The translations under genes were made by a program, and so were the position numbers. From assembly GCA_013538805.1 (NCBI GenBank), contig JABXGR010000004.1, positions 1 to 64,000 on the forward strand: 64,000 nt of DNA. The letters are read 5' to 3'. Position 1 is the stretch's first letter, and the number at the start of each line of letters is the position of its first letter. Source of the stretch: Candidatus Nitrosocaldus schleperae (GTDB lineage Archaea > Thermoproteota > Nitrososphaeria > Nitrososphaerales > Nitrosocaldaceae). The notes beneath the pieces are model-generated. The model ran no database searches and was not told the DNA's origin. It saw only the letters and a list, made by a program, of their open reading frames with translations. Positions 1 through 64,000 of this stretch are shown in pieces.

Positions 1-179
1 GTAACATCGCCTAGCGTATCAACAAGCATCTTATCCATTCCTCTTGGTCCTAAACTTGTCTTCACTATCTCTGCTACCAACTTTGCTGCTGTTATGTTGT
101 TCCTCTGTGCCTCCCTGCCTCTAGTCTGTGCTGTACCCTCCTTTAGTATCAGGACTGGTATCTGACCTGCTTGCTGCAT
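1..179 (-). CDS. Thermosome (group II chaperonin) subunit, N-terminal part only
   Basis: The reverse strand from an ATG at 179 encodes the first 59 residues of a group II chaperonin subunit; the rest lies beyond the window edge. Visible family features are an N-terminal IPVLILKEG block, then GREAQRNNI, and the highly conserved [13 protein letters not shown] block at about residues 43-55, which lies at the start of the equatorial ATPase domain. The complex is an ATP-driven cytosolic double ring that folds proteins. A TATA-like AT-rich stretch lies about 36-45 bp upstream, in the short region shared with the divergent channel gene. Identification is secure; which paralogous subunit it is cannot be told. 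Confidence 0.93.
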
Positions 180-271
180 AGACAACTCAAATCACCAGAA
201 TGCACTATACTCATGGGATATTTTATCCTTGCTAAAGAAGATTTATAATTCCTCTCATCTCTTCCTGGAAG

Positions 272-1219
272 ATGGGTAAGGTTATGGATAAGGATCTAAT
301 AACTCTCATTGGGGCATCCCAAACAATAATACTCTTCCTAATTCTATCTATGCCCTTAAAGGATGTATATGCTGAAGAGGTCAAGGCAGGTATATGGCTT
401 GTAAATGTAGATAGGTTCGATACCTCTACTGGCTCTTATAATGTTGATTTCTATATCTGGTTCAGGTGGGATGCTAATGGTGAGAGCGAGAAGCCCATCA
501 ACTTTGAGTTTGCTAATGGGAGAGCAGCATCCATAGATATTGTAAGGCAGAGTGATGGCTACTATGAGGCTAGGGTTAGAGGTACATTCATTAAGAAGCT
601 TGATTTCACAAACTATCCATTCGATGAGCATACACTAACCATAGAGGTTGAGGATAAGGTTAAGAGTATAGATGATCTCATCTTTGTGGTAGATGATGCT
701 AGTGGAGTGGATGAGGATTTGAGCATCCCTGGCTGGTATATGAAGTCATGGAGCATAGGTGTTAGTGAACATAGATACCCAGATGCTACATACTCTAGAC
801 TTGTATTCTCATTCACCCTTGCTAGATACACACTATCAACCGTACTTAAGAGCATACTCCCCATCGCAGTCATCTCAACAATAGCATTATTAACATTCTT
901 CATAGCACCAAAGAACTTTGCACAGAGGATAGGTATAGGGGTAACTACACTACTTGCTGGTGTTGCTGCACACCTCAACCTAACAAACCAGTTGCCTCAG
1001 ATAGGCTATCTTACCTTTGCTGATAAGATAATGATAATAGCATACAGCATATTCCTATATGGGCTTATAACAACAACTCTAGTGATAAGGGCACTTGATA
1101 AAGAGAAGGGTGAGTATGCCAACTACATCAACAAGAGGGCTCTAGAGCTGGTACCAGTGATAGTTGGTATATTGGCAACGTTACTCTTCCTAGGTTTGGA
1201 TCTAACCATCATAGGGTAA
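272..1219 (+). CDS. Pentameric ligand-gated ion channel homologue (Cys-loop superfamily, prokaryotic type)
   Basis: The 315-residue protein has the layout of GLIC/ELIC-type channels. There is a signal or anchor segment (about 12-34) and a beta-rich extracellular domain (about 37-185) containing NVDRFDTSTGSYNVDFYIWFRW-like strands and the signature YPFDEHTL (115-122). Four membrane helices follow at about 190-211, 219-237, 248-273 and 291-314. The M2-M3 link carries the family Leu-Pro (241-242) followed by GYLTF. The loop cysteines are absent, as in bacterial members. The family forms homopentameric cation or anion channels opened by protons or small ligands; the ligand here is unknown. A TTTATAAT box at about 242-249 precedes the ATG at 272; an ATG at 284 is a possible alternative start. 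Confidence 0.85.
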   Translation: MGKVMDKDLITLIGASQTIILFLILSMPLKDVYAEEVKAGIWLVNVDRFDTSTGSYNVDFYIWFRWDANGESEKPINFEFANGRAASIDIVRQSDGYYEARVRGTFIKKLDFTNYPFDEHTLTIEVEDKVKSIDDLIFVVDDASGVDEDLSIPGWYMKSWSIGVSEHRYPDATYSRLVFSFTLARYTLSTVLKSILPIAVISTIALLTFFIAPKNFAQRIGIGVTTLLAGVAAHLNLTNQLPQIGYLTFADKIMIIAYSIFLYGLITTTLVIRALDKEKGEYANYINKRALELVPVIVGILATLLFLGLDLTIIG

Positions 1220-1249
1220 AGGTATAGATAAGAGTATTATTATGATGGG

Positions 1250-1534
1250 TTAGAGGTCTAGACCAAACGCCTCTGCAACGCTCTTGAATGATTCGTACGA
1301 TCTTAGATACTCCATACCCTTCTCTGTTATCACATACCTCCTAGCATTATCATCAACCCTCTCCTCTATTAGCCCAGCCCTTACAAGTTGTTCTGCAACC
1401 TTTATGAACCTATTGTATGGGATGTTTGCATGCCTTAACATGTATGTTATGTTAACACCATCCCTACCAAACGCCCTTGCTATATTGAGTACATCGCCTA
1501 TTATCTTGAAGGAGCTTCTATGCTGTTGCACCAT
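1250..1534 (-). CDS. Winged helix-turn-helix transcriptional regulator (archaeal HTH_45-like)
   Basis: This is a 94-residue single-domain winged helix protein. The first helices (FKIIGDVLNIARAF) are followed by a recognition segment (ITYMLRHANIPYNRFIKVAEQL) and a wing ending in RRYVITEKGMEYL, a pattern typical of small archaeal dimeric repressors. A longer reading frame extends upstream, but the ATG at 1534 is preferred because a TATAAATAATT box (about 1560-1570) lies 26 bp upstream, giving a leaderless transcript. It converges on the channel gene with a 30-bp gap. Targets are unknown. Confidence 0.75.
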   Translation of the reverse strand: MVQQHRSSFKIIGDVLNIARAFGRDGVNITYMLRHANIPYNRFIKVAEQLVRAGLIEERVDDNARRYVITEKGMEYLRSYESFKSVAEAFGLDL

Positions 1535-1676
1535 CTCATATTCTGATATCAGCACTGAGTATAAATAATTTTGTGTTAGAAATTTTAACAATAGATATAA
1601 TATAACTATACTTACTGATGCAATAGATGTTGATTATGGCCATTGTTGGCTAGTTAGTTAGTAGTTAGTTAGGTTC

Positions 1677-1805
1677 TCATCTACAGCAGGGATCAGTTAT
1701 ACATCCTGTCTCAGCCTCAGTATGGCATGTACACTCGCACTCATCCTTGCTTACTACCTTATCATACACCATCCTATGCTCAGTGCACTCTATGCAAACA
1801 TTCAT
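1677..1805 (-). CDS. Small cysteine-rich protein, 42 aa, possible metal-binding knuckle
   Basis: A 42-codon reading frame starts at ATG 1805 and stops at 1677. It begins MNVCIECTEHRMVYDKVV and continues with CECTC, a histidine, a GC pair and a C-terminal DPCCR. Eight cysteines and two histidines in 42 residues, including CxxC and CxCxC arrangements, suggest zinc, copper or Fe-S binding. An ATTATTATAGG box about 25 bp upstream fits a leaderless start. The remaining sequence between 1806 and 1937 is AT-rich and serves as promoter space for this gene and for the divergent radical SAM gene. No known family is recognised, so the coding call is moderate. Confidence 0.6.
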   Translation of the reverse strand: MNVCIECTEHRMVYDKVVSKDECECTCHTEAETGCITDPCCR

Positions 1806-1937
1806 ACAATTCCATTCATACCTTTCCTATAATAATAATCTTTCACACAAGGTTTAAGATATAATGATCTTTATCCAGTTGAGATTTTAATCATAGCTTA
1901 AAAAAGATTTAAATTCTAATAAACTATTAGGGTTAGT

Positions 1938-3449
1938 ATGAAAGGGAAGCAGATAGTGCTTACAGCAGACAGATCGCTGCTATCAAACTACAGGGATAAC
2001 ATGCTATTCGGCTTCGTAGCATGCATGCCAGTTGAGAAGATATCGAAGCAGTTATACTATAGGGTATTCTGCCCTGCAGTACCAGCAGATAAGGTTAGTG
2101 GAGAAGCATTATTTGCACCATTAGGGCTTAGGAGGATAGAGTCAAGCCTTATCGATGGGTTTGGCAAGGAGAATGTTATAGTTGCTCATTGTGACCATCT
2201 TGAGAAGGCTATAGGAGAGGAGACCAAGGTTGTAGGTATAAATGTTATGGACCCTCTAGGCATAGGACCTATAACAACATCCATCTCAGGGAAGCCATAC
2301 ACACCATACACAAGGTACACGTTTGAGGAACTCATGAGCAGGATAGTTAGACTCAAATCAAAGTACAAGTTCAAGGTTGTCGTTGGTGGAGCAGGAGCAT
2401 GGCAACTCTACAAGAAGGAGGATAGGGAGAGGCTAGGCATAGATCACATAGTCTTTGGTGAGGCTGATAACCATTGTGTAGAGATGTTCCATGATATAAT
2501 GAATGGCAATGCAAAGGAGTTCATGTCTGTGCTAACAAACAGGATAGGCGAGGTGCCATACATAAGGAACCCAACATGCAACAGCACTATAGAAGCGATG
2601 AGGGGATGTGGGAGAGGCTGTGACTTCTGCGACCCAAATAGGAGGATGAAGAGGGACTTCCCTGTTGAGAGGCTCAAGGAAGAGGCAAGTATAAACCTTA
2701 GGCATCATACATGCATATGGCTACTCTCTGATGAGATAATGCTGTATGGATGTGATAACAAGGATATGTACCCAAATAGGGATGCTATAGTAACGCTCTA
2801 CAAGGAGTTGAAGTCTCTAGGCAATGTTGATTACATAGGTGCAGTGCATGTAACACTATCATCTGTTGCTGCTGATCCAGAGTGCATAGCAAAGATAAGG
2901 GAGATAAACAACTTCAATGCTAGTAGGTGGAATGGTATACAGCCTGGTATAGAGACTGGCTCAGTAGAGATGTTCAAGAGGCATATGCCTTTGAAGGCAA
3001 AGCCATTCTCTCCAGAAGAATGGCCAGAGGTTGTTGAAGAAGGGATAAGGATACTAAATGAGAACTACATATTTGCAGCATGCACCCTTGTAATGGGCCT
3101 TCCAGGGGAGCAGGATGATGATGTTAAAGATACGATAGAGTTGGTGAAGAGATTGGATGGTTCTGCATTCGTTGTTGTGCCACTGCTCTGGACAGATTAC
3201 TTTAGGCCTGAGAACTCTTTAACAACAGATAAGTTCACAAAACTGCACTGGAAGCTTTACTACCTCTGCTGGAAGATAAGTACAAAGGCAATATACAACT
3301 GGATATGGTATGCTACTGCCCACTTCCCACCATTTGTAAGGCAGATAGCAGGGCTTGTTGGGAAGTTCGGCGCAGCATATCAGTTGAGGTATGTTAGGGA
3401 TAAGGCAAAGAGCATACTTGGAGAAGATCCTGACTTCGATAATATATGA
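1938..3449 (+). CDS. B12-binding-type radical SAM protein, paralogue 1
   Basis: The 503-residue protein has a cobalamin-binding-like Rossmann N-terminal region (about 1-190, including a GxxxAW motif near 151-155) and a radical SAM core. The cluster motif is C224-x3-C228-x2-C231 in MRGCGRGCDFCDP. The C-terminal part contains LVMGLPGEQDDD, a common radical SAM strand. The enzyme would use SAM plus a [4Fe-4S] cluster to start a radical reaction; the substrate is not evident. Archaeal members of this general class include the GDGT ring synthases (Grs) that act on membrane tetraether lipids, a possibility I cannot prove from sequence. A close paralogue lies at 26374-27879 and shares near-identical DNA patches. 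The gene stands alone. Confidence 0.85.
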   Translation: MKGKQIVLTADRSLLSNYRDNMLFGFVACMPVEKISKQLYYRVFCPAVPADKVSGEALFAPLGLRRIESSLIDGFGKENVIVAHCDHLEKAIGEETKVVGINVMDPLGIGPITTSISGKPYTPYTRYTFEELMSRIVRLKSKYKFKVVVGGAGAWQLYKKEDRERLGIDHIVFGEADNHCVEMFHDIMNGNAKEFMSVLTNRIGEVPYIRNPTCNSTIEAMRGCGRGCDFCDPNRRMKRDFPVERLKEEASINLRHHTCIWLLSDEIMLYGCDNKDMYPNRDAIVTLYKELKSLGNVDYIGAVHVTLSSVAADPECIAKIREINNFNASRWNGIQPGIETGSVEMFKRHMPLKAKPFSPEEWPEVVEEGIRILNENYIFAACTLVMGLPGEQDDDVKDTIELVKRLDGSAFVVVPLLWTDYFRPENSLTTDKFTKLHWKLYYLCWKISTKAIYNWIWYATAHFPPFVRQIAGLVGKFGAAYQLRYVRDKAKSILGEDPDFDNI

Positions 3450-3728
3450 TTATTTTTGTATGTTTGCATAATTATTTACCTCTACCCTTCCATCTCCTTA
3501 ATTCTCTTATACTACTAAGGTTCAGTAGTGATAGAAAGGTAATAAAGCAAAAAGAAGAATGGATGGGATATAACGATAACAGGGATACGGTGAACAGATA
3601 TAATAATTGATTGGACGAAGTAACAATAGTGTTTAGCAATATTATATTTAAATATTTGAATGGATACTATCCTTAAAAAAAGAAAATAAAGAATTTACTT
3701 TATATATAAATAATGATTAATCTAATTA

Positions 3729-4319
3729 ATGAAGAAAGGTACAATCGTTACAATAGCCATAATTATGGTTATAGCAAGTACACTGTCAGTAGGTATAATT
3801 TCACAGGTTGTGTATGCTGAACCCCAACAAGCTCAACCTATTCCTTGTATAACCTATACAGAGGATGGTAAGCCTATTGGCAAAGATTGTGAACCTCGTG
3901 CTAATGATCTATTCCTAGTATTTACTGGTGGTTCGCTTACATTTACTCAAAACGGTAAACCGATACCAGGAGATGCAGAGAGACCTGCTAAGGAACTTAG
4001 ATTGAGAGCGGAATTTAGCGGTGGTAAACTCACAAAAGTCGAATGGGTAGGAGGCGCAACAGGTATAGAGGAGCCTATTCCTAAAGGTGCTAATGGATTC
4101 GATTTTAAAGGGGGCAAGATACTTCATTGTAGTTGGTCATTTGATCCAGGAAGAAACTGTAAAATAAATGGAGAGGATTTCCATATAGCTGTTGATGCAG
4201 GATTGTTTGTTAATGATTTCCATTTTGTAGTACCAGAATCTCCAATAGGTATTATAGCAATGATAGCAACACCTCTAGCAGTATTAGGTTACTGGAGAAT
4301 GCGGAGAATTACACACTAA
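3729..4319 (+). CDS. Secreted protein with C-terminal VPE-type sorting signal
   Basis: The 196-residue protein carries a signal peptide (basic MKK, hydrophobic core 6-25, cleavage near VYAEP). It has a polar domain of about 130 residues with four cysteines and no recognised fold. The C-terminus has the tripartite form VPESP, a hydrophobic helix, then WRMRR, as in archaeosortase substrates (PEF-CTERM-like). It would be exported and anchored or processed at the cell surface. A TTTATATATAAATA box lies at 3700-3713, upstream of ATG 3729. Similar tails are found on the proteins at 9029 and 31619. The roughly 280-bp stretch before it has only AT-rich promoter-like sequence. Confidence 0.72.
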   Translation: MKKGTIVTIAIIMVIASTLSVGIISQVVYAEPQQAQPIPCITYTEDGKPIGKDCEPRANDLFLVFTGGSLTFTQNGKPIPGDAERPAKELRLRAEFSGGKLTKVEWVGGATGIEEPIPKGANGFDFKGGKILHCSWSFDPGRNCKINGEDFHIAVDAGLFVNDFHFVVPESPIGIIAMIATPLAVLGYWRMRRITH

Positions 4320-4471
4320 TACTATAACCATAATTACTTTCTTTTTCAACTTTTAGTAGATGCAACCGATGTATAACAGCAGATATTGCAGATACAGCAG
4401 TTCCTCACGTTAAAGGGATAGTATTGCTATATAGATCTAGCTACATCAATACTCATGTATTCTATGCTTAG

Positions 4472-5755
4472 TTAATATTTATGCAAGAAAGAGTGCTTGT
4501 ATCTGAATCTATCAAGCCTTATGAGTTCATGATATGAGCCGAATATGGATGTATCCTCAACCATATCCAATGGGTCTTGATATTGATGATCTTGCCCCTC
4601 ATCGAATACCCTTAACCTTCTATAGAGTGTATCCCTCTGCACAGGTATCCTGCCTATACTCCTTATCAACGCTCTCATCTCTCTAGGCTTTAGCATCTGC
4701 CCATTCATTGAACCTGCTGCAGTAGATATGCTCTCATTCATTAGAGTGCCTCCCATATCATTTGCTCCAGCATTCAAGAGCATCCTACACATCTCTAACC
4801 CTTCCTTAACCCATGATACCTGTATGTTTGGTATGTAGTTGTTGAGCATTATCCTTGATACTGCATGCATCTTAAGAACCTCATCCCTACTTGGTCCAGG
4901 TCTCAAACCCTTTACAAGTCCATGCCTGTACATTGGTGCCTCTCTATACACAAAGCTTAATGGTACAAACTCAGTAAAGCCTCCAGTCTCCCTCTGTATC
5001 TCCCTTATCAGTGCTAGATGCAATGCCTTATGCATTGAACCCTCAACATGCCCATACATTATGGTTGAGGTTGATGGTATCCCTAGCCTATGGGCAGTCT
5101 TTATTATGCTTATCCAATCCTTGACCTTTATCCTACCAGGGGAGATGATATCCCTAACCTCTTGCACAAGTATCTCAGCAGCAGTACCTGGGATGCTCCC
5201 AAGCCCTGCATCCTTCAATGCCTTCAGATACTCCTCTATGCTCATCCCTGCTCTTAATGCTCCATACATTATCTCCTCTGGCGAGAATGCATGTATGTGT
5301 ATATCTGGTACAGCACGCTTCACAGCCCTGCATATATCTATGTAGAGCATACCATCCATCCTTGGCATAAGCCCTGCCTGTATGCATACCTCAGTTGCAC
5401 CAAACCTATATGCCTCTTCAGCCCTCCTCACTATCTCCTCCATTGGTAGAAGGTAGCCTTCCTCCTCCCTAAAGTCCCTAGAGAATGCACAGAATCCACA
5501 ACGCTTTATACATACATTTGTGAAGTTTATATTCCTATTAATAACATAACTTACATGATCACCAACCTTCTCCTTCCTTAGCATATCAGCAACCATAACC
5601 ATGGCATTCAACTCATCCTCTCTACTGCATTCAAGCAACTCACATGCTTCATCAATGCTGATATCCTTGCCATCTATAGCATTGTTAAGTATCCCTGCAA
5701 TAACAGGATCTATATCGTGAAGTGCTCTTTCTACAGCATTAATCATATCAATCAA
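4472..5755 (-). CDS. cofH: FO synthase subunit 2 (CofH), F420 biosynthesis
   Basis: CofH transfers a tyrosine-derived radical fragment onto 5-amino-6-ribitylamino-uracil, forming the precursor that CofG closes into the deazaflavin FO of coenzyme F420. The radical SAM motif is C82-IKR-C86-GF-C89, preceded by the characteristic NRNINFTNVC. The downstream HAFSPEEI and NDMGGTLMNE blocks are typical of the MqnC/CofH family. At 427 residues it is somewhat long, the excess being a C-terminal tail rich in charged and aromatic residues. It is the second gene of a two-gene operon and overlaps cofG by 4 bp. Confidence 0.95.
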   Translation of the reverse strand: MIDMINAVERALHDIDPVIAGILNNAIDGKDISIDEACELLECSREDELNAMVMVADMLRKEKVGDHVSYVINRNINFTNVCIKRCGFCAFSRDFREEEGYLLPMEEIVRRAEEAYRFGATEVCIQAGLMPRMDGMLYIDICRAVKRAVPDIHIHAFSPEEIMYGALRAGMSIEEYLKALKDAGLGSIPGTAAEILVQEVRDIISPGRIKVKDWISIIKTAHRLGIPSTSTIMYGHVEGSMHKALHLALIREIQRETGGFTEFVPLSFVYREAPMYRHGLVKGLRPGPSRDEVLKMHAVSRIMLNNYIPNIQVSWVKEGLEMCRMLLNAGANDMGGTLMNESISTAAGSMNGQMLKPREMRALIRSIGRIPVQRDTLYRRLRVFDEGQDHQYQDPLDMVEDTSIFGSYHELIRLDRFRYKHSFLHKY

Positions 5756-6909
5756 TAGCCCATCACCAACCCATGCTCATCCCTCATCCTATTTATAATC
5801 TCCATAACCCTGCTTGAGAGGTACTCCTTGCTTATGTACTCAGGGTATACAGGGAACCTTGCCCTAAGCCTGAACCCCTTTGCCTCAGTTATGCTCTTAA
5901 CATGATCTATGCTTGGCCATGGTGCCTCTGGATTCACATGATCTATGGTTACAGGGGAGATGCCTCCCCAATCATTTATCCCAGCATCCAAGAACTCACC
6001 AAAATCAGGGTTAAGGTTTGGAGGAACCTGTATATTCATATAAGGCATGATAAGCCTTGCTAGGGCAACTACCCTCATCATATACTCCCTTGATGGCTTT
6101 GCATGATCTGCCATTGGTGTATTTGGCTTTGGGTTGAAGTTCTGTATTATGATCTCTTGTATATGCTTGTACCTCTCATGCATATCCCTTATTGCAATGA
6201 GAGAGTCTATAACCTCATCCATACTCTCCCCTATGCCAAGCAATAGGCCTGTGGTGAATGCTACCCTTGCCTTCCCAGCATTCTCCATTGTCTTGAGCCT
6301 AAGCAATGGATGCTTACTTGGGGCATGCTCATGGGCCATCCCTTTGCCCATAAGCCTAGTACTAGCATTCTCAAGCATCAAGCCTATGCTTGCATTGTAC
6401 TCCTTGAGCATCTTAACCTCATCGAGTGTAAGGTTACCAGCATTTGTATGAGGTAGCATCCCAACCCTCTCAAGTACTAACCTGCTCATATCTGCTATAT
6501 ACTCTATAGTGCTTGCATAACCTCTTGCCCTAAGCCATGATCTAGCCTCAGGGTAGCGTTGCTCTGGTCTCTCACCAGCCATGAAGAGTGCTTCTGTACA
6601 TCCTGCTCTCTTACCCTCTTCTGCTATAGCCAGTATATGTTCAGGTTTGAGCATTATAGAATCAGCATCCATGCTATATGGCTCCTTCCTGTATGTACAG
6701 TATGAACAGTAATCCCTGCATAGGTAGGTTACAGGTATGAATACCTTCCTAGAGTATGTTACTATCCTCCCTTTTAGAGAATCCCTTAACATGGATGCCT
6801 TAACCATCATGCTAGCAGCAATGCCCTGCTTATTATTATCATCATAAGCATCATCATAGCGTACAAGCCTATAAGCATCATCTCTGCTTATCCCCTTGCA
6901 TGTTAGCAT
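5752..6909 (-). CDS. cofG: FO synthase subunit 1 (CofG), F420 biosynthesis
   Basis: CofG is the radical SAM enzyme that completes the deazaflavin ring of FO. The motif C64-RDY-C68-SY-C71 follows FIPVTYLCRDYC, as in the family. The C-terminal half contains IQNFNPKPNTPM and NDWGGISPVT, which match CofG. It is 385 residues long, normal for the family. It is the first gene of the cofG-cofH operon, and its ATG overlaps no other gene. Divergent transcription from the acyl-CoA synthetase at 6975 leaves 65 bp for both promoters. A probable flavin/F420-type oxidase at 40707 may use the final cofactor. Confidence 0.95.
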   Translation of the reverse strand: MLTCKGISRDDAYRLVRYDDAYDDNNKQGIAASMMVKASMLRDSLKGRIVTYSRKVFIPVTYLCRDYCSYCTYRKEPYSMDADSIMLKPEHILAIAEEGKRAGCTEALFMAGERPEQRYPEARSWLRARGYASTIEYIADMSRLVLERVGMLPHTNAGNLTLDEVKMLKEYNASIGLMLENASTRLMGKGMAHEHAPSKHPLLRLKTMENAGKARVAFTTGLLLGIGESMDEVIDSLIAIRDMHERYKHIQEIIIQNFNPKPNTPMADHAKPSREYMMRVVALARLIMPYMNIQVPPNLNPDFGEFLDAGINDWGGISPVTIDHVNPEAPWPSIDHVKSITEAKGFRLRARFPVYPEYISKEYLSSRVMEIINRMRDEHGLVMGY

Positions 6910-6974
6910 GGCTCATCTAGCGATGCATTCAATAATAACCTTTTCCAAGCACAGTTGATGATGGATGGTGATGG

Positions 6975-8924
6975 ATGATGGATTATGTATTCATCCCATC
7001 ATATGATGCTGTAAGGAGTAGCAATATAGCAAGGTTCATGGATGTATATGGCATAAGGGATTATAAGGAGTTGATAGAGCGTGCATCCAAAGATATAGAG
7101 TGGTACTGGGATGCTGTAAGCCATGATCTAAACATAGAGTGGTTCAAACACTACTCAAGGGATAAGATACTTGATGTATCAGATGGTATAGAGTGGGCTA
7201 GATGGTTTGTAGATGGGAAGTGCAATATAGCATACAACTGCCTTGAGAAGCATATAAAGGATGGTAAGGGTAGCAGACCAGCAATAGTATGGGAGAATGA
7301 GCAGGGCTCAAGGAGGATAGTAACGTACAGCGAACTCCACAGCATGAGTTGTAGGATTGCAAATGCCTTGAGTGCTATGGTAGAGAAGGGTGATGTTGTA
7401 TGCATATACATGCCCATGGTGCCAGAGGCAATAGCATCGATGCTTGCATGCTCAATCATTGGTGCAGTGCACTCTGTAGTCTTCTCTGGCTTCAGTGCTA
7501 GAGCACTTGCTGATAGGCTTAACGATGCTAGAGCAAAGGTGCTGATAACTGCAGATGGCTACTATAGGAGAGGCAAGCCAATAGAGTTGAAGAATAGTGC
7601 AGATGAGGCTCTAAAGATGAATGATACTGTTGAGAGGGTTATAGTGCATGAGTACTCTAACATGCAGTTTGAGGAGAGTAGCAAGGATGTGATGATGAGC
7701 AGTATACTCAAGCAGGAGTCATCACATGCAGAGTGTGTTGAGATGGATGCTGAGGATAGGCTCTTCATCCTCTACACCTCAGGCACAACAGGGAGACCAA
7801 AGGGTACAGTTCATGTACATGGTGGCTTCATGGTATTTGCTGCACAGCAGGCAGCATACCTTGTAGATATGAAGGATAGTGATCTGCTCTTCTGGCCAGC
7901 AGATATAGGATGGATAACTGGGCAGACATGGAGTGTATATGGTTCGCTCTTGCTCAACTGTACATCCCTTATATATGATGGAGCATTAGACTACCCCTTG
8001 CCAGATAGAGTGCTTAGGATGGTAGATGATTACAATGTTACAATACTTGGCATGGCACCAACAGCATTGAGGGCAATTATGCGTACAGTTGATGATGAGA
8101 CCATCTCTAGATACAGGCTTGATACTCTTAGGATCCTTGCTTGTACTGGCGAGGTTATACATGAGGATGAGTGGTTCTGGTACTTCAAGAGGATAGGGAA
8201 GGCAAGATGCCCAGTTATAAACCTCTCTGGGGGTACTGAGGTTGGGGGAGCGATACTAAGCGTGCTTCCAATAATGCCAATAAAGCCATGCACCGTTGGC
8301 ATACAAGTTCCAGGGTTCGATGCTGATGTTGTTGATGATGAGTGTAGACCTGTTAGAGGGGGCAAGGGTTATCTTGTGATAAGGAAGCCATGGCCTGCAA
8401 TGACTAGAGGTATACTCAACGATCCTGCAAGGTACATAGAGGTTTACTGGTCAAGGTTCAATGGTGTATGGTTCCATGGTGATTATGCTTCAATAGATGA
8501 GGATGGGCTATGGTATCTGCATGGCAGGGTTGATGATGTCATCAAGGTTGCTGGGCATAGATTCTCTAGCGCTGATATAGAGGCTGCTCTAGCAATGCAT
8601 GAAGCAGTTGCAGAGTCAGCAGTTGTAGGATTGCCAGATGAGTTGAAGGGCGAGAGGATAGTTGCATACGTTGTGCTCAAGCCATTGTACAGGAAGATGT
8701 ATGATCTACCTAGGCTTAGGGATGAGTTGAAGAGGCATGTTGAGAATGCTATAGGGAAGATAGCAAGGCCTGATAGCATATACTTCGTTGATGATCTTCC
8801 CAAGACAAGGAGCGGGAAGGTTATGAGGAGGCTTGTAAGGGCAAAGGCATTAGGCATCAAGTTAGGGGATGTATCAAGCATAGAGAATATAGCATCTTTG
8901 GAGATGCTTGATAACCCTTACTAA
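6975..8924 (+). CDS. AMP-forming acetyl/acyl-CoA synthetase
   Basis: The 649-residue protein belongs to the ANL superfamily and matches the acetyl-CoA synthetase length and layout. The AMP-binding P-loop YTSGTTGRPKG lies near 265-275, SGGTEVGG forms the A5-type motif, and HGRVDDVIKVAGHR forms the hinge. The C-terminal KTRSGKVMRR carries the catalytic lysine near 615. It activates a short acid (acetate most likely; propionate or 3-hydroxypropionate possible) to the acyl-CoA through an acyl-AMP. Thaumarchaeal carbon fixation has its own ADP-forming CoA ligases, so this enzyme may serve assimilation. Start choice is uncertain because several ATGs cluster at 6961-6978. Confidence 0.9.
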   Translation: MMDYVFIPSYDAVRSSNIARFMDVYGIRDYKELIERASKDIEWYWDAVSHDLNIEWFKHYSRDKILDVSDGIEWARWFVDGKCNIAYNCLEKHIKDGKGSRPAIVWENEQGSRRIVTYSELHSMSCRIANALSAMVEKGDVVCIYMPMVPEAIASMLACSIIGAVHSVVFSGFSARALADRLNDARAKVLITADGYYRRGKPIELKNSADEALKMNDTVERVIVHEYSNMQFEESSKDVMMSSILKQESSHAECVEMDAEDRLFILYTSGTTGRPKGTVHVHGGFMVFAAQQAAYLVDMKDSDLLFWPADIGWITGQTWSVYGSLLLNCTSLIYDGALDYPLPDRVLRMVDDYNVTILGMAPTALRAIMRTVDDETISRYRLDTLRILACTGEVIHEDEWFWYFKRIGKARCPVINLSGGTEVGGAILSVLPIMPIKPCTVGIQVPGFDADVVDDECRPVRGGKGYLVIRKPWPAMTRGILNDPARYIEVYWSRFNGVWFHGDYASIDEDGLWYLHGRVDDVIKVAGHRFSSADIEAALAMHEAVAESAVVGLPDELKGERIVAYVVLKPLYRKMYDLPRLRDELKRHVENAIGKIARPDSIYFVDDLPKTRSGKVMRRLVRAKALGIKLGDVSSIENIASLEMLDNPY

Positions 8925-9028
8925 TGATAAGAAATATCTCCAAACTCAGCAAAAAATAGTTACATATCGGTAGTTATATAACAGGAATTACATAAATTAT
9001 ATAAGAATACCCCATTTATAATAGATTG

Positions 9029-10123
9029 ATGAGAAAGGGAAGAACCATCCTAGTGATTGGGGCTGCAGCACTTCTACTTTTAAATATGGATATGGCGTTC
9101 TCTGCCTCAAGCACTATCAGGGTTATAGGTCCTGGGGCTATGCATGGCTGGGCATTTATGCAGGAGCCTATAGGCACTGGTTCAGGTACAGGCTCAATGG
9201 TCTATGGTCCTGCATCACCACCAATGGGCAAAGGGAGTGCAAGATTGACAGTAAACAATGCATCAGATGGCATGCTGTTAGGTGTTTTTGGATACAATGG
9301 GGTAAGACTTGCAGATATAGATGGGCTGAAGTATTGGACGTATAGGACATCAGGCTCAAATCCTTATCTAGCCATAAGCCTCCAGTTCAACATAGATAAG
9401 GATGTTACTGATTTAGATGTTAGCTTTCAAGGCAGGCTAGTATTTGAGCCATACTATACTGCAGGGGCATTGCCTGATAACACATGGCAGGAATGGGATG
9501 CAACTGCCGGTAAATGGTGGTTCACAAGACCACATCTCTTTGGTAATCAATGTGATATAAACAATCCTTGCACATGGTCATACATAATAAGTACGTTTCC
9601 CAACATAGGCATACACCCTGTGCTTGGTGCAGTTATACTCAAGGCTGGGAGTGGATGGGCATCATTCGATGGCAATGTTGATGCACTAACCATAAGTGTG
9701 AATGGTGATAGCATAACCTACGACTTTGAACCATCGTTCTACACATTAACACTCTCTGATCCAGATGCTACAATCAACATAGGCGATTCAGTAACAGCAT
9801 CAACAGAGACAAACGATTACACAGTAGATGATGTAAAGTTCAGATGGTTCAACCCTTCTGGAGTAGAGGTTAGGACACAGACTGTAAGCGTTACATACGA
9901 TCCTGTAAGTGAGACATACAAGGCAGATGATACATTCACACCAACAGCTGTAGGACCATGGACCATATATGCAGAGTTCAACGATGGCACAGTATTAATC
10001 ACAACACTTAACGTTGGCTTCATGGTTGTGCCAGAGAGCATATTAGGTGCACTAGGCATGGTTGGAGCAGGCATTGGTGTACTTGCAATTAGATACATGC
10101 GTAATAGGCAGAAGCCCATATAA
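9029..10123 (+). CDS. Secreted Ig-like surface protein with C-terminal VPE-type sorting signal
   Basis: The 364-residue exported protein has a signal peptide (residues 1-25, ending near AFSAS) and an extracellular region with no recognised enzyme motif. A probable Ig-like beta-sandwich lies at about 240-330 (strands around TLSDPDATINIGDSV and TIYAEFNDGT). The tail is VVPES, a hydrophobic helix and RYMRNRQK, a probable archaeosortase signal. The ATG at 9029 is preferred over the adjacent TTG at 9026, since the TATA-like AATTATATAAG at about 8994-9004 then sits near 28 bp upstream. It follows the acyl-CoA synthetase but has its own promoter. Confidence 0.72.
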   Translation: MRKGRTILVIGAAALLLLNMDMAFSASSTIRVIGPGAMHGWAFMQEPIGTGSGTGSMVYGPASPPMGKGSARLTVNNASDGMLLGVFGYNGVRLADIDGLKYWTYRTSGSNPYLAISLQFNIDKDVTDLDVSFQGRLVFEPYYTAGALPDNTWQEWDATAGKWWFTRPHLFGNQCDINNPCTWSYIISTFPNIGIHPVLGAVILKAGSGWASFDGNVDALTISVNGDSITYDFEPSFYTLTLSDPDATINIGDSVTASTETNDYTVDDVKFRWFNPSGVEVRTQTVSVTYDPVSETYKADDTFTPTAVGPWTIYAEFNDGTVLITTLNVGFMVVPESILGALGMVGAGIGVLAIRYMRNRQKPI

Positions 10124-10162
10124 ACTTCTAACCATCTCTTCTTTCTCCTTTCTCTTCAACCA

Positions 10163-10714
10163 TCACAACAACTTATCCAATCCAACTCTATTACCATACC
10201 TGTTGAGATGCACCAACTGCTCTATTGGTATCCTCTCATACCTTGGAGGCTTCTCAGCAGGATAGCCTATAGGGATTATGCCTATAGGCTTAACATGCCT
10301 TGGCAGTTCAAGTATCCTTGCTATTTTCTCATCATCATATGCACCAACAAAGCATGCCCCTAGCCCTAGATCCCTAGCAGTTAGCAGTATTAGCAGTGAT
10401 GCATATGCACCATCTATGATGCTGTAGAACCTCCTCCCCCTCTCCCCATATCTTGATGCTGATCTCTCAGTATCTACACATGTTACTATAACTACTGGGG
10501 CCTCTGCTATGAACATCTGCTTGAGTGCTGCCTCTGCAAGCCTTTGCTTCATGCTATCATCCTTAACAACTATGAACTCCCATGGTTGGAGATGGCCAGC
10601 ACTAGGTGCCCTAACAGCATTTGAAAGTATCTTAACCAACTTCTCATGCTCAACCTTCTCGCTCTTGAAACTCCTAACCATCCCACGCCTCTTCACAAGT
10701 TCAGAGAACTCCAT
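10163..10714 (-). CDS. Nitroreductase-family flavoprotein
   Basis: The 183-residue protein has the nitroreductase fold markers: an N-terminal RRGMVRSFKSEKV (FMN phosphate contact), APSAGHLQPWEF (FMN loop), a central DGAYASLLILLTARDLGLGACFVG helix-strand, and the late PIGIIPIGYPAEKPP. Members are FMN-dependent NAD(P)H oxidoreductases acting on quinones, nitro compounds or flavins, and some take part in cofactor metabolism; the substrate cannot be read from sequence. It is divergent from the small membrane protein at 10825. A GATATAAACC box (about 10743-10753 in minus orientation) lies 30-40 bp upstream. Confidence 0.9.
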   Translation of the reverse strand: MEFSELVKRRGMVRSFKSEKVEHEKLVKILSNAVRAPSAGHLQPWEFIVVKDDSMKQRLAEAALKQMFIAEAPVVIVTCVDTERSASRYGERGRRFYSIIDGAYASLLILLTARDLGLGACFVGAYDDEKIARILELPRHVKPIGIIPIGYPAEKPPRYERIPIEQLVHLNRYGNRVGLDKLL

Positions 10715-10774
10715 AGCATAGCATTCTACTGCCTGAAGATAAGGTTTATATCATATAATCGGATTCTCATCCTT

Positions 10775-10800
10775 AATATTTTACGAAAAACGTAAATATT
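10775..10800. promoter_or_regulatory. Inverted repeat, candidate operator
   Basis: The left arm AATATTTTACG (10775-10785) and right arm CGTAAATATT (10791-10800) are reverse complements apart from one extra T, separated by AAAAA. The repeat lies in the region between the divergent nitroreductase and small membrane protein genes, 25-50 bp before the latter's start, where a dimeric repressor would meet RNA polymerase. Function is inferred from symmetry and position only. Confidence 0.45.
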
Positions 10801-10824
10801 CTTTCCTCTCTAGTAAAGACGGTG

Positions 10825-11100
10825 ATGGGTATGAGGATGATGGTAACACTACCCATAGGCAAGTGGTTCAAGGTAGGCTTGGGTCTACTTGCTGGTGGTA
10901 TAGCACTACTAGCCTACAATATACTGAACGTTAGATGGGAGGAGTACATAACAGTTACAGGGCAGGTGGTGCCAGAGTTTGGCATGGTTCCAGTATTCAA
11001 CCTTGCACTTGGGATACTAACAGCAGCACTAATAGTTGCTGGAATAGTTATAGTGATTAGGGAGATGGTTAGGGGTAAGAGGGAGGTAAAGCAGGTATAG
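10825..11100 (+). CDS. Small two-helix membrane protein, unknown function
   Basis: A 91-residue protein begins at ATG 10825; a GTG at 10822 and further ATGs at 10831, 10837 and 10840 are alternatives. Two hydrophobic segments (about 17-34 and 57-79) flank an exported loop containing WEEYITVTGQVVPEFGMVP, and the tail is basic (REMVRGKREVKQV). No family is recognised. It lies between a divergent nitroreductase and taw1, and its promoter region contains the inverted repeat at 10775-10800, so it may be regulated. Confidence 0.6.
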   Translation: MGMRMMVTLPIGKWFKVGLGLLAGGIALLAYNILNVRWEEYITVTGQVVPEFGMVPVFNLALGILTAALIVAGIVIVIREMVRGKREVKQV

Positions 11101-11194
11101 TATAGAGCAGTAAGCAGGTACTCAAGCCCAATATCCTATTTTTGTTTGCTCACCATCCTAAAGGTTAATATTTTTTATTAGCAGTCCCATCTCT

Positions 11195-12196
11195 ATGAGC
11201 TGTGCAGATGAGCATGTGCAGGATCTCATACAGATCAAGCCCATCATAGCAAGGCAGTTGAGGAGTGCAAAGTATGGAGTATACAATCATTCAACTGTAG
11301 AATTGTGCCACTGGACAAAGAAGTCCTTCATGGATGAGGGTACATGCTACAAGCATAGATTCTATGGGATAGATACGCATAGATGCATGGAGTTCTCTCC
11401 AGCAGGGATGTTCTGCGAGAATAGATGCATATACTGCTGGAGGCCCATGGAGTTCTATGAGCATATAGAGATGCCTAGCAATGCTGTTGATGAGCCTCAA
11501 GCAATAATAGATAACCTCATGCATGAGAGGTTCAGGCTTATGAGTGGGTACTTTGGGAATGCTGATGCAAACAAGGCAAAGTTGAGGGAGGCTATGAGAC
11601 CAACACACTATGCAATATCGCTCTCAGGTGAGCCAACCATGTACCCTAAACTGCCAGAGTTGATAAGGCATCTTAAGAGCCTAAAGGATACAAGATCTAT
11701 ATTCCTTGTTACTAATGGACAGGAGCCTGATATGCTATACAGGCTGGAGGAAGAGGATGCACTCCCAACACAGATCTACCTATCTACAAATGCTCCAAAC
11801 AAGAGGCTCTTCTATCTAATAAACAAGCCAAGGTTAAGGGATGCATGGGAGCGATGGCTTAAGAGTCTAGAGTTCCTTGCATCAACCAAGGCAAGGACAG
11901 TAGCAAGGATAACACTGATCAGAAGCTATAACTATGGGCTTGATACTGCTAGAGAGTTTGCTGAGATTCTAAGGATTGGGAACCCACACTTCATAGAGGT
12001 TAAATCTTACATGCATGTTGGCAACTCAATAAACAGGTTATCTGCAGATGAGATGCTCAGCATGGATGAGGTTCTAGCATTCACAGAAGCATTGGAGTAC
12101 CATCTCGATGGTTATGCTCTATACGATTGGAGCATCCCATCAAGGGTTGCTGTACTCCAGAATGTGAAGCGATATGTTGATCCTATAATTCGTTAA
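11195..12196 (+). CDS. taw1: 4-demethylwyosine synthase Taw1 (archaeal TYW1), tRNA-Phe modification
   Basis: Taw1 is the radical SAM enzyme that condenses N1-methylguanosine-37 of tRNA-Phe with pyruvate to form the tricyclic imidazo-purine imG-14. The radical SAM motif is C74-ENR-C78-IY-C81-WRP. Cysteines at 38, 51 and 64 would bind the second [4Fe-4S] cluster known in this family. The SGEPTMYP and FLVTNGQ blocks also match. Length (333) is normal. An AT-rich ATATTTTTTATTAG box lies about 26 bp before ATG 11195. Confidence 0.95.
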   Translation: MSCADEHVQDLIQIKPIIARQLRSAKYGVYNHSTVELCHWTKKSFMDEGTCYKHRFYGIDTHRCMEFSPAGMFCENRCIYCWRPMEFYEHIEMPSNAVDEPQAIIDNLMHERFRLMSGYFGNADANKAKLREAMRPTHYAISLSGEPTMYPKLPELIRHLKSLKDTRSIFLVTNGQEPDMLYRLEEEDALPTQIYLSTNAPNKRLFYLINKPRLRDAWERWLKSLEFLASTKARTVARITLIRSYNYGLDTAREFAEILRIGNPHFIEVKSYMHVGNSINRLSADEMLSMDEVLAFTEALEYHLDGYALYDWSIPSRVAVLQNVKRYVDPIIR

Positions 12197-12202
12197 GGAT
12201 AG

Positions 12203-13075
12203 TTGGTAGTTAAATTTAATAGCAGTTCACAAGATCCATATATTGTGCAGGGCAGTGATGAAGGTAATCCTAACAGATTATATTTCTCAGCAAAGAACAT
12301 CACAATATACAATGCAGATATTCTCCACCTAGATGCTATAGATGAAGGGAGTATTGATCTTATAGTTACATCCCCTCCATACAATGTAGATATAGATTAT
12401 GAAGGGTATAAAGATGATATACCATATGATAAGTATCTAGAGTTCACAGAGCGATGGTTGAGCAAGTGCTATACCCTTGCAAAAGGTGATGGAAGGATAT
12501 GCCTAAACATCCCTCTAGATAAGAGCAAAGGAAGAAGAAAGGATGGAGATGGTTTCCAGAGCGTGTATGCAGATATAGTAGCAGTAGCAACAAAGAAGGT
12601 AGGTTGGAGGTACCATACAACAATAATATGGAATGAGCAGAACATCTCTAGGAGGACTGCATGGGGCTCATGGGCCAGTGCATCAGCACCATACATAATC
12701 TCCCCAGTTGAGTGCATAGTTGTAATGTACAAAGAAGAATGGAGGAAGAGAAGGAAAGGGGTATCAGATATAACCAGAGAGGAGTTCATAGCATGGACTA
12801 ACGGTGTATGGAATTTCTCTGGAGAGAATAGGAGGAAGAGGATAGGACATCCAGCACCATTCCCTATAGAATTGCCAAGAAGGTGTATAAAACTCTTCAG
12901 TTTTGTTGATGATGTTGTGTTAGACCCATTCATGGGGAGTGGAACTACACTACTTTCTTGTATAGAACTGAATAGGATAGGTATAGGAGTAGAGATTAAC
13001 CCAAGGTACTGCGAATTGGCATTGAAGAGACTCAAGGATAAATTACACCAGTTAAGATTGGAGGAGATCATTTAG
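12203..13075 (+). CDS. Type II DNA methyltransferase (beta class, N4-cytosine or N6-adenine)
   Basis: The 290-residue enzyme has the catalytic motif IV TSPPYN near residue 57 and the SAM-binding motif I region LDPFMGSGTTLLSC near 241-254, followed by GVEINPRYCELA. With motif IV before motif I it belongs to the beta group of amino-methyltransferases. It would protect the host site cut by the endonuclease on the opposite strand at 13072-13677, with which it overlaps tail to tail by 4 bp. The start is a TTG at 12203, 7 bp after taw1; no good ATG is nearby, so the start is uncertain. Confidence 0.9.
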   Translation: MVVKFNSSSQDPYIVQGSDEGNPNRLYFSAKNITIYNADILHLDAIDEGSIDLIVTSPPYNVDIDYEGYKDDIPYDKYLEFTERWLSKCYTLAKGDGRICLNIPLDKSKGRRKDGDGFQSVYADIVAVATKKVGWRYHTTIIWNEQNISRRTAWGSWASASAPYIISPVECIVVMYKEEWRKRRKGVSDITREEFIAWTNGVWNFSGENRRKRIGHPAPFPIELPRRCIKLFSFVDDVVLDPFMGSGTTLLSCIELNRIGIGVEINPRYCELALKRLKDKLHQLRLEEII

Positions 13076-13677
13076 TAGAACTTCGCATCTTCTGCCCATC
13101 TCTTTATATCATCAGGAAGTTCATGTAATGCTCTAACTATACCTCCAAGCACTGTACCTTGCCCATGCTTAATGTTCTTGCACCATGCCTTAACATTCTC
13201 AATGTATACACCATCAAGGAACATTTCTGCTAACATACGATCCTTTGTAGGTTGTGTAGGAGAACCCCATTCAGATATCCATTCACCTTCTTTGCCTCTA
13301 CCAGCATCAGGTGTTACCAATACTACTCTTATCCTTGTAAGCATTCTGTAAAGTAGGCTCCAAAAGAGAGTTTCAGTAAACCTACCATGGAGGCTTACCT
13401 TACAACTTATGATTGTTATTGGCATATCATCATTCTTAACTGCTACTAGATCTATATCTCCCCATATGGAACCTTTAAAACCATGTGAAGGGAGTGCTAA
13501 CCTCTTCCAGAGAGAAGGTCTATTACTCTTTATACTATTCTCTTTACCATATATTATCTCTATACCTGTATCCTTCAGCCTCTCCTCAAGATATAGCCTA
13601 ACATACTCCTCCCATCTACCACCAGCCCTACCAACCCTAGATTGACGCTCCCTAGCACTCTCCTCATCTATCCCCAT
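13072..13677 (-). CDS. Type II restriction endonuclease (PD-(D/E)xK type), partner of the methyltransferase
   Basis: The 201-residue protein has a PD-(D/E)xK-like core: GDIDLVAV (acidic D74/D76) followed by IISCKVSLHGRFTET with lysine 93. The SCK-S-L-x-x-R arrangement is common in type II endonucleases. The convergent neighbour is a site-specific DNA methyltransferase, which strongly supports the role. A BsaWI-like family is possible but unproven, and the cut site cannot be read from sequence. The start ATG at 13677 is 29 bp from the end of the XTP pyrophosphatase gene, which runs the same way. Confidence 0.78.
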   Translation of the reverse strand: MGIDEESARERQSRVGRAGGRWEEYVRLYLEERLKDTGIEIIYGKENSIKSNRPSLWKRLALPSHGFKGSIWGDIDLVAVKNDDMPITIISCKVSLHGRFTETLFWSLLYRMLTRIRVVLVTPDAGRGKEGEWISEWGSPTQPTKDRMLAEMFLDGVYIENVKAWCKNIKHGQGTVLGGIVRALHELPDDIKRWAEDAKFY

Positions 13678-13705
13678 CCACCAGTAAGAGTAGATCGTTT
13701 CTATA

Positions 13706-14275
13706 TTACCTTTCTTTCAACCACCTAGCAAACCTTTCAAGTGCTAGCCTCCTATGTGATACCCTATTCTTCTCATCATCCCCCATCTCAGCATACGTTC
13801 TGCTACTACCCTTGGGTATGAATATGGGATCGTAGCCCCAACCATTGCCTCTTATACTCTCTGCTATAATTCCATCAACCTTGCCTACAAATATTAAAGG
13901 CTCGCCATCACTACTACTAGAAGAGCAGTATGCAATTACTGATATGAATGATGCAGATCTATCCTTGATGTTATGCATCAGCCTTAATATACCTTCATTC
14001 CCTATGGTTTTGAATACGTAGGATGAGTATGGCCCAGGGAAGCCATTCAATGCATCTATGGCTAGAGCATCATCCTCAACTATAACTCCTCTACGCAGTA
14101 TCTCATAAGCACTCTTGGCCTTAGCAGATGCTATCTCCTCAATCCTCATAGCCTGTATCTCTACTATAGCAAGTTGGGAATGTTCAACCTCAATACCATA
14201 CTCTTCAAGTATAACCTTAACCTCCCTGAACTTATGCTCGTTAGATGTTACAAATGCTATCCTCTTATCTCTCAT
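13706..14275 (-). CDS. XTP/dITP pyrophosphatase (HAM1/RdgB family)
   Basis: This housekeeping enzyme hydrolyses non-canonical purine nucleoside triphosphates (XTP, ITP, dITP) to monophosphates, keeping them out of DNA and RNA. Family marks are the N-terminal FVTSNEHKFREV (substrate-binding SxNxxKxxE), VIVEDDALAIDALNGFPGPYSS, and the C-terminal SHRRLALERF. It is 189 residues, normal length. A short serine run (CSSSSSDGE) sits in a loop at about residues 117-125. It lies downstream of rfcS on the same strand with a 70-bp gap. Confidence 0.94.
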   Translation of the reverse strand: MRDKRIAFVTSNEHKFREVKVILEEYGIEVEHSQLAIVEIQAMRIEEIASAKAKSAYEILRRGVIVEDDALAIDALNGFPGPYSSYVFKTIGNEGILRLMHNIKDRSASFISVIAYCSSSSSDGEPLIFVGKVDGIIAESIRGNGWGYDPIFIPKGSSRTYAEMGDDEKNRVSHRRLALERFARWLKER

Positions 14276-14345
14276 GTTCTACTCATTCTTCTCATCTATT
14301 TTGCTTGTTTACTTACTTACTTGCTTTGCTTAACTATTCATCTAT

Positions 14346-15338
14346 CTATCTACTACTACCCATCTTGCTTATCTTTCCAACCCTTGCCAACTCTGCTAGT
14401 AGTGCTGCCAACTGTATATCTGGATGTGCACCAACAACAAGCCTATAATCATATTCAGCAAGTATCCTCAGCAGTTCACTCTTTGCACCTGCATCCTTAT
14501 TATTGCTAGCATCCTTCATTATCTCCTCTCCAGCGAACTTTATGAAATCTCTTTCAGATAAGCCATGTACTCTAGTGAGTTCAAGCATCTTCAGCCTTGC
14601 ATCACTGAAGTTCCCTTCCAATGCAAGCCTTATCACTTCACCAACCCTTGCCTTATAGGATATGCCTAATGCTGATCTAACGCTAGCATCGTTAACAGTG
14701 CCATGGCTTGCTGCTGCCTGCAGTATATTTATAGCATGCCTAAGATCCCCAGATGTGAACTCATATATCATCTCTAATGCCTTATCCTCATACCTTATAC
14801 CCTCAAGTTTACATATGTTTGCAAGATGGTTTACAACATCATCCCTAGCAAGGCTCTTGAACCTGAAGATTACACATCTACTCTGTATAGGCTCTATTAT
14901 CTGGGAGATGTAGTTGCAGATGAGGATGAACCTACTTGTATTTGCACTATCCTCCATTATCCTCCTCAACGCTGTCTGTGCCTCAGGGGTCATCTCATCA
15001 GCCTCATCCAATATAACTATCTTGAATGGTATGCTACCTATGCTTGTATATCTAGTGAACATCTTAACCTTCTCCCTAACCATGTTTATTCCTCTCTCAT
15101 CAGATGCATTAAGCTCAAGTGTGTAATCCCTCCAGTACTCGCCAAGAACCTCTCTAGCAATGCATAGTGCAACAGTTGTCTTGCCAACACCTGCTGGACC
15201 AGCAAAGAGCATGTTTGGCATCCCAGCAGGGCTTGAAAGTATCCTCTTTATCCCCTCAACTATCTCTCTCTGGTTTACAACATCATCAAGCCTCTTTGGT
15301 CTATACTTCTCTACCCACATCAACTGTTCTATGCTCAT
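14346..15338 (-). CDS. rfcS: Replication factor C small subunit
   Basis: RfcS is the ATPase core of the clamp loader that places PCNA on primed DNA. The N-terminus MSIEQLMWVEKYRPK is the canonical family start, so ATG 15338 is chosen over an upstream in-frame extension. Motifs in order are FAGPAGVGKTT (Walker A), LNASDERGI, VILDEADEM (Walker B, DEAD box) and the arginine-finger SRC in PIQSRCVIFRF. It has 330 residues, normal length. The gene is divergent from gins-mcm, forming a replication block with hel308. Confidence 0.96.
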   Translation of the reverse strand: MSIEQLMWVEKYRPKRLDDVVNQREIVEGIKRILSSPAGMPNMLFAGPAGVGKTTVALCIAREVLGEYWRDYTLELNASDERGINMVREKVKMFTRYTSIGSIPFKIVILDEADEMTPEAQTALRRIMEDSANTSRFILICNYISQIIEPIQSRCVIFRFKSLARDDVVNHLANICKLEGIRYEDKALEMIYEFTSGDLRHAINILQAAASHGTVNDASVRSALGISYKARVGEVIRLALEGNFSDARLKMLELTRVHGLSERDFIKFAGEEIMKDASNNKDAGAKSELLRILAEYDYRLVVGAHPDIQLAALLAELARVGKISKMGSSR

Positions 15339-15414
15339 GCATTGCTTTATAGCAAGGATGAATAAAATGCTAACTCTATAGTTGATATATTGATATGGAG
15401 TAGAGTAGATAGGC

Positions 15415-15975
15415 ATGTATAGAATGGATATTGCTACAGTAGCAAGGATACATACTCTAGGTTACATACTCGAGCCTGTAAAGGTTAGGTTCAAGAAGAG
15501 CATAAAGATGGACATGCTCAACATAACCCTTGATGCTAGCGAGGATGAGAGTAAGATGCTCCCAAGATGGCTTGCAAGGATACTACAGGCTAATGGTATT
15601 GTAGATGTTCAAGAGCAGGATATGGGTATAGAACTGCTTAGAGCATTAAGCAGGGAGAAGATAGCAGGAGAGCAGTTGACTGCTATAAGGCATGACTTCT
15701 ACATAGGCTTGAAGGAGTTCATATCAAGGCAGGTTGCAAACAGGGATAGGCTTATGGTATCCCTTCAAGATATTGTTACGTTAAGGTTGAAGAAGATAAT
15801 GGACTACTCAGGCAAGTTAAGGGCTACAACATCTAGCATAACCCCTGAGATAGAGCAGAGGTTGAGCGTTGAGGAGAAGGCATTGTTTAGAGCATTGTAC
15901 GATGCTGTAAGCATGTTCAGAGGTTATATGCTAGATGGTAGTGTTGAGGAGGCAAAGTTAGAAAAGGGAGGCTGA
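15415..15975 (+). CDS. GINS complex subunit (Gins23-type), DNA replication
   Basis: GINS joins Cdc45/RecJ and MCM in the archaeal replicative helicase. The 186-residue protein starts with a small beta-rich B domain (VKVRFKKSIKMDML through LPRWLARILQANGIV, residues about 20-66) followed by an all-helical A domain. This B-A order points to the Gins23 class rather than Gins15. It lies just upstream of mcm (6-bp gap), an arrangement also known in Sulfolobus. ATG 15424 is an alternative start. A GATATATTGATATGG stretch on the reverse strand shows that this promoter region is shared with rfcS. Confidence 0.82.
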   Translation: MYRMDIATVARIHTLGYILEPVKVRFKKSIKMDMLNITLDASEDESKMLPRWLARILQANGIVDVQEQDMGIELLRALSREKIAGEQLTAIRHDFYIGLKEFISRQVANRDRLMVSLQDIVTLRLKKIMDYSGKLRATTSSITPEIEQRLSVEEKALFRALYDAVSMFRGYMLDGSVEEAKLEKGG

Positions 15976-15981
15976 TGCTAT

Positions 15982-18132
15982 ATGAGTGATATGCTTAGTG
16001 ATAATACCATAACTAAGAGCATGTACGATGAGATAGTAGATTTCATCAAAGGCTTCAAGGATGCTAATGGTGTATACAAGTACAGGGAGCAGATAGAGAT
16101 ACTGAGGATCAAAGATGCAAAGTCAATAGTAGTTGATCATAACGATCTTGCATTATATAATCAAAATATAATAACTAGGCTTGCTGAGGAGCCTAGCATT
16201 GTGCTGAAGGAGTTCAGCAATGCAGTTTATGATATACTCAAGGAGGCTGATGCAAAGTATGCTGATAGCATAAAGGATGAGATAATAGTTAGGATATCCA
16301 ACTACCCATATCAGGTGAAGATGCGTGAGATAGATGCAGATCTAATAGGCAGGTTGATAAGTACTGCTGGCATGGTTGTTAGAGCATCAGAGGTAAAGCC
16401 ATTCATCTCAAGATACTACTATAGATGTGTTGATGGGCATGATGGTTACATAAGTAGGATAGATTACCAGAGGGCAAAGAGAGATGGTAGCATTGGTAGT
16501 AGTGGTAAGAGGAAAGGCGAAGATAAGGAGAAGGAGAAGAGGAGAGGGAGAGAGTTAACATGTAGAGTATGCGGGGAGGAGATAATCATAGATGTTGAGA
16601 AGAGTAAGTTCAGCAACATGCAGATGATAAGGCTTCAGGAGTTGCCAGAGGATCTACCTCCTGGACAGCTTCCATATCATATAGATGTTATGCTAATGCA
16701 TGATCTTGTTGATAATGCAAGGCCTGGGGATAGGATAATACTTACAGGCATAGTTAATGTTGAAAAGGATCTTGAGAGTAGTAAGATGGATGTACCATTG
16801 TTCAGGATAAGGATTGAAGGCAATAACATAGAGTTCTTAGCAAGTAGAGATGGTAAGGATGTATCTGCTAGGAGCGATGGTAGGTTCGTAATAAGCGAGG
16901 ATGATGAGAGAGAGATAAAGAGGTTAGCATCTAGGCCAGATCTATATGATATGCTGATCTCCTCCTTTGCACCTCATATATATGGGCATGAGATAATAAA
17001 GGAGGCTATACTGCTACAGATAGTAGGCTCACCTCAGAGGGAGCTAGAGGATGCTACAAAGTTGAGAGGCGACATAAATATACTCCTCGTTGGAGACCCT
17101 GGTACAGCAAAGAGTGAGTTACTCAAGTATGCAGCAAGGTTAGCCCCTAGAGGGCTATATACATCAGGAAGAGGGAGTACTGCTGCTGGCTTGACCGCTG
17201 CTGTGATAAGGGATAAGAGTGGGATGATGATGCTTGAGGCAGGTGCAGTAGTGCTAGGGGATCAAGGCCTAGTATGTATAGATGAGTTGGATAAGATGAG
17301 GGCTGAGGATAGGAGTGCACTGCACGAGGTTATGGAGCAGCAGACATGCTCTGTAGCAAAAGGTGGCATTGTTGCTACACTTAATGCTAGAACAAGCATA
17401 CTTGCAGCAGCAAACCCAATACTAGGCAAGTACGACCCATACAGGAATATAACAGAGAATGTTAACCTGCCTATACCATTGCTTACCAGATTCGACCTTA
17501 TCTTTGCTATAATGGATGAGCCAAGTAAGGAGGGGGATGCAAACCTTGCAAGGCATATACTTGGCATACATAGGCGTATAGGCTATGAGCACCTTCCACC
17601 AATACCCATAGATCTTCTACGCAAGTATCTAGCATATACGAAGAGGTTCAACCCATTGCTAAGCAAGGAGGCTGAGGATAAGATATTTGAGTATTACATG
17701 CAGATGAGGGCAAATGCTAGCCCTGATGCAATGACCATAACTGCAAGGCAGTTAGAGGCACTCATAAGGCTTGCAACAGCAAGGGCAAGGTTGATGCTAA
17801 GGAATACTGTTACTGCTGAGGATGCTGAGAGAGCAATATACATCTTCAACGTTATGCTCAACAAGGTTGGTGTAGATGTGAAGACAGGGAAGGTTGATCT
17901 AGGTGTGCTGCATGGCATGCCATCCAGCGAGAGGAGTAAGATGCAACTCTTCCTCGATGTATTCAATGCATTATCTGGCAAGGACCAGAACCCTGTTGAG
18001 GAGCAAGCACTTGTAACTGAACTTGCAAAGACAGGCAAGTTCACAGAGGATGAGGCTAGAGAATGGATAAGGAAGGCCAATGCTCAAGGCATAATATATG
18101 AGGTTAGACAGGGCTTCTACAAGAGGGCTTGA
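15982..18132 (+). CDS. mcm: Minichromosome maintenance (MCM) replicative helicase
   Basis: The 716-residue AAA+ helicase unwinds DNA at forks as a hexamer. Features in order are an N-terminal DNA-binding region with zinc ligands (a CVDGHDG block and a later CRVCGEE), Walker A GDPGTAKSELLK near 371, Walker B VCIDELDKM near 432, the arginine-finger LTRFDLIF near 503, and a C-terminal winged helix (VTELAKTGKFTEDEAREWI). A lysine/glutamate/arginine-rich insertion lies between the zinc ligands (around residues 171-192), longer than usual. It is co-transcribed with the GINS gene. Confidence 0.97.
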   Translation: MSDMLSDNTITKSMYDEIVDFIKGFKDANGVYKYREQIEILRIKDAKSIVVDHNDLALYNQNIITRLAEEPSIVLKEFSNAVYDILKEADAKYADSIKDEIIVRISNYPYQVKMREIDADLIGRLISTAGMVVRASEVKPFISRYYYRCVDGHDGYISRIDYQRAKRDGSIGSSGKRKGEDKEKEKRRGRELTCRVCGEEIIIDVEKSKFSNMQMIRLQELPEDLPPGQLPYHIDVMLMHDLVDNARPGDRIILTGIVNVEKDLESSKMDVPLFRIRIEGNNIEFLASRDGKDVSARSDGRFVISEDDEREIKRLASRPDLYDMLISSFAPHIYGHEIIKEAILLQIVGSPQRELEDATKLRGDINILLVGDPGTAKSELLKYAARLAPRGLYTSGRGSTAAGLTAAVIRDKSGMMMLEAGAVVLGDQGLVCIDELDKMRAEDRSALHEVMEQQTCSVAKGGIVATLNARTSILAAANPILGKYDPYRNITENVNLPIPLLTRFDLIFAIMDEPSKEGDANLARHILGIHRRIGYEHLPPIPIDLLRKYLAYTKRFNPLLSKEAEDKIFEYYMQMRANASPDAMTITARQLEALIRLATARARLMLRNTVTAEDAERAIYIFNVMLNKVGVDVKTGKVDLGVLHGMPSSERSKMQLFLDVFNALSGKDQNPVEEQALVTELAKTGKFTEDEAREWIRKANAQGIIYEVRQGFYKRA

Positions 18133-18224
18133 GTCTAATAGTAATAGCAGTTAACCTACCTAACTACTACCTACCTATCTACTTGCTTGCTTGCTCTGGT
18201 TGATGGTGGAGAGGTTGGAGAGGT

Positions 18225-20507
18225 ATGAGTAATAATAAGGATGATAATAAGAAGGATGAGGATGGTTCAGTTGGTGGAATGCTAATCAAAGACCTGCCCA
18301 TAAGCAAGGAGTTCAAGGATCTTCTTAACGGTCTGGGATACTTTACACTCTATCCACCACAGCAAGAGGCTATAGAGGCAGGACTGCTAGATGGTAAGAG
18401 CATGCTTATAGCAACACCAACGGCAAGTGGAAAGACACTGATAGCAATGATAGCAAGTGTTAGGGCATTGGAGAATGGTAGCAAGGTTGTGTATACTACT
18501 CCATTAAGGGCACTTGCAAATGAGAAGTATGATGAGTTCAGGTTGCTAGAGAACCTTACATTTAGAAGAGGTAAGGTTAGGGTTATGATCTCAACTGGTG
18601 ATTATGACTCTAGTGGAGAGGAGTTGAGCGATGCAGATATAATAATAACTACAAATGAGAAGATGGACTCGCTCTTCAGGCATAGAGCATCATGGATAAG
18701 TGATGTTGGACTCTTTGTGTTTGATGAGGTTCATATGCTTGCAGATAGGGAGCGGGGCGCAACGCTTGAGATGATGCTTGCTAGAGCATCCATGAGTAAT
18801 GCACAGGTACTTGCCCTTAGTGCTACAGTAAGCAATGCTGAGGAGATAGCATCATGGTTGAACTGTACTCTTATAGATACGGCATGGAGGCCAACTAGGC
18901 TTGTTGAGGGTGTATATTCACATGGTTTAATATACTACAGTAATGGTACTACTGCAAAGGTAGCAACAAGTGTGTATGGAGCATCTATAGACCTTGCCAT
19001 GGATACACTCAAGGATGATGGTCAAGCATTGGTATTTGTTGAGAGTAGGAAGAAGGCAGTATCTCTAGCATTGAAAGCAGCAGAGGCTATGAGTTCTATG
19101 ATAGGCGAGAGTGATAAGGCTAGGGTAAAGCCATACATAGATGAGTTGATGGGGAAGGATGGTAGCGATCTTGCAGAGAGGTTAGCAGAGGTTATGGGTA
19201 AGTGTGTAGCATTCCATCACGCTGGGTTGAGTCCTGTAGCAAGGAAGATAGTTGAGGATGCGTTCAGGAGTAGAGCATTGAAGGTATTGACCGCTACACC
19301 AACGCTTGCTGCTGGGGTAAACCTTCCAGCAAGGAGGGTAATAATATCAAGCATAAGCAGGTATGATATGGAGTATGGTGTAAACACGAGTATAACTGTA
19401 AATGAGTACAAGCAGATGTGTGGTAGAGCAGGAAGACCAAAGTACGATGCATACGGAGAGGCTATAATAGTTGCAGGTTCTCATGATGTTGATGAGTTGA
19501 TTGAGCACTACATAAATGGGAGGCTAGAGCCTTTGAGATCAACACTTGTAGATGAGAGGATGCTAAGGATGCATGTACTTGCCTCTATAGCAATGAGTGA
19601 TAGGGTTAGCATCAAAGATCTTAGCGATCTCTTTGCACATACACTGCTTGCAAAGCAGTATAGTGCAAGGTACATAACCCCAAAGTTTGAGTCAGCGTTA
19701 GAGTACCTTATCGTTGAAGGGTTGGTTGAGGAGGAAGATGAGGAAGAGGAGGAGGAGAAGGAAGAATCAAGCATTGATGGTGATGAGTATAAGAATGTAT
19801 ATAGTAAGGATAAGGATAAGGAGGATGGTTATGGCTGTAGAGTATTAAGGGCAACAAGGTTTGGAAGGAGGGTTGCCATGCTTTACATAGACCCAGAGAC
19901 TTCAGTACTTATGAGGGATGCTCTTTCAAGGATAAGGAGGATAAAGGATAAGGATCTAACCTTAGCATTACTACATATCATAACTGAGTGTCCAGACTTT
20001 TATCCTAAACTGCAGTTGAGGAGCAGTGATGTGGATGAGGTTAGGATGCTAATAGATGAGCATGGTGATGAGTTCATATACGATGTTGATGAGCATAGCA
20101 TCTCTAGAAGCCTTCTAGCCCTATATGCATGGGTAGAGGAGTATAGTGATAAGCATCTACTTAACCTTGGGGTTGAGCCTGGTGATATGTATAGAATGGT
20201 TGATAGTGCAGATTGGTTGCTATACTCAATGCGTGAGCTTGCCTTACTATTAGGCAAGAGGAACCTTCTCTCAACTATAGATAGGCTTAGGGCAAGGGTT
20301 GAGCATGGCATCAAGGAGGAGTTGCTTGAACTTGTCAAGCTTGAGGGTATAGGAAGGGTTAGGGCAAGGGCACTATACAATGCAGGCTTCCATGATCTGA
20401 AGAGCATAGCAGATGCTTCAGAGTCAAGGCTTGCATCTGTAAAGGGTATAGGCTACACACTAGCATCAAGGATAAAGGAAGAGGCTTCAAGGTTGCTTGA
20501 TAAATAA
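18225..20507 (+). CDS. hel308: Hel308/Hjm superfamily 2 DNA helicase
   Basis: Hel308 is a 3'-5' ATP-dependent helicase that acts at stalled forks. Features are an N-terminal LGYFTLYPPQQEA Q-motif, ATPTASGKT (near 63-71), DEVHMLAD (near 167), the AGVNLPARRVI and MCGRAGRPKYDAYGEA motifs, and a C-terminal helix-hairpin-helix (GIGRVRARALYNAG and VKGIGYTLASRI). At about 504-545 an acidic stretch (nearly all Glu/Asp) interrupts the winged-helix region. It follows mcm on the same strand after a 92-bp pyrimidine-rich gap, so the three replication genes may be co-regulated. Confidence 0.95.
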   Translation: MSNNKDDNKKDEDGSVGGMLIKDLPISKEFKDLLNGLGYFTLYPPQQEAIEAGLLDGKSMLIATPTASGKTLIAMIASVRALENGSKVVYTTPLRALANEKYDEFRLLENLTFRRGKVRVMISTGDYDSSGEELSDADIIITTNEKMDSLFRHRASWISDVGLFVFDEVHMLADRERGATLEMMLARASMSNAQVLALSATVSNAEEIASWLNCTLIDTAWRPTRLVEGVYSHGLIYYSNGTTAKVATSVYGASIDLAMDTLKDDGQALVFVESRKKAVSLALKAAEAMSSMIGESDKARVKPYIDELMGKDGSDLAERLAEVMGKCVAFHHAGLSPVARKIVEDAFRSRALKVLTATPTLAAGVNLPARRVIISSISRYDMEYGVNTSITVNEYKQMCGRAGRPKYDAYGEAIIVAGSHDVDELIEHYINGRLEPLRSTLVDERMLRMHVLASIAMSDRVSIKDLSDLFAHTLLAKQYSARYITPKFESALEYLIVEGLVEEEDEEEEEEKEESSIDGDEYKNVYSKDKDKEDGYGCRVLRATRFGRRVAMLYIDPETSVLMRDALSRIRRIKDKDLTLALLHIITECPDFYPKLQLRSSDVDEVRMLIDEHGDEFIYDVDEHSISRSLLALYAWVEEYSDKHLLNLGVEPGDMYRMVDSADWLLYSMRELALLLGKRNLLSTIDRLRARVEHGIKEELLELVKLEGIGRVRARALYNAGFHDLKSIADASESRLASVKGIGYTLASRIKEEASRLLDK

Positions 20508-20714
20508 AGATCAAGGGCAGAGGAGGAAAGTATTATGATGTTTGAAGTGGTAATCCATCAATCATCATCTATTATTCTTATCAATCTGGTATACTGTAAC
20601 TGTAACATGTTCATATTGTATTTTATTGCATATATCGTATTGTTATTTAATGCTTATAGCATGCTTTATCTAGCATGATGCATATAATTATTAACTCATC
20701 AAATATAAGATTGC

Positions 20715-21532
20715 ATGGTCATTGGTGATGATGCTACTACTAGGATCTGTATGGTAGTGTTGAGTTTAGCAACCATGGTGATGTATGCAGAGACCATGCT
20801 TGTTCTTGCTAACCAGATCTCATATGAGTTATCATACAGTATAGCATCCTGGATACTCATAATATACCTCATAACTGGTGCAGTGATGACCCCCTATCTG
20901 TGGTAGATCAGCAGATATGTATGTATGAGAGGAAGAGGACGATGTTGCTACTGACTGATACTCTTGATATACTTCTCAGGCAGGTCTTGTTATGTATAGG
21001 GTTATCTGCTGTAGATATAAGCATGCTCTTACTTGCAAGGCAATAAGGGTATAGGCATAGCCATCTTCCCAATAGCATCCAGCATAGTTAGGAAGTAGTT
21101 CCCAAGATAGCGATAGGGCAAGGGATTATCAGTTCAATGTTTGCTACTAGTTCAATACTTTCTACTCATAGGTGCAAATATAATACATTGGATGGAGGAT
21201 TGCATTCCTTCAATAATGCCAATAACCATACTTCTCATGCTCTTTATATGAGATTAACCAACCTACAATAGACAAGTATGAGGTAAAGGTATATAATGCT
21301 TGCATCATAGGTAACATCATTCCCTTGGTATGGTAAGCTTGTGAGGATAATAAGTGGATAATAGGTTCATCAATTGGACCTGTGATTGCTGGAGCAATTA
21401 TGCAGATATTCAGCATTGATGATTGAAGAGGCAGGTATTTCCATCAACTACAGCATACGATATGATATGATATTCCTAATAACATCTCTACTATCTTACA
21501 TTTGTATTGACTACATTAAACATCAGCAGTAG
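20715..21532 (+). pseudogene. Decayed MFS multidrug-type transporter (DHA2/EmrB-like)
   Basis: The first 63 codons (20715-20903) encode a membrane segment ending SIASWILIIYLITGAVMTPYLW, the first helices of 14-helix drug exporters, and then hit a stop. Further fragments of the same family follow in order but in shifting frames: GIAIFPIASSIVRK (about 21054), GIISSMFATSS (about 21122), IMPITILLML (about 21210), GSSIGPVIAGAIMQIFSID (about 21364) and YDMIFLITSLL (about 21458). The order matches an intact transporter, but stops, frameshifts and missing segments make it non-functional. The 207 bp before it contain only AT-rich promoter-like sequence. Confidence 0.82.
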
Positions 21533-21546
21533 TAGATTATGATATA

Positions 21547-21786
21547 TCAAAGTCTATCCTTCCATCTGTTGAAGAACTCCTGCTCAACACTCTTATCCCT
21601 CAACTCATCTGGCAGGAGTACTGGTATACCTTTTATTATTGGGTATAACCTCTTGCATCTTGAGCAGATTAGCACACCTTCCATTATCTCATCATTGCTC
21701 TCAGCAAATACCCTCAACTCTAGATCGCTCTTATCTATTGGGCATACAAGTATATCTAGGAGCCAGTGCCTCAACTTTGATCCCAA
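21547..21786 (-). CDS. Trm112-like zinc-ribbon protein
   Basis: The 79-residue protein resembles Trm112, the small activator of several RNA and protein methyltransferases. It has an N-terminal [20 protein letters not shown] block and a central [19 protein letters not shown] block. These four-cysteine zinc ligands, followed by the IPVLLPDE segment, are the family pattern. It is the last gene of the ilvE - oxidoreductase - Trm112 operon and directly abuts the oxidoreductase. Related free-standing domains also occur in other contexts, so the partner here is not known. Confidence 0.85.
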
Positions 21787-22752
21787 TTATATCATATCAG
21801 CATCCTGCTGAATATGTATGTACAACTGCGACCCAAGCCTACTTGATAGCAGTGCTGAATCAGCAACCCTCTCTATTAGCAAGGCATCATTAATGCTAAC
21901 CTTTGGCTTATCCCTCCCCTCTATAGCATCTATGAAGTTGCGTATTGCTGATGAGATGGGCTCTTCACTCTCCTCCATCCTTATGAGATAGTTACTACTA
22001 CTATTATTACTATTATTATTACTACTAACATCACCATCACCTTCTACCTCTATCTCCTGCCTTACAAGATCACATCTAGCAATTCCATTCTCCATGGTTA
22101 TTGTCATCCTCCTGAACCCCTTGATACTATTGGAGGTTAGACATGCTACTCTACCATCCCTAAATCCAAGTGTCATTGCCATAACCCTCTTATCCATGCT
22201 ACCAACTGCAAATACAGTATCTGGATATGCATTAAGCATATACAATGCAGCATCTATATCATCTAGAGCAACGTATAGGCTAGAGTTGAGACTCTTGCCC
22301 CTCATCCCGCTCTGAATCTCAAGCATAAGTATGCTCCCATACCTTCTGCTCTCTACAATCTCCCTAGCCTTATTAAGTAAAGGGTTGAACCTCTCTATGT
22401 AGCCTGGAACCAACATAGCCTTACCCTTCCTAGCCATTCCAACTATCTCTTTACACTCCCTGAACGAGCCTCCTACAGGTCTTACAAGGAATATGTTCTT
22501 GCACTGCTCTATCACACTTGCTATTATGCTAAGATGTGTATCTGCTGGTGTTGCAATAACTAAACCATCAGGCTTAGATGCTATCATCTCTTCAAGCGAG
22601 GTGTAGTATGATACGCCATACCTAGATGCAAACTCTCTTGCTTTGTGCACATCTGCATCGTAAACACATGAGAGAGCATCGAACCTACTCAATGCTTTAG
22701 CATACTCATCTCCTCCTTCAGCCCCTACAACGCATAGCCTCAACCTTCTCAC
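21787..22752 (-). CDS. Gfo/Idh/MocA-family NAD(P)-dependent oxidoreductase
   Basis: The 321-residue protein starts with a Rossmann fold (LRLCVVGAEGG) and a second-strand segment (ALSCVYDADVHKAREFASRYGV). It then has TPADTHLSI and VRPVGGS, where most members have EKP, so the catalytic lysine of the EKP motif is replaced by Arg. The C-terminal beta-sheet domain follows. A loop around residues 238-252 is a run of Asn and Ser encoded by repeated AGT/AAT triplets. The sugar or amino-acid-derived substrate is unknown. It overlaps ilvE by 4 bp. Confidence 0.88.
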   Translation of the reverse strand: MRRLRLCVVGAEGGDEYAKALSRFDALSCVYDADVHKAREFASRYGVSYYTSLEEMIASKPDGLVIATPADTHLSIIASVIEQCKNIFLVRPVGGSFRECKEIVGMARKGKAMLVPGYIERFNPLLNKAREIVESRRYGSILMLEIQSGMRGKSLNSSLYVALDDIDAALYMLNAYPDTVFAVGSMDKRVMAMTLGFRDGRVACLTSNSIKGFRRMTITMENGIARCDLVRQEIEVEGDGDVSSNNNSNNSSSNYLIRMEESEEPISSAIRNFIDAIEGRDKPKVSINDALLIERVADSALLSSRLGSQLYIHIQQDADMI

Positions 22753-23666
22753 CAGACTGGTGTGAGCCAGTCCATGTAAGCCTTGACCTCTGCCCTAACA
22801 GTCTTTGCATACATCTCCCTTATGCTCCTAGTCACTTTACCTTCCTTACCATCCCCTATGATGTGATCATCTATGCTTATAACAGGGGTTATCTCTGCTG
22901 CTGTGCCTGTAAGGAATACCTCATCTGCAACATACAACTCACTTCTAGGTATATTCCTCTCCTCCACAACATAACCCATATCCCTTGCTATCCTTATAGC
23001 AGTATCCCTAGTTATACCTTCTAGCACACATGATGCTAGAGATGGTGTAACTATCTTTCCATTCCTTACAACAAAGACATTCTCTCCTGGAGCCTCACTA
23101 ACCATACCATTGTTATCAAGCAGTATAGCCTCATCGTACCCTCTCCTCCTACACTCCTGTGTTGCAAGTACAGAGTTGAGGTAGTTTGCTCCAGCCTTTG
23201 CCAATGGAGGGAGTGAGAGATCGTTTATTCTACGCCATGAGGAGATGCATGCCCTTATCCCATTTGAGTTGAAGTACTGATCGAACTTGAATGCTATTAT
23301 GGCTATGTGCGATGGGGAATCTTCCCTAACGTACAGGTCTATTCCATGCAAGCCAACGAATGCTATAGGCCTTATATAGCAGGAGTCTCTAACATCGTTC
23401 TTCCTTAGCATCTGCACAACACCATCAATAACATCACTCACAGAATGCCTTAATGGTATTGAGTGTATGCTTGCAGATCTGAAGAGCCTCTTTATATGAT
23501 CCTCAAGCCTGAATATGTACAGATTATCCTTTGCTTTGTATGCCCTTACACCCTCTATCACGCTAGTGCCATAGTGGAGCGCATGGGTCATCAATGGCAC
23601 CTTTGCATCATTGTACTCCACCATCTTACCATCGAGCCATACGTATGCGTACTCCTCCAGCCTCAT
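22749..23666 (-). CDS. ilvE: Branched-chain amino acid aminotransferase
   Basis: IlvE is the PLP-dependent fold-type IV enzyme that interconverts Val, Leu and Ile with their 2-oxo acids. Marks are YVWLDGKMVEYNDAKVPLMTHALHYG at the start, SVIEGVRAYK, PPLAKAGANYLNS (catalytic Lys), and GMVSEAPGENVFVV with the later LEGITRDT. Length 305 is normal. It is the first gene of a three-gene operon, and a CCTTTTATATCC box (minus strand, about 23688-23700) lies about 27 bp upstream of the ATG at 23666. Confidence 0.95.
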   Translation of the reverse strand: MRLEEYAYVWLDGKMVEYNDAKVPLMTHALHYGTSVIEGVRAYKAKDNLYIFRLEDHIKRLFRSASIHSIPLRHSVSDVIDGVVQMLRKNDVRDSCYIRPIAFVGLHGIDLYVREDSPSHIAIIAFKFDQYFNSNGIRACISSWRRINDLSLPPLAKAGANYLNSVLATQECRRRGYDEAILLDNNGMVSEAPGENVFVVRNGKIVTPSLASCVLEGITRDTAIRIARDMGYVVEERNIPRSELYVADEVFLTGTAAEITPVISIDDHIIGDGKEGKVTRSIREMYAKTVRAEVKAYMDWLTPVW

Positions 23667-23816
23667 TGCTCTAATGCAAAGGGCATGGATATAAAAGGGT
23701 ATTGAAGGGTTCTAATTGCTAATGAATAGGTTAGGGTAGGGCTAGATGCTTACTTTACTATTCATGTTGAGGAGATGCATTACTACTACATCATAATAAT
23801 AAGATGATCTATTAAT

Positions 23817-23889
23817 GGGAGCGGTGGGATTTGAACCCACGACCTCCAGTGCCCGAGACTGGTGCCATTCCATGCTAGGCCACGCTCCC
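23817..23889 (-). tRNA. tRNA-Pro (anticodon CGG)
   Basis: The reverse strand folds into a 73-nt cloverleaf: acceptor GGGAGCG/CGCTCCC, D arm GCC...GGC, anticodon stem CCAGT/ACTGG with loop CTCGGGC (anticodon CGG), and T arm GTGGG/CCCAC with loop TTCAAAT. It reads proline codon CCG. No intron is seen and CCA is not encoded. It lies between ilvE and the PII/SRPBCC gene, with a TATA-like stretch some 30 bp upstream. Confidence 0.97.
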
Positions 23890-23951
23890 TCCTATATCAT
23901 CTCTACACAAGGGAACATAAACCTAAATAAGCTAGATGAGGAGAGAGTAGA

Positions 23952-24692
23952 GTGAAGAAGTTAGAGATAGTGTTAGGTAGAGACTCCCTACACTATGTTG
24001 TTGAACGCTTAGCCCTTATAGAACATGTCAAGAGTTTGCATATCACATCATCAGAACTTGTTAATCTGCACACAAAGGAGGATGATGCTAAATCTCTAAT
24101 ATCCATAAAGATAGAGTTTGTTGTTGAGGATGAGTATGTTGATGAAGTACTACAACTACTCCTTGGCGATGATAAGATAACCTTTGGTAGGATATACGTA
24201 CTTACTGTTGATAGAACATTCGAACTAGGCTATAGAGAAGGATATAGGTTCAGGCTAGCGTTATCATCACTAATAAGGGCATCAAGGAAGGATGTATTCA
24301 ATACAGTTACTGATTATGAGCATCTTGCAGAGTTGTTCCCATCATACTTTAAGAGTATAAGCATAAGGAGTAGTAGTGATAACATGACTGTAACTGAGGA
24401 GGAGGTTACAATAGATAATATATCGATAAAGCAGATAAGCAGGCATATAGTGTATCCTCCAGCAGTACATGAGGTTGAGATACTCTCTGGCCATCTAGAA
24501 GGGAGTAGGATAACTGAGACCTATACTGAGGCTAGCGAGGGTACACAGTTGATGGTTGTTGCAGATATAAGGATAAAGGAGCCATTGGCAAGGGTCTTTG
24601 GCTTCCATATAAGGTATAAGGTAGAGCAGCAGATAAAAGGAGTCATGAAGGAACTTGCAAGGCTTGTAGAAGGTAGATATGAGAACTTGTAG
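23952..24692 (+). CDS. PII-like domain fused to an SRPBCC (START-like) domain
   Basis: The 246-residue protein starts at a GTG. Residues 1-95 resemble a PII signalling domain: LEIVLGRDSLHYVVERL, the beta strand ISIKIEFVVEDEYVDEVLQLLL, and FGRIYVLTVDRTFEL aligning with the PII GDGKIFVLPVE strand. The nucleotide-binding Gly run is not kept. Residues 98-246 look like an SRPBCC cyclase/START fold, with RASRKDVFNTVTDYEHLAELFPSY and the terminal helix EQQIKGVMKELARLV. The combination is unusual. A hydrophobic-ligand carrier under small-molecule control is a reasonable but unproved role. Confidence 0.6.
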   Translation: MKKLEIVLGRDSLHYVVERLALIEHVKSLHITSSELVNLHTKEDDAKSLISIKIEFVVEDEYVDEVLQLLLGDDKITFGRIYVLTVDRTFELGYREGYRFRLALSSLIRASRKDVFNTVTDYEHLAELFPSYFKSISIRSSSDNMTVTEEEVTIDNISIKQISRHIVYPPAVHEVEILSGHLEGSRITETYTEASEGTQLMVVADIRIKEPLARVFGFHIRYKVEQQIKGVMKELARLVEGRYENL

Positions 24693-24836
24693 TAGGTAAT
24701 GATGGAAGAAGAGTAAGTAAGAGTAACGATGATGGTCTATTGCTTCAACTACATTATTATAATAATAAAATAAAGGTGTTGTTAGGTACCTTCTTATGCT
24801 CTATCATTTGCTCTATCATAGCAACACAGCGATTGC

Positions 24837-25076
24837 TTACTTTACCCTATACTTCTCCATCTCCCTGTCTGGTATGGAAAGATATATGTAACTACCATCG
24901 AAGTTGGTGACTAGTGACTTGGGTATGTGGTACTTGCGTAACCTCCATGTACCCTCTATAAGCACCAACTCCTTATCTGTCTGCCCAACTATATGGCCTC
25001 TCAAATAGCCATCGTTGGTAACTATTGGCTTGTTCAGTATATTCTTGCTATCCAAGTTTATCATTGGTGCAGACAT
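24837..25076 (-). CDS. PRC-barrel-like small protein
   Basis: The 79-residue protein (ATG at 25076; a GTG at 25085 is an alternative) has a beta-barrel-like pattern: NKPIVTNDGYLRGHIVGQ, then ELVLIEGTWRLRKYHIPKSLV and SYIYLSIPDREMEKY. The HyIPxslV turn and the strand spacing resemble PRC-barrel domains, which occur in photosynthetic reaction centres, RimM and many small archaeal proteins. Its partner is unknown. An AT-rich TATA-like region lies 20-35 bp upstream. Confidence 0.6.
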   Translation of the reverse strand: MSAPMINLDSKNILNKPIVTNDGYLRGHIVGQTDKELVLIEGTWRLRKYHIPKSLVTNFDGSYIYLSIPDREMEKYRVK

Positions 25077-25154
25077 CTGTCTCACCTTGAATAATAATAC
25101 AAGGAATTAAATTAAAAGTTTTGCGGATTTTCTTAACCTTGAGAGTTATAGTCA

Positions 25155-26003
25155 TCAGCCATATGACTCATACCTTACATCGAATGTCTTATCAGCCCTC
25201 TTGTTCCTCTCCTTCTCCTCTATGAAGCCTAGAGGTTTGAGGTACTGTAGTACACCATCCACAGTGCCCTGCCATCCACACACATAGAACATTGTATTCT
25301 CTGGCGTTATCTTCTCCCCAACCAACTCCTCAAGTGGTGACTTGCCTGTAGAAGGATCGATCTTGAGGAATGTCTCTACCCTACCTTTATGCCCTCCCCA
25401 ACTCCTGTTAAGGAACTCATCTGGTCTGCTTATACTTGCTCTATATCTGAACCTCCATGAACTATCTTTGCCATCTATGCTCTCCTCCTCCAACTGTGTT
25501 AGTAGTTCTTTATAGCCTAGTTCTGTAACGTAACTTGCACCATGAAGCAGAACTATCTCCCTACCATCCCTAACAGCCTTTAGGTGTAGAGTCATGCTTA
25601 TGAACGGTGCTAGCCCTGTACCTCCTGCAATCATAACTATACGCCTCTCCTCCTTCCTCCCATCTGGCCATCTATCAACAAGCCCAAATGGTCCAGTTGG
25701 TTTGAGCCAGAGTATCTCATCCCCTTCCTTCCTATCAAAGAGTTCTGTTGTGAACCTCCCAGGCACTGGCTTCCTAACCCATCTTATGTAGAGTTCGAAG
25801 TACTTCTTCTGCTCTGGAGGTGAGGCTATCGAGTATGCTCTCCTAACTATCTTACCTCCTTCGCTCTTCACTGGCAAGCCAAGGGTAACGAACTGTCCTG
25901 CCTTGAAGTCTGGCACCTGTCCCTCAACTGGCTTTATCCTGAATATCCCTAGATCCTCAGTATATAGCCTTATGAATGATATTATACCTTTGTTGTCTGT
26001 CAC
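25155..26003 (-). CDS. Ferredoxin-NADP reductase-like FAD oxidoreductase
   Basis: The protein has the ferredoxin-NADP reductase fold. The FAD-binding RRAYSIASPP follows FKAGQFVTLGLP, and the pyridine-nucleotide domain begins VMIAGGTGLAPFISM and continues to YVCGWQGTVDGV. It lacks an attached Fe-S domain, so it is probably a free-standing reductase passing electrons between NAD(P)H and ferredoxin or a flavodoxin-like carrier. A TATTTAAATA box at about 26036-26045 indicates that the GTG at 26003 or TTG at 26006 is the start. The frame remains open further upstream, which would add residues with no family match. Confidence 0.88.
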   Translation of the reverse strand: MTDNKGIISFIRLYTEDLGIFRIKPVEGQVPDFKAGQFVTLGLPVKSEGGKIVRRAYSIASPPEQKKYFELYIRWVRKPVPGRFTTELFDRKEGDEILWLKPTGPFGLVDRWPDGRKEERRIVMIAGGTGLAPFISMTLHLKAVRDGREIVLLHGASYVTELGYKELLTQLEEESIDGKDSSWRFRYRASISRPDEFLNRSWGGHKGRVETFLKIDPSTGKSPLEELVGEKITPENTMFYVCGWQGTVDGVLQYLKPLGFIEEKERNKRADKTFDVRYESYG

Positions 26004-26124
26004 CAACCCCTTTCCACTAGACTTATGATAGAAGGTATTTAAATATATTGAACTGACCAAAAGGAAGATTAAGAAGGTATAACAAACTCTAGATGGATCG
26101 GGTCATCAACTAATGGATGGGAAC

Positions 26125-26231
26125 GGGCCGGTTGCTGTAGACTGCTAGTACAGCAGGCCACTCGTCTAGCCTGGTAGGATATTCCCGTGGCATGGGAAAG
26201 GTCGCGGGTTCAAATCCCGCCCGGTCCACCA
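26125..26231 (+). tRNA. tRNA-Ala (anticodon GGC), with a 30-nt intron after position 7 and encoded CCA
   Basis: After removing the intron at 26132-26161 the sequence folds normally. The acceptor GGGCCGG/CCGGTCC contains a G3:U70 pair, the alanine identity element. T8, C9 and A14 are in place, the anticodon stem TTCCC/GGGAA has loop GTGGCAT (GGC), and the T arm is GCGGG/CCCGC. The gene ends A-CCA. Without removing the intron no acceptor-D arm geometry is possible. It reads Ala codons GCC and GCU. Confidence 0.93.
26132..26161 (+). other. Non-canonical tRNA intron with bulge-helix-bulge motif
   Basis: The exon-intron boundary falls in a bulge-helix-bulge structure. Exon GGCC (26126-26129) pairs with intron GGCC (26156-26159), flanked by three-base bulges GGT and ACT. 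The inner stem is TGCTGTA/TACAGCA with a nine-base loop. Cutting after the second base of each bulge removes 30 nt and restores T8 to the tRNA. Archaeal splicing endonuclease recognises this motif. Confidence 0.88.
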
Positions 26232-26373
26232 TATAAATTGATAGTGACTAACCACTCATGTATAAAAAAATCAATATAATCAAGCAATTATCAACTATGT
26301 ACGGTGATTATTTACAGTTCTTATAACCCTATTCCCTCTAATATTTATAAGATATGGATGTGGATCCAATTGT

Positions 26374-27879
26374 ATGAAGAGGATAGTGCTTAGTGCAGAT
26401 AGGACGTTGATGTCACACTATAGGGATAACATGCTATTTGGCTTCATAGCAACATTCCCTGCAGAGAAGATACCACCATTCATATACAAGAGCATCTTCT
26501 GCCCAAGTGTAGAGTTCAACAAGGTTACTGGAGAAGCAATGGTTGCCCCATTAGGCTTGAGGAGGGTTGAGGGAGGGTTACTGAAAGAGTATGGGAGGGA
26601 TGAGGTGTTCATAGCACATCCAGACCACATAGAGAAGGCTATAGGAGAGGGTACTGAGATTGTAGGGTTGAATGTCATGGATCCTAGAGGCATTGGACCT
26701 GTTCCATCTGCATTGACACAAGGGAAGATGACCCCAATAAACAGGATCTCGTTCAGGAACCTATGCTATAGGCTGAAGAGCCTTAGGGAGAGGAAGGGTT
26801 ACAGGTTCAAGGTTGTTGTTGGAGGCTCTGGTGCATGGCAGTTCTCATTCAGCAGTAAGGAGAGGGAGGATTATGGCATAGACCATGTTGTTATAGGCGA
26901 GGTGGATGATAAGATAGTTGATATATGCAAGGATATAGTTGAAGGAAGGGCAAGGGAGGTTATATTCACAAGGACAAACACTATAATGGATATACCATAC
27001 ATACAAGGCCCTACAACCAATGGATGCATAGAAGCGATGAGGGGATGTGGGAGAGGCTGTGACTTCTGCGACCCAAACCTTAGGATGAAGAGGGACTTCC
27101 CTGTTGAGAGGCTCAAGGAAGAGGCAAGTATAAACCTTAGGTATGGGATAACTAGCATATGGCTCCAATCTGAGGAGATACTCCTTTACGGTCTTGATAA
27201 TAATGAGATGAGACCAAACAGGGATGCTATAGTGCATCTCTTCAGCGAACTCAAGTCTCTACCAAATGTTAACTATGTTGCTGCCATACACCTTACATTC
27301 TCATCAGCCATGGCTGATCCAGAGTGCATAGCAAAGATAAGGGAGATAAACAACTTCAATGCTAGTAGGTGGACTGGTGTACAGATTGGGCTAGAGACAG
27401 CATCCCCAGCACTGATAAGGAGGCATATGCCATACAAGGTAAAGCCATTCACGCCAGAGGAGTGGCCATGGCTTGTTAGGGAAGGGATAAAGTTGCTCAA
27501 TGAGAACTACTTCTTCGTTGCAAATACGCTCATAATTGGTCTTCCAGGGGAGCAGGATGATGATGTTAAAGAGACTATAGAGTTGGTTAAGGATTTGGAT
27601 GGGATGGCAACTGTAGTTGCACCTATGTTCTACACAGATTACCATGATCCTAGTAGATCCCTTCAAGGGGAGAGGATGAGTAGAGCACAGTGGGAACTCT
27701 ACTTTAGATGTTGGTACCTCAACGCAAAGACAGTAGCAAAGTGGATGGCATATGGTACATTGCACTTCAGCCCTATAGCAAGGATGGTAGCAAATGCATT
27801 TGGCAGGTTAGGTACATGGTATGTTCTAAGGCTGATAAGGGATGGGGCAAAGAAGTATGCTGGTGTATACCTGAACTAG
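26374..27879 (+). CDS. B12-binding-type radical SAM protein, paralogue 2
   Basis: The 501-residue paralogue of the protein at 1938-3449 has the same layout: an LSADRTLMSHYRDN start, a Rossmann-like N-terminal half, a radical SAM motif in MRGCGRGCDFCDP at about 224-231, and LIIGLPGEQDDD. Flanking regions differ more from paralogue 1 than the central patch does, suggesting separate substrates or positions on one substrate. Assignment to tetraether lipid modification (Grs-like) is an inference. An ATATTTATAAG box (about 26340-26350) lies about 28 bp before the ATG. Confidence 0.85.
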   Translation: MKRIVLSADRTLMSHYRDNMLFGFIATFPAEKIPPFIYKSIFCPSVEFNKVTGEAMVAPLGLRRVEGGLLKEYGRDEVFIAHPDHIEKAIGEGTEIVGLNVMDPRGIGPVPSALTQGKMTPINRISFRNLCYRLKSLRERKGYRFKVVVGGSGAWQFSFSSKEREDYGIDHVVIGEVDDKIVDICKDIVEGRAREVIFTRTNTIMDIPYIQGPTTNGCIEAMRGCGRGCDFCDPNLRMKRDFPVERLKEEASINLRYGITSIWLQSEEILLYGLDNNEMRPNRDAIVHLFSELKSLPNVNYVAAIHLTFSSAMADPECIAKIREINNFNASRWTGVQIGLETASPALIRRHMPYKVKPFTPEEWPWLVREGIKLLNENYFFVANTLIIGLPGEQDDDVKETIELVKDLDGMATVVAPMFYTDYHDPSRSLQGERMSRAQWELYFRCWYLNAKTVAKWMAYGTLHFSPIARMVANAFGRLGTWYVLRLIRDGAKKYAGVYLN

Positions 27880-27886
27880 AACTAGA

Positions 27887-28480
27887 CTATACTGTTACAT
27901 CAGATAAGTAATTTAGCATTGCTCTAGCGAGTAGCCTTGCAACCTTTATAGGTTCTGGTACTGAGCCTTGGAGTAGGAACTTGTTCAATACCCTCTTTGC
28001 AACCCTAATATTTGTTCCAGCACACCTAACATATACATGGTGCCCAGTCTTGAGCATAACCTTGCTCCTTGCTCCTAGCCTCTTATACGCCTCTAACTTC
28101 ATCTCAGCCTCCTCTCCTTGAAATACACGCCTTATATGCTCCTCCAACCCCTTAGACTCCTCGAATGTAACACCTACTATAGGCAAGGATAGTGTTGAGT
28201 ACAATCTATCCAGATCTATTATGTTGTACATGCTTATCACAACCCCTCCAAGCATTATCACGTTTATATCATTCCTGTTCAATGCTCTGTAGAGCCTTAT
28301 AACAGCATCAGTTGCATCATCACCCTTAACAGTTGTATTAGAATATGCTACCCCATCTACAACAAGATCGCTACGCATAACAACGCCAGCAAGGACTGCT
28401 CTACTACTGCTACTGCTCCTCCTAAAGCTCTCTGCTACGCCAAGTGCCCTTATAGCCTTCTTCTCAACATGGAGCCTCAT
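27887..28480 (-). CDS. DUF99 (UPF0215) family protein, endonuclease V-related fold
   Basis: The 197-residue protein matches the archaeal DUF99 family: KKAIRALGVAESF at the start, AGVVMRSDLVVDGVAYS, INVIMLGGVVISMYNIIDLDRL, and a C-terminal PEPIKVARLLARAML helix. The family is distantly related to endonuclease V, which cuts near deaminated bases, but its function is not established. A serine run (SSSSS) sits in the loop after the first strand. The start ATG overlaps the stop of a 46-codon membrane protein gene, indicating translational coupling. Confidence 0.85.
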   Translation of the reverse strand: MRLHVEKKAIRALGVAESFRRSSSSSRAVLAGVVMRSDLVVDGVAYSNTTVKGDDATDAVIRLYRALNRNDINVIMLGGVVISMYNIIDLDRLYSTLSLPIVGVTFEESKGLEEHIRRVFQGEEAEMKLEAYKRLGARSKVMLKTGHHVYVRCAGTNIRVAKRVLNKFLLQGSVPEPIKVARLLARAMLNYLSDVTV

Positions 28481-28617
28481 GATCCATGCACATGATCATG
28501 ATCTATCCTATCCCTATCCCTATACCTACGCTTAATAACCATTGAGTATGCAAAGCCAGTAACTAGCATGAATGTTATTGTTATTATGAACCAGAGTGCA
28601 AGTATCTGAAGATCCAT
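28477..28617 (-). CDS. Small single-pass membrane protein with His/Asp/Arg tail
   Basis: A 46-codon frame (ATG 28617, stop at 28477) encodes one hydrophobic helix at about residues 4-27 (IITITFMLVTGFAYSMV) followed by a basic stretch (KRRYRDRDR) and a DHDHVHGS tail. The stop codon overlaps the ATG of the DUF99 gene by 4 bp. A TAATAATATAG box lies about 26 bp upstream, in a region shared with divergent nadX. The tail could bind a metal. No family is recognised. Confidence 0.62.
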   Translation of the reverse strand: MDLQILALWFIITITFMLVTGFAYSMVIKRRYRDRDRIDHDHVHGS

Positions 28618-28671
28618 ATACTTACCTCATCTTTAACTATATTATTACCCTATCTATATAATGATAGGTGA

Positions 28672-29517
28672 ATGGAAAGTAAGAAGAGAGGGAAGAAGAA
28701 GAGGAAGGTAGGGCTTATAGGCTGTGGTACAATAGGCTCTGAGATAGCAGTTGCGATAGACTCTGGCAAGGTCAATGCTGAGTTGGTTGCTGTGTACGAT
28801 GCATATATGGAGAGAGCCTATACACTTGTGAACAGGCTAAACACAAAACCAATGATAGCAGATAGCATAGATGCTTTACTTGCATCTGATACAGAACTTA
28901 TAGTTGAGGCTGCTTCACAGCAGGCGGTCAAGGATTATGCAAAGAGCATAGTGGAACATGGCAAAGATATCATGCTTATGAGTGTTGGGGCACTCCTTGA
29001 TGATATGTTCTATGCTGAGTTATGTGAATTGCTTGAGAGGCATGGTAGAACACTTTATCTTCCAACTGGTGCAATAGCAGGGATAGATGCGATAAGGAGT
29101 GTTAGGCATATGCTCAAGGAGGTTACTCTAACTACTACTAAGCATCCAAGGGCATTGATGGGTGCACCATTCTTCAAGGAGCATAGGGTGAACCTGAATG
29201 GGTTGAAGAAGGCAAGGGTTATATACAGAGGGTATGCAAGGGAGGCTGTTAGGCTCTTCCCTGCAAATGTTAACGTTGCTGCAATCCTTAGCATAGCAGG
29301 GGTAGGGGCTGATAAGACCAAGGTTAGGATAGTTGCAGACCCTAGAGCAAGGAGGAATATACATGAGATACATGCAAAAGGTGAGTTTGGCGAACTCTAC
29401 TTCAAGGTAAGCAATCTTCCAAGTCCTAGCAACCCAAAGACAAGTTATCTAGCAGTCCTCTCAGCAATAGAGTGCTTGAGCAGAGCATGCGATGGTAGGG
29501 TAAGCATTGGTACATGA
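28672..29517 (+). CDS. nadX: L-aspartate dehydrogenase (NadX), NAD biosynthesis
   Basis: NadX oxidises aspartate to iminoaspartate using NAD(P), the first step of archaeal NAD de novo synthesis. Marks are VGLIGCGTIGSEIAVAI (Rossmann), the LIVEAASQQAVKDYA segment, and PTGAIAGIDAIRSV with a later KHPRALMGAPFF; the tail contains NPKTSYLAVLSAIECL. Length 281 is normal. It is followed by nadA and by convergent nadC, so the full quinolinate pathway is clustered here. Confidence 0.95.
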   Translation: MESKKRGKKKRKVGLIGCGTIGSEIAVAIDSGKVNAELVAVYDAYMERAYTLVNRLNTKPMIADSIDALLASDTELIVEAASQQAVKDYAKSIVEHGKDIMLMSVGALLDDMFYAELCELLERHGRTLYLPTGAIAGIDAIRSVRHMLKEVTLTTTKHPRALMGAPFFKEHRVNLNGLKKARVIYRGYAREAVRLFPANVNVAAILSIAGVGADKTKVRIVADPRARRNIHEIHAKGEFGELYFKVSNLPSPSNPKTSYLAVLSAIECLSRACDGRVSIGT

Positions 29518-29638
29518 CCAGCATAACCAGCATAACCAGCATTTAAAACGGCAAATTTTGCTTTATCACCACTTCATAAATGCAATTAGAGCAACTATTG
29601 TATCCACTTAAATAGAAATGTGATGAGATGATCATGGG

Positions 29639-30655
29639 ATGAGCAGTGATGGTGTGGATCTTAGGCATGAGATAGCAAGGTTGAAGAAGGAGAGGGATGC
29701 TGTTATACTTGCACACAACTACCAACTTCCAGAGGTTCAGGATGTTGCTGACTTCATAGGCGATTCTCTAGCATTATCGCAGAAGGCAGCAAGTACAGAT
29801 GCAAAGGTTATAGTCTTCTGTGGTGTGCACTTCATGGCTGAGACAGCATCAATAATATGCCCTGATAAGAGAGTGCTCATACCAGATCTTGAGGCTGGAT
29901 GCTCCCTAGCCTCAACTATAACTGTTGAGCAGTTGAAGGCATGGAAGAATGAACATCCAGATGCTGTAACTGTATGCTATATAAACACAAGTGCTGATGT
30001 TAAGGCTGAATGTGATTACTGCTGCACATCCAGCAATGCTGTGAAGGTTGTTAAGAGCATACCAGAGGATAAGCCAGTGCTCTTCCTCCCAGATATGTTC
30101 TTAGGCGCATACGTTGCAGAGGTTACAAAGAGGAAGAACATGTACATATGGCCTGGAGAGTGCCATGTACATGCTGGGATAAGACCATCCTTAGTGCTTG
30201 AGATGCTCAAGACATACAGGGATGCTGAGTTCCTTATCCATCCAGAGTGTGGGTGCACAACCTCGATGGTGTATTACTTTGGTAATGGTAATGGCCATGG
30301 CTGTGCAGTTAGCAGCAATGGTAATGGCAACGGTCATGGTAATGGTCATGACAATGGTATATCATGTAATGTGAGGTTCCTATCAACTGAAGGGATGATG
30401 AGGTATGCAAGGCAGAGCAATGCAAAGAGGTTTATAGTTGCTACAGAGGTTGGTATACTGCACAGGATGAAGAAGGAGAACCCTGAGAAGGAGTTCATCC
30501 CAATAAGCAGTGATGCTGTATGCAAGTACATGAAGATGATAACGCTAGAGAAGGTGTATAGATCCTTGAGGGATATGGTCTATGAGGTTAAGGTGCCAGA
30601 GGCTACTGCAAAGAAAGCAAGGATAGCAATAGAGAGGATGCTTGCAATACAGTAG
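29639..30655 (+). CDS. nadA: Quinolinate synthase NadA with a Gly/Asn/His insertion
   Basis: NadA condenses iminoaspartate with dihydroxyacetone phosphate to quinolinate, using a [4Fe-4S] cluster. The cluster cysteines appear in VFCGVHFMAETA, GECHVHAG and HPECGC. Between HPECGCTTSMVYYFG and FLSTEGMMRYA lies an insertion of about 33 residues, largely Gly, Asn and His, encoded by tandem GGTAAT/GGTCAT triplets (about 30282-30360). A CCACTTAAATAG box about 26-30 bp upstream fits a leaderless ATG at 29639. The 120-bp gap after nadX shows no gene. Confidence 0.95.
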   Translation: MSSDGVDLRHEIARLKKERDAVILAHNYQLPEVQDVADFIGDSLALSQKAASTDAKVIVFCGVHFMAETASIICPDKRVLIPDLEAGCSLASTITVEQLKAWKNEHPDAVTVCYINTSADVKAECDYCCTSSNAVKVVKSIPEDKPVLFLPDMFLGAYVAEVTKRKNMYIWPGECHVHAGIRPSLVLEMLKTYRDAEFLIHPECGCTTSMVYYFGNGNGHGCAVSSNGNGNGHGNGHDNGISCNVRFLSTEGMMRYARQSNAKRFIVATEVGILHRMKKENPEKEFIPISSDAVCKYMKMITLEKVYRSLRDMVYEVKVPEATAKKARIAIERMLAIQ

Positions 30656-30658
30656 TAA

Positions 30659-31516
30659 TCATACTGTATAACCTCTTACCTCAAGGCTCATATCTATTGC
30701 CTTTGCTGAATGCGTTATCCTCCCTATTGAGATGATATCAACATCAAGTCTAGCATAATCCCTTATGTTATCCTCATCTATCCCTCCAGATACCTCCAGC
30801 ATAACCCTATCCCTCAACCCTCTAGCCTTCAACCCATCTATTATAAACCCTGCATGATCTGCATCAAGGTTATCAAGCATGATGATATCTGCACCATTCT
30901 CAACAGCATCTAGAGCATCGTTAAGGGATCTAACCTCAACCTCTATCCTATACCTGTTACCATACATCTCCCTTGCAGTCCTTACAGCCTTGGCTACAGA
31001 ACCTACAAGTGCCAAATGGTTATCCTTTATTAGCACCATATCATACAAGCCCAGCCTATGCATGTAACCCCCTCCTAAAGCAACTGCCTTCTTATCAAGA
31101 AGCATTAGCCCTGGAGCAGTCTTGCGTGTTGCAGCTATCTTAACCTTGGGGTTGAGGCCCTTCACTATATCAATATACCTCCTTGTGGATGTTGCTATCC
31201 CACTCATACGCATCAGCAGGTTAAGTGCAGTACGCTCTACAGCAAGTATGGATCTAGCACTACCATGGATACGCATGATAACAGTATATGGCTCTACAAT
31301 GCTACCATCACCAACCATGCTCTCAGTCCTACAGTTGAGTAGATTGAATAGTGTAGATGCCTCCTCAAGCCCTGCTATCACAGCACTCTCCTTACAGATT
31401 ATCTCTGCCTCTACTAGCCTATCATCAACTATCATACTTGTTACATCACCAGCACCAACATCATCTTCCAGCATAAGCCTCAGGCGATCTTTACTCAATG
31501 AGGGCAATCCCTCCAT
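30659..31516 (-). CDS. nadC: Nicotinate-nucleotide pyrophosphorylase (NadC)
   Basis: NadC converts quinolinate and phosphoribosyl pyrophosphate into nicotinate mononucleotide, CO2 and pyrophosphate. Marks are LEDDVGAGDVTS, ERTALNLLMRMSGIAT, KIAATRKTAPGLMLLDKKAVALGGGYMHR, LIKDNHLAL, MLDNLDADHA and the late EVSGGIDEDN; length is 285. It converges on nadA with 3 bp between stops. It completes the nadX-nadA-nadC set. Confidence 0.97.
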   Translation of the reverse strand: MEGLPSLSKDRLRLMLEDDVGAGDVTSMIVDDRLVEAEIICKESAVIAGLEEASTLFNLLNCRTESMVGDGSIVEPYTVIMRIHGSARSILAVERTALNLLMRMSGIATSTRRYIDIVKGLNPKVKIAATRKTAPGLMLLDKKAVALGGGYMHRLGLYDMVLIKDNHLALVGSVAKAVRTAREMYGNRYRIEVEVRSLNDALDAVENGADIIMLDNLDADHAGFIIDGLKARGLRDRVMLEVSGGIDEDNIRDYARLDVDIISIGRITHSAKAIDMSLEVRGYTV

Positions 31517-31618
31517 ATAGATGGTTCTACTCTACTCATATAATTATGTAATCTGTATTTACAATAACAGTATCGAACCACCTAACATTTTTATATACAT
31601 TCTCTCTAGAGAGGTGTA

Positions 31619-33004
31619 ATGAGGAGTACAAAGGCATTAGCCGTTATGGCTGTCCTTCTCTCATCCTATATAGCATATGCTGTGGATACAGTTAGTGCTG
31701 CACTCCCAGTTAGTGGAGATGGTGCCATAATAAGCAATGGCAGCATTATAATTGGTGTTGATAATGCTGGTCAGTTAGGAGTACCATACAGAGAGGTTCC
31801 AGGATTACTGCCAGATACAGATCCAGCTGGTATTGGTTATGTAGCATTAAGGGATGGTAGTGGGAGTATAACTGGTGCAGAGCATGGGTGTCTATGTGAG
31901 GGTTGGGGTATAGGCGTAGATACAAATGGTAATGGCGTTATAGATAGGGGAGATGTTAGAGGATGGGTTAATAACAATGCTGGATTCTATAATGTAGAGG
32001 TTGAATCATTCACTGGCACAGATGGAGGTACTACTGCTATATCCTCAGTAATAGTAAGAGATGATGCAGGGGATCCAATGCTAAGGATTGTACATGAGTT
32101 TAGCCCATCAGCAAGTACACCATACCTATATGAGGTGAAGGTCACGGTTGAGAATCTAACCAGTACCACTCTAGGAAGCGTAGTGTACAGGAGGAATGTT
32201 GATTGGGATGTTGATCCAACACCGTTCTGGGAGTTTGTTACCATACAGGGTGTAGGAAGCACAGTAAGATTGATAAATAGCGGGGATAACGGCTTCATAC
32301 GAAGCGACCCCCGAGTTAGTAACTTTGAGATTATGCCTGGGACGTTCAGGACCAACTTTATAGACTTTGGACCAGATGATCATGGTGCTGTATTTGATCT
32401 TCAACTTGGACCTATAAATCCAGGTAAGAAGGTTACATTAAAGATGTTCTATGGTGCTGCACCAACGACTAGCGATGCTCTAAACGCAATAAATAGTGTT
32501 GGGGCAAACATATACTCTATTGCAAAGTCTTCAACCCCAGATTATCTACCAAACAACGACTCAACAGTATTCATACTAGGATTTGCAGTCACTACAATAG
32601 GGAGAAGCGTTGGTTTAGTTATAGATGAATCAACTATACAACTTAACCAGTCTAATACTCTAATCTGCCTGGTTGAACCTGCAGCTATAGCAACTGGAAC
32701 TATAACGGTAACAGATCCCCTAGGCAATACCTACACGATCCCAGTGACCCTAACCACTCTTGGCGATATCAATGGCAATGGTATACTGGATAATAGTGTA
32801 ACAGTAATATATCCAGATGACTTTCCTGGTGCTACAACCAACACAGTTGGAGAGTACTGGGTTGAGTGCTACGTAGAGGGAGATAGGTTTAGAGGCATGT
32901 TCAATATACCGTTCAATGTTGTACCTGAGTGGATAGTAGGTCCTATAGCAGGTATGATAACATCGTTCATGGGCCTTATACTGTACAAGCGTTGGAGAAG
33001 GTAA
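31619..33004 (+). CDS. Large secreted surface protein with C-terminal VPE-type sorting signal
   Basis: The 461-residue exported protein has a signal peptide (residues about 5-24, ending near VSAALP) and a long beta-rich region. Calcium-loop-like acidic turns occur at GVDTNGNGVIDRGD (about 100) and GDINGNGILDN (about 382), which resemble dockerin/EF-hand loops. Residues about 340-440 look like an Ig-like domain. The tail NVVPEWIVGP, a hydrophobic helix and KRWRR forms an archaeosortase-type signal. A TTTTTATATAC box at 31591-31601 is about 26 bp upstream of ATG 31619. The ligand is unknown. Confidence 0.72.
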   Translation: MRSTKALAVMAVLLSSYIAYAVDTVSAALPVSGDGAIISNGSIIIGVDNAGQLGVPYREVPGLLPDTDPAGIGYVALRDGSGSITGAEHGCLCEGWGIGVDTNGNGVIDRGDVRGWVNNNAGFYNVEVESFTGTDGGTTAISSVIVRDDAGDPMLRIVHEFSPSASTPYLYEVKVTVENLTSTTLGSVVYRRNVDWDVDPTPFWEFVTIQGVGSTVRLINSGDNGFIRSDPRVSNFEIMPGTFRTNFIDFGPDDHGAVFDLQLGPINPGKKVTLKMFYGAAPTTSDALNAINSVGANIYSIAKSSTPDYLPNNDSTVFILGFAVTTIGRSVGLVIDESTIQLNQSNTLICLVEPAAIATGTITVTDPLGNTYTIPVTLTTLGDINGNGILDNSVTVIYPDDFPGATTNTVGEYWVECYVEGDRFRGMFNIPFNVVPEWIVGPIAGMITSFMGLILYKRWRR

Positions 33005-33033
33005 AGAAGGTAAAAACAATATTTTTATCTTGT

Positions 33034-33222
33034 TTATGTAACCTTCACAGCATACTTGCCCTTCTGTGTTATGTTGAGGAGCCTTGCTATCCTAGACTCC
33101 TCAGGGTTCACTACTAACACTAGACCATACCAATCAGCAGATAGATCTGCAGACTTGCATACAGGGCATACCTTGCCTGTTGTTACTGCCTTGCACCTTC
33201 TACATGCATACTCCTTCATCAC
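33034..33222 (-). CDS. spt4: Transcription elongation factor Spt4
   Basis: The 62-residue zinc protein has CRRCKAVTTGKVCPVCKSADLSADWYGLVLVVNPEESRIA, the family four-cysteine zinc ribbon and the PEESRIA helix. Spt4 binds the NGN domain of Spt5 and clamps RNA polymerase. It overlaps the rpo7 stop region by 4 bp, the usual archaeal rpo7-spt4 pair. Confidence 0.95.
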   Translation of the reverse strand: MMKEYACRRCKAVTTGKVCPVCKSADLSADWYGLVLVVNPEESRIARLLNITQKGKYAVKVT

Positions 33223-33821
33223 TGCTTCGCCTCCTCAACCTTTGCCCTCTGCTGCTCAGCCTTCTTAACATCCTCCCTTATCCACTCCTCAGCACCAAGG
33301 AATGGTTGCCTACACGTAACACCTATCTTGCCCATGGTCCCTCCCTTGAGGCTAACAGCAGTTATCCTTGCCCTAACTGTTGAGCCTATCCTAAGCACTC
33401 TATTGCTCTTGCTTGCAACTATCATCCCTTGCTTAACATCAACGTTGAGGAAGTCATCTATTATCTGTGAGAGATGGAGTAGGGCATCTGTAGGTCCTAT
33501 CCTAACGAATGCACCAAACTCTGTAACCTCTACAACCTCCCCCTCAACTATCTCCTGCAGGTTTGGATAGAAGGTAAGCATGCTGAACCTTGTCTTATGG
33601 TAGGTTGAGCCATCACCATGTACCATCTTGCCTACAGGGTTGACATCAGCATCAATTATCATTATAACATAGCCAAGTTCAGTGCTTATCATGCTCTCAT
33701 ACTTCTCCTTGAGTATGGCTAGGGCAGCATCCTTTAGGTTTGTGTTGAACCTATGGGGAGGTATCCTAACAACATCTACCATCTCCACAATAGCAAACAT
33801 TCCATATACTATCTCTAGCAT
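33219..33821 (-). CDS. rpoE: DNA-directed RNA polymerase subunit Rpo7 (RpoE')
   Basis: Rpo7 forms the stalk of archaeal RNA polymerase with Rpo4. Marks are MFAIVEMVDVVRIPPHRF, the N-terminal tip, followed by YVIMIIDADVNPVGKM, and an S1 RNA-binding domain (EVVEVTEFGAFVRIGPTDALLHLSQI). The family start normally corresponds to MFAIV, so ATG 33800 is as likely as ATG 33821, which adds seven residues. Length is 200 with the longer start. It is followed by spt4. Confidence 0.95.
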   Translation of the reverse strand: MLEIVYGMFAIVEMVDVVRIPPHRFNTNLKDAALAILKEKYESMISTELGYVIMIIDADVNPVGKMVHGDGSTYHKTRFSMLTFYPNLQEIVEGEVVEVTEFGAFVRIGPTDALLHLSQIIDDFLNVDVKQGMIVASKSNRVLRIGSTVRARITAVSLKGGTMGKIGVTCRQPFLGAEEWIREDVKKAEQQRAKVEEAKQ

Positions 33822-33901
33822 ACCCTTATGAACCTTTTGATCTATAGCAAGTACTTACATAAAACTGAATAATTTAAATAGCATAAAAGGGTAGAGGGCT
33901 C

Positions 33902-34978
33902 ATGGTAACTGTAGATGAGGTTATGAATGCTCTAAGGAGTGTAAAGGACCCTGAACTTAACAAGGATATAGTCTCCATGGGCATGATAAAGGATCTGAGC
34001 ATAGATGGCAATAAGGTTGCATTCACGCTAGAACTTACAACCCCAGCATGTCCATACAACAGCGATATAGAGCAGGAGGTTAGGGAGAAGGTTAAGGCTC
34101 TAGGTGTTGAGCCTGTGATAAAGGTTACTGCTAGAGTTATGGAGGGTAGAGCAGTAAATGCAAGTGAGATACTTGCTGGTGTGAAGAATGTTATAGCAGT
34201 AGCAAGCGGGAAGGGTGGTGTAGGTAAGAGTACGGTTGCTGTAAACCTTGCTTATGCACTAGCAAGCACAGGTGCAAAGGTTGGGCTCCTTGATGCTGAT
34301 ATATATGGACCTAGCGTACCTCTCATGCTTGGGCTCTCACCAGGGTTGATGGTTAATAGTGAGAATAAGATAGTGCCTCAAGAGGTTCATGGCATAAAGG
34401 TTATGTCCATGGGGTTAGTAACAACTAGAGGGGAGGAGAATGTTGGTATATGGAGAGGACCGATAATCTCTGGCATAATAAAGCAGTTCTTAACGGATGT
34501 TGATTGGGGCGAACTTGACTATCTTATAGTTGATCTCCCTCCTGGCACTGGTGATGCACCTCTAACCCTTGCCCAAACTATACCTATAACTGGAGTTGTG
34601 ATAGTAACAACACCTCAGGATGTTGCAATGAACATAGCAAGAAAGTCAGCACTAATGTTCAGGAAACTCAACATCCCTATAATCGGGGTTGTAGAGAATA
34701 TGAGTTACTTCATATGCCCTCACTGCAGTAAGGAGAGCAAGGTATTTGGTTACTCTAGCGAGGAGAAGATAGAGGAGAGGTTTGGTGCTCCATTGCTTGG
34801 AGAGATACCACTTCACACATCAATTATGGAAGGGGGTGAGACTGGCAGGCCTATAATGCTTCTAGAGCCAGAGTCTCCATATGCTAGAGCAGTTGAGATC
34901 ATTGCTAGAAGGGTTGCTGGAAGGGTAAGTGTTATAGCAGCAGAGATGCAGCAGGATGCAAGTCTCATTCAACAGTGA
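33902..34978 (+). CDS. Mrp/ApbC-type iron-sulfur carrier ATPase with N-terminal MIP18 domain
   Basis: The 358-residue protein begins with a DUF59/MIP18 domain (LRSVKDPELNKDIVSMGMI to about residue 85, with the conserved TTPACPYN). It continues with a P-loop ATPase: SGKGGVGKSTVAVNLA near 100, DADIYGPSVP, DYLIVDLPPGTGD, and the CPHC cluster ligands. It is thought to assemble or transfer [4Fe-4S] clusters. It overlaps the downstream DPCK gene by 23 bp. The TATA-like AATAATTTAAATAG stretch (about 33867-33880) lies 25-30 bp upstream. Confidence 0.93.
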   Translation: MVTVDEVMNALRSVKDPELNKDIVSMGMIKDLSIDGNKVAFTLELTTPACPYNSDIEQEVREKVKALGVEPVIKVTARVMEGRAVNASEILAGVKNVIAVASGKGGVGKSTVAVNLAYALASTGAKVGLLDADIYGPSVPLMLGLSPGLMVNSENKIVPQEVHGIKVMSMGLVTTRGEENVGIWRGPIISGIIKQFLTDVDWGELDYLIVDLPPGTGDAPLTLAQTIPITGVVIVTTPQDVAMNIARKSALMFRKLNIPIIGVVENMSYFICPHCSKESKVFGYSSEEKIEERFGAPLLGEIPLHTSIMEGGETGRPIMLLEPESPYARAVEIIARRVAGRVSVIAAEMQQDASLIQQ

Positions 34979-35459
34979 TGAACTCAATGCATTGAAGAGG
35001 CCTTTGGGCCTGCTCATAGAGGATAGCAAGGTTAGCAGGGATATTCTAGATCATCTCCTCAAGGATGCAAAGATGGTTATAAGTGTGGGGGATGCAACAA
35101 CAGAGAGGCTGATTGCTTTAGGGTTTGTGCCAGATATCCAGATAGTAGATGGGAGGGAGAGGAGGTATGCAAGGGAAGAGGTTAAGCATATGCATAGGAG
35201 CGAGGTTAGATGCAGGAATCCTGCTGGAACAATAAGCAAGGATGCAATAGATGCTATAAGCAAGGCATTAACACTCGATAAGCCTGTAAGGGTATATGTG
35301 GATGGAGAGGAGGATCTTCTAGGCCTTGTTGTTCTAAGACTTGTACAAGATGGCTCGATCATCCTGTATGGCCAGCCATTGGAAGGCATGGTACTGCTCA
35401 AGGTAGATGAGGAGAGTAAGAGAAGGCTCAAGCATCTGCTAAGCAAACTACCTATATAA
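34956..35459 (+). CDS. GTP-dependent dephospho-CoA kinase (DUF359)
   Basis: The enzyme performs the last step of archaeal CoA biosynthesis, using GTP to phosphorylate dephospho-CoA. Family marks in the 167 residues are KRPLGLLIED, VISVGDATTERL, PDIQIVDGRERR, RVYVDGEEDLLGLVVLRL and YGQPLEGMVLLKVDEESKRR. It overlaps the end of the Mrp gene by 23 bp, suggesting coupled translation. It is about the usual length. Confidence 0.9.
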   Translation: MQVSFNSDELNALKRPLGLLIEDSKVSRDILDHLLKDAKMVISVGDATTERLIALGFVPDIQIVDGRERRYAREEVKHMHRSEVRCRNPAGTISKDAIDAISKALTLDKPVRVYVDGEEDLLGLVVLRLVQDGSIILYGQPLEGMVLLKVDEESKRRLKHLLSKLPI

Positions 35460-35813
35460 TGGATATGCAAAGTATTGATGGGGATGATGATGCGGTGGCT
35501 GTATGATCTGTGATTAGATTAGCAGAAGTCTGACCCTTTATTTTATAGTGATCAACCATCCTCTTTAATAAGACCCTTTATCAGCATACATTGTACTTGA
35601 AGGATATAATTGATCTAATGCACAAGAGCATTCTTGTATTGTATTGCACTGGGCTAGGACTAGGACTAACAGGATAGGACTAACTAAACTAAGTTCCTCT
35701 ACCGCCATAGAACATCTATACCATGCTTAATCTATCTGCAAGCAAACTGGCTAGTATTCAACAAACAGATACCACGATAGTTTATATAACCTTCCCCCTT
35801 CCCTTAACTCAAA
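35460..35813. other. Intergenic stretch between DPCK and H+-pyrophosphatase genes
   Basis: No convincing gene was found here. A ten-base direct repeat GACCCTTTAT occurs near 35531 and 35570, and GGACTA-rich short repeats lie around 35650-35680. The last 40 bp contain a GTTTATATAAC box at about 35779-35789, the likely promoter of hppA. The function of the repeats is unknown. Confidence 0.4.
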
Positions 35814-37862
35814 ATGAACCTAGATTCTATGCTATCGATAGGGGCATCAGTAGCATCACTAGGAATAGCAGGGGCAATGGCAGTATGGGTTAGCAAGCAG
35901 AGCACTGGGAGCAAGAGCATGATGGAGATAAGCTCTGCTGTTAGGACAGGGGCATCAGCATTTCTTAGGCGTGAATTTATAACCATAATGCCAATAGCAA
36001 TAGGTTTAGCAATAGCCATATCCTTTGCATCTGGCCCATCCAATGGGATAGCATTTGCTGTTGGTGCTGCACTTTCAGCAATAGCAGGGCTAATAGCGAT
36101 GAAGATAACTGTCAAGGCTGCTGTTAGGACTGCTCAAGCAACGACCAAGGGTTTAGGCTATACACTTGTAACAGCATTCAGAGGAGGAGCAACGGTAGGC
36201 CTTGCAATACCTGCAATGGCGCTAATAGGTGTAACACTGCTCTACCTACTCTATGGTGAGCCAATAATGATAGCAGGAGTAGGGATAGGGGCAAGCCTTA
36301 TAGCATTGTTCATAAGGGCAGGAGGAGGGATATTCACAAAAGCAGCAGATCTAGGTGCAGATCTTGTAGGCAAGATAGAGGCTGGGATACCTGAGGATGA
36401 TCCAAGGAACCCTGCTACCATAGCAGATAACGTTGGTGATAACGTTGGTGATGCTGCAGGTATGGGCTCTGATGTATATGAGTCATACATAGTTACGCTC
36501 TTGGCTGCAATGCTCCTAGGTGCACTTGTAGCAGTAGATCCCTTGACAGGATTAGATCAGTACATGCTTGTAGTCTATCCCATAGTGATAGGGGCATCTG
36601 GGCTAGTAGCATCCATCATAGGAGCATTAACAGTAACACCTAGGAAGATAGATGATCCTATGAAGCCCTTGAGTCTAGCATTCATGGTAAGTGCAGGGAT
36701 AGCAATAGCACTAAACCTTATCTTCACTCAACTGCTCATGGGCTCTAGCATGTTAGCAATGACCCTCTTTGCTACAAGTGTTGTTGGTGTACTGCTTGTA
36801 CCGATAATACAGAGGATAACAGATTACTACACAAACTACAAGTATAAACCTGTAAAGGAGATAGGGGAGTCAACTAAATGGGGCTATGCAGCAAACATGC
36901 TTGCTGGCATAATCTCTGGCTTGAGATCAACTATGCCATTCATGATTGCTATAGTTGTTACCCTAGCCATATCATACTCAATAACCTATGCTGTTACTGG
37001 GGATCCTCTCATGGGCATATATGGTACTGCTATAGCAGCAATGGCAATGCTCAGTCTTGCTGGTATAGTGCTCAGCATAGACTCCTTTGGGCCTATAAGC
37101 GATAATGCTGGAGGTATAGTTGAGATGACTGGCATGGGCGATGAGAATAGGAAGATAACTGATCAGATAGATGCTATAGGGAATACAACGAAGGCAGTAA
37201 CCAAAGGGTTTGCAATAGCAAGTGCTGGTCTTGCAGCATTAGCAATGATACAAGCATTCCAGCATGAGGCAGCAAACATATTCGTTGGTAAGGTTCTGGA
37301 TTACAGTTTAGCAAATCCTAACGTGATAATAGGCTTGCTGGTTGGAGGATTGCTACCATTCTTCATATCAAGCCAGTTGATTGCTGGAGTTAATAGGGCT
37401 GCGATGAGGCTTGTTGATGAGGTTAGGAGCCAGTTCAAGAATAATCCAGGCATACTTGAGGGGAAGGCTAAACCAGATTATGCTAAATGCATAGATATTG
37501 CTACAGCAGCGAGCATAAAGCAACTCTTCCAGCCTGCAATTATAACTGTAGCAGCACCTATAGTGCTTGGCGTACTACTAGGTCCAAGTGCAGTTGCTGG
37601 CATACTAATGGGTGCTGTTGTTAGTGGGATATTCCTTGCATATCATATGGCAAACAGTGGAGGGGCATGGGACAATGCAAAGAAGTATATAGAGATAATA
37701 GGGAAGAAGCATACACCTGAGCATGAGGTTGCTGTTGTTGGCGACCTTATAGGGGATCCGTACAAGGATACTGCAGGCCCTGCTCTAAACACAGTTATAA
37801 AACTGCTCAACACTGTAGCAATAGTCTTCGTGCCTATATTCGTTGGCGTAGTTGGCATCTAA
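35814..37862 (+). CDS. hppA: Membrane-bound proton-pumping pyrophosphatase, K+-independent type
   Basis: The 682-residue integral membrane enzyme couples pyrophosphate hydrolysis to ion transport. The catalytic loop DDPRNPATIADNVGDNVGD near 200 and the later NSGGAWDNAKKYIE match the family. The position that decides ion type reads GNTTKAVTKGFA, with lysine where K+-dependent enzymes have alanine, so the protein should be a K+-independent proton pump. Some 15-16 membrane helices are visible. It recovers energy from biosynthetic pyrophosphate. A TATA-like GTTTATATAAC lies about 30 bp upstream of the ATG. Confidence 0.96.
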   Translation: MNLDSMLSIGASVASLGIAGAMAVWVSKQSTGSKSMMEISSAVRTGASAFLRREFITIMPIAIGLAIAISFASGPSNGIAFAVGAALSAIAGLIAMKITVKAAVRTAQATTKGLGYTLVTAFRGGATVGLAIPAMALIGVTLLYLLYGEPIMIAGVGIGASLIALFIRAGGGIFTKAADLGADLVGKIEAGIPEDDPRNPATIADNVGDNVGDAAGMGSDVYESYIVTLLAAMLLGALVAVDPLTGLDQYMLVVYPIVIGASGLVASIIGALTVTPRKIDDPMKPLSLAFMVSAGIAIALNLIFTQLLMGSSMLAMTLFATSVVGVLLVPIIQRITDYYTNYKYKPVKEIGESTKWGYAANMLAGIISGLRSTMPFMIAIVVTLAISYSITYAVTGDPLMGIYGTAIAAMAMLSLAGIVLSIDSFGPISDNAGGIVEMTGMGDENRKITDQIDAIGNTTKAVTKGFAIASAGLAALAMIQAFQHEAANIFVGKVLDYSLANPNVIIGLLVGGLLPFFISSQLIAGVNRAAMRLVDEVRSQFKNNPGILEGKAKPDYAKCIDIATAASIKQLFQPAIITVAAPIVLGVLLGPSAVAGILMGAVVSGIFLAYHMANSGGAWDNAKKYIEIIGKKHTPEHEVAVVGDLIGDPYKDTAGPALNTVIKLLNTVAIVFVPIFVGVVGI

Positions 37863-37863
37863 T

Positions 37864-38283
37864 CTAACTTATAAACAACCTCAATTCTTTAACACCTTTG
37901 CCCTCATCTACTATGAAGGCTCTGATCTCATCCCCTGCAAGTATAATCCATGGAACAGGGTTGATCTGCATATACCTTAGATCCTTGCCAGATGGATATG
38001 CATTAGAGAATGGGTGTGTATGGAATATCCCAACCAACTCTAGACCATTACTGGTGATGGTCTCGTATGCCTTGATGAGATCCTCATCCCTTATGCTGAA
38101 GCTAATGCTTGATCTATCTGCATTATCAACCTCTATAACCTGCTCTACCCTGTATGTATTTGATGAACCACAAACCTCAACACTACCAGCAAGCAAGGCA
38201 CATGCTTCATAAGGGTAAGCCTTCTCTGCCAACCCCTTAAGCATCTCTAACTGCTTGAATGTTATAATCATGCTATCCAACAT
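37864..38283 (-). CDS. JAMM/MPN-domain metalloprotease
   Basis: The 139-residue protein has the zinc JAMM motif: H88-T-H90 followed by S98-x2-D101 in IFHTHPFSNAYPSGKD, with upstream glutamate E26 in PYEACALL. Archaeal members remove ubiquitin-like SAMP proteins from targets or process them for sulfur transfer. It converges with hppA with 1 bp between stops. ATG 38271 is an alternative start. The gene for a target SAMP is not in this window. Confidence 0.9.
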   Translation of the reverse strand: MLDSMIITFKQLEMLKGLAEKAYPYEACALLAGSVEVCGSSNTYRVEQVIEVDNADRSSISFSIRDEDLIKAYETITSNGLELVGIFHTHPFSNAYPSGKDLRYMQINPVPWIILAGDEIRAFIVDEGKGVKELRLFIS

Positions 38284-38343
38284 GCATACTCCATGATGGA
38301 GGAATATAAGTATAGTTAGATAATAAGAGGCAAAGGTGATGTG

Positions 38344-39648
38344 ATGAAGGTAAGGAAGGTAGGTACAAGATTTATAGCAGTTATACGTAAATTACTCATG
38401 ATTACAGATAGGGGAAATGTAATCCTGTTGGTAACTGTTGTTGTTATTGCTATAGGCATAGTTGTAACCACACTTGCAACCATTGGTTCTGGCTTAGGCT
38501 TTGATGCTGGAGAGGGGAGGAGGATAGTAGCAATAGATAGAGAATGGGATGGTAGCATAACAGCAAGGTATGTGAAGGTTAATGATCTGAAGCCAAACTC
38601 CTCTCTACCATTCCTTGATCCATTTGGCAAGACCATGTAGGAGTTCTACAAGGTTGCAAACCCTAACCCAGCACTACTTGCTAGAATACTTCAGAGCAAG
38701 GATGCTGATGATTATGAGTACTACATGCTTATAAGGCTACCTGAGATGTATGGAGGAGGCAAGGATGCTGATGCTGATGATATCTCATCGTATAGAGCAT
38801 ACAGTAAGATTGGGATAAACATGCTCCAGAAGTGTCTAGTTGGATACAGGGATGATGAGGGTAAGCAGTGGATAGAGGATCCATGCTCTGGCGATATATA
38901 CAGGGTATGGGATGGCTTGGCTATACATGGCTATAGTGCATTCAGCAGTGCTAATGGCTCACCAAATGCACTTGCAATGCTAAGGCTTGGGGTTGATGCA
39001 GATGGTTATATAGTTGCATTCAAGAGCGATAACAGCATAACAGGTGATGGTGTGCCAGGGTATGGTAGGATCATCTCAGGCAAGGATGTGATTGAGAATA
39101 GTAAAGCCATGCTTGATTCTTTGATGAGATACTTTGGCATTGGTATTGATATGCATACGCTTGATGGTTACATACCAACATGTGTAGGGATGCTATGGGA
39201 GTGGATAGATGGTATGGATGAGGGTAAGATGCAGAGAGTTGATTATGTATGGTTAAGTCATAACAGCATCAACGGTATCTCTGGCTACTCATTGAGCATA
39301 TTCAACCTTGAGAGATACCCCATCTTGAGGTTAGAGCAGGAGCATGAGGATACAGCATTAGCCATAATAAATGAGGATACAGCATTAGCCATAATAAACC
39401 TTCTTGGCTACAGTTACGAGCAGTATCAATACAACTGCATGTATGAGAGGAGTGCTTGGAGTATTGATGGCAGATACCACATGCTAATCAGTAGAGGGTA
39501 TATTGCTGGAGGCTCACCATGCTTAATATCAGAGCATATGCTCTTTGTATGGTTGCCTGATGATAAAGGGGAAGAGTATCTTATCATAATTAATGGTTAC
39601 ATGTTGAGCAGAGAGGAGATGATTGCTATAGCAAGCCAATTAACCTAA
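38344..39648 (+). pseudogene. Membrane-anchored protein of unknown family, interrupted by an in-frame TAG
   Basis: Codons run from ATG 38344 (one hydrophobic anchor at about residues 26-49) to FGKTM, then a TAG at 38638-38640. The same frame continues without further stops to 39648 (about 336 more codons), starting EFYKVANPNPALLARIL. The frame-keeping and continuous amino-acid character show this was one gene of about 434 codons. It also carries a perfect 27-bp tandem duplication at 39344-39397. It may be a recent pseudogene, a sequencing error, or read through; no pyrrolysine genes are in the window. Family unknown. Confidence 0.7.
39344..39397 (+). repeat. Perfect 27-bp tandem duplication within a broken gene
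   Basis: Positions 39344-39370 and 39371-39397 are identical. Each copy contributes nine residues (EDTALAIIN), so the frame is kept. Its perfect identity indicates that it arose recently, in a gene that also carries a nonsense codon. Confidence 0.9.
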
Positions 39649-39798
39649 TAACTGATCAAAAAGTAGCAAAAAGGCGTTGTTAACCAACCAACTAACCAAC
39701 TAGTGCTACAACTAAGTAATTGTTTGTTCAGCTAGCATTAAACCTATCTACATACCTACATGTTCTCCCTTTTGCCTTGCCTACTTAACTTATCCCTA

Positions 39799-40665
39799 CT
39801 ATCCAGTAATTTCTTTACTGCCCTCTCCCTTCTCAACTACTACAAGCTTGCCCTGCATGTATGAATGAAGTGTGCAGAAGTAGTCATACACCCCTGGTTC
39901 TAGGGTAGAGGTATCTAGTGACCATGTTGAGTTCACGTTTATAACTGGAGAGTTGAAGAACCTAGCAAAGTTTGGATCATCAAAGCCTTTACCACTTGCA
40001 ACTGTATGCACTGATGTATCCATATTCTTCCATACTACAGTAGTACCTCTCTCAACGATAGCCTCATCTGGATCGAAGTCTGGATTACCTTGTATAGCAG
40101 AGTCTAGGAGTATGATTATCTCTACCACTGGTCCTCCTGGTTGGGGTTGCTCAACTCCAACCTCAGCCCCAGGTCTAGCCTGCTCCTCCTGCTCAATTGC
40201 CTGAGTTGGCTGTTGCACTATACTGAATATGGAGAATGTTATGAAGCCCATTAGAGAACCACCTATGAATATTGCTGCTATAGCCTTGACATGCCTACTC
40301 CCCTTGTGCACAGCATAGGATATTGCTGTTGCTGGCACGAATATGAGTAAGAGCGTACCTATAAGAACTGGTAGAGTGCTTACGGTTGAGAGACCAGCGA
40401 GCAAGCCTCCCAATGCAGCAAGTATCCCTGCTATGAATATGGTTGCTGCCTTTGCCTCTTTGCTTCTAGGCAGCCCATCCTTAAGGATGCCAGCAGCAAG
40501 GAGTATCATCCCAAATACCATGGCTATAGCACTTATCGCATGCATCCCCTCAACGAATGTTCTTGCTATCCCTGCCAATGAGAGTATAACGCCTAGCATA
40601 CCAATCACTGTAAGTCCTAAACCTGGCACCATTAACTCCCAGTCACTCAACCGATAGGCATTCAC
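39799..40665 (-). CDS. Multi-helix membrane protein with C-terminal blue-copper (cupredoxin) domain
   Basis: The 288-residue protein has about five hydrophobic helices in the first 155 residues, a Pro/Gln/Glu linker (about 158-180) and a plastocyanin-like domain. Type 1 copper ligands are H220, C264, H267 and M270 in HTVASGKGF and YDYFCTLHSYMQG. It would be an electron carrier held on the outer face of the membrane. Copper electron carriers largely replace cytochrome c in ammonia-oxidising thaumarchaea, which fits. Its partner is not known. The start may also be the ATG at 40632, and the promoter is shared with the divergent PPOX gene. Confidence 0.85.
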   Translation of the reverse strand: MNAYRLSDWELMVPGLGLTVIGMLGVILSLAGIARTFVEGMHAISAIAMVFGMILLAAGILKDGLPRSKEAKAATIFIAGILAALGGLLAGLSTVSTLPVLIGTLLLIFVPATAISYAVHKGSRHVKAIAAIFIGGSLMGFITFSIFSIVQQPTQAIEQEEQARPGAEVGVEQPQPGGPVVEIIILLDSAIQGNPDFDPDEAIVERGTTVVWKNMDTSVHTVASGKGFDDPNFARFFNSPVINVNSTWSLDTSTLEPGVYDYFCTLHSYMQGKLVVVEKGEGSKEITG

Positions 40666-40706
40666 AATGCTTAAATAATAACCTTTGCTTACTACTACTC
40701 ACATAC

Positions 40707-41102
40707 ATGAGCATCCCAGAGAAGGTTGTAGATCTACTCAGGGATAAGAATATAGCGTTCTTTGCTACCATCAGCAGTGATGGTTCCCCTCATGTAGTAC
40801 CAGTATGGGTTGATTTCCATGCTGGCTACATCGTAGTTAATACAACAACAGCAAGAGTAAAGTACAAGAACCTGAAGAGAGATCCTAGGGTAACCATATC
40901 CATAGTTGATAGGAACGATCCTTACAATGCTGCCATGATAAAGGGTAGAGTTGTTGAAGAGGTTACTGGAAGAGAGGCTGAGGAGCATATAGATGCAATG
41001 GCAAAGAAGTACTTGGGCTTAGATAGATTCCCATTCAGGGTTGATGGAGAGGAGAGGGTCATGCTCAAGATAATGGCAGAGAAGGTCGTGCCTATACCAT
41101 AG
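40707..41102 (+). CDS. Pyridoxamine-phosphate-oxidase-fold flavin/F420 protein
   Basis: The 131-residue split-barrel protein has IPEKVVDLLRDKNIAFFATISSDGSPHVVPVWVD, VVNTTTARVKYKNLKRDPRVTIS and ERVMLKIMAEKVVPI, the PPOX class pattern. Family members bind FMN or F420; the VWVD segment and lack of a typical PNPOx tail favour an F420-dependent reductase or a small flavin carrier. F420 precursor genes cofG and cofH are at 4472-6909. It is divergent from the cupredoxin gene, with a 41-bp gap. Confidence 0.85.
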   Translation: MSIPEKVVDLLRDKNIAFFATISSDGSPHVVPVWVDFHAGYIVVNTTTARVKYKNLKRDPRVTISIVDRNDPYNAAMIKGRVVEEVTGREAEEHIDAMAKKYLGLDRFPFRVDGEERVMLKIMAEKVVPIP

Positions 41103-41131
41103 CACTACCCATGCTCTAAATATCTGTTAGA

Positions 41132-41205
41132 GCCTCGGGCGGGATTTGAACCCGCGACCTAGTGCTTACAAGGCACTCGCTCTGACCAGGCTGAGCTACC
41201 GAGGC
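41132..41205 (-). tRNA. tRNA-Thr (anticodon TGT)
   Basis: The reverse strand gives a 74-nt cloverleaf: acceptor GCCTCGG/CCGAGGC, D stem GCTC/GAGC, anticodon stem AGTGC/GCACT with loop CTTGTAA (TGT), and T arm GCGGG/CCCGC. It reads ACA codons. No intron or encoded CCA is seen. Confidence 0.97.
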
Positions 41206-41294
41206 TAGAGGCTTAGTTAGGCTATGCTTAACATCAATACATGCATAATAACCCCTTTATCTAGGTTTAAATCATCCTTGCAAGAGATGATGGT

Positions 41295-41543
41295 ATGCCA
41301 GTGTACAAGGTTAATGTGTTGATAGAGAACAAGCCATACATAAGCGATCCTGAAGGGGATACCATACTCAAGGATCTAGTGCTTAAAGGGGGCTACCACC
41401 AGGTTAGGTCTATAAGGGTTGCAAAGATGCTCAAGGTTGAGGTTGAGGCTAAAAGCGTTGAGGAGGCAAGGGAGATGGTAAGGAGGATGTGCGATGAGTT
41501 GAGGCTATACAACCCCATGTTAAGCATATGTAAGGTAGAGTAA
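41295..41543 (+). CDS. purS: PurS subunit of formylglycinamidine ribonucleotide synthase
   Basis: The 82-residue PurS bridges PurL and PurQ in the three-protein FGAM synthase. Marks are VNVLIENKPYISDPEGDTILKDLVLKGGY and a C-terminal MCDELRLYNPMLSICKVE. A GGTTTAAATC box about 26-32 bp upstream marks the promoter. It is the first of purS-Q-L-F-K-E. The 126-bp gap to purQ carries short AGTAA/AGAGT repeats and a separate promoter. Confidence 0.93.
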   Translation: MPVYKVNVLIENKPYISDPEGDTILKDLVLKGGYHQVRSIRVAKMLKVEVEAKSVEEAREMVRRMCDELRLYNPMLSICKVE

Positions 41544-41669
41544 AGTAAAGTAGAGTAAAGTAGAGTAATATATTGGGATAGCATTTATGCAAAACTAATT
41601 GCTCATCCATCCTACATCTCATAACCCAATTTATCAAGGTATAATAATAGGTTGCATCTAGCATAACAT

Positions 41670-42410
41670 GTGCCTATAAGGATAGGGATAGTTGTATTCC
41701 CTGGGAGCAACTGTGACAGGGATATATACCATATCCTCAAGAATATAATGCGTGTTGATGCTGAGTTCATATGGCACAAGAGGGATGATCTTAATGCTTA
41801 CTACGATGCAATGATAATACCTGGTGGCTTTGCATATGCTGATAGGCTAAGGGCAGGGGTTATAGCAGCATTCAGCCCTGTTATGCAGGTGGTGAAGAGG
41901 TTAGCAAGGGATGGTATGCCAGTACTTGGCATATGCAATGGGTTCCAGATACTAGTTGAGTCAGGCTTGCTCCCTGGAGCATTCATGCGTAATGACTCAT
42001 TAACTTTCATATGTAGATGGACTAGACTCAGGCTAGATGTTGATGGTAGTAGAACACCATTCACACTGCTCCTTGATAAGGGTAGTATAATTAACATACC
42101 TGTAGCAAACCAGGAAGGTAAGTACTACGTTGATGAGGATACGTTAAGGGAGATGGAGAGGAATGAGCAGATAGTATTCAGGTACGAGGATAACCCTAAT
42201 GGTTCGCTCTATGATATAGGAGGGGTATGTAATGAAGAGGGTAATGTTCTTGGGATGATGCCACATCCAGAGAGAGCATGTGAGATTATTCTTGCACCAC
42301 AGCATATGAGTAACTCCATCTTACATGGCTATGGGGATGGCATCATGATATTCAGATCGCTCATATCATACCTGTATGCCAAAGGTGAGCACCATGAGCC
42401 TTACAGATGA
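41670..42410 (+). CDS. purQ: FGAM synthase glutaminase subunit PurQ
   Basis: PurQ releases ammonia from glutamine for PurL. The class I glutaminase triad is visible: the nucleophile Cys in VLGICNGFQIL, and His/Glu in MMPHPERACE. The start is a GTG at 41670; the GGTATAATAATAG box at about 41639-41651 lies near 25 bp upstream, so the transcript may begin at the GTG. It overlaps purL. Confidence 0.94.
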   Translation: MPIRIGIVVFPGSNCDRDIYHILKNIMRVDAEFIWHKRDDLNAYYDAMIIPGGFAYADRLRAGVIAAFSPVMQVVKRLARDGMPVLGICNGFQILVESGLLPGAFMRNDSLTFICRWTRLRLDVDGSRTPFTLLLDKGSIINIPVANQEGKYYVDEDTLREMERNEQIVFRYEDNPNGSLYDIGGVCNEEGNVLGMMPHPERACEIILAPQHMSNSILHGYGDGIMIFRSLISYLYAKGEHHEPYR

Positions 42411-44616
42411 GGAGATCAGGTACTTGAGGGATGCTATAGCAAGGGAGCCCAATAGTGTTGAGTTGAGCATGGTATCTGCTGAGTGGTCAGAGCACTGCTC
42501 ATACAAATCATCAAAGCCGTATCTGAAGATCTTCAGCACTGAAGGAAGGTATGTGCTTGTAGGTCCTGGATATGATGCTGGAGTACTAGATATAGGGGAT
42601 GGGATGCTCCTTACAGTGCATATAGAGAGCCATAACCATCCATCTGCCGTTGAGCCCTATGGTGGTGCAGCAACAGGCATAGGAGGGGTGATAAGGGATA
42701 TACTCAGCATGGGTAGTAGACCAATAGCATTGCTTAATGCTTTAAGGTTTGGGGATATAAGGCATGATAACCATGCAAGGTGGCTCTTCAAGAACGTTGT
42801 TAGAGGGATAGCAGATTATGGGAACTGTATAGGGGTTCCTACGGTTGCTGGAGAGGTAGAGTTTGATGATTCGTTTACAAACTACTGCCTTGTTGATGTT
42901 GCATGCATAGGGATAGCAAGGAGAGATAGGCTTGTTATGCTTAAAGGCGATGCTGATGATCTCATCGTTGTAGCAGGTAATAGGACTGGTAGGGATGGTA
43001 TACATGGTGCATCATTTGCATCAAGGGCATTTGAGGGGGAGGAAGAGGATAGATCTGCTGTACAGATACCAGACCCATTCATGGGCAAACTCCTCATAGA
43101 TGCTACGATGGAGTGTGTAGAGAAGGGATGTGTAAAGGCTATAAAGGATCTTGGGGGAGGAGGGCTTGCATGCTGCCTATCAGAGACTGCTGATAGATTA
43201 GGCAAGGGTATGCTTGTTATGCTTGATGCCCTTCACGTTAGAGAGAGTATGAGCGCTGAGGAGATGATGATATCAGAGTCTCAGGAGAGGATGCTCTACA
43301 TAGTTGAACCATCAAGGCTTGAAGAGTTCAAGGCTATAATGGATAAGTATGAGATACCATACTCAGTGCTTGGAAGGTTAACTGATGATGGTTACCTGAG
43401 CATATACCATGATGGGAAGCAGGTTGCAAGGATAAAGGCTAGCATAGTTGCAAATGCACCTATTGCAAGGCGTAATGCAGTAAAGCCACCATATATAGAG
43501 GAGATAGCAGCAAACTCTAGGAAGCCAGAGATGCCAGAGTATGAGGATGTTGCAGAGATCATCCTTGAACTGCTTGCTGATCCAAGCATAGCAAGCAAGG
43601 AGTGGGTGTACAGGCAGTATGACCATGAGGTTGGGTTAAGGACCGTTGTGAAGCCTGGTTATGCTGATGCCTCAGTGCTTAGGATAGGGCTAAGGCATGA
43701 TAGAGATGATGAGGATGCTGATGGTAAGTACAGGTACATAGCAGTCAAGGTTGATGGTAACTCCAAGCACTGCTACATAGATCCATACAATGGTAGCATG
43801 GGCTGCTTCTCTGAGGCATGCAGGAATGTTGCATGTGTTGGTGCAGAGCCCATAGCAATGGTAGATCATCTCCAGTTTGGTAGTCCAGAGGATGAGCATG
43901 TATTCTGGACATTTATAGAGTCTGTTAGAGGGTTGGCAGATTATGGAAGGTACATGAAGATACCATGCGTTGGAGGCAAGGTGAGTTTCTACAATGAGAC
44001 TAGGCAAGGGGCAATAAAGCCAACCCCTCTTGTATGTGTTGTAGGGCTTGTAGGTGATGGAAGCATGGTTATGAAGGGCCATGCTGGAGATGGTGATATG
44101 CTTATGATCATAGGCTTAACCAAGGATGAGATGGGTGGCTCAGAGTACTATGAGTATATACACTCTACTCTAAGTGCTGATGTACCAAAGGTTGATCTAG
44201 AGTATGATAAGCATGCTAGGGATGCTGTACTTGCACTTGTAAGGTCAGGGCTCCTTACATCTGTACATGACTGCTCCAAAGGAGGTTTAGCAGTTGCTAT
44301 AGCAGAGATGTGTATAGCCTCTGGTATTGGGGCAAGGGTAGAGTTGAGTAATGTGCCTCATACCTGTACAAGGCTTGATGATCTACTCTTCTCAGAGTCG
44401 CACTCTAGGTTCCTTGTATCGTTAAGAAGGGATTATCTTGATGCTGTCAATAGGGTGCTTGCTGATTACCCTGTTCATAAAGCAGTGATAGGAGCATTCA
44501 ATTCAGATTCAGATTCACTCCTACTTGAGTACAAGGGGAGTAGCATAAGTATAAGCATGGATAGCATGCTAGATGCATACTCTAGCATAGCAAGGTTGAT
44601 GGGTCATGGAGGCTAG
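42394..44616 (+). CDS. purL: FGAM synthase large subunit PurL
   Basis: PurL is the ATP-dependent synthetase converting FGAR to FGAM. Marks are SAEWSEHCSYKSSKPYLK, the VHIESHNHPSAVEPYGGAATGIGGVIRDI block, KAIKDLGGGGLACCLSE and VHDCSKGGLAVAIAEM. ATG 42394 is preferred, as it overlaps the purQ stop by 17 bp; an in-frame ATG at 42376 adds six residues. Length is about 740, typical of small PurL. It overlaps purF by 11 bp. Confidence 0.95.
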   Translation: MSLTDEEIRYLRDAIAREPNSVELSMVSAEWSEHCSYKSSKPYLKIFSTEGRYVLVGPGYDAGVLDIGDGMLLTVHIESHNHPSAVEPYGGAATGIGGVIRDILSMGSRPIALLNALRFGDIRHDNHARWLFKNVVRGIADYGNCIGVPTVAGEVEFDDSFTNYCLVDVACIGIARRDRLVMLKGDADDLIVVAGNRTGRDGIHGASFASRAFEGEEEDRSAVQIPDPFMGKLLIDATMECVEKGCVKAIKDLGGGGLACCLSETADRLGKGMLVMLDALHVRESMSAEEMMISESQERMLYIVEPSRLEEFKAIMDKYEIPYSVLGRLTDDGYLSIYHDGKQVARIKASIVANAPIARRNAVKPPYIEEIAANSRKPEMPEYEDVAEIILELLADPSIASKEWVYRQYDHEVGLRTVVKPGYADASVLRIGLRHDRDDEDADGKYRYIAVKVDGNSKHCYIDPYNGSMGCFSEACRNVACVGAEPIAMVDHLQFGSPEDEHVFWTFIESVRGLADYGRYMKIPCVGGKVSFYNETRQGAIKPTPLVCVVGLVGDGSMVMKGHAGDGDMLMIIGLTKDEMGGSEYYEYIHSTLSADVPKVDLEYDKHARDAVLALVRSGLLTSVHDCSKGGLAVAIAEMCIASGIGARVELSNVPHTCTRLDDLLFSESHSRFLVSLRRDYLDAVNRVLADYPVHKAVIGAFNSDSDSLLLEYKGSSISISMDSMLDAYSSIARLMGHGG

Positions 44617-46045
44617 GGAGAACTGTGGCGTAGTTGCAGCATACTCCCTTGCTGGGAGTAATGTTGTACCTATAGTAATAGAGTGCCTAAGGGCATTGCA
44701 GCATAGGGGGCAGGAGTCATGGGGTATTGCAGTACCTAGGATGGTGCCATACAAGAGGTATGGGCTTGTATCAAGGGCAGCATCATCATTCAGCAGGATA
44801 ATAGCAAGATATGCATCTAATGCTGCTATAGGGCATGTTAGGTACTCAACCATAGGCAAGAGTAATCTAAGTAATGCTCAACCCTTGAAGGTTAGGGATC
44901 TATGCATTGCACATAACGGCACCATATCTAACTTTGAGGAACTTGCAAGTATAACAGGATTATGCTCATTCACACCTGAGAGGATGAGTGATACTCTAGT
45001 AGCAGCAAAGAGGCTTGTAGATCTCCTTAACAAGAGGAAGGATATGCCATCAGCCCTAGACATACTTAGGAGGGAGATAATAGGTTCATTTGCATTCACC
45101 TTCATAACAAACGATGGCAGGGTTTATGCTGCTAGAGATCCTAAAGGCTTCAGACCATTGGTTCTAGGCTACCATAAGGATAGCAGTACATACATAGTTG
45201 CATCAGAGTCTTGTGCTTTGGATGCTGTCAATGCTGAACTCATAAGGGATGTTGAGCCTGGTGAACTCATAACCCTTGATGACTCTGGCTTAAGTAGTGA
45301 TGTATTTGCTGTTGAGAGACCACATGCACACTGTGCATTTGAGTACACATACTTTGCCCATCCATCTAGCATAATGGAGGGTATAAGCATATACTCAGCA
45401 AGGAAGAGGATAGGCAAGGTACTTGCAAGGAAGTACCAACTTGATGCAGATATAGTGATACCAGTGCCAGACTCTGCAAGGCCTGCTGCACTAGGCTATG
45501 CAGAGGAGATGGGCATACCATTTGAGGAGGGGTTGATGAAGGATCGCTACAGTAGGAAGGGCCCTATAAGGAGTTTCATAGAACCTTATCATCATGATAG
45601 GATGGAGATAGTTAGGAGGATAATACCAATAAGGAGCGTTATAGAGGGCAAGGATTTAATAGTTATAGATGATAGCATAGTTAGAGGAACAAGTTCAATC
45701 TCAATAGTCAATGCCCTAAGGAGTGCAGGGGCAAGGAGCATAAAGATGCTTGTATGCTATCCTCCAATAAGGTTCCCATGTTATGCTGGGATAGACTTCC
45801 CATCGCAGGAGGAGTTGATAGCATATACAGTAAACAATGGGAAGGAGTGTAGTGAGGAGGAACTCAGCATGCTAGTAGCAAAGGCAATAGGTGCAGATTT
45901 TGTTGGCTACAACGATATGGATAGGTTAGCAGATGCTATAGGGCTCCCTAAGGAGGAGTTATGCTTCACATGCCATACAGGCAACTATGAGAACCTAAGG
46001 ATAAAACCATTGTTCAGGAGTAGGCAGCAACTGAAGGGGGGTTGA
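44606..46045 (+). CDS. purF: Amidophosphoribosyltransferase PurF
   Basis: PurF makes 5-phosphoribosylamine from PRPP and glutamine, the committing step of purine synthesis. The N-terminal MEAREN precedes Cys7, the Ntn nucleophile revealed by propeptide cleavage. RDLCIAHNGTISNF, GRVYAARDPKGFRPL and the PRPP loop VIDDSIVRGTSS are present. Cysteines around YAGIDFPSQEELIA and CFTCHTG suggest an Fe-S type enzyme. Length is 479. It starts inside purL. Confidence 0.95.
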   Translation: MEARENCGVVAAYSLAGSNVVPIVIECLRALQHRGQESWGIAVPRMVPYKRYGLVSRAASSFSRIIARYASNAAIGHVRYSTIGKSNLSNAQPLKVRDLCIAHNGTISNFEELASITGLCSFTPERMSDTLVAAKRLVDLLNKRKDMPSALDILRREIIGSFAFTFITNDGRVYAARDPKGFRPLVLGYHKDSSTYIVASESCALDAVNAELIRDVEPGELITLDDSGLSSDVFAVERPHAHCAFEYTYFAHPSSIMEGISIYSARKRIGKVLARKYQLDADIVIPVPDSARPAALGYAEEMGIPFEEGLMKDRYSRKGPIRSFIEPYHHDRMEIVRRIIPIRSVIEGKDLIVIDDSIVRGTSSISIVNALRSAGARSIKMLVCYPPIRFPCYAGIDFPSQEELIAYTVNNGKECSEEELSMLVAKAIGADFVGYNDMDRLADAIGLPKEELCFTCHTGNYENLRIKPLFRSRQQLKGG

Positions 46046-46128
46046 GTATTGAGTATTTTTGCTAGCAGAGGATGAGGATGATGACTAACTATCTATATTT
46101 AGAGTGAGGTTGTTTGCTCTCAGCAGCC

Positions 46129-47328
46129 ATGCTCTACATGAATAACCCTCTTAGGATAGGGATAGTTGGAGGAGGACAGTTAGGCAAGATGCTTGCAATG
46201 GAGGCTAAGAGGTTAAGCATGAGGGTCAACATACTAGACCCTTCAGATGATTGCCCAGCATCAATGCTTGCTGATGAGTTGATAGTAGCAGGGTTCAATG
46301 ATGCAGAAGCAATTGAGAGATTGGCAGGGATGAGTGATGTTATAACATATGAGATAGAGTTGGCAGATGCAGATATACTGGCTAGTCTAGAGAGGAAGGG
46401 ATACAGGGTTAGGCCCCCAGCACATGCTCTAAGGATAGTTCAGGATAAGTTCATGCAGAAGTATACACTTAATAAGAGCAATATACCAGTTGCAGAGTTC
46501 TTCAAAGTCAGTAGCATAGATGATCTCCACTCTATAGCAAGGAGCATAGGCTATCCTATAGTACTAAAGGTTAGGAAGGGTGGCTACGATGGTAGAGGCA
46601 ATATAGTTGTTAAGGGCTATGATGACTCTAATGATAAGATAGTGAGGTTCGTTGATGCAAGGGGAGGTTGGGACTCTGTTTACGTTGAGAGGTTCATCCC
46701 CTTCATAAAGGAGGTATCAGTTATAGTTGCTAGGAGTAGCAGGGATGAGGTTGTAGCATACCCTGTAGTTGAGAATATACATGATGATGGCATACTTGAT
46801 ACAACTATTGTACCAGCAAGGATACCAGAGGGTTTAGCCTATAAGGCAAGGAGGATAGCGATGGATGTTATAAGAGCACTTGATGGTATAGGGGTCTTTG
46901 GTGTTGAGATGTTCATTGCAAAGGATGGTAAAAGCATGGATGGTGAATGTGAGGATGGATACTCCATACTTGTAAATGAGGTTGCACCAAGGGTGCATAA
47001 TACAGGCCATTACAGTATAGATGCATGCAATATATCACAGTTTGAGCAGCATATAAGAGCGATACTAGATCTTCCACTGATAGAACCTAGGATGCTATGC
47101 AAGGCAGCAGTGATGATCAACATACTTGGCAATGATAGTATAAATGGTTACTATGCTATAGAGTTAGAGAAGGTTATGCGTATAGATGCAAGGATCCATA
47201 TATATGGGAAGAGGATCAACAAGGGGAGGAGGAAGCTTGGGCATATAACTCTGCTTGGTGATGATCTTGATGAACTGTTGAGGAGTGCTATGCACATCAA
47301 GTCAGCCCTAAGGCTTGTAAGTGTATAA
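46129..47328 (+). CDS. purK: N5-carboxyaminoimidazole ribonucleotide synthase PurK
   Basis: PurK uses ATP and bicarbonate to carboxylate AIR. The ATP-grasp protein starts LRIGIVGGGQLGKMLAMEA and has KVRKGGYDGRGN (ATP site) and EVAPRVHNTGHYS. A CTATATTTAG box at about 46091-46100 makes ATG 46129 the likely start; ATG 46138 is close behind. Length is about 400. It is followed by purE with a short gap, so the two-step PurK/PurE carboxylation is complete. Confidence 0.94.
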   Translation: MLYMNNPLRIGIVGGGQLGKMLAMEAKRLSMRVNILDPSDDCPASMLADELIVAGFNDAEAIERLAGMSDVITYEIELADADILASLERKGYRVRPPAHALRIVQDKFMQKYTLNKSNIPVAEFFKVSSIDDLHSIARSIGYPIVLKVRKGGYDGRGNIVVKGYDDSNDKIVRFVDARGGWDSVYVERFIPFIKEVSVIVARSSRDEVVAYPVVENIHDDGILDTTIVPARIPEGLAYKARRIAMDVIRALDGIGVFGVEMFIAKDGKSMDGECEDGYSILVNEVAPRVHNTGHYSIDACNISQFEQHIRAILDLPLIEPRMLCKAAVMINILGNDSINGYYAIELEKVMRIDARIHIYGKRINKGRRKLGHITLLGDDLDELLRSAMHIKSALRLVSV

Positions 47329-47357
47329 ATGGTATATGCTATATGTTATGATGATGG

Positions 47358-47915
47358 ATGATGATGGTGGTGGATGATACTAGCAGTATCAGGAGGAAGG
47401 CAAGGGTTGCAGTTATAATGGGTAGCGATTCTGATCTTGAGGTTATGAAGGATGCATGTGCACTCCTGGATGAACTCAACGTTGCTTATGAGGTTAGCAT
47501 AGTCTCTGCTCATAGAACGCCAGAGCGTATGTATGAGTATGCAAAGAGTGCTAAAGAGAGAGGTATAGAGGTTATAATTGCTGCTGCTGGAGGAGCAGCC
47601 CATCTCCCTGGTATGGTTGCATCATTAACAACTCTACCAGTTATTGGAGTACCTATAAAGTCTGCTACCCTTAATGGGCTAGACTCACTACTCTCAATAG
47701 TGCAGATGCCCCCAGGGGTGCCTGTTGCAACTGTAGCAATAAATGGAGCAAGGAATGCTGCCCTTCTAGCATGCAGGGTCCTTGCAATAAAGTATGAGGA
47801 TATTGCAAAGAGGTTGGAGGAGTACAGGAGCAGCATGAGGGATAAGGTGCTTGATGCAGCAGTAAGGCTAGAAGGCATGGGTTACAAGGCATATCTTGAG
47901 CAGAAGGGTTCATAG
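47358..47915 (+). CDS. purE: N5-CAIR mutase PurE
   Basis: PurE moves the carboxyl group of N5-CAIR to give CAIR. The 185-residue class I mutase has [48 protein letters not shown] and [23 protein letters not shown]. Several ATGs (47349-47364) could start it. It ends the purine operon; purD, purM, purC and purH are not in this window. Confidence 0.95.
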
Positions 47916-47928
47916 CGATAGAGCTCAT

Positions 47929-47955
47929 TTAGGCACTATTTATAATAATGCCTAA
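47929..47955. promoter_or_regulatory. 27-bp palindrome, candidate operator of the SRPBCC/repair/B12 operon
   Basis: Left arm TTAGGCACTATT (47929-47940) and right arm AATAATGCCTAA (47944-47955) match as reverse complements at 11 of 12 positions around a TAT centre. The promoter TATA (TTATATAC, 47959-47966) follows directly, about 26 bp before ATG 47988. Related TTAGGCACTA elements occur before two other genes of the cluster at the same distance, so a dimeric regulator is likely. Confidence 0.7.
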
Positions 47956-47987
47956 GGGTTATATACTGATCTTGCAGAGATATACAC

Positions 47988-49025
47988 ATGGGTGTAGTAT
48001 CATCAAGCGTTAAGGTTGGTGTAGACCCAGATACGGCATTCAGGTTCATAGCGGACCCAAAGAACATAGAAATAGTATATCCAGAGAGCCTAAGGTTCAG
48101 GGTACTGGAGTGTCCAGAGCAGATATCTGAAGGCTCTAGGATAAGGATGGAAGCTAGGCTTCTAGGCCAGAGGTTCGAATGGGAGTCAATAGTAAGGGAT
48201 TACAGAGAGGGTATAGGGTTCACAGATGAGGCAGTAGGCTCTCCATTCCTTATGTGGAGGCATACACATACTGTGAGAGACTCTATTGCTAGTGAGGATA
48301 ATAACAATGCTTACAGAGGGGGATCGGGTAAGGGATGCATAATAGATGATAGGATAGAGTTCAGGACCATACTAGGTCCCATAGGGGATAGGTTTGCTGA
48401 GAGGATGATATCGAGCATACTAGAGTACAGAAACCATAGGATGAGGGAGGTGCTTGAGGATAGGGGTGAGAGGGTAGAGGTAGAGTACAATGATCCTACA
48501 GTGATAAGCCTTGCCAAAGGCACTGCACTATGTATAATAGCAACCATAATAGGTCTACTGATCCCAATCTATGCTCAAGGCATAGGAGATCAGCAACTTA
48601 TACTCCTGATCGCCAATGGAATAGCATGGTTCCTCCTTTGGTTCTTTACACATGATCTGCTCCATCTGATAGTTGGAAGGCTTGTAGGTGTAAGATTCTC
48701 CCACTTCTACATAGGTATATCGAATCTGGTCAGAGCATTGAATGTAAGCCCAAAGTACAGGATGCTCTTCATAGCCTTGGGTATAAAGATAGATAGAGAG
48801 GGTAGCAGGGCATCCAAGCATGGGTATGCAGCAATGTACATATCTGGTCCACTTGCAAGCATGCTCGCCCCATTCTATATACCATTGTACATGCTCTCGC
48901 AAGGAATAAGTACTGTAGCACTACTCTTCCTTACACTATCCTTGATCAACCTCATACTAGATGCCATAATGAGCTATAGGCATGGTTGCATAAGGAAGGG
49001 GGTGAGAGCATTAACGAAGCAGTGA
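47988..49025 (+). CDS. COG4276-type SRPBCC domain fused to an M50-like membrane domain
   Basis: Residues 5-160 form an SRPBCC domain of the COG4276 kind: VGVDPDTAFRFIADPKNIE, GIGFTDEAVGSPFLMWRHTHTV and a terminal helix YRNHRMREVLE. Residues 175-345 hold about four membrane helices with H222-DLL-H226, GPLASMLAPF and LILDAIMSY. This is an M50/site-2-protease-like arrangement, though the usual HExxH has Asp instead of Glu, so activity is uncertain. As I recall, COG4276 proteins neighbour CarH/LitR genes in bacteria. It leads an operon-like set with the palindrome at 47929 upstream. Four-base GTGA overlap to the next gene. Confidence 0.7.
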   Translation: MGVVSSSVKVGVDPDTAFRFIADPKNIEIVYPESLRFRVLECPEQISEGSRIRMEARLLGQRFEWESIVRDYREGIGFTDEAVGSPFLMWRHTHTVRDSIASEDNNNAYRGGSGKGCIIDDRIEFRTILGPIGDRFAERMISSILEYRNHRMREVLEDRGERVEVEYNDPTVISLAKGTALCIIATIIGLLIPIYAQGIGDQQLILLIANGIAWFLLWFFTHDLLHLIVGRLVGVRFSHFYIGISNLVRALNVSPKYRMLFIALGIKIDREGSRASKHGYAAMYISGPLASMLAPFYIPLYMLSQGISTVALLFLTLSLINLILDAIMSYRHGCIRKGVRALTKQ

Positions 49026-49459
49026 TAGGCTTCATGGCAGGATGCATAGCCACTGGAGTGATAAGCATAATACAGTACCCATTCTGGAGGAGATGGGGCA
49101 TGATTGGAGTGCTGGAATGGCATGAGAATCAGTGCTTGATGTCTATGCTCTTCAAGAAGAACCCTGAGACACTGGTAAAGGAAGGGTTCATGCTGCACTT
49201 CCTTAATGGAGGGCTTGCAGCACTCTTCTATGCCATAATAGTGAAGAGCCTCTCACTAATCAGCATCGATCCAAATCTGCTAGGCATATCGTTTGGACTA
49301 CTGCTATGGATACTCACCCTTGCACCTATACACAAACCTATAACGGGTGTGAACATAACCAGACACCCTCTAGGCTACAAGCCTATACTGCTCAGCCTTG
49401 TTGCACATGTAGTGTATGGCATAATAGTTGCCCATATAGTAGTGATATGGCTTGGTTAG
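49022..49459 (+). CDS. Four-helix membrane protein of unknown function
   Basis: A GTG at 49022, overlapping the previous stop in GTGA, gives a 145-residue protein with about four hydrophobic segments and a short hydrophilic loop (GVLEWHENQCLMSMLFKKNPETLVKEG). A Pro/His-rich stretch (APIHKPITGVNITRHPLGYKP) precedes the last helix. ATG 49034 is an alternative start. No family is recognised. Tight overlaps at both ends place it in the same operon as the SRPBCC and glycosylase genes. Confidence 0.6.
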   Translation: MIGFMAGCIATGVISIIQYPFWRRWGMIGVLEWHENQCLMSMLFKKNPETLVKEGFMLHFLNGGLAALFYAIIVKSLSLISIDPNLLGISFGLLLWILTLAPIHKPITGVNITRHPLGYKPILLSLVAHVVYGIIVAHIVVIWLG

Positions 49460-49895
49460 GGTCAACCTCATCGACAGCCTATACCTGACGGATCAGCATC
49501 TTATAGCAGAGTACAATGAGATACTCATGCTAATCTCATATCTAAGACGTTACCCTCTTAGGCATTATGATGTAACAAGAATACCAAAGAGGTTCACCCT
49601 GGGCAAAGGGCATATGATATTCTTCAAAGACAAGGTACTCTACCTGAAGAGGAGGCACGACTCTATAAGGGAAGAGATGGGCAAGAGGGGCTATGTAAGC
49701 AGGAGGGTTCTAAGCATAGATGGCTTCCCTAGCATAATGCTTAATGACTGGCTACCAGATGAGCAAGATGTGATGGTAATCAAATCCAGGCTGGTGGATA
49801 AGGTCAGGACCAAACCATGGCTCTACACCTACTATGGGTATAGACTTGGCGTGGATGAGTTGGTGAGCCTCATCAAGTTCGCTACTTGGCACTAG
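49452..49895 (+). CDS. Pyrimidine-dimer DNA glycosylase (T4 endonuclease V-like)
   Basis: The 147-residue protein aligns with T4 endonuclease V, the base-excision enzyme for UV-induced pyrimidine dimers. It has RVNLIDSLYLTDQHLIAEYNEI at the start (matching TRINL..ELADQHLMAEYREL), the catalytic E23 in AEYNE, LGKGHMIFFKDKVLYLKRR (phage: LGAGHVTFFYDK), and a C-terminal VRTKPWLYTYYG. With the TTG at 49452 as start, numbering agrees exactly, and residue 2 is Val where T4 has Thr. The T4 alpha-amino group of residue 2 is the nucleophile. The TTG lies inside the preceding gene. Confidence 0.88.
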   Translation: MVRVNLIDSLYLTDQHLIAEYNEILMLISYLRRYPLRHYDVTRIPKRFTLGKGHMIFFKDKVLYLKRRHDSIREEMGKRGYVSRRVLSIDGFPSIMLNDWLPDEQDVMVIKSRLVDKVRTKPWLYTYYGYRLGVDELVSLIKFATWH

Positions 49896-49913
49896 ATATA
49901 TGATTAGCACTAT
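49886..49913 (+). promoter_or_regulatory. Direct-repeat operator-like element before the B12 regulator gene
   Basis: Two related elements lie 18 bp apart: TTGGCACTAG (49886-49895, inside the end of the glycosylase gene) and TTAGCACTAT (49904-49913). A TTTATTTATA box (49916-49925) follows, about 26 bp before the ATG at 49945. The first copy starts 59 bp before that ATG, the same distance as in the other two promoters of the cluster. Confidence 0.62.
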
Positions 49914-49944
49914 GTTTATTTATAAGGTTCGCCCCATCTACCTT

Positions 49945-50865
49945 ATGGCCTATATAAGGCTGAAGAGCATAAGGGGTATAAGGTATGCATACTTGGTTGA
50001 GAGCGTATGGGATAAGGAGAGGAAGCAACCTAAGCAGAGGACAATAAAGTACCTTGGTAGGGTAGAGGGTATACGCCTGGATGATATACCAGAGGAGTGC
50101 AGGAATGATCCAAACATACTCAGATTCCTCAACGAGCTTGAGGAATCAAAGATGGGTAGAAATGATGGTAGTGTGGATATGGTAAAGGAAGAGCCTAAGA
50201 TCACAAGAAGTGCACATAACAATAGCAAGATAGCCTTTAGCGAGGATAACAAAATGGTAATAGAGATGCTCTCATCTGGTAACATGGAAGAGTTGATGGG
50301 CATCTACAAGACCTTCCTAGAGAGGTATAGGAGTAAGAGCCAAGCCATGCTAGAGTTCTATGAGCGTATAATAATCCCTGCACTCAACGAGGTTGGACAT
50401 CTCTGGATGAGGAATGAGCTTGGGATAGCTATAGAGCATGTGTGTAGCAACACCACCTTGGGCTTGATACAGATGATAGAGAGTTACAATGCACAAATGG
50501 CTAATGGGGATGCTAATAAGGGTAACGTGCTTATATGCACTCCATATGGAGATCTACACAGCATACCATGCAAGATGGTAGAGTCCATACTTATGAGCAA
50601 GGGCTACAAGGTATACAACATTGCGCCATCCACACCCAGAGAGACTGTTATGAAGTATGTTCAGGAGATCAAGCCAAGTATGGTGATAGTATCAGTAACA
50701 TTATCGTCCAGAGCAAAGGCAGCTGAGAGGCTTGTGAAGGAACTTCTAAGCAGATATGATAACAGCATAACCATAATTGTAGGGGGGAGGGGCTCTAGCG
50801 AGATGAGTATTGAGCAAGGGGTCATCAGGGCTGAGAGCCTCTCTGAACTAGCCTCACTACTCTGA
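49945..50865 (+). CDS. CarH-like cobalamin-binding regulator with novel N-terminal domain
   Basis: The 306-residue protein starts MAYIRLKSIRGIRYAYLVES, a short basic domain resembling the N-terminus of some archaeal transposases and small DNA-binding proteins, not a MerR helix-turn-helix. After a linker, residues 125-180 form a helical bundle with W154-x9-E164-H165, the signature of CarH photoreceptors. Residues 195-295 form a Rossmann fold with GDLH205SIP, the lower cobalamin ligand motif (the family has ExHxxG). The residue after W154 is Met, not the His that CarH uses after light exposure. ATG 49945 fits a TATA at 49916-49925 better than the frame's first ATG at 49900. Confidence 0.74.
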   Translation: MAYIRLKSIRGIRYAYLVESVWDKERKQPKQRTIKYLGRVEGIRLDDIPEECRNDPNILRFLNELEESKMGRNDGSVDMVKEEPKITRSAHNNSKIAFSEDNKMVIEMLSSGNMEELMGIYKTFLERYRSKSQAMLEFYERIIIPALNEVGHLWMRNELGIAIEHVCSNTTLGLIQMIESYNAQMANGDANKGNVLICTPYGDLHSIPCKMVESILMSKGYKVYNIAPSTPRETVMKYVQEIKPSMVIVSVTLSSRAKAAERLVKELLSRYDNSITIIVGGRGSSEMSIEQGVIRAESLSELASLL

Positions 50866-50866
50866 A

Positions 50867-50895
50867 TTAGGCACTAGTAAAGAATTACCACTATT
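50867..50895 (+). promoter_or_regulatory. Direct-repeat operator-like element before the NDH-2-like gene
   Basis: TTAGGCACTAG (50867-50877) and TTACCACTATT (50885-50895) lie 18 bp apart, followed by TATTTATATAC (50895-50905). The TATA is about 26 bp before ATG 50927, and the first repeat starts 60 bp before it. This mirrors the elements at 49886 and 47929. Confidence 0.62.
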
Positions 50896-50926
50896 ATTTA
50901 TATACTTGAGTGCTGAAGATGGGTTG

Positions 50927-52237
50927 ATGGAAGTTAAGGTCAAGGGTATGGATGAGAGGGTTGTCATTGCAGGGGCTGGATATGCTGGGCTTACAGCAGC
51001 ATCAGTGCTTGATGGTAAGGTAGATCTAACCCTGATAGATAGGAAGGTTTACCATGAGATGCTGACTAGGGCACATCTAGTTGCTGGAGGTTTGGAGGAG
51101 GTGCATGAGGACATAATCTTGCTTAATGAGGTACTCAAGGGGAGGAAGAGCAGGATTGTACAAGCTAGTATCAGATCCATAAACCTGAATGAGAGGAAGA
51201 TTGTGATAGAGAATGATGGTAGGGTTGAGGATATACACTATGATCATCTCATACTTGCCTTAGGATCGGAGGTTAACTACTATGGTGTTGATGGTGCAAG
51301 AGAGTATGCCATTGGGTTCAGAAGCATGAAGGATGCACTGAAGATACGCAGGAGACTCAACTCTATGGGGGATGGGGATAGTATAGTAGTAGTTGGGGGA
51401 GGGGCTACTGGCATAAGCCTTGCAGGGGCATTATCAGAGGCAAGGATGATTCTAGGGAAGAGGTTTAGGATAAAGGTGATAGAGGCATTGGATAGGATAC
51501 TATACGGATGGGATGAGTATATAGTGGATAAGGCCAAGGAGGTACTTGAGAGCAGGGGTGTTGATATACTTACTAATACAAAGGTTGTGAAGGTTAGAGA
51601 TCACTCCATAGTGATCGATGATGGAGAAGAGATGAGGAGTGATCTTACGGTATGGACTGCTGGTGTAAAGGGCTCCAGCATAGATGTAATGCCAGAGGTT
51701 AGCAGGGTTAAAGGATACAGGATAGAGGTTGACAAGTTCTCAAGGATAAGAGGCTACGATGATGCATATGCTGTGGGCGACATCTCAGCACTTAGGCTAG
51801 ATGATGGTAGTTATGCTCCACAGCTTGCACAGTTGGCTGTAAGACAAGGGTACAGGGTAGCTATGAATATACTTAACAGCATCGATGGTAAGGAGATCAG
51901 ACCATTGTTGCTTAAGATGCAAGGGGCTATCCTATCTCTAGGAAGTGAGTGTATAGGCACCATAGGCGGTCTAAGGTTAGAGGGTGAGCTGTGTAGATAT
52001 GTTGAGGAGTTCATAACATACAACTACAAGAGGATGCTTCATGGTGATGGCTTAGCATTACTTGCATATGAGGATGACCCACTAGCAAACGTGGTTACTT
52101 TTAGTAGAGCACTATCCTATCTATCTGTACGCTACACACTTCAATTGGCTAGACTTTATGCTACAACGCTAGGGCTAGGTTGCTATATTGGTGCGGAAAG
52201 TGCTGGAGTCAAGAGGATGAATTGGTTGGTGAGGTGA
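50927..52237 (+). CDS. NDH-2-like FAD-dependent NADH dehydrogenase
   Basis: The 436-residue flavoprotein has the two dinucleotide-binding folds of type II NADH dehydrogenases: VVIAGAGYAGLTAASVL near the start, and VVVGGGATGISLAGALSEA in the middle. DDAYAVGDISA carries the FAD-binding GD, followed by YAPQLAQLAVRQGYR. NDH-2 enzymes pass electrons from NADH to quinone without pumping protons. A TTG-initiated extension to 50906 is possible, but the TATA at 50897-50904 favours ATG 50927. It has its own promoter with the TTAGGCACTA element. Confidence 0.87.
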   Translation: MEVKVKGMDERVVIAGAGYAGLTAASVLDGKVDLTLIDRKVYHEMLTRAHLVAGGLEEVHEDIILLNEVLKGRKSRIVQASIRSINLNERKIVIENDGRVEDIHYDHLILALGSEVNYYGVDGAREYAIGFRSMKDALKIRRRLNSMGDGDSIVVVGGGATGISLAGALSEARMILGKRFRIKVIEALDRILYGWDEYIVDKAKEVLESRGVDILTNTKVVKVRDHSIVIDDGEEMRSDLTVWTAGVKGSSIDVMPEVSRVKGYRIEVDKFSRIRGYDDAYAVGDISALRLDDGSYAPQLAQLAVRQGYRVAMNILNSIDGKEIRPLLLKMQGAILSLGSECIGTIGGLRLEGELCRYVEEFITYNYKRMLHGDGLALLAYEDDPLANVVTFSRALSYLSVRYTLQLARLYATTLGLGCYIGAESAGVKRMNWLVR

Positions 52238-52242
52238 TCATC

Positions 52243-52614
52243 ATGCCCCACGTTGTGCTTGAGGGTAGCCTAAACATTAAGGGTCTTAATAACTTTAATG
52301 TATCTTTACGTAGCAATGGTACAATCATAAAGATAGATGAACTATTCATCAATGTTGCTGAGAATAGATTGCTTGCCAAGACTGTGGTTGTTGAGAACGG
52401 TAAGCCAATATCATTCTACCTAGATGTGATGCTCAAGGGTAACAGCATAACTGTTAGGCTGGATGATCTTACAGCGCCAGAGGAGAAGAGCGATGGTGTG
52501 AAGATGTCTATAGCACTCATGGCCAGACTGCTACAGAGACATGGCAATCTAAGCATATCTAGAACAAACATAAGTGATCAAATAGCAAAGATAGATGCTA
52601 TAATACAAAGATGA
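52243..52614 (+). CDS. Conserved-looking beta-rich protein of unknown function
   Basis: The 123-residue protein starts at ATG 52243, 5 bp after the NDH-2-like stop, so it is probably co-transcribed. It alternates beta strands (VVLEGSLNIKGLNNFNVSLRS, LLAKTVVVENGKPISFYLDVMLKGNSITVRL) and ends with a helical tail (MSIALMARLLQRHGNLSI). No signal or membrane segment is seen and no family is recognised. Confidence 0.62.
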   Translation: MPHVVLEGSLNIKGLNNFNVSLRSNGTIIKIDELFINVAENRLLAKTVVVENGKPISFYLDVMLKGNSITVRLDDLTAPEEKSDGVKMSIALMARLLQRHGNLSISRTNISDQIAKIDAIIQR

Positions 52615-52659
52615 ATAAAATCAATTTCTCTACCTATTTATTTCTACAATTCAATCTTA

Positions 52660-53115
52660 TCAACACTCTATCATAAGAACTCCTCTAGTGCTCTCATCCA
52701 TCAGCATTCTAACCATCTCTCTTGGCATATCTATTGCTGATGCACTACTCATTATGGCTAGAGTCCTTGGGCAGATATACCTGCTCTTCCTTATCACTAT
52801 AGAGCGATCATCCTCAAGGATAAGCATCCTGCATCCTTTGGCAGTGAACCTCCATTCCATGCCTTTAACAAGTATGGTGAATCTAATCTCCCTATCATCT
52901 TGCCTTACCCTATCACCTAGCAGGGCATTGAGGTCCCTGCATGCCTTGTCTGCCTTGACTCCAACTATACAATCTCCTCTAAGCGTTAGATGCTCATCCT
53001 TTGTAACCTCTATGGTGCTTCTATGCAATGCTCTAACGTTCCTATGCCCATAGAATGTTATGGTTGCCCTATGCACGCTATCCCTTATGCGTAAGAAACT
53101 TTTAAATGCTGGCAT
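52660..53115 (-). CDS. DUF371 family protein
   Basis: The 151-residue protein matches DUF371: FYGHRNVRALHRSTIEVTKDEHLTLRGDCIVGVKADKACRDL is the family core. The function is not established; the family is restricted to archaea. It is divergent from psmA, with 15 bp between starts, and both compete for the same short promoter. Confidence 0.85.
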   Translation of the reverse strand: MPAFKSFLRIRDSVHRATITFYGHRNVRALHRSTIEVTKDEHLTLRGDCIVGVKADKACRDLNALLGDRVRQDDREIRFTILVKGMEWRFTAKGCRMLILEDDRSIVIRKSRYICPRTLAIMSSASAIDMPREMVRMLMDESTRGVLMIEC

Positions 53116-53130
53116 ATCTGCAAGATCAAT

Positions 53131-53865
53131 GTGTTACCAGCAGCAGCAGGATATGATAGAGCAATAACTGTATTCTCCCCAGATGGTAGACTCTATCAGG
53201 TTGAGTATGCTATAGAGACTGTAAGGCGAGGTACTCTAGCCATAGGTATAAAGAGCAAGGATGGTGTTGTACTTGCAGCAGAGGAGAGGGCAAAGAAGTT
53301 ACAGGTTCATACCATGACACAGAAGATATTCCAGGTTGATGAGCATATAGGCGTTGCAGCAGCAGGCTACATCCCAGATGCAAGGATCCAGGTTGATCAT
53401 GCTAGGGTTATGGCTCAGAGTAACAGGCTTGTGTATGATGAGGCAGCAGATGTTGAGACTATAGCAAAGAACATAGCAGATCTTGCACAGCAGTTCACAC
53501 AGTATGCTGGCGTTAGACCATATGGAGTATCATTGATAATTGGAGGAGTGGATAGAAATGGAGGAAGCATATTTGTTACAGATCCAAGTGGCACATATCT
53601 AGCATACAATGCAATTGCCATAGGTGCTGGTTCAGATCAGGTTAATGATCTGCTAGAGAAGGTGTATAGAGAGGATATGAGCCTAGATGATGCATGTGTT
53701 CTAGCAATACAAGCAATATACCATGTAAGCGAGGATAAGAGTAGTACCAAGCATATAAAGATGGCTGTTATAGATAACAAGAGCAGGAAGATGCGTAGGT
53801 TAACTGAGGAGGAGATTGCCAAGTATGCAGAGATTGCAAAGAGTCGTGGTTCACTAACTCAATAA
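53131..53865 (+). CDS. psmA: Proteasome alpha subunit
   Basis: PsmA forms the outer rings of the 20S proteasome and gates entry to the chamber. Marks are GYDRAITVFSPDGRLYQVEYAIETVRRG and IGVAAAGYIPDARIQVDHAR. The start is a GTG at 53131; an ACTTTTAAATG box (about 53099-53109) lies about 26 bp upstream, giving a leaderless transcript. Length is 244. Confidence 0.96.
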   Translation: MLPAAAGYDRAITVFSPDGRLYQVEYAIETVRRGTLAIGIKSKDGVVLAAEERAKKLQVHTMTQKIFQVDEHIGVAAAGYIPDARIQVDHARVMAQSNRLVYDEAADVETIAKNIADLAQQFTQYAGVRPYGVSLIIGGVDRNGGSIFVTDPSGTYLAYNAIAIGAGSDQVNDLLEKVYREDMSLDDACVLAIQAIYHVSEDKSSTKHIKMAVIDNKSRKMRRLTEEEIAKYAEIAKSRGSLTQ

Positions 53866-53894
53866 TTTATATAAAATGAGTAAAAGTAAAGTGA

Positions 53895-55169
53895 TCAGAT
53901 GAGAAGGCTGTATGAGTAGTTTATGCTATTGAAGCGAGAGGCTAGATCCTCAACATCCCTTTTAATTTTATTTATCATCCTCTCCTGCTCAACTGGATCA
54001 TCAACATGATATATACTTGATATCATCTCTGCTATAATCTTCATCTCAGCCTCCTTCATCCCTCGCCTTGTAACCTCACATGTTCCAAGTCTAAGCATGC
54101 TATCAACTATTATGTTTGCATCCTCAAGCATCTTAACAAATCTATCTCTATGCTTATGCCTCAAGAGTACTTGATGTGTCTCTGTATACTTACCATCCTT
54201 AGCCCTCTTCCTAACCTCTACACCATGATCATCCAATGCCTTTGCCAATGCTTTAGCATTACTAACAACCTGCATGGCATAATCTCTTCCATACTCCCTC
54301 ATCTCTTCTAGAGCAAGGGCAAGTGCTGCTATCCTGTTAAAGTGTGGATTATCTATAACCCTTAACTGTATGTAATCCCTCAGCCCATAACCATCATCCC
54401 TATCTGCAAGTATCAACCCTCCTTGAGGTCCTGGGAGCGATTTATGAGTACTGCCCATCAGTATACTTGCACCCTCATCCAATGGGTTTGGGAATACATC
54501 TCCTGCTATAAGTCCAAGCAGATGGGATGCATCATATACAAGCATAGAGCCTACATCTCTACATGCCCTTGCTATACCCTCAAGTGGTGTATGGAATGTT
54601 ATCACTGAAGGGGCTATTATAACAAGCCTAGGCTTCAACTCATGTATCCTTGCTATACATGCATCAACATCTATGCACATATTTGCATGGTCATATGGTA
54701 TGCTATGTACGTTAAGCATAAACCTAGATGGCATATACCCATTGATGTATCCAGGATAGCCTCCAGCATCCATGCTGAGTACCATTATACTATCATAACT
54801 CCTGCTTAGATGCATGAGCACTGCTAAGGAGCATATATGTCCAGATACTGGTCTTACATCTGCATACCTTGCAGAGAACAACTCCCTTGCAATTGAATCT
54901 GCATACTCTACTACCTGCTCTATATACCTTGTACCCCTGTAGAAGTTTGCATTATCATCAGCAAACATCCTGAGGGAGTATCTGTGCATTAGGTCACTTG
55001 CTAGAAGTACCCTAACAGCATGACTTGTTACATTCTCTGATGCTATGAGGTTTATGCACCTGCTCCTATACCCCTCATGCTTGAGAACTAGATCAAGTAT
55101 TCTGCTCTTGCTGCTCTTGCTACTACTGCTACTACTGCTCTTACTAGAATTGCTATAGTTATCAACCAT
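53895..55169 (-). CDS. glyA: Serine hydroxymethyltransferase
   Basis: GlyA interconverts serine and glycine with transfer of a one-carbon unit to a folate or pterin. Marks are INLIASENVTSHAVR, PVSGHICSLAVL, DASHLLGLIAGDVFPNP and GSTHKSLPGPQGGLI, the last holding the PLP lysine. ATG 55169 is preferred; an upstream ATG at 55184 is in frame. Residues 5-22 are almost all serine and lysine, encoded by AGT/AGC triplets, an unusual N-terminal tail. Confidence 0.94.
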   Translation of the reverse strand: MVDNYSNSSKSSSSSSSKSSKSRILDLVLKHEGYRSRCINLIASENVTSHAVRVLLASDLMHRYSLRMFADDNANFYRGTRYIEQVVEYADSIARELFSARYADVRPVSGHICSLAVLMHLSRSYDSIMVLSMDAGGYPGYINGYMPSRFMLNVHSIPYDHANMCIDVDACIARIHELKPRLVIIAPSVITFHTPLEGIARACRDVGSMLVYDASHLLGLIAGDVFPNPLDEGASILMGSTHKSLPGPQGGLILADRDDGYGLRDYIQLRVIDNPHFNRIAALALALEEMREYGRDYAMQVVSNAKALAKALDDHGVEVRKRAKDGKYTETHQVLLRHKHRDRFVKMLEDANIIVDSMLRLGTCEVTRRGMKEAEMKIIAEMISSIYHVDDPVEQERMINKIKRDVEDLASRFNSINYSYSLLI

Positions 55170-55209
55170 AAAGATTACAATCATTAATACGTGGATTTAA
55201 GTATAACCT

Positions 55210-56037
55210 ATGCTAAGTGTAGCAATACCAGACTCAAGCCTTGCTGATGAGAGCATTTTAAGGGAGAAGAGTGTAAAGGCAGCAAGGATCGCTAGAATAT
55301 TAGCATTATTTGGGGTAGAGTCTGTGCTCATATACAGGGATACAAGTGCAGACTACAGCAGGGATGGCATGCTATTAAGGCTTGTCCTTGAGTTCATGGA
55401 TACACCTCAATACCTAAGGAAGAGGTTGTATGGAAGGATGAGGGAGTTGAGGTATGCTGGACTCTTTCCCCCATTGAAGGCTCCACATCATAAACCATAT
55501 GTAAGGATGGATGAGGTTAAGGTTGATGATGTAAGGCAGGGTGTAGTAATAGCAAGGAGGAAGAATGGATACTATGTTGATGTTGGGCTTGATGAGCCTA
55601 TACTGCTTGAGCATGCAGATAAGGTTAAGGTAAATGATAAGGTCTCAGTGGTATTTACATCCCCATACCCAGATCTAAGGTGTAGGTTAGCAAGAGAGGG
55701 TGAGATAAAGGGGTACTGGGGCTACCGTGTAAGGTATGCTGGTACTGCTAGTGATCTTCTGAAGAGTTGTAGCAAGAAGAAGAGTGAAGAGAGCCTTGCT
55801 ATAATCACATCCAAGTTAGGAAGACCTGTAAGAGAGATAGAGCAGGATATTGCAAGAGCAAGGGATATAATGCTTATCTTTGGCTCCCCGTATAGAGATG
55901 TGCATGAGATTGCTTCTGATGTAAGGATAGATATGCCTACATACAACTTCTTCCCCATGCAGAGGGTTGAGAGCGTTAGGCTTGAAGAAGCGATACTTGG
56001 ATGCTTAGCAGTTGTGAACTACGTAAAGTTTAGATGA
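55210..56037 (+). CDS. SPOUT-family RNA methyltransferase (Methyltrn_RNA_3/DUF171)
   Basis: The 275-residue protein has an N-terminal Rossmann-like part (ILALFGVESVLIYRDT) with the family block LRKRLYGRMRELRYAGLFPPLKAPHH. An OB-like insertion follows (VRQGVVIARRKNGYYVDVGL), and the C-terminal knot ends IMLIFGSPYRDVHEI. Archaeal genomes often place it immediately before rpl3. Here about 4 kb of accessory genes lie between them. Substrate rRNA or tRNA position is unknown. Confidence 0.88.
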   Translation: MLSVAIPDSSLADESILREKSVKAARIARILALFGVESVLIYRDTSADYSRDGMLLRLVLEFMDTPQYLRKRLYGRMRELRYAGLFPPLKAPHHKPYVRMDEVKVDDVRQGVVIARRKNGYYVDVGLDEPILLEHADKVKVNDKVSVVFTSPYPDLRCRLAREGEIKGYWGYRVRYAGTASDLLKSCSKKKSEESLAIITSKLGRPVREIEQDIARARDIMLIFGSPYRDVHEIASDVRIDMPTYNFFPMQRVESVRLEEAILGCLAVVNYVKFR

Positions 56038-56058
56038 TAAGATGCTTCTATTCTCTAT

Positions 56059-56898
56059 ATGAAGCGTAGAATGCTATGGATAGCAACTGTAGCAGTAGTA
56101 GTAACTATAACCTCTCTCTATCTTGCTACATACTATTTACAAGCAGAGATAGAGGAGGAAGATTATACTTATAGATCCAGAACTACTAATTCCTTAACTT
56201 CGCCTACTGCATCATACCCTCCAATCACTCATCCAAATCTGAATGTATTTGCTGTGAGCGATAGGGCTAGTGCTGCTATAACCATTGCTCTACAAGATAA
56301 CAGCATAAAGGATATGGTGAGCAGGTGGCTTGAGTATGGAGCACACGTTACAGTTGCAGGAGTGCAGCCAGTTGAGTTATCCAGCAATGTGAAGATCACA
56401 GCACCTCATCAGAACCCAGTGCATCATGAATTGGTTGGGCTAGCAATTAAACCAGTACTCAAGCCTATGCTTGATAACCTTAGAGAGGAGGTTAGCAGTA
56501 GCAACATCTACAACAGCAGTAGGTATGTAGAGGTTATCATTGCTGTAAACTGGAATGCTATAGATGCTCATCCATACCCAATATCAAGTGCTGTAGATCT
56601 AGCCAAAGACGAGGGTAAAGTGTATGAAACATAACAACAGATAATCAGGGTTATAGTGGATATAGATGAGAGGAGAGTTAAGGATGTGATGGTAGAGCAA
56701 GAGAGGTTTTATGAACCATGGAAAAGGTTAACATGGTATATGGAGACAAATGTATTCATGCCCACAATAACCATAAAATCTAGCACGTACTACTATCATA
56801 GCATAACTACTCTGCATACAATGTTGTTGGTACATACACTACTGCACATGGCTCCACATATAGATAGTAAGGATATAGATGCTGGAGGGGTATGGTAG
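56059..56898 (+). pseudogene. Secreted protein of unknown family, interrupted by an in-frame TAA
   Basis: The frame from ATG 56059 has an N-terminal hydrophobic anchor (residues 6-27) and 191 codons before a TAA at 56632-56634. The same frame then stays open to 56898, continuing QQIIRVIVDIDERRVKDVMVEQERFYEPW. The amino-acid character runs on smoothly, showing that one gene of about 279 codons was interrupted once; VDID..RVKDV resembles PepSY-like segments. The final part (YYYHSITTLHTMLLVHTLL) looks out of frame. It is probably a decaying gene. Confidence 0.68.
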
Positions 56899-56900
56899 TG

Positions 56901-56929
56901 CCTCTTTACTGAAGAGGTAAATTCAGTAA
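56901..56929 (+). other. Two mutually exclusive hairpins after the broken gene
   Basis: CCTCTT/AAGAGG (56901-56906 with 56912-56917) and TTACTGAA/TTCAGTAA (56906-56913 with 56922-56929) share bases, so only one can form at a time. No run of T follows, so a simple terminator is doubtful. The role is unknown. Confidence 0.4.
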
Positions 56930-57062
56930 CACTATACATACCATGAGGATGAGACAAGGTTATAATTATAGGAGGAAGATGAATGGCTTATTGCTAGATT
57001 GCTATTCTATTATATGTTGATATTATGATGGTGTTATAGCTTTCTGCTGTTACTCCTGCTCC

Positions 57063-58223
57063 TTATCTTCTTACGCTTAGTTTACCTAGCAGGTACCCTC
57101 TCCTCTTCAAGTAAACTATTGTTTGAACTGCTATAGCTCCTGCTGCAACGAAGATGAGGATCATGAGTAGCGATGTATAGTATTGTTGATGGTGTATCTT
57201 GACTGTGCCTACACCTCCTACCAATCCAAGTACCTGAACCCTATCATTGCCATAATCAGCAACCAATATCCTATCATTGTTTGGATCATATGTTATATCA
57301 AGGATGTTGTTGAACTCCAGAATTTTGTTACCCTTTGAGCCAAACTCTGTCATGAACCTCCCATCTCTATCGAATATGTATATCTTGTTGCTTGCATCGG
57401 CAACTATCACCCTATCATGGTTATGATCATACGCTACGCTCGTAACAGGTTCAAACTCCTCTCTGCTAGGGGGTACTAACCTCAATACCCTATCCCCACT
57501 GTTGTTAAGTATCTGCACATTTGAATAACCTGGTATCCACGTATCTGCTACAATTATCCTATCGTTGTTATGATCATACACAACATCCCATACACGTATA
57601 AGCCTTGCAGTTGGAAGAATGGCACCAGCATACATATACTGCTCTGAACCGTACTTTGGTATTCTGAATTTATGCATGAGATTGCCATTGTCATCAAAGA
57701 TGTATACCTCAGGATCTATACCAACAGCTATCACCCTATCATGGTTATGATCATATGCTATCTGGTGTGGAATCACTAGAGCATATGTATCGTGATTCTT
57801 CACTACGCTGAAATTGAATAGAATGTTACCTTCTCTATCTAGCACATTTACTCCTGCAACATTCACTACGCTCTTACCTTTAGGTGTAAAGGGTACTGAT
57901 CCAATAACGAGTAACCTGTCGTTATCATTATCGTAATCGAGACCTCTTCTATTGATTATTGAATCACTGTCAGTTACCATTGAATCGAGTTGCTTTATCA
58001 ACCTACCATCCTTATCATATATCAGTATCCTATTATCTTCATCAGCAACTATTATCCTATCATTCTTTGCATCATATGCTACTTTAACAGGCTTTACCTC
58101 ATCTATCTCGAACAAGTATACATACCTTACATTAGTAGCATATACATTATTTATACTAAACTGGTATAAGAGTATAAGATTTAGCATCAATATCGCTATT
58201 AGTATCCGTTCTCTTCTAACCAT
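57063..58223 (-). CDS. Exported NHL-type beta-propeller protein
   Basis: The 386-residue protein begins with a signal anchor (ILIAILMLNLILLYQF) and contains repeated blades of the form YDxNNDRIIVAD followed by a short acidic turn and an aromatic strand (four or five clear copies between residues 50 and 330). It ends with a membrane helix (LLMILIFVAAGAIAVQTIVY) and a basic tail. NHL propellers bind proteins or polysaccharides; a target is unknown. ATG 58223 is chosen because the TATA at 58244-58254 lies 26 bp upstream; a TTG-initiated extension to 58238 is less likely. Confidence 0.8.
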   Translation of the reverse strand: MVRRERILIAILMLNLILLYQFSINNVYATNVRYVYLFEIDEVKPVKVAYDAKNDRIIVADEDNRILIYDKDGRLIKQLDSMVTDSDSIINRRGLDYDNDNDRLLVIGSVPFTPKGKSVVNVAGVNVLDREGNILFNFSVVKNHDTYALVIPHQIAYDHNHDRVIAVGIDPEVYIFDDNGNLMHKFRIPKYGSEQYMYAGAILPTARLIRVWDVVYDHNNDRIIVADTWIPGYSNVQILNNSGDRVLRLVPPSREEFEPVTSVAYDHNHDRVIVADASNKIYIFDRDGRFMTEFGSKGNKILEFNNILDITYDPNNDRILVADYGNDRVQVLGLVGGVGTVKIHHQQYYTSLLMILIFVAAGAIAVQTIVYLKRRGYLLGKLSVRR

Positions 58224-58243
58224 AATATTTGAATACAATTTCC

Positions 58244-58254
58244 GATATATATAC
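58244..58254. promoter_or_regulatory. Shared symmetrical TATA box for two divergent leaderless genes
   Basis: GATATATATAC is symmetrical around 58249. ATG 58223 (minus) is 26 bp away and ATG 58277 (plus) is 28 bp away, so one TATA-binding site can serve both genes. Confidence 0.65.
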
Positions 58255-58276
58255 TGGTTATTCCTATCTTTGGAGC

Positions 58277-59523
58277 ATGAACAAACTGACTATATATGCA
58301 GTGATGGCTACAATTCTTCTACTCATGCCATCATACACAGGCACTGATATGGTTAGAGCATGGATGGATAGATGGATAGATGGATAGAATATCAAAGTGC
58401 AGGTGGAGTGGAAGGCATGGTAGGAGATGAGGGGAAAGAAGAAGAGAAGGTTGCATATGTTGAGGATGTGCCTATACTTGAGGATAAGCAGTGGAGTGAA
58501 CTGGAGGCAGTAGTCCTTAGTGATGAAAGAGTAAATGCAAGTATGAAGGATAAACAGTACAGGTTGTATAGTCATAGTTTTGTTAGATACCTTGAGTACA
58601 GTGATCTGCCTAATAATAGTGTTGAACCAAACAAGTGGTATGCCAATATAGTCTATATCTACCATGAAGGTAATGATAAGTATCTATTATCTGCACTAGT
58701 AGATGTAGAAGAGAAGAAAGTAGTTGATGTACTTATAGTCAAGCATCCATCACAAGAGTTCAGATCATCAACAGCAGATAATGATAGTGATTTAATTAAC
58801 ATTGCGAGCCATAATAGGCCTAGTTTCTCTATTGCGTATTATAATGGTACTGCAACGAACACATATTACTTTAGTATTAGAGTAAATGCTCCAACCAGTT
58901 ATAATGGACAGATATCTCCACATGAGAATCTTGATTTTGTTCTTAATGCAACAAAAAAGAACTCTACTACGAGTGAACTATGCATTCCATCAAACAGAAC
59001 AAACAGTTACTGGGCACAAGTAGGTATGATATGGAGCTATAATACTAAAGATATTGTATGGACTGATACCAGAGAAGGATGTGGACATAGATTTTATTCA
59101 AGGGTACCATATGGTGATAGCAATAGATATATCTTCAGTATACATACATCAAGATCAGGTTCAGCATATACATGGTACATCTGTGCTATAAACCTTACAG
59201 CTAGAGTACAGGAATGTCAGCAGAGAAGCAATATAGATGAAGGTACATTCCTCACTACTAACAAGCACTCAAGTGTATGGTTAGAGAACTGGATAGTTAC
59301 ATCTAACTGGTATACATACTTTGGCTCAAATATTCAGGCTGGTAATGCCAAATACAAGAAGGTTGGAGATAGTACAGTCTATAACTGGGATTCTACTGTG
59401 AAGATAGATCAAGATTGTAGAGGAAGAGTTTATTTGAGCAATATTATAAGTGGGGATGTAACAAATGGCCAATGGGCTACATGGAACTTACAGACTATGG
59501 CTACCAGCTATCCTGCATGTTGA
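58277..59523 (+). pseudogene. Secreted protein gene, frame broken in an 8-bp repeat (possibly phase-variable)
   Basis: ATG 58277 starts a typical signal peptide (MNKLTIYAVMATILLLMPS) and stops at 58387 after the repeat tract. The extracellular part, 383 codons from 58372, lies in another frame, runs on to 59523 and contains many aromatic strands. Removing one GATGGATA unit joins them into one frame. It contains five or more cysteines and possible N-glycosylation sites (NAT, NRT, NLT). No family is recognised. The leaderless TATA at 58244-58254 fits only ATG 58277, so as it stands the mature domain is not expressed from it. Confidence 0.72.
58363..58386 (+). repeat. Three perfect GATGGATA repeats
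   Basis: GATGGATA occurs three times in tandem at 58363-58386. A change of one 8-bp unit shifts the reading frame; two copies fuse the signal peptide with the extracellular frame, three copies give the present stop. Confidence 0.92.
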
Positions 59524-59927
59524 TGCTAGATATATATTACATCTTTTATTTATATACCTTTGATTATATCAACTTAATAGAATGCCTACCCACTAAAAAT
59601 CTCATCCATTACAGATAGATAACATAGCAAGGTCAAGAGCATATGGTATTCATACTTTATTGTACTGTACACCAAACCATTAACAGTAAATAAAGGACGA
59701 TATAAATAAGCATTAGAGGGTCTTGCAAGTACAAGCATAAGGGAAATAACAGTATTGAAAGATGTAGTTTCAGATCTCGAAGCGTAGGTTGAGGTAATTC
59801 TAAATATATGATGCTAGTGCGAGGTTTATGAATCGAGCCCGTACTATTGTATACAACGTAAGTGTATCTTAGCATCATCTAATATCAAACCTTAGATTTA
59901 TAATGGAGTCACTCTTCATCAGGAAGT
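59524..59927. other. Gene-free stretch before the ribosomal cluster
   Basis: About 400 bp have no intact gene. An AT-rich promoter-like region lies at about 59890-59902 (AGATTTATAATGG), 26-30 bp before rpl3. At 59720-59890 a broken frame gives short peptides (for example EITVLKDVVSDLEA) that could be a remnant of a mobile element, but the match is too weak to name one. Confidence 0.4.
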
Positions 59928-60911
59928 ATGGGCCATAGGAAGCATAGTGCACCAAGGAGGGGTAGTCTAGCATATCTGCCAAGAGCAAGGGCAAGGAGCA
60001 TAGAGTCTAGGATAAGGACATGGCCAAGTATAGATGCTAAAGAGCCTAGGTTGTTGGGCTTTGCAGGGTTCAAGGCAGCAAACATCCATCTCATAAGCAT
60101 AGATGATAGGGAGAGGACACCAAACTTTGGTAAGCCATTGATGAGTAGGGCAACTGTCATAGTTACTCCTCCCATGAGGGTTATAGGCATTAGAGCATAT
60201 GAGAAGACAGTTTATGGTTTAAGATCACTCTTCGATATATATGCAGATGGGTTACCAAAGGAACTCTCAAGGAAGGTTAAGATCAAGCCTACTGAGCAGG
60301 GTATCGTTAATGATATAAAGTTGGATGATGTTCATGAGTTGAGAGCAGTGGTTGCTGTAACCCCTAGAGCAGCAGGGTTGGAGCAGAAGAAGCCATTCGT
60401 ATTTGAGGTTGGTGTTGGAGGCGGGGATATAAAGGCACAGTTTGAATATCTGAAGAACCTGCTAGGCAAGGATGTTAGGATAAGTGATGTATTCAAGGTT
60501 GGGGAGTATGTTGATGTTAGTGCAATAACCAAGGGCAAGGGCTTCGAAGGGCCTGTGACAAGATGGGGTATAAAGAGGAAGCAACACAAGTCAAGGAAGA
60601 GTGTTAGAGCAATAGGCACACTAGGTCCAATAAGTCCTGCTACTGTAATGTATACAGTGCCTAGAGCAGGGCAGAGAGGCTTCCATCAGAGGCTAGAGTA
60701 CAACAAGAGGATACTCATGGTTGCTAGTGCAGATGAGAAGGATATAACACCAAAGGGAGGCTTTATGCACTTTGGCATACTCAAGGGAGATTACATAGTG
60801 CTTAGAGGTTCTATCCCAGGTGCAATAAAGAGGCTTGTAAAGTTGAGGTATGCTATAAGACCAAAGGTTAAGAAGGTTGTTGAGCCTAAGATAATGGAGG
60901 TTATAGCATGA
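59928..60911 (+). CDS. rpl3: Ribosomal protein uL3
   Basis: The 327-residue protein starts GHRKHSAPRRGSLAYLPRARARS and has GFAGFKAANIHL, VSAITKGKGFEGPVTRWG and GTLGPISPATVMYTVPRAGQRGFHQR, including the loop that reaches the peptidyl transferase centre. It is the first gene of the S10-like cluster and overlaps rpl4 by 4 bp. Confidence 0.97.
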   Translation: MGHRKHSAPRRGSLAYLPRARARSIESRIRTWPSIDAKEPRLLGFAGFKAANIHLISIDDRERTPNFGKPLMSRATVIVTPPMRVIGIRAYEKTVYGLRSLFDIYADGLPKELSRKVKIKPTEQGIVNDIKLDDVHELRAVVAVTPRAAGLEQKKPFVFEVGVGGGDIKAQFEYLKNLLGKDVRISDVFKVGEYVDVSAITKGKGFEGPVTRWGIKRKQHKSRKSVRAIGTLGPISPATVMYTVPRAGQRGFHQRLEYNKRILMVASADEKDITPKGGFMHFGILKGDYIVLRGSIPGAIKRLVKLRYAIRPKVKKVVEPKIMEVIA

Positions 60912-61723
60912 TGAGCGTAAATGTATACAACCTAGAGGGTAGCAAGGTTGAGCAGGTAGAACTGCCAAGGGTATTCTTAACCCCTTACAGGGTTGATCTG
61001 ATACACAAAGCCTTTGTTCACATCCAATCCAGATCATTCCAACCACAGGGGAGGGATCCATTGGCAGGGATGAGGGTGAGTGCAGAGTCTAGGGGTACAG
61101 GACTTGGCATAGCAAGGATGGCAAGGATCAAGGGTGAAGGGATGAGGAGATCTGGTCAGGCTGGAGGGGTTGCTGGTGTAGTTAAGGGCAGGTTAACCCA
61201 TCCACCAAGAGCAGAGAAGGTTATAGTTAAGGGGTTGAACAGGAAGGAGAAGCATCTAGCATTGTGTAGTGCAATAGCAGCAACAGCGATAAGGGAAGTG
61301 GTCAAGGCTAGAGGGCATAGGATACCAGATGATATTGAACTTCCATTGGTAGTTACTGATGATATTGAGAGTATAAGCAAGAGCAAGGACCTGCTCAAGG
61401 TTCTCAATGCACTAAGGCTCTCAGATGATCTTGAGAGGGCAAGGACAAGCATAAGGAAGAGGAGTGGCAAGGCAAGGATGCGTGGAAGGAAGCAGTATAT
61501 AGCGAAGAGTGCCCTTATAATAGTGAAGAGTGCTGATAGTATAGCAAAGGCAGCAGGTTCTATACCAGGTGTGGAGGTTGTGCCAGTGAGCAGGCTAAGT
61601 GTGCTCCATCTTGCCCCTGGAGGTCATGCTGGAAGACTCTGCATATGGAGCAAGGGTGCACTTGAGAGCATAAGGGATATGAGCAATAACGCAATAGAGT
61701 TGATGGAGGTTATGGCTAGATGA
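60908..61723 (+). CDS. rpl4: Ribosomal protein uL4
   Basis: uL4 lines the exit tunnel. The 271-residue archaeal form has VFLTPYRVDLIHKAFVHIQSRSFQPQGRDPLAG, the tunnel loop GEGMRRSGQAGGVAGVVKGRLTHPPRAEK and a C-terminal HLAPGGHAGRLCIWSKGALE. It overlaps both rpl3 and rpl23 by 4 bp, so the three are translated together. Confidence 0.97.
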   Translation: MMSVNVYNLEGSKVEQVELPRVFLTPYRVDLIHKAFVHIQSRSFQPQGRDPLAGMRVSAESRGTGLGIARMARIKGEGMRRSGQAGGVAGVVKGRLTHPPRAEKVIVKGLNRKEKHLALCSAIAATAIREVVKARGHRIPDDIELPLVVTDDIESISKSKDLLKVLNALRLSDDLERARTSIRKRSGKARMRGRKQYIAKSALIIVKSADSIAKAAGSIPGVEVVPVSRLSVLHLAPGGHAGRLCIWSKGALESIRDMSNNAIELMEVMAR

Positions 61724-61983
61724 ATGCTGAGCAGGCTAGGAGCATAATAATCAGGCCTTATATAACTGAGAAGGTCTACACCAAGATGGATAAGGAGGAT
61801 ATGCTAGCATTCATAGTAGATGATAAGGCAGATAAGCAGAGTATAAAGGAGGCTATAAAGATACTCTACAACGTTGATGTTCTTGCTGTTAACACAGCAA
61901 GGACGATATATGGCAAGAAGGCATATGTTAAGTTCCAGGCTGGGGTAGCAAGGGATCTAGCAACCAAGCTAGGATTGGTCTGA
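61720..61983 (+). CDS. rpl23: Ribosomal protein uL23
   Basis: The 87-residue protein has IIIRPYITEKVYTKMDKEDMLAFIVDDKADKQSIKEAIKILYNVDVLAVNT and a terminal KKAYVKF. It sits beside the tunnel exit and is the docking site for chaperones and the signal recognition particle. It ends a three-gene overlap; rpl2, normally next, is absent. Confidence 0.96.
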   Translation: MNAEQARSIIIRPYITEKVYTKMDKEDMLAFIVDDKADKQSIKEAIKILYNVDVLAVNTARTIYGKKAYVKFQAGVARDLATKLGLV

Positions 61984-62119
61984 TTATTATTATTATCATC
62001 ATCTACTCTATTCATCAATCCACTAATCAATCTTATACCATATCTACTTAAAGAACATTGCATATATGTATCATCTCATGATATAATTAACACGTTAGAT
62101 TTAATAGAGGCTAACTTGC

Positions 62120-62527
62120 ATGGATGCAGATATGGTGAAGGAGTTCAGATACAGGGGTAGAACCCTGCAGGAGTTGCAGGAGATGAGTATGGAGGAGTTG
62201 ATCAGTATTCTACCCTCTAGAATTAGGAGAACCTTGAGACGTGGGCTTGGAGAGGAGAGGCTTAAATTGTTGAGGGAAGTGAAGGCTGCCAAGGATAACC
62301 CTTCAGGCAAGCCTGTAAAGACACATCTACGTGATATGCCTATCCTCCCCAACATGGTTGGTCTCACCATACATGTTACTAATGGTAAAGAGTTTGTTCC
62401 TATCGAGATCAAGCCAGAGATGATAGGCCATTACCTTGGTGAGTATGCTATACCAAACAAGCCTGTTAAGCATGGTACCCCAGGCATAGGTGCCTCAAGA
62501 TCAAGCCTCTACGTACCATTGAAGTGA
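62120..62527 (+). CDS. rps19: Ribosomal protein uS19
   Basis: The 135-residue archaeal uS19 has [35 protein letters not shown] and the C-terminal [28 protein letters not shown]. The 136-bp gap after rpl23 holds an AT-rich promoter-like region (GATATAATTAAC near 62079-62090), so a new transcript may start here. It is followed by rpl22 with a 15-bp gap. Confidence 0.96.
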
Positions 62528-62542
62528 TATGGTGGTGTCATC

Positions 62543-63016
62543 ATGCCAGAGTTCGATTACACATTCAAGAAGCAGTATGATAAGAGCAAGCATGTAAGGG
62601 CAAGCATAAGGGAGGTTGATATCTCACATAAGCATGCAATAGAGATATGCAATGCAATAAAGGGGATGAGGTTGGAGAAGGCAAAGGAGTACCTTGAGAA
62701 GGTTGTAGCAAAGGAGATACCTGTACCATTCAGGCATTACCATACAAAGGTTGGGCATAGGTCTGAGTTGAAGGGCAAGAATGCATTCCCTGCTGGAAGG
62801 TACCCTGTCAAGGCAGCAAGGGAGATACTACGCCTACTTGAAAACCTTGAGGCAAATAGCGAGTACAAAGGGATGGATCTTGATAGAGTTACAATAATAC
62901 ATGCATGTGCATACCCAGGAGTTAAGATAAGGAAGTTCATTCCTAGGGCATTTGGAAGGAGTAGTGCAAGGTTCAATACACTTACGCATGTTGAGTTGGT
63001 TGCTGCTGAGAAGTGA
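62543..63016 (+). CDS. rpl22: Ribosomal protein uL22
   Basis: The 157-residue archaeal uL22 has ASIREVDISHKHAIEICNAIKGMRLEKAKEYLEKVV, AGRYPVKAAREILRLLENLEANSEYKGMD and a terminal HVELVA. It joins all six 23S rRNA domains and lines the tunnel. It is followed closely by rps3. Confidence 0.96.
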   Translation: MPEFDYTFKKQYDKSKHVRASIREVDISHKHAIEICNAIKGMRLEKAKEYLEKVVAKEIPVPFRHYHTKVGHRSELKGKNAFPAGRYPVKAAREILRLLENLEANSEYKGMDLDRVTIIHACAYPGVKIRKFIPRAFGRSSARFNTLTHVELVAAEK

Positions 63017-63028
63017 TTGGTGAGGGGT

Positions 63029-63703
63029 ATGTCAAAGCAAGAGTATAGTTCAACAAAGGCAATAATGAGGAACTTCTTCAGGAACTCAGAGCTCGATGAG
63101 TTCTTGGAGAGGGAGCTTGCACATGCAGGCTATGGTGGTGCAGAGATACAGAAGACGCCTTTGGGCACCAGGATAACAGTATATGTAACAAGACCAGGGC
63201 TCATAATAGGTAGGAAGGGTTTTGGTATAAGGGAGTTAACAAGCAAGTTGGAGAAGGAGTTCGGGCTTGAGAACCCTCAAGTCTCAGTACTTGAGATAGA
63301 GGTGCCTGAACTCAACCCTAGGATAATAGCAAATAGGGTTGCACAGATGATAAGCAGGGGTACAGCATTTAGGAGGGCAGCATTATGGGCACTCAACACT
63401 ATAATGGATGCAGGTGCAATGGGTGCTGAAGTAGTCATCTCTGGCAAGTTGAGGAGTGAGAGGGCATCTTTTGAGAAGTACACTGCTGGCATACTACCAA
63501 AGAGCGGTGATCCAGCAGAGAGAGCAGTGAAGGAGGCAGTAGCACACGTGCTCCTTAAGATGGGACTCTATGGAATAAAGATAAAGATAGCATACAAGGA
63601 TGCACTACCAGCAGAGTTTGAGTTAAGGGATGGTGGTGATGTAAGCAAGGCTGAGGTAGAACCTACTCTCAATGAAGAGGAGGGGAAGGTGCAGAGTAAG
63701 TAA
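63029..63703 (+). CDS. rps3: Ribosomal protein uS3
   Basis: uS3 starts at ATG 63029, preceded by GGTGAGGGGT as a likely ribosome-binding sequence; a TTG at 63017 would add four residues. Marks are a KH domain (RPGLIIGRKGFGIRELTSKLEKEF) and AVAHVLLKMGLYGIKIKIAYKDA. The C-terminal tail is acidic (EVEPTLNEEEGK). It is about 224 residues. Confidence 0.96.
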   Translation: MSKQEYSSTKAIMRNFFRNSELDEFLERELAHAGYGGAEIQKTPLGTRITVYVTRPGLIIGRKGFGIRELTSKLEKEFGLENPQVSVLEIEVPELNPRIIANRVAQMISRGTAFRRAALWALNTIMDAGAMGAEVVISGKLRSERASFEKYTAGILPKSGDPAERAVKEAVAHVLLKMGLYGIKIKIAYKDALPAEFELRDGGDVSKAEVEPTLNEEEGKVQSK

Positions 63704-63718
63704 AAGGAGGTGCGTGAG

Positions 63719-63928
63719 ATGGCAAGGCTGAAGTTAAAGGATCTCAAGGCTCTAAACGATGATGAACTCAAGGCAAAGTTATCAGAGTTAAGGTCAGAAC
63801 TAGCAAAGATAATGGTAGAGAGAGCAAAGGGTACAATAAAGAAGGAGAGTGGAAAGGTTAAGTACATGAGGCGTGATATAGCAAGGATTCTAACCATACT
63901 TGGTGAGAGGAGGAGAGGGAGGGTATAA
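63719..63928 (+). CDS. rpl29: Ribosomal protein uL29
   Basis: The 69-residue two-helix protein has MARLKLKDLKALNDDELKAKLSELRSEL and a terminal RRDIARILTILGERRRG. ATG 63719 is preferred; AAAAGGAGGTG lies just upstream as a good Shine-Dalgarno sequence. A GTG at 63710 is the other option. Confidence 0.95.
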   Translation: MARLKLKDLKALNDDELKAKLSELRSELAKIMVERAKGTIKKESGKVKYMRRDIARILTILGERRRGRV

Positions 63929-63981
63929 TGCTAATGGTGGTGATAGCAGCACCAAGTTGATACGTGTAGGAGGTTATGGTA

Positions 63982-64000
63982 ATGAGGTTGAGAGAGGATA
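63982..64000 (+). CDS. Start of the next ribosomal-cluster gene, cut by the window edge
   Basis: ATG 63982 follows GTAGGAGG with an 8-base spacing and begins MRLRED. In archaeal clusters the RNase P component Rpp29 or uS17 comes next. Too few residues are present to decide, and an overlapping frame (GGYGNEVERG) is also open. Confidence 0.3.

Follow-up and report, generated by a model that had tools for sequence, protein, structure and literature searches.

The light sensitivity of ammonia-oxidizing archaea (AOA) is a long-standing question for nitrogen cycling in the ocean and in soil, and no AOA light sensor turned up in the open literature searched. The stretch of Candidatus Nitrosocaldus schleperae DNA analysed here, 64,000 nucleotides long and called the window below, contains a gene that raises this question anew. 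The original prediction was that it encodes an archaeal relative of the cobalamin photoreceptor CarH in which the DNA-binding domain has been replaced. Is the protein such a receptor, and which genes would it control? Our answer, to which we give a probability of about 70%, is that it belongs to a family of archaeal transcription regulators that sense light via adenosylcobalamin (AdoCbl), and represents this family in Nitrosocaldus; we infer both the binding of AdoCbl and the response to light. Coordinates are collected in Table 1.

Table 1. Position and support of the features at the regulator locus (positions of the window).
Feature	Coordinates	Strand	Support and remarks
SRPBCC (polyketide-cyclase-like) domain fused to M50-like membrane segment	47988..49025	+	both Pfam matches slightly under cut-off
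DUF6789 membrane protein	48986..49459	+	Pfam PF20587 slightly under cut-off; recurrent neighbour in other families (cluster c36)
Pyrimidine-dimer DNA glycosylase (Pyr_excise), directly upstream	49452..49895	+	Pfam PF03013 E=2.1e-13
Putative operator 1, TTGGCACTA-N9-TTAGCACTA	49886..49912	+	conserved upstream of orthologues; sole strict-pattern site in genome
TATA-like box TTTATTTATA	49915-49924	+	after operator 1; start codon at 49945
Regulator gene	49945..50865	+	306 aa and stop; open frame; orthologues 31-70% identical over full length
N-terminal putative DNA-binding domain, residues 1-70	49945..50154	+	AlphaFold, mean pLDDT about 90 or more over most
Disordered linker, residues 73-97	50161..50235	+	pLDDT < 50; gap in other orthologues
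Helical-bundle half of cobalamin domain, residues 100-185	50242..50499	+	Pfam B12-binding_2; AlphaFold model; signature control
W154 codon; E164-H165 codons	50404-50406; 50434-50439	+	within helical-bundle half
Rossmann half of cobalamin domain, residues 194-306	50524..50862	+	lower-ligand motif GDLH205; Pfam B12-binding; Foldseek 8jbs E=4.5e-12
His205 codon	50557-50559	+	lower-ligand motif GDLH205
Putative operator 2, TAGGCACTA-N8-TTACCACTA, then TTATTTATATA	50868..50893	+	before next gene (FAD oxidoreductase)
FAD/NAD(P) oxidoreductase (NDH-2-like), likely regulated	50906..52237	+	Pfam Pyr_redox_2 E=8.8e-39; operator 2 upstream; start codon uncertain

Translation of the gene ran through all 306 residues without internal stop, and W154-x9-E164-H165, GDLH205SIP and Met155 were found exactly where they had been predicted; the N-terminus reads MAYIRLKSIRGIRYAYLVES. 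An in-frame ATG at 49900 would give 321 aa, but both the orthologue alignment and the position of the operator with its TATA-like box (49886-49924) favour the start at 49945. An antisense ORF at 49950-50303 was without any support and was discarded. Close relatives of the gene, at 64-70% identity, belong to Candidatus Nitrosocaldus sp. SKYG19 and an uncultured Nitrososphaerales bin, and it is dispensable, since it is missing from two other genomes of the genus that are at least 90% complete (G001 and G005). The window genome (1.45 Mb, 97% complete) also encodes a methylmalonyl-CoA mutase, meaning that a demand for AdoCbl exists and that the cofactor should be available.

Pfam placed B12-binding_2 at residues 107-173 (E=1.5e-9) and B12-binding at residues 194-283 (E=4.9e-13). 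When a profile built from 33 aligned orthologues was searched against the PDB, the top matches were all light receptors: photocobilin 8j2x/8j2w (5e-21), CtMerR 8jbs (5e-20) and photocobilin 8j2y (2e-17). Behind them, at 2e-15 to 1e-13, ranked corrinoid proteins, MetH and TtCarH, so that the best match was not a corrinoid methyltransferase partner. The AlphaFold model of the whole protein had a mean pLDDT of 87.8; the linker between head and sensor is long in Nitrosocaldus members only, according to the orthologue alignment. Foldseek with this model returned 8jbs as best match (E 4.5e-12, TM 0.76 by target), and the comparison with T. thermophilus CarH that the original prediction had called for gave 0.71-0.79 with the TtCarH chains.

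A signature made of GxxW, EH, GxxH and GxxxP was experimentally validated in 2024 for light-responsive cobalamin domains (PMC11796333). Three of its four elements are present in the window protein (GHLW 151-154, EH 164-165, GDLH 202-205); the GxxxP position reads APSTP (AxxxP), a G being found there in many Nitrosopumilus orthologues, and in CtMerR this glycine is without obvious contact (PMC11796333). Residues G151, W154, E164, H165, G202 and H205 were invariant in the 33 diverse orthologues aligned, W154, E164, H165 and H205 being the equivalents of CarH W131, E141, H142 and H177. The control set consisted of 17 further B12 domains taken from related genomes, MetH-like ones included: W together with EH was found in one, with 3 of the 17 aligning partly. 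The exception is a 422-aa protein of one genome of the same order (L025, 793-2058), in which another B12 domain pair with W and the light-type EH/GxxH residues follows a different N-terminus; judging by these residues, it is possibly a second archaeal B12 photoreceptor.

The residue after W154 had been read as Met, and light chemistry as possibly different or lost. The Met is there: Met155 stands at the position of CarH His132, which takes part in the bis-His light state, and His was found at this position in none of the 33 orthologues. Loss of photochemistry does not follow, because CtMerR carries Arg at the same position and is nevertheless light-responsive (PMC11796333); Met155 was rejected as an argument on that precedent. 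The PDB profile search, the AlphaFold model with Foldseek and the residue signature thus agree on the CarH-like sensor module with a replaced head that had been proposed. By sequence and model, the C-terminal two thirds are an AdoCbl-type sensor module, whose nearest solved kin are light receptors, not enzymes.

The head, for its part, is predicted by AlphaFold with high confidence to form a three-stranded antiparallel sheet (strands 2-9, 12-23 and 28-39) plus a helix (56-70). It is basic, with a net charge of +8 over residues 1-40, and of +5 to +9 across all members. A MerR winged-helix N-terminus was not found, the N-terminus being blank in Pfam and predicted as sheet and helix. Searches of the head against Pfam and PHROG gave nothing above noise in any member, and no sequence match was found in the PDB; a fold search with Foldseek gave nothing significant (best E=0.15, PC4 at 0.36 being a mere hint). 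The guess that it resembles archaeal transposase heads fared better. A profile of the N-terminal 60 residues matched ORFs of one other archaeal genome of the same phylum (E=1e-8 to 7e-7), and these sit directly before DDE_Tnp_1 transposase ORFs. The match indicates that the head is related to DDE transposase heads, not to MerR; in the archaeal regulator, by contrast, it is fused to a B12 sensor and no transposase domain is present.

Two further occurrences of the head were seen. In a 3.4-Mb Nitrososphaeraceae-like genome, a stand-alone 74-aa copy is the neighbour of an SDR gene (L141, 1253-1477); as stops follow this copy, it is probably a decayed paralogue. A 136-aa protein (L142, 998-1408) joins the same head to an unrelated C-terminus, suggesting use of the head in further proteins.

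Querying public genome contigs with the alignment yielded 137 relatives, where a single-protein query yielded none. All of the 80 relatives listed among these 137 come, by their record titles, from AOA lineages: Nitrosocaldus, Nitrososphaeraceae, Nitrosocosmicus, Nitrosopumilus, Nitrosopelagicus, Nitrosarchaeum, Nitrosotenuis and other thaumarchaeotes. In a survey of 221 genomes of the order, with families labelled by content, the gene was present in 75 of 136 Nitrosopumilaceae-type genomes and in 20 of 39 Nitrososphaeraceae-like ones. Going by these homologies, the predicted B12-sensor regulator is no single oddity; it forms a family throughout the ammonia-oxidizing archaea, with its own operator.

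The tandem TTAGCACTA operator in the regulator's promoters is new here. Family promoters carry a candidate operator of the form TTAGCACTA-N10-TTAGCACTA abutting the TATA box, and the two direct copies are common to the upstream regions of orthologues with just 31-41% protein identity. The core, with at most one mismatch, was found in 67 of 80 gene upstreams, against about 1 in shuffles. Repeat spacing was mostly 19 bp (range 18-20), and the TATA-like box started 0-2 bp past repeat 2 in 46 of 62 cases. In the window genome the strict tandem pattern occurs once and the relaxed pattern twice, as operators 1 and 2, both of which are kept in three Nitrosocaldus genomes despite diverged spacers. In the 221-genome survey the tandem site accompanied the gene: it was present in 66 of the 75 Nitrosopumilaceae-type genomes with the gene versus 3 of 61 without (p=1e-24), and in the second family in 13 of 20 versus 1 of 19. 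A reversed control pattern had about 3 matches in all 221 genomes. A role of TTAGCACTA as general promoter element was dismissed in view of the single strict tandem site in the 1.45-Mb genome, the reversed control and the near absence of sites from genomes lacking the gene.

Which genes would be under this operator? Among promoters near the gene, 159 of 1383 had a site within 3 mismatches, against 1 of 708 shuffles. A distance of about 30 bp between the end of a tandem site and a start codon is frequent; the genes concerned include the regulator, a CrtI-like oxidase, a ferritin-like protein and secreted proteins, and NmrA-type SDR genes are also preceded by such sites. In two genomes (L067 and L073) a tandem copy upstream of the gene lies on the opposite strand and faces a divergent DUF6789 gene. 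At L163, L164, L154 and L174, a divergent DUF1722 gene has its operator region in common with secreted proteins that contain repeats like 'PxWIKxNAGWWADG'.

Neighbouring genes point to light damage. Within the genus, Pyr_excise was found in only three genomes, those with the regulator. Two observations in the window genome weigh against the light reading: its Pyr_excise gene has no operator of its own, and a photolyase was not found. In other AOA the neighbours are NmrA-type SDR, DUF1722, photolyase, CrtI-like and SRPBCC-like genes, with a small SRPBCC-like protein (cluster c7, blank in Pfam and assigned by eye) recurring near orthologues. Neighbours of these kinds are typical of bacterial photodamage clusters and of those linked to CarH. 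Co-occurrence in the larger family was 29/30 for photolyase (p=1e-7), 55/58 for DUF1722 (p=6e-16) and 27/30 for Pyr_excise (p=4e-5), these p-values not being corrected for shared ancestry. Beside them, physical linkage is a further support: the distance to the gene is at most 5 kb for 19 of 38 photolyases and for 52 of 68 DUF1722 genes.

The regulator and its operator could instead serve another signal, namely AdoCbl supply or the oxidation of cobalamin, which would make the protein a sensor of B12 level or of redox state and ROS. A ferritin-like (Dps-type) protein and FAD oxidoreductases among the regulated or linked genes fit oxidative stress as well, and the PDB profile matches include AerR, which is a B12-binding antirepressor. 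We consider this alternative unlikely, though worth keeping in mind: the enrichment concerns photolyase, DUF1722 and the UV glycosylase, cobalamin synthesis genes were not seen among the recurrent neighbours, and it was for light response that the residue signature was validated (PMC11796333).

How the protein might act can be gathered from known systems. In fold the nearest match is the cobalamin domain of CtMerR from Chloracidobacterium thermophilum (PDB 8JBS/8JBT), which is also among the top matches by sequence. Both proteins lack the CarH His after W and have EH, GxxH and the proline in common (PMC11796333), but CtMerR is bacterial and has a MerR-type DNA-binding head, whereas the archaeal beta-sheet head is of another kind. 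The photocobilins SasPcob (8J2W) and AbDPcob (8J2Y), the highest-scoring solved relatives of the archaeal cobalamin domain, have their own biliverdin-binding domain and no archaeal-type head. With CarH/LitR of Thermus, Bacillus and Myxococcus the archaeal protein shares the sensor signature, the head-plus-sensor layout, a direct-repeat operator over the core promoter, and linked genes of photodamage and carotenoid type; it differs by lacking the MerR helix-turn-helix and His132. The CarH operator consists of tandem 11-bp nnnnTnnACAn repeats (PMC9304148, PMC8156234), the archaeal one of a 9-bp core, TTAGCACTA, with a 19-bp period (18-20). The NCBIfam CarH equivalog model gave 47 bits against a cut-off of 400 bits. 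Since the tests on MerR, His132, operator form and curated score all failed, the archaeal regulator is not a CarH, but by analogy its action is probably CarH-like.

In the dark, CarH forms an AdoCbl-bound tetramer on direct repeats over the promoter, which is disassembled by light (PMC9304148, PMC8156234). Likewise, the archaeal protein with bound AdoCbl would oligomerise in the dark via its cobalamin domains and place its basic N-terminal beta-sheet heads on the two direct TTAGCACTA repeats, 18-20 bp apart. Repeat 2 would cover the place where TFB contacts the BRE beside the TATA box, and transcription would therefore be blocked. Upon illumination the Co-C bond would break, the assembly loosen and the operator be freed, after which the regulator would be expressed along with a limited number of photodamage and photooxidation genes. 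We infer that the head binds the operator directly and that it represses rather than activates; dark repression relieved by light is the most likely mode in view of the CarH analogy and of the position of repeat 2, directly at the TATA box where the BRE is expected. The best reading by this analogy is a light-relieved archaeal repressor of photodamage defence.

Ownership of the operator may be questioned, as TFB genes lie 3-5 genes off in many Nitrosopumilaceae: TTAGCACTA could be the site of another factor, for instance a TFB paralogue near some orthologues, the B12 protein being merely one target. This is improbable, given that the operator vanishes from genomes without the B12-regulator gene, that Nitrosocaldus has it with no TFB next to the gene, and that CarH-type regulators self-regulate through direct repeats at their promoter.

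Still less probable is a B12-independent regulator resembling CarA or class-II LitR, whose domain would be a scaffold and whose signal would come from a partner protein. CarA does bind its operator without need for B12 (PMC8156234), and in Nitrosopelagicus MEDS and HTH_45 proteins lie next to the gene, but the residues that contact AdoCbl do not vary between lineages. A corrinoid methyltransferase partner or other B12 enzyme module, to which the common B12 fold and matches of the TIGR02370 and MtgC models (about 1e-11 to 1e-10, far under cut-off, TIGR02370 with 45 bits against 215) could point, is scarcely credible and was rejected, as W and EH are missing from enzyme-type B12 domains, no methyltransferase is encoded nearby, and light receptors outscore it in the PDB profile search.

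We thus retain a light-responsive AdoCbl regulator as the main reading. With somewhat less assurance, we lean towards a whole, as yet undescribed class of archaeal photoreceptor transcription factors, joining a B12 light domain to a DNA-binding fold of the transposase-head kind, not helix-turn-helix, and controlling a photodamage regulon via the tandem TTAGCACTA operator in many AOA lineages. In the open literature searched, which leaves most subscription papers and preprints outside its coverage, we found no archaeal or AOA B12 photoreceptor of such kind, in line with what the original prediction had stated. Among the partners of cobalamin domains given by the 2024 mining study (HTH, diguanylate cyclase, biliverdin, GAF and MEDS), the archaeal head does not figure (PMC11796333). 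If the reading is true, this would be the first archaeal B12 photoreceptor regulator within that literature, and the new combination of head and sensor would be of interest to green-light optogenetics. With a gene, a DNA target and candidate regulated genes in hand, the question of light sensing in AOA becomes directly testable. The recurrence of the regulator across these lineages, together with its DNA target and light-damage repair genes, suggests how AOA, microbes of global importance, could perceive light and react to it.

Follow-up and report, generated by a model that had tools for sequence, protein, structure and literature searches.

An eight-base-pair tandem repeat at the frame break of a putative secreted-protein gene in Nitrosocaldus

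The window analysed in this work, a stretch of 64,000 nucleotides, is situated on contig C11 of a 1.45-Mb genome assembled in 16 contigs (G000) and belongs to Nitrosocaldus, a genus of thermophilic, hot-spring ammonia-oxidising archaea. The region from 58277 to 59523 contains a short leader frame, a tandem repeat and a long body frame, and this layout, which had been described in an initial annotation, was found in all its parts where it had been placed. The features of the locus are as follows.

56059-56898, plus strand: neighbouring broken gene, with a nonsense codon at 56632-56634 and a degraded 3' end
57063-58238, minus strand: NHL-repeat beta-propeller gene, 391 aa, divergent from and adjoining the body gene (Pfam NHL, E 1.8e-12)
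58244-58254, plus strand: TATA-like box GATATATATAC, predicted promoter of the secreted-protein gene
58277-58387, plus strand: predicted signal-peptide ORF, 36 aa, ending at a TAG within the repeat tract
58363-58388, plus strand: (GATGGATA)x3.25 tandem repeat, site of the frame break (TRF, lag-8 simulation and genome scan)
58372-59523, plus strand: body ORF, 383 aa, predicted mature part of an unnamed secreted-protein family (homologs and conserved Cys)

Leader, repeat tract and body frame

The frame that opens at ATG 58277-58279 translates as MNKLTIYAVMATILLLMPSYTGTDMVRAWMDRWIDG and stops inside the tract at TAG 58385-58387, and the body frame from ATG 58372, which lies within the tract immediately 3' of TAG 58369-58371, remains open for 383 codons; both frames were verified in the sequence. 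The centre of the TATA-like box is 28 nt upstream of ATG 58277, which is the spacing expected for a leaderless archaeal transcript, and the counterpart of the box in Candidatus Nitrosocaldus sp. SKYG19, GATATATAC, is conserved. The box is likely to be the promoter of the secreted-protein gene, with a leaderless start at ATG 58277. The leader reaches a maximum 12-residue Kyte-Doolittle mean of 2.5 and is predicted to be a signal peptide for Sec-type export. The offset between the leader and body frames is 95 nt, or 2 modulo 3, and therefore 2 or 5 units give a single frame, whereas 1, 3, 4, 6 or 7 units do not. The proposal that the loss of one 8-bp unit, from 3 to 2, would unite both frames was thus borne out by computation from the offset.

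Across the 26 bp of the tract, TRF reported a period of 8 with 3.2 copies and a 100% match. The tract has 18 consecutive lag-8 matches, versus a maximum of 11 in 40 simulations under a second-order Markov model of the window, and the repeat is therefore non-random; it is a genuine tandem repeat, and the number of its units determines the reading frame, as had been claimed. Five GATR sites of at least 20 bp are present in this genome, and the tract is one of them. When GATR tracts of at least 16 bp were sampled from all six genomes of the genus, 23 of the 30 were outside any ORF of at least 90 aa, and of the other 7, some overlap ORFs that may not be real genes. Orthologous positions between species account for few of the sampled loci, so GATR tracts in the genus appear to come and go neutrally, and the tract at 58363 would then be part of a fast-turnover microsatellite background that by chance fell in a coding linker. 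A search for similar tracts near signal peptides elsewhere, a check that the initial annotation had proposed, returned tracts that are mostly intergenic in the genus, and for this reason the use of GATR tracts as signal-peptide markers was rejected. The longest GATR tract among those sampled, 48 bp, lies between ORFs (G003:C40:61000-63100, 997-1044 of that stretch).

The body protein and its homologs

No match to the body protein was found in Pfam, NCBIfam or PHROGs, and profile searches of the PDB with the family gave no credible match. Scattered weak Pfam matches to single homologs were judged not credible, and a single-sequence AlphaFold model of the protein, with a mean pLDDT of 36, was too poor for a structure search. 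Scans of genome contigs with a first pattern found no homologs, and with a second pattern only SKYG19 was matched. Scans of viral contigs and plasmids found no homologs, leaving a viral or plasmid origin of the gene unsupported. A profile built from the window body and a paralog on contig C3 of the same genome found matches in another family of the same archaeal order, which extend over the whole body and share the conserved motifs.

All of the nine uninterrupted full-length homologs have a hydrophobic in-frame leader, an N-domain and the body in one ORF of about 380-430 aa, and several carry a motif such as PNVNAQ after the leader. The homologs listed for the family are those of G381, G592, G467, G617, G547, G599, G451 and G582. 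The alignment contains the conserved motifs YWAQ.G, DT...C, SVWFEN, ATW and a C-terminal Cys; C204, C237 and C383 are invariant and C349 is nearly invariant (numbering of the 383-aa ORF), a set of conserved cysteines that would be fitting for an extracellular protein. A tenth, distant homolog (positions 919-2076 of a stretch on G392:C52) has one in-frame TAG between the N-domain and the body.

The two parts of the single-ORF homolog proteins are matched by the leader and the body of the window copy. Because all nine uninterrupted homologs join both parts in frame, it is well supported that 58277-59523 represents the two halves of one secreted-protein gene, and the earlier suggestion that the signal peptide and the extracellular frame belong together is thereby upheld. 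The window copy differs from the family in that its leader is present, yet out of frame in the consensus.

Decay and recombination around the gene

At the syntenic locus of SKYG19, the TATA box and the leader are kept, with a 2-bp gap in the hydrophobic segment of the leader, and the GATGGATA tract is missing. The body is spread over several frames with stops, which makes it a multi-frameshift pseudogene. Sequencing error is an unlikely cause of these frameshifts, because the flanking ribosomal-protein genes on the contig are intact. A search for homologs of the body in four further genomes of the genus (G001, G002, G004 and G005) found none; the gene is absent at the locus itself in the first three, and the contigs of G005 end inside the locus, before the tract. 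The comparison of strains that the initial annotation had called for thus found the gene decayed or missing in relatives, but no alternating on and off forms among them. A single uninterrupted gene in relatives was part of what the initial annotation had named as the mark of a fixed mutation or an assembly error; such genes were found in nine homologs from another family, and the copy in SKYG19 has multiple frameshifts.

The adjoining genes are affected as well. The NHL gene and the secreted-protein gene also occur together in SKYG19, where the NHL gene is split and frameshifted. At the neighbouring gene, a close relative, G005, reads through the nonsense codon at 56632-56634, and the 3' end is degraded in both the window and G005. 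The locus resembles an accessory island that is decaying. Over about 53005-53420, the window is identical to G005:C48 for more than 400 bp, within an aligned stretch that is about 88% identical as a whole; this identity suggests recent recombination between lineages. The Nei-Gojobori dN/dS of the gene is about 0.29 in comparison with SKYG19 segments, and comparison with the part of the C3 paralog that has diverged gives 0.33, values of about 0.3 that reflect past constraint and not constraint since the frame break, and both comparisons show the excess of third-position changes of a coding pattern. From these values and the intact 383-codon body, the gene probably served a function over most of its history, and the break in the window is probably recent.

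The C3 paralog is 67% identical to the window copy and is cut by a contig end. Its readable N-terminal 86 residues (ORF residues 37-122) equal those of the window copy except for one residue and are followed by sharp divergence, and the edge of this identity is a recombination or gene-conversion boundary. The contig ends within a 155-bp stretch identical to window 58479-58633. When window 58479-58738 is compared with the C3 end, 155 bp are identical and about 260 bp nearly so, after which similarity drops abruptly.

The paralog is directly upstream of sdhC, in the place where relatives have sdhA. The sdhA gene of this genome is on contig C2, where it runs straight into sdhC without an insert, and the interpretation of the C2 and C3 ends as a simple gap was dropped, as C2 continues directly from sdhA to sdhC. 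The assembly therefore holds both an empty (C2) and a paralog-occupied (C3) sdhA-sdhC junction, and because the empty junction matches that of relatives, the sample seems to contain both forms. The overlap between C2 (stretch G000:C2:1-2600) and C3 (stretch G000:C3:38000-41868) is exactly 127 bp, a typical assembly k-mer length, and we infer that it is an assembly-graph branch. The 5' end of this gene family could thus be a place where the assembly mixed copies, and the window gene is a recombining accessory gene whose 5' end is possibly collapsed in the assembly. In SKYG19, the sdhA-sdhC spacer (G003:C37) contains decayed NHL-gene and promoter sequence; the NHL and secreted-protein gene pair was probably once present there too.

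Interpretation of the frame break

The explanation that we favour, and regard as probable, is that the window carries a null, secretion-off allele that arose by microsatellite slippage in a dispensable, recombining and decaying accessory gene. It starts from what was observed, namely the two frames and the repeat, the homology that both halves share with single-ORF relatives, and the decay in the sister species. The region would be a single gene of the unnamed family and would encode a Sec-type secreted protein. In an unconstrained linker between the signal peptide and the mature domain, a lineage-specific GATR microsatellite would have arisen and then changed by slippage to a number of units at which the frame is broken. 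Starting at the leaderless ATG, translation would terminate after 36 residues, and the assembled consensus would give no secreted product and at most some signal-less body, either by reinitiation at 58372 or from an internal start at 58417. The window allele would have a null phenotype and would be common in the population, as an early step of decay that slippage could revert, yet that was not built as a switch. In favour of this explanation, the gene is decayed in SKYG19 and lost elsewhere in the genus, and the neighbour at 56059 is broken. As regards a possible recent pseudogene, the frame break lies in a gene that is intact in relatives, and the dN/dS of about 0.3 refers to the time before the break. 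Against it, the body is otherwise intact over 383 codons and was under past constraint, the lesion is exactly in the repeat just after the signal peptide, where phase-variable genes often carry repeats, and the second copy with its unassembled 5' end leaves room for a consensus error.

The initial annotation had proposed slipped-strand phase variation, in which gain or loss of an 8-bp unit toggles the protein; secretion would be on with 2 or 5 units and off with 3 or 4. The geometry of the frames fits: the unit length is not divisible by three, the signal peptide of what is predicted to be a surface or secreted protein is immediately followed by the tract, the ORF downstream is undisrupted, and a change of one unit unites the frames. 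In addition, GATR tracts of up to 48 bp elsewhere in the genus imply that expansion occurs there. However, the 3.25 units of the tract are below the published cut-off of five repeats for phase-variable repeats with units of at least 4 bases (PMC6321876), the tract is not kept in the SKYG19 ortholog, the sole syntenic relative, and no other homolog was seen with a repeat-associated split. Counted as degenerate GATR, the tract would have 6 units. The mostly intergenic location of the other GATR tracts and the loss or decay of the gene in the rest of the genus also speak against a switch, which we consider unlikely. It is very doubtful, too, that the locus is one of variable surface proteins in which GATGGATA slippage toggles export and the body is swapped with the diverged copy at sdhA-sdhC through the near-identical 5' segment. 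An artefact of assembly, through the merging of near-identical 5' ends of two copies or the mixing of two repeat alleles, with the real allele in frame, is improbable as well. The end of the C3 contig in sequence identical to the window, the 127-bp overlap that puts the gene family at unresolved branch points, and the contig ends on both sides of the locus in the close relative G005 all point in its direction; against this, C11 runs unbroken across the locus, and even a short read is much longer than the 26-bp tract, which makes a wrong unit number unlikely unless two alleles were mixed. Finally, the gene might work as it is, with reinitiation or an internal start, at ATG 58372 or 58417, giving a signal-less body. 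The 16-nt overlap between the leader stop (58385-58387) and the body start (ATG 58372) permits reinitiation, and a GGTGGAG stretch precedes ATG 58417, but homologs have leaders and conserved Cys residues and a cytoplasmic form would mean a change of function; we give this possibility little credence. Programmed -1 frameshifting was rejected, as no slippery heptamer is present in the overlap of leader and body, the only place where it would be possible.

To our knowledge, repeat-driven phase variation has been described almost only in bacteria, and its occurrence in an archaeon, if proven here, would be notable. A 2025 review defers archaea to later studies (PMC11868660), and short tandem repeats are less dense in archaea than in the other domains (PMC12699852). 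The locus can be regarded as a candidate switch and, more securely, as a broken member of a family of secreted proteins without a name in Pfam and NCBIfam.

Among known systems, the contingency loci with simple sequence repeats, such as mod and lav of Haemophilus and the phasomes of Neisseria and Campylobacter, have in-frame tetranucleotide tracts. The window gene resembles them in that a repeat with a unit length that is not a multiple of three lies close to the 5' end of a gene whose product is predicted to be exported, and in that a change of one unit shifts the frame. It differs from them in that its tract is much shorter, has a single length in the one assembly covered and is not conserved in the sister species, and in that the gene is archaeal and lost by its relatives. 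Frameshifted accessory genes and recent pseudogenes share with the window gene that the frame is broken once, that relatives carry more lesions or lack the gene, and that a neighbouring gene is broken too; unlike theirs, the break in the window is situated in a tandem repeat and could in principle be reversed.
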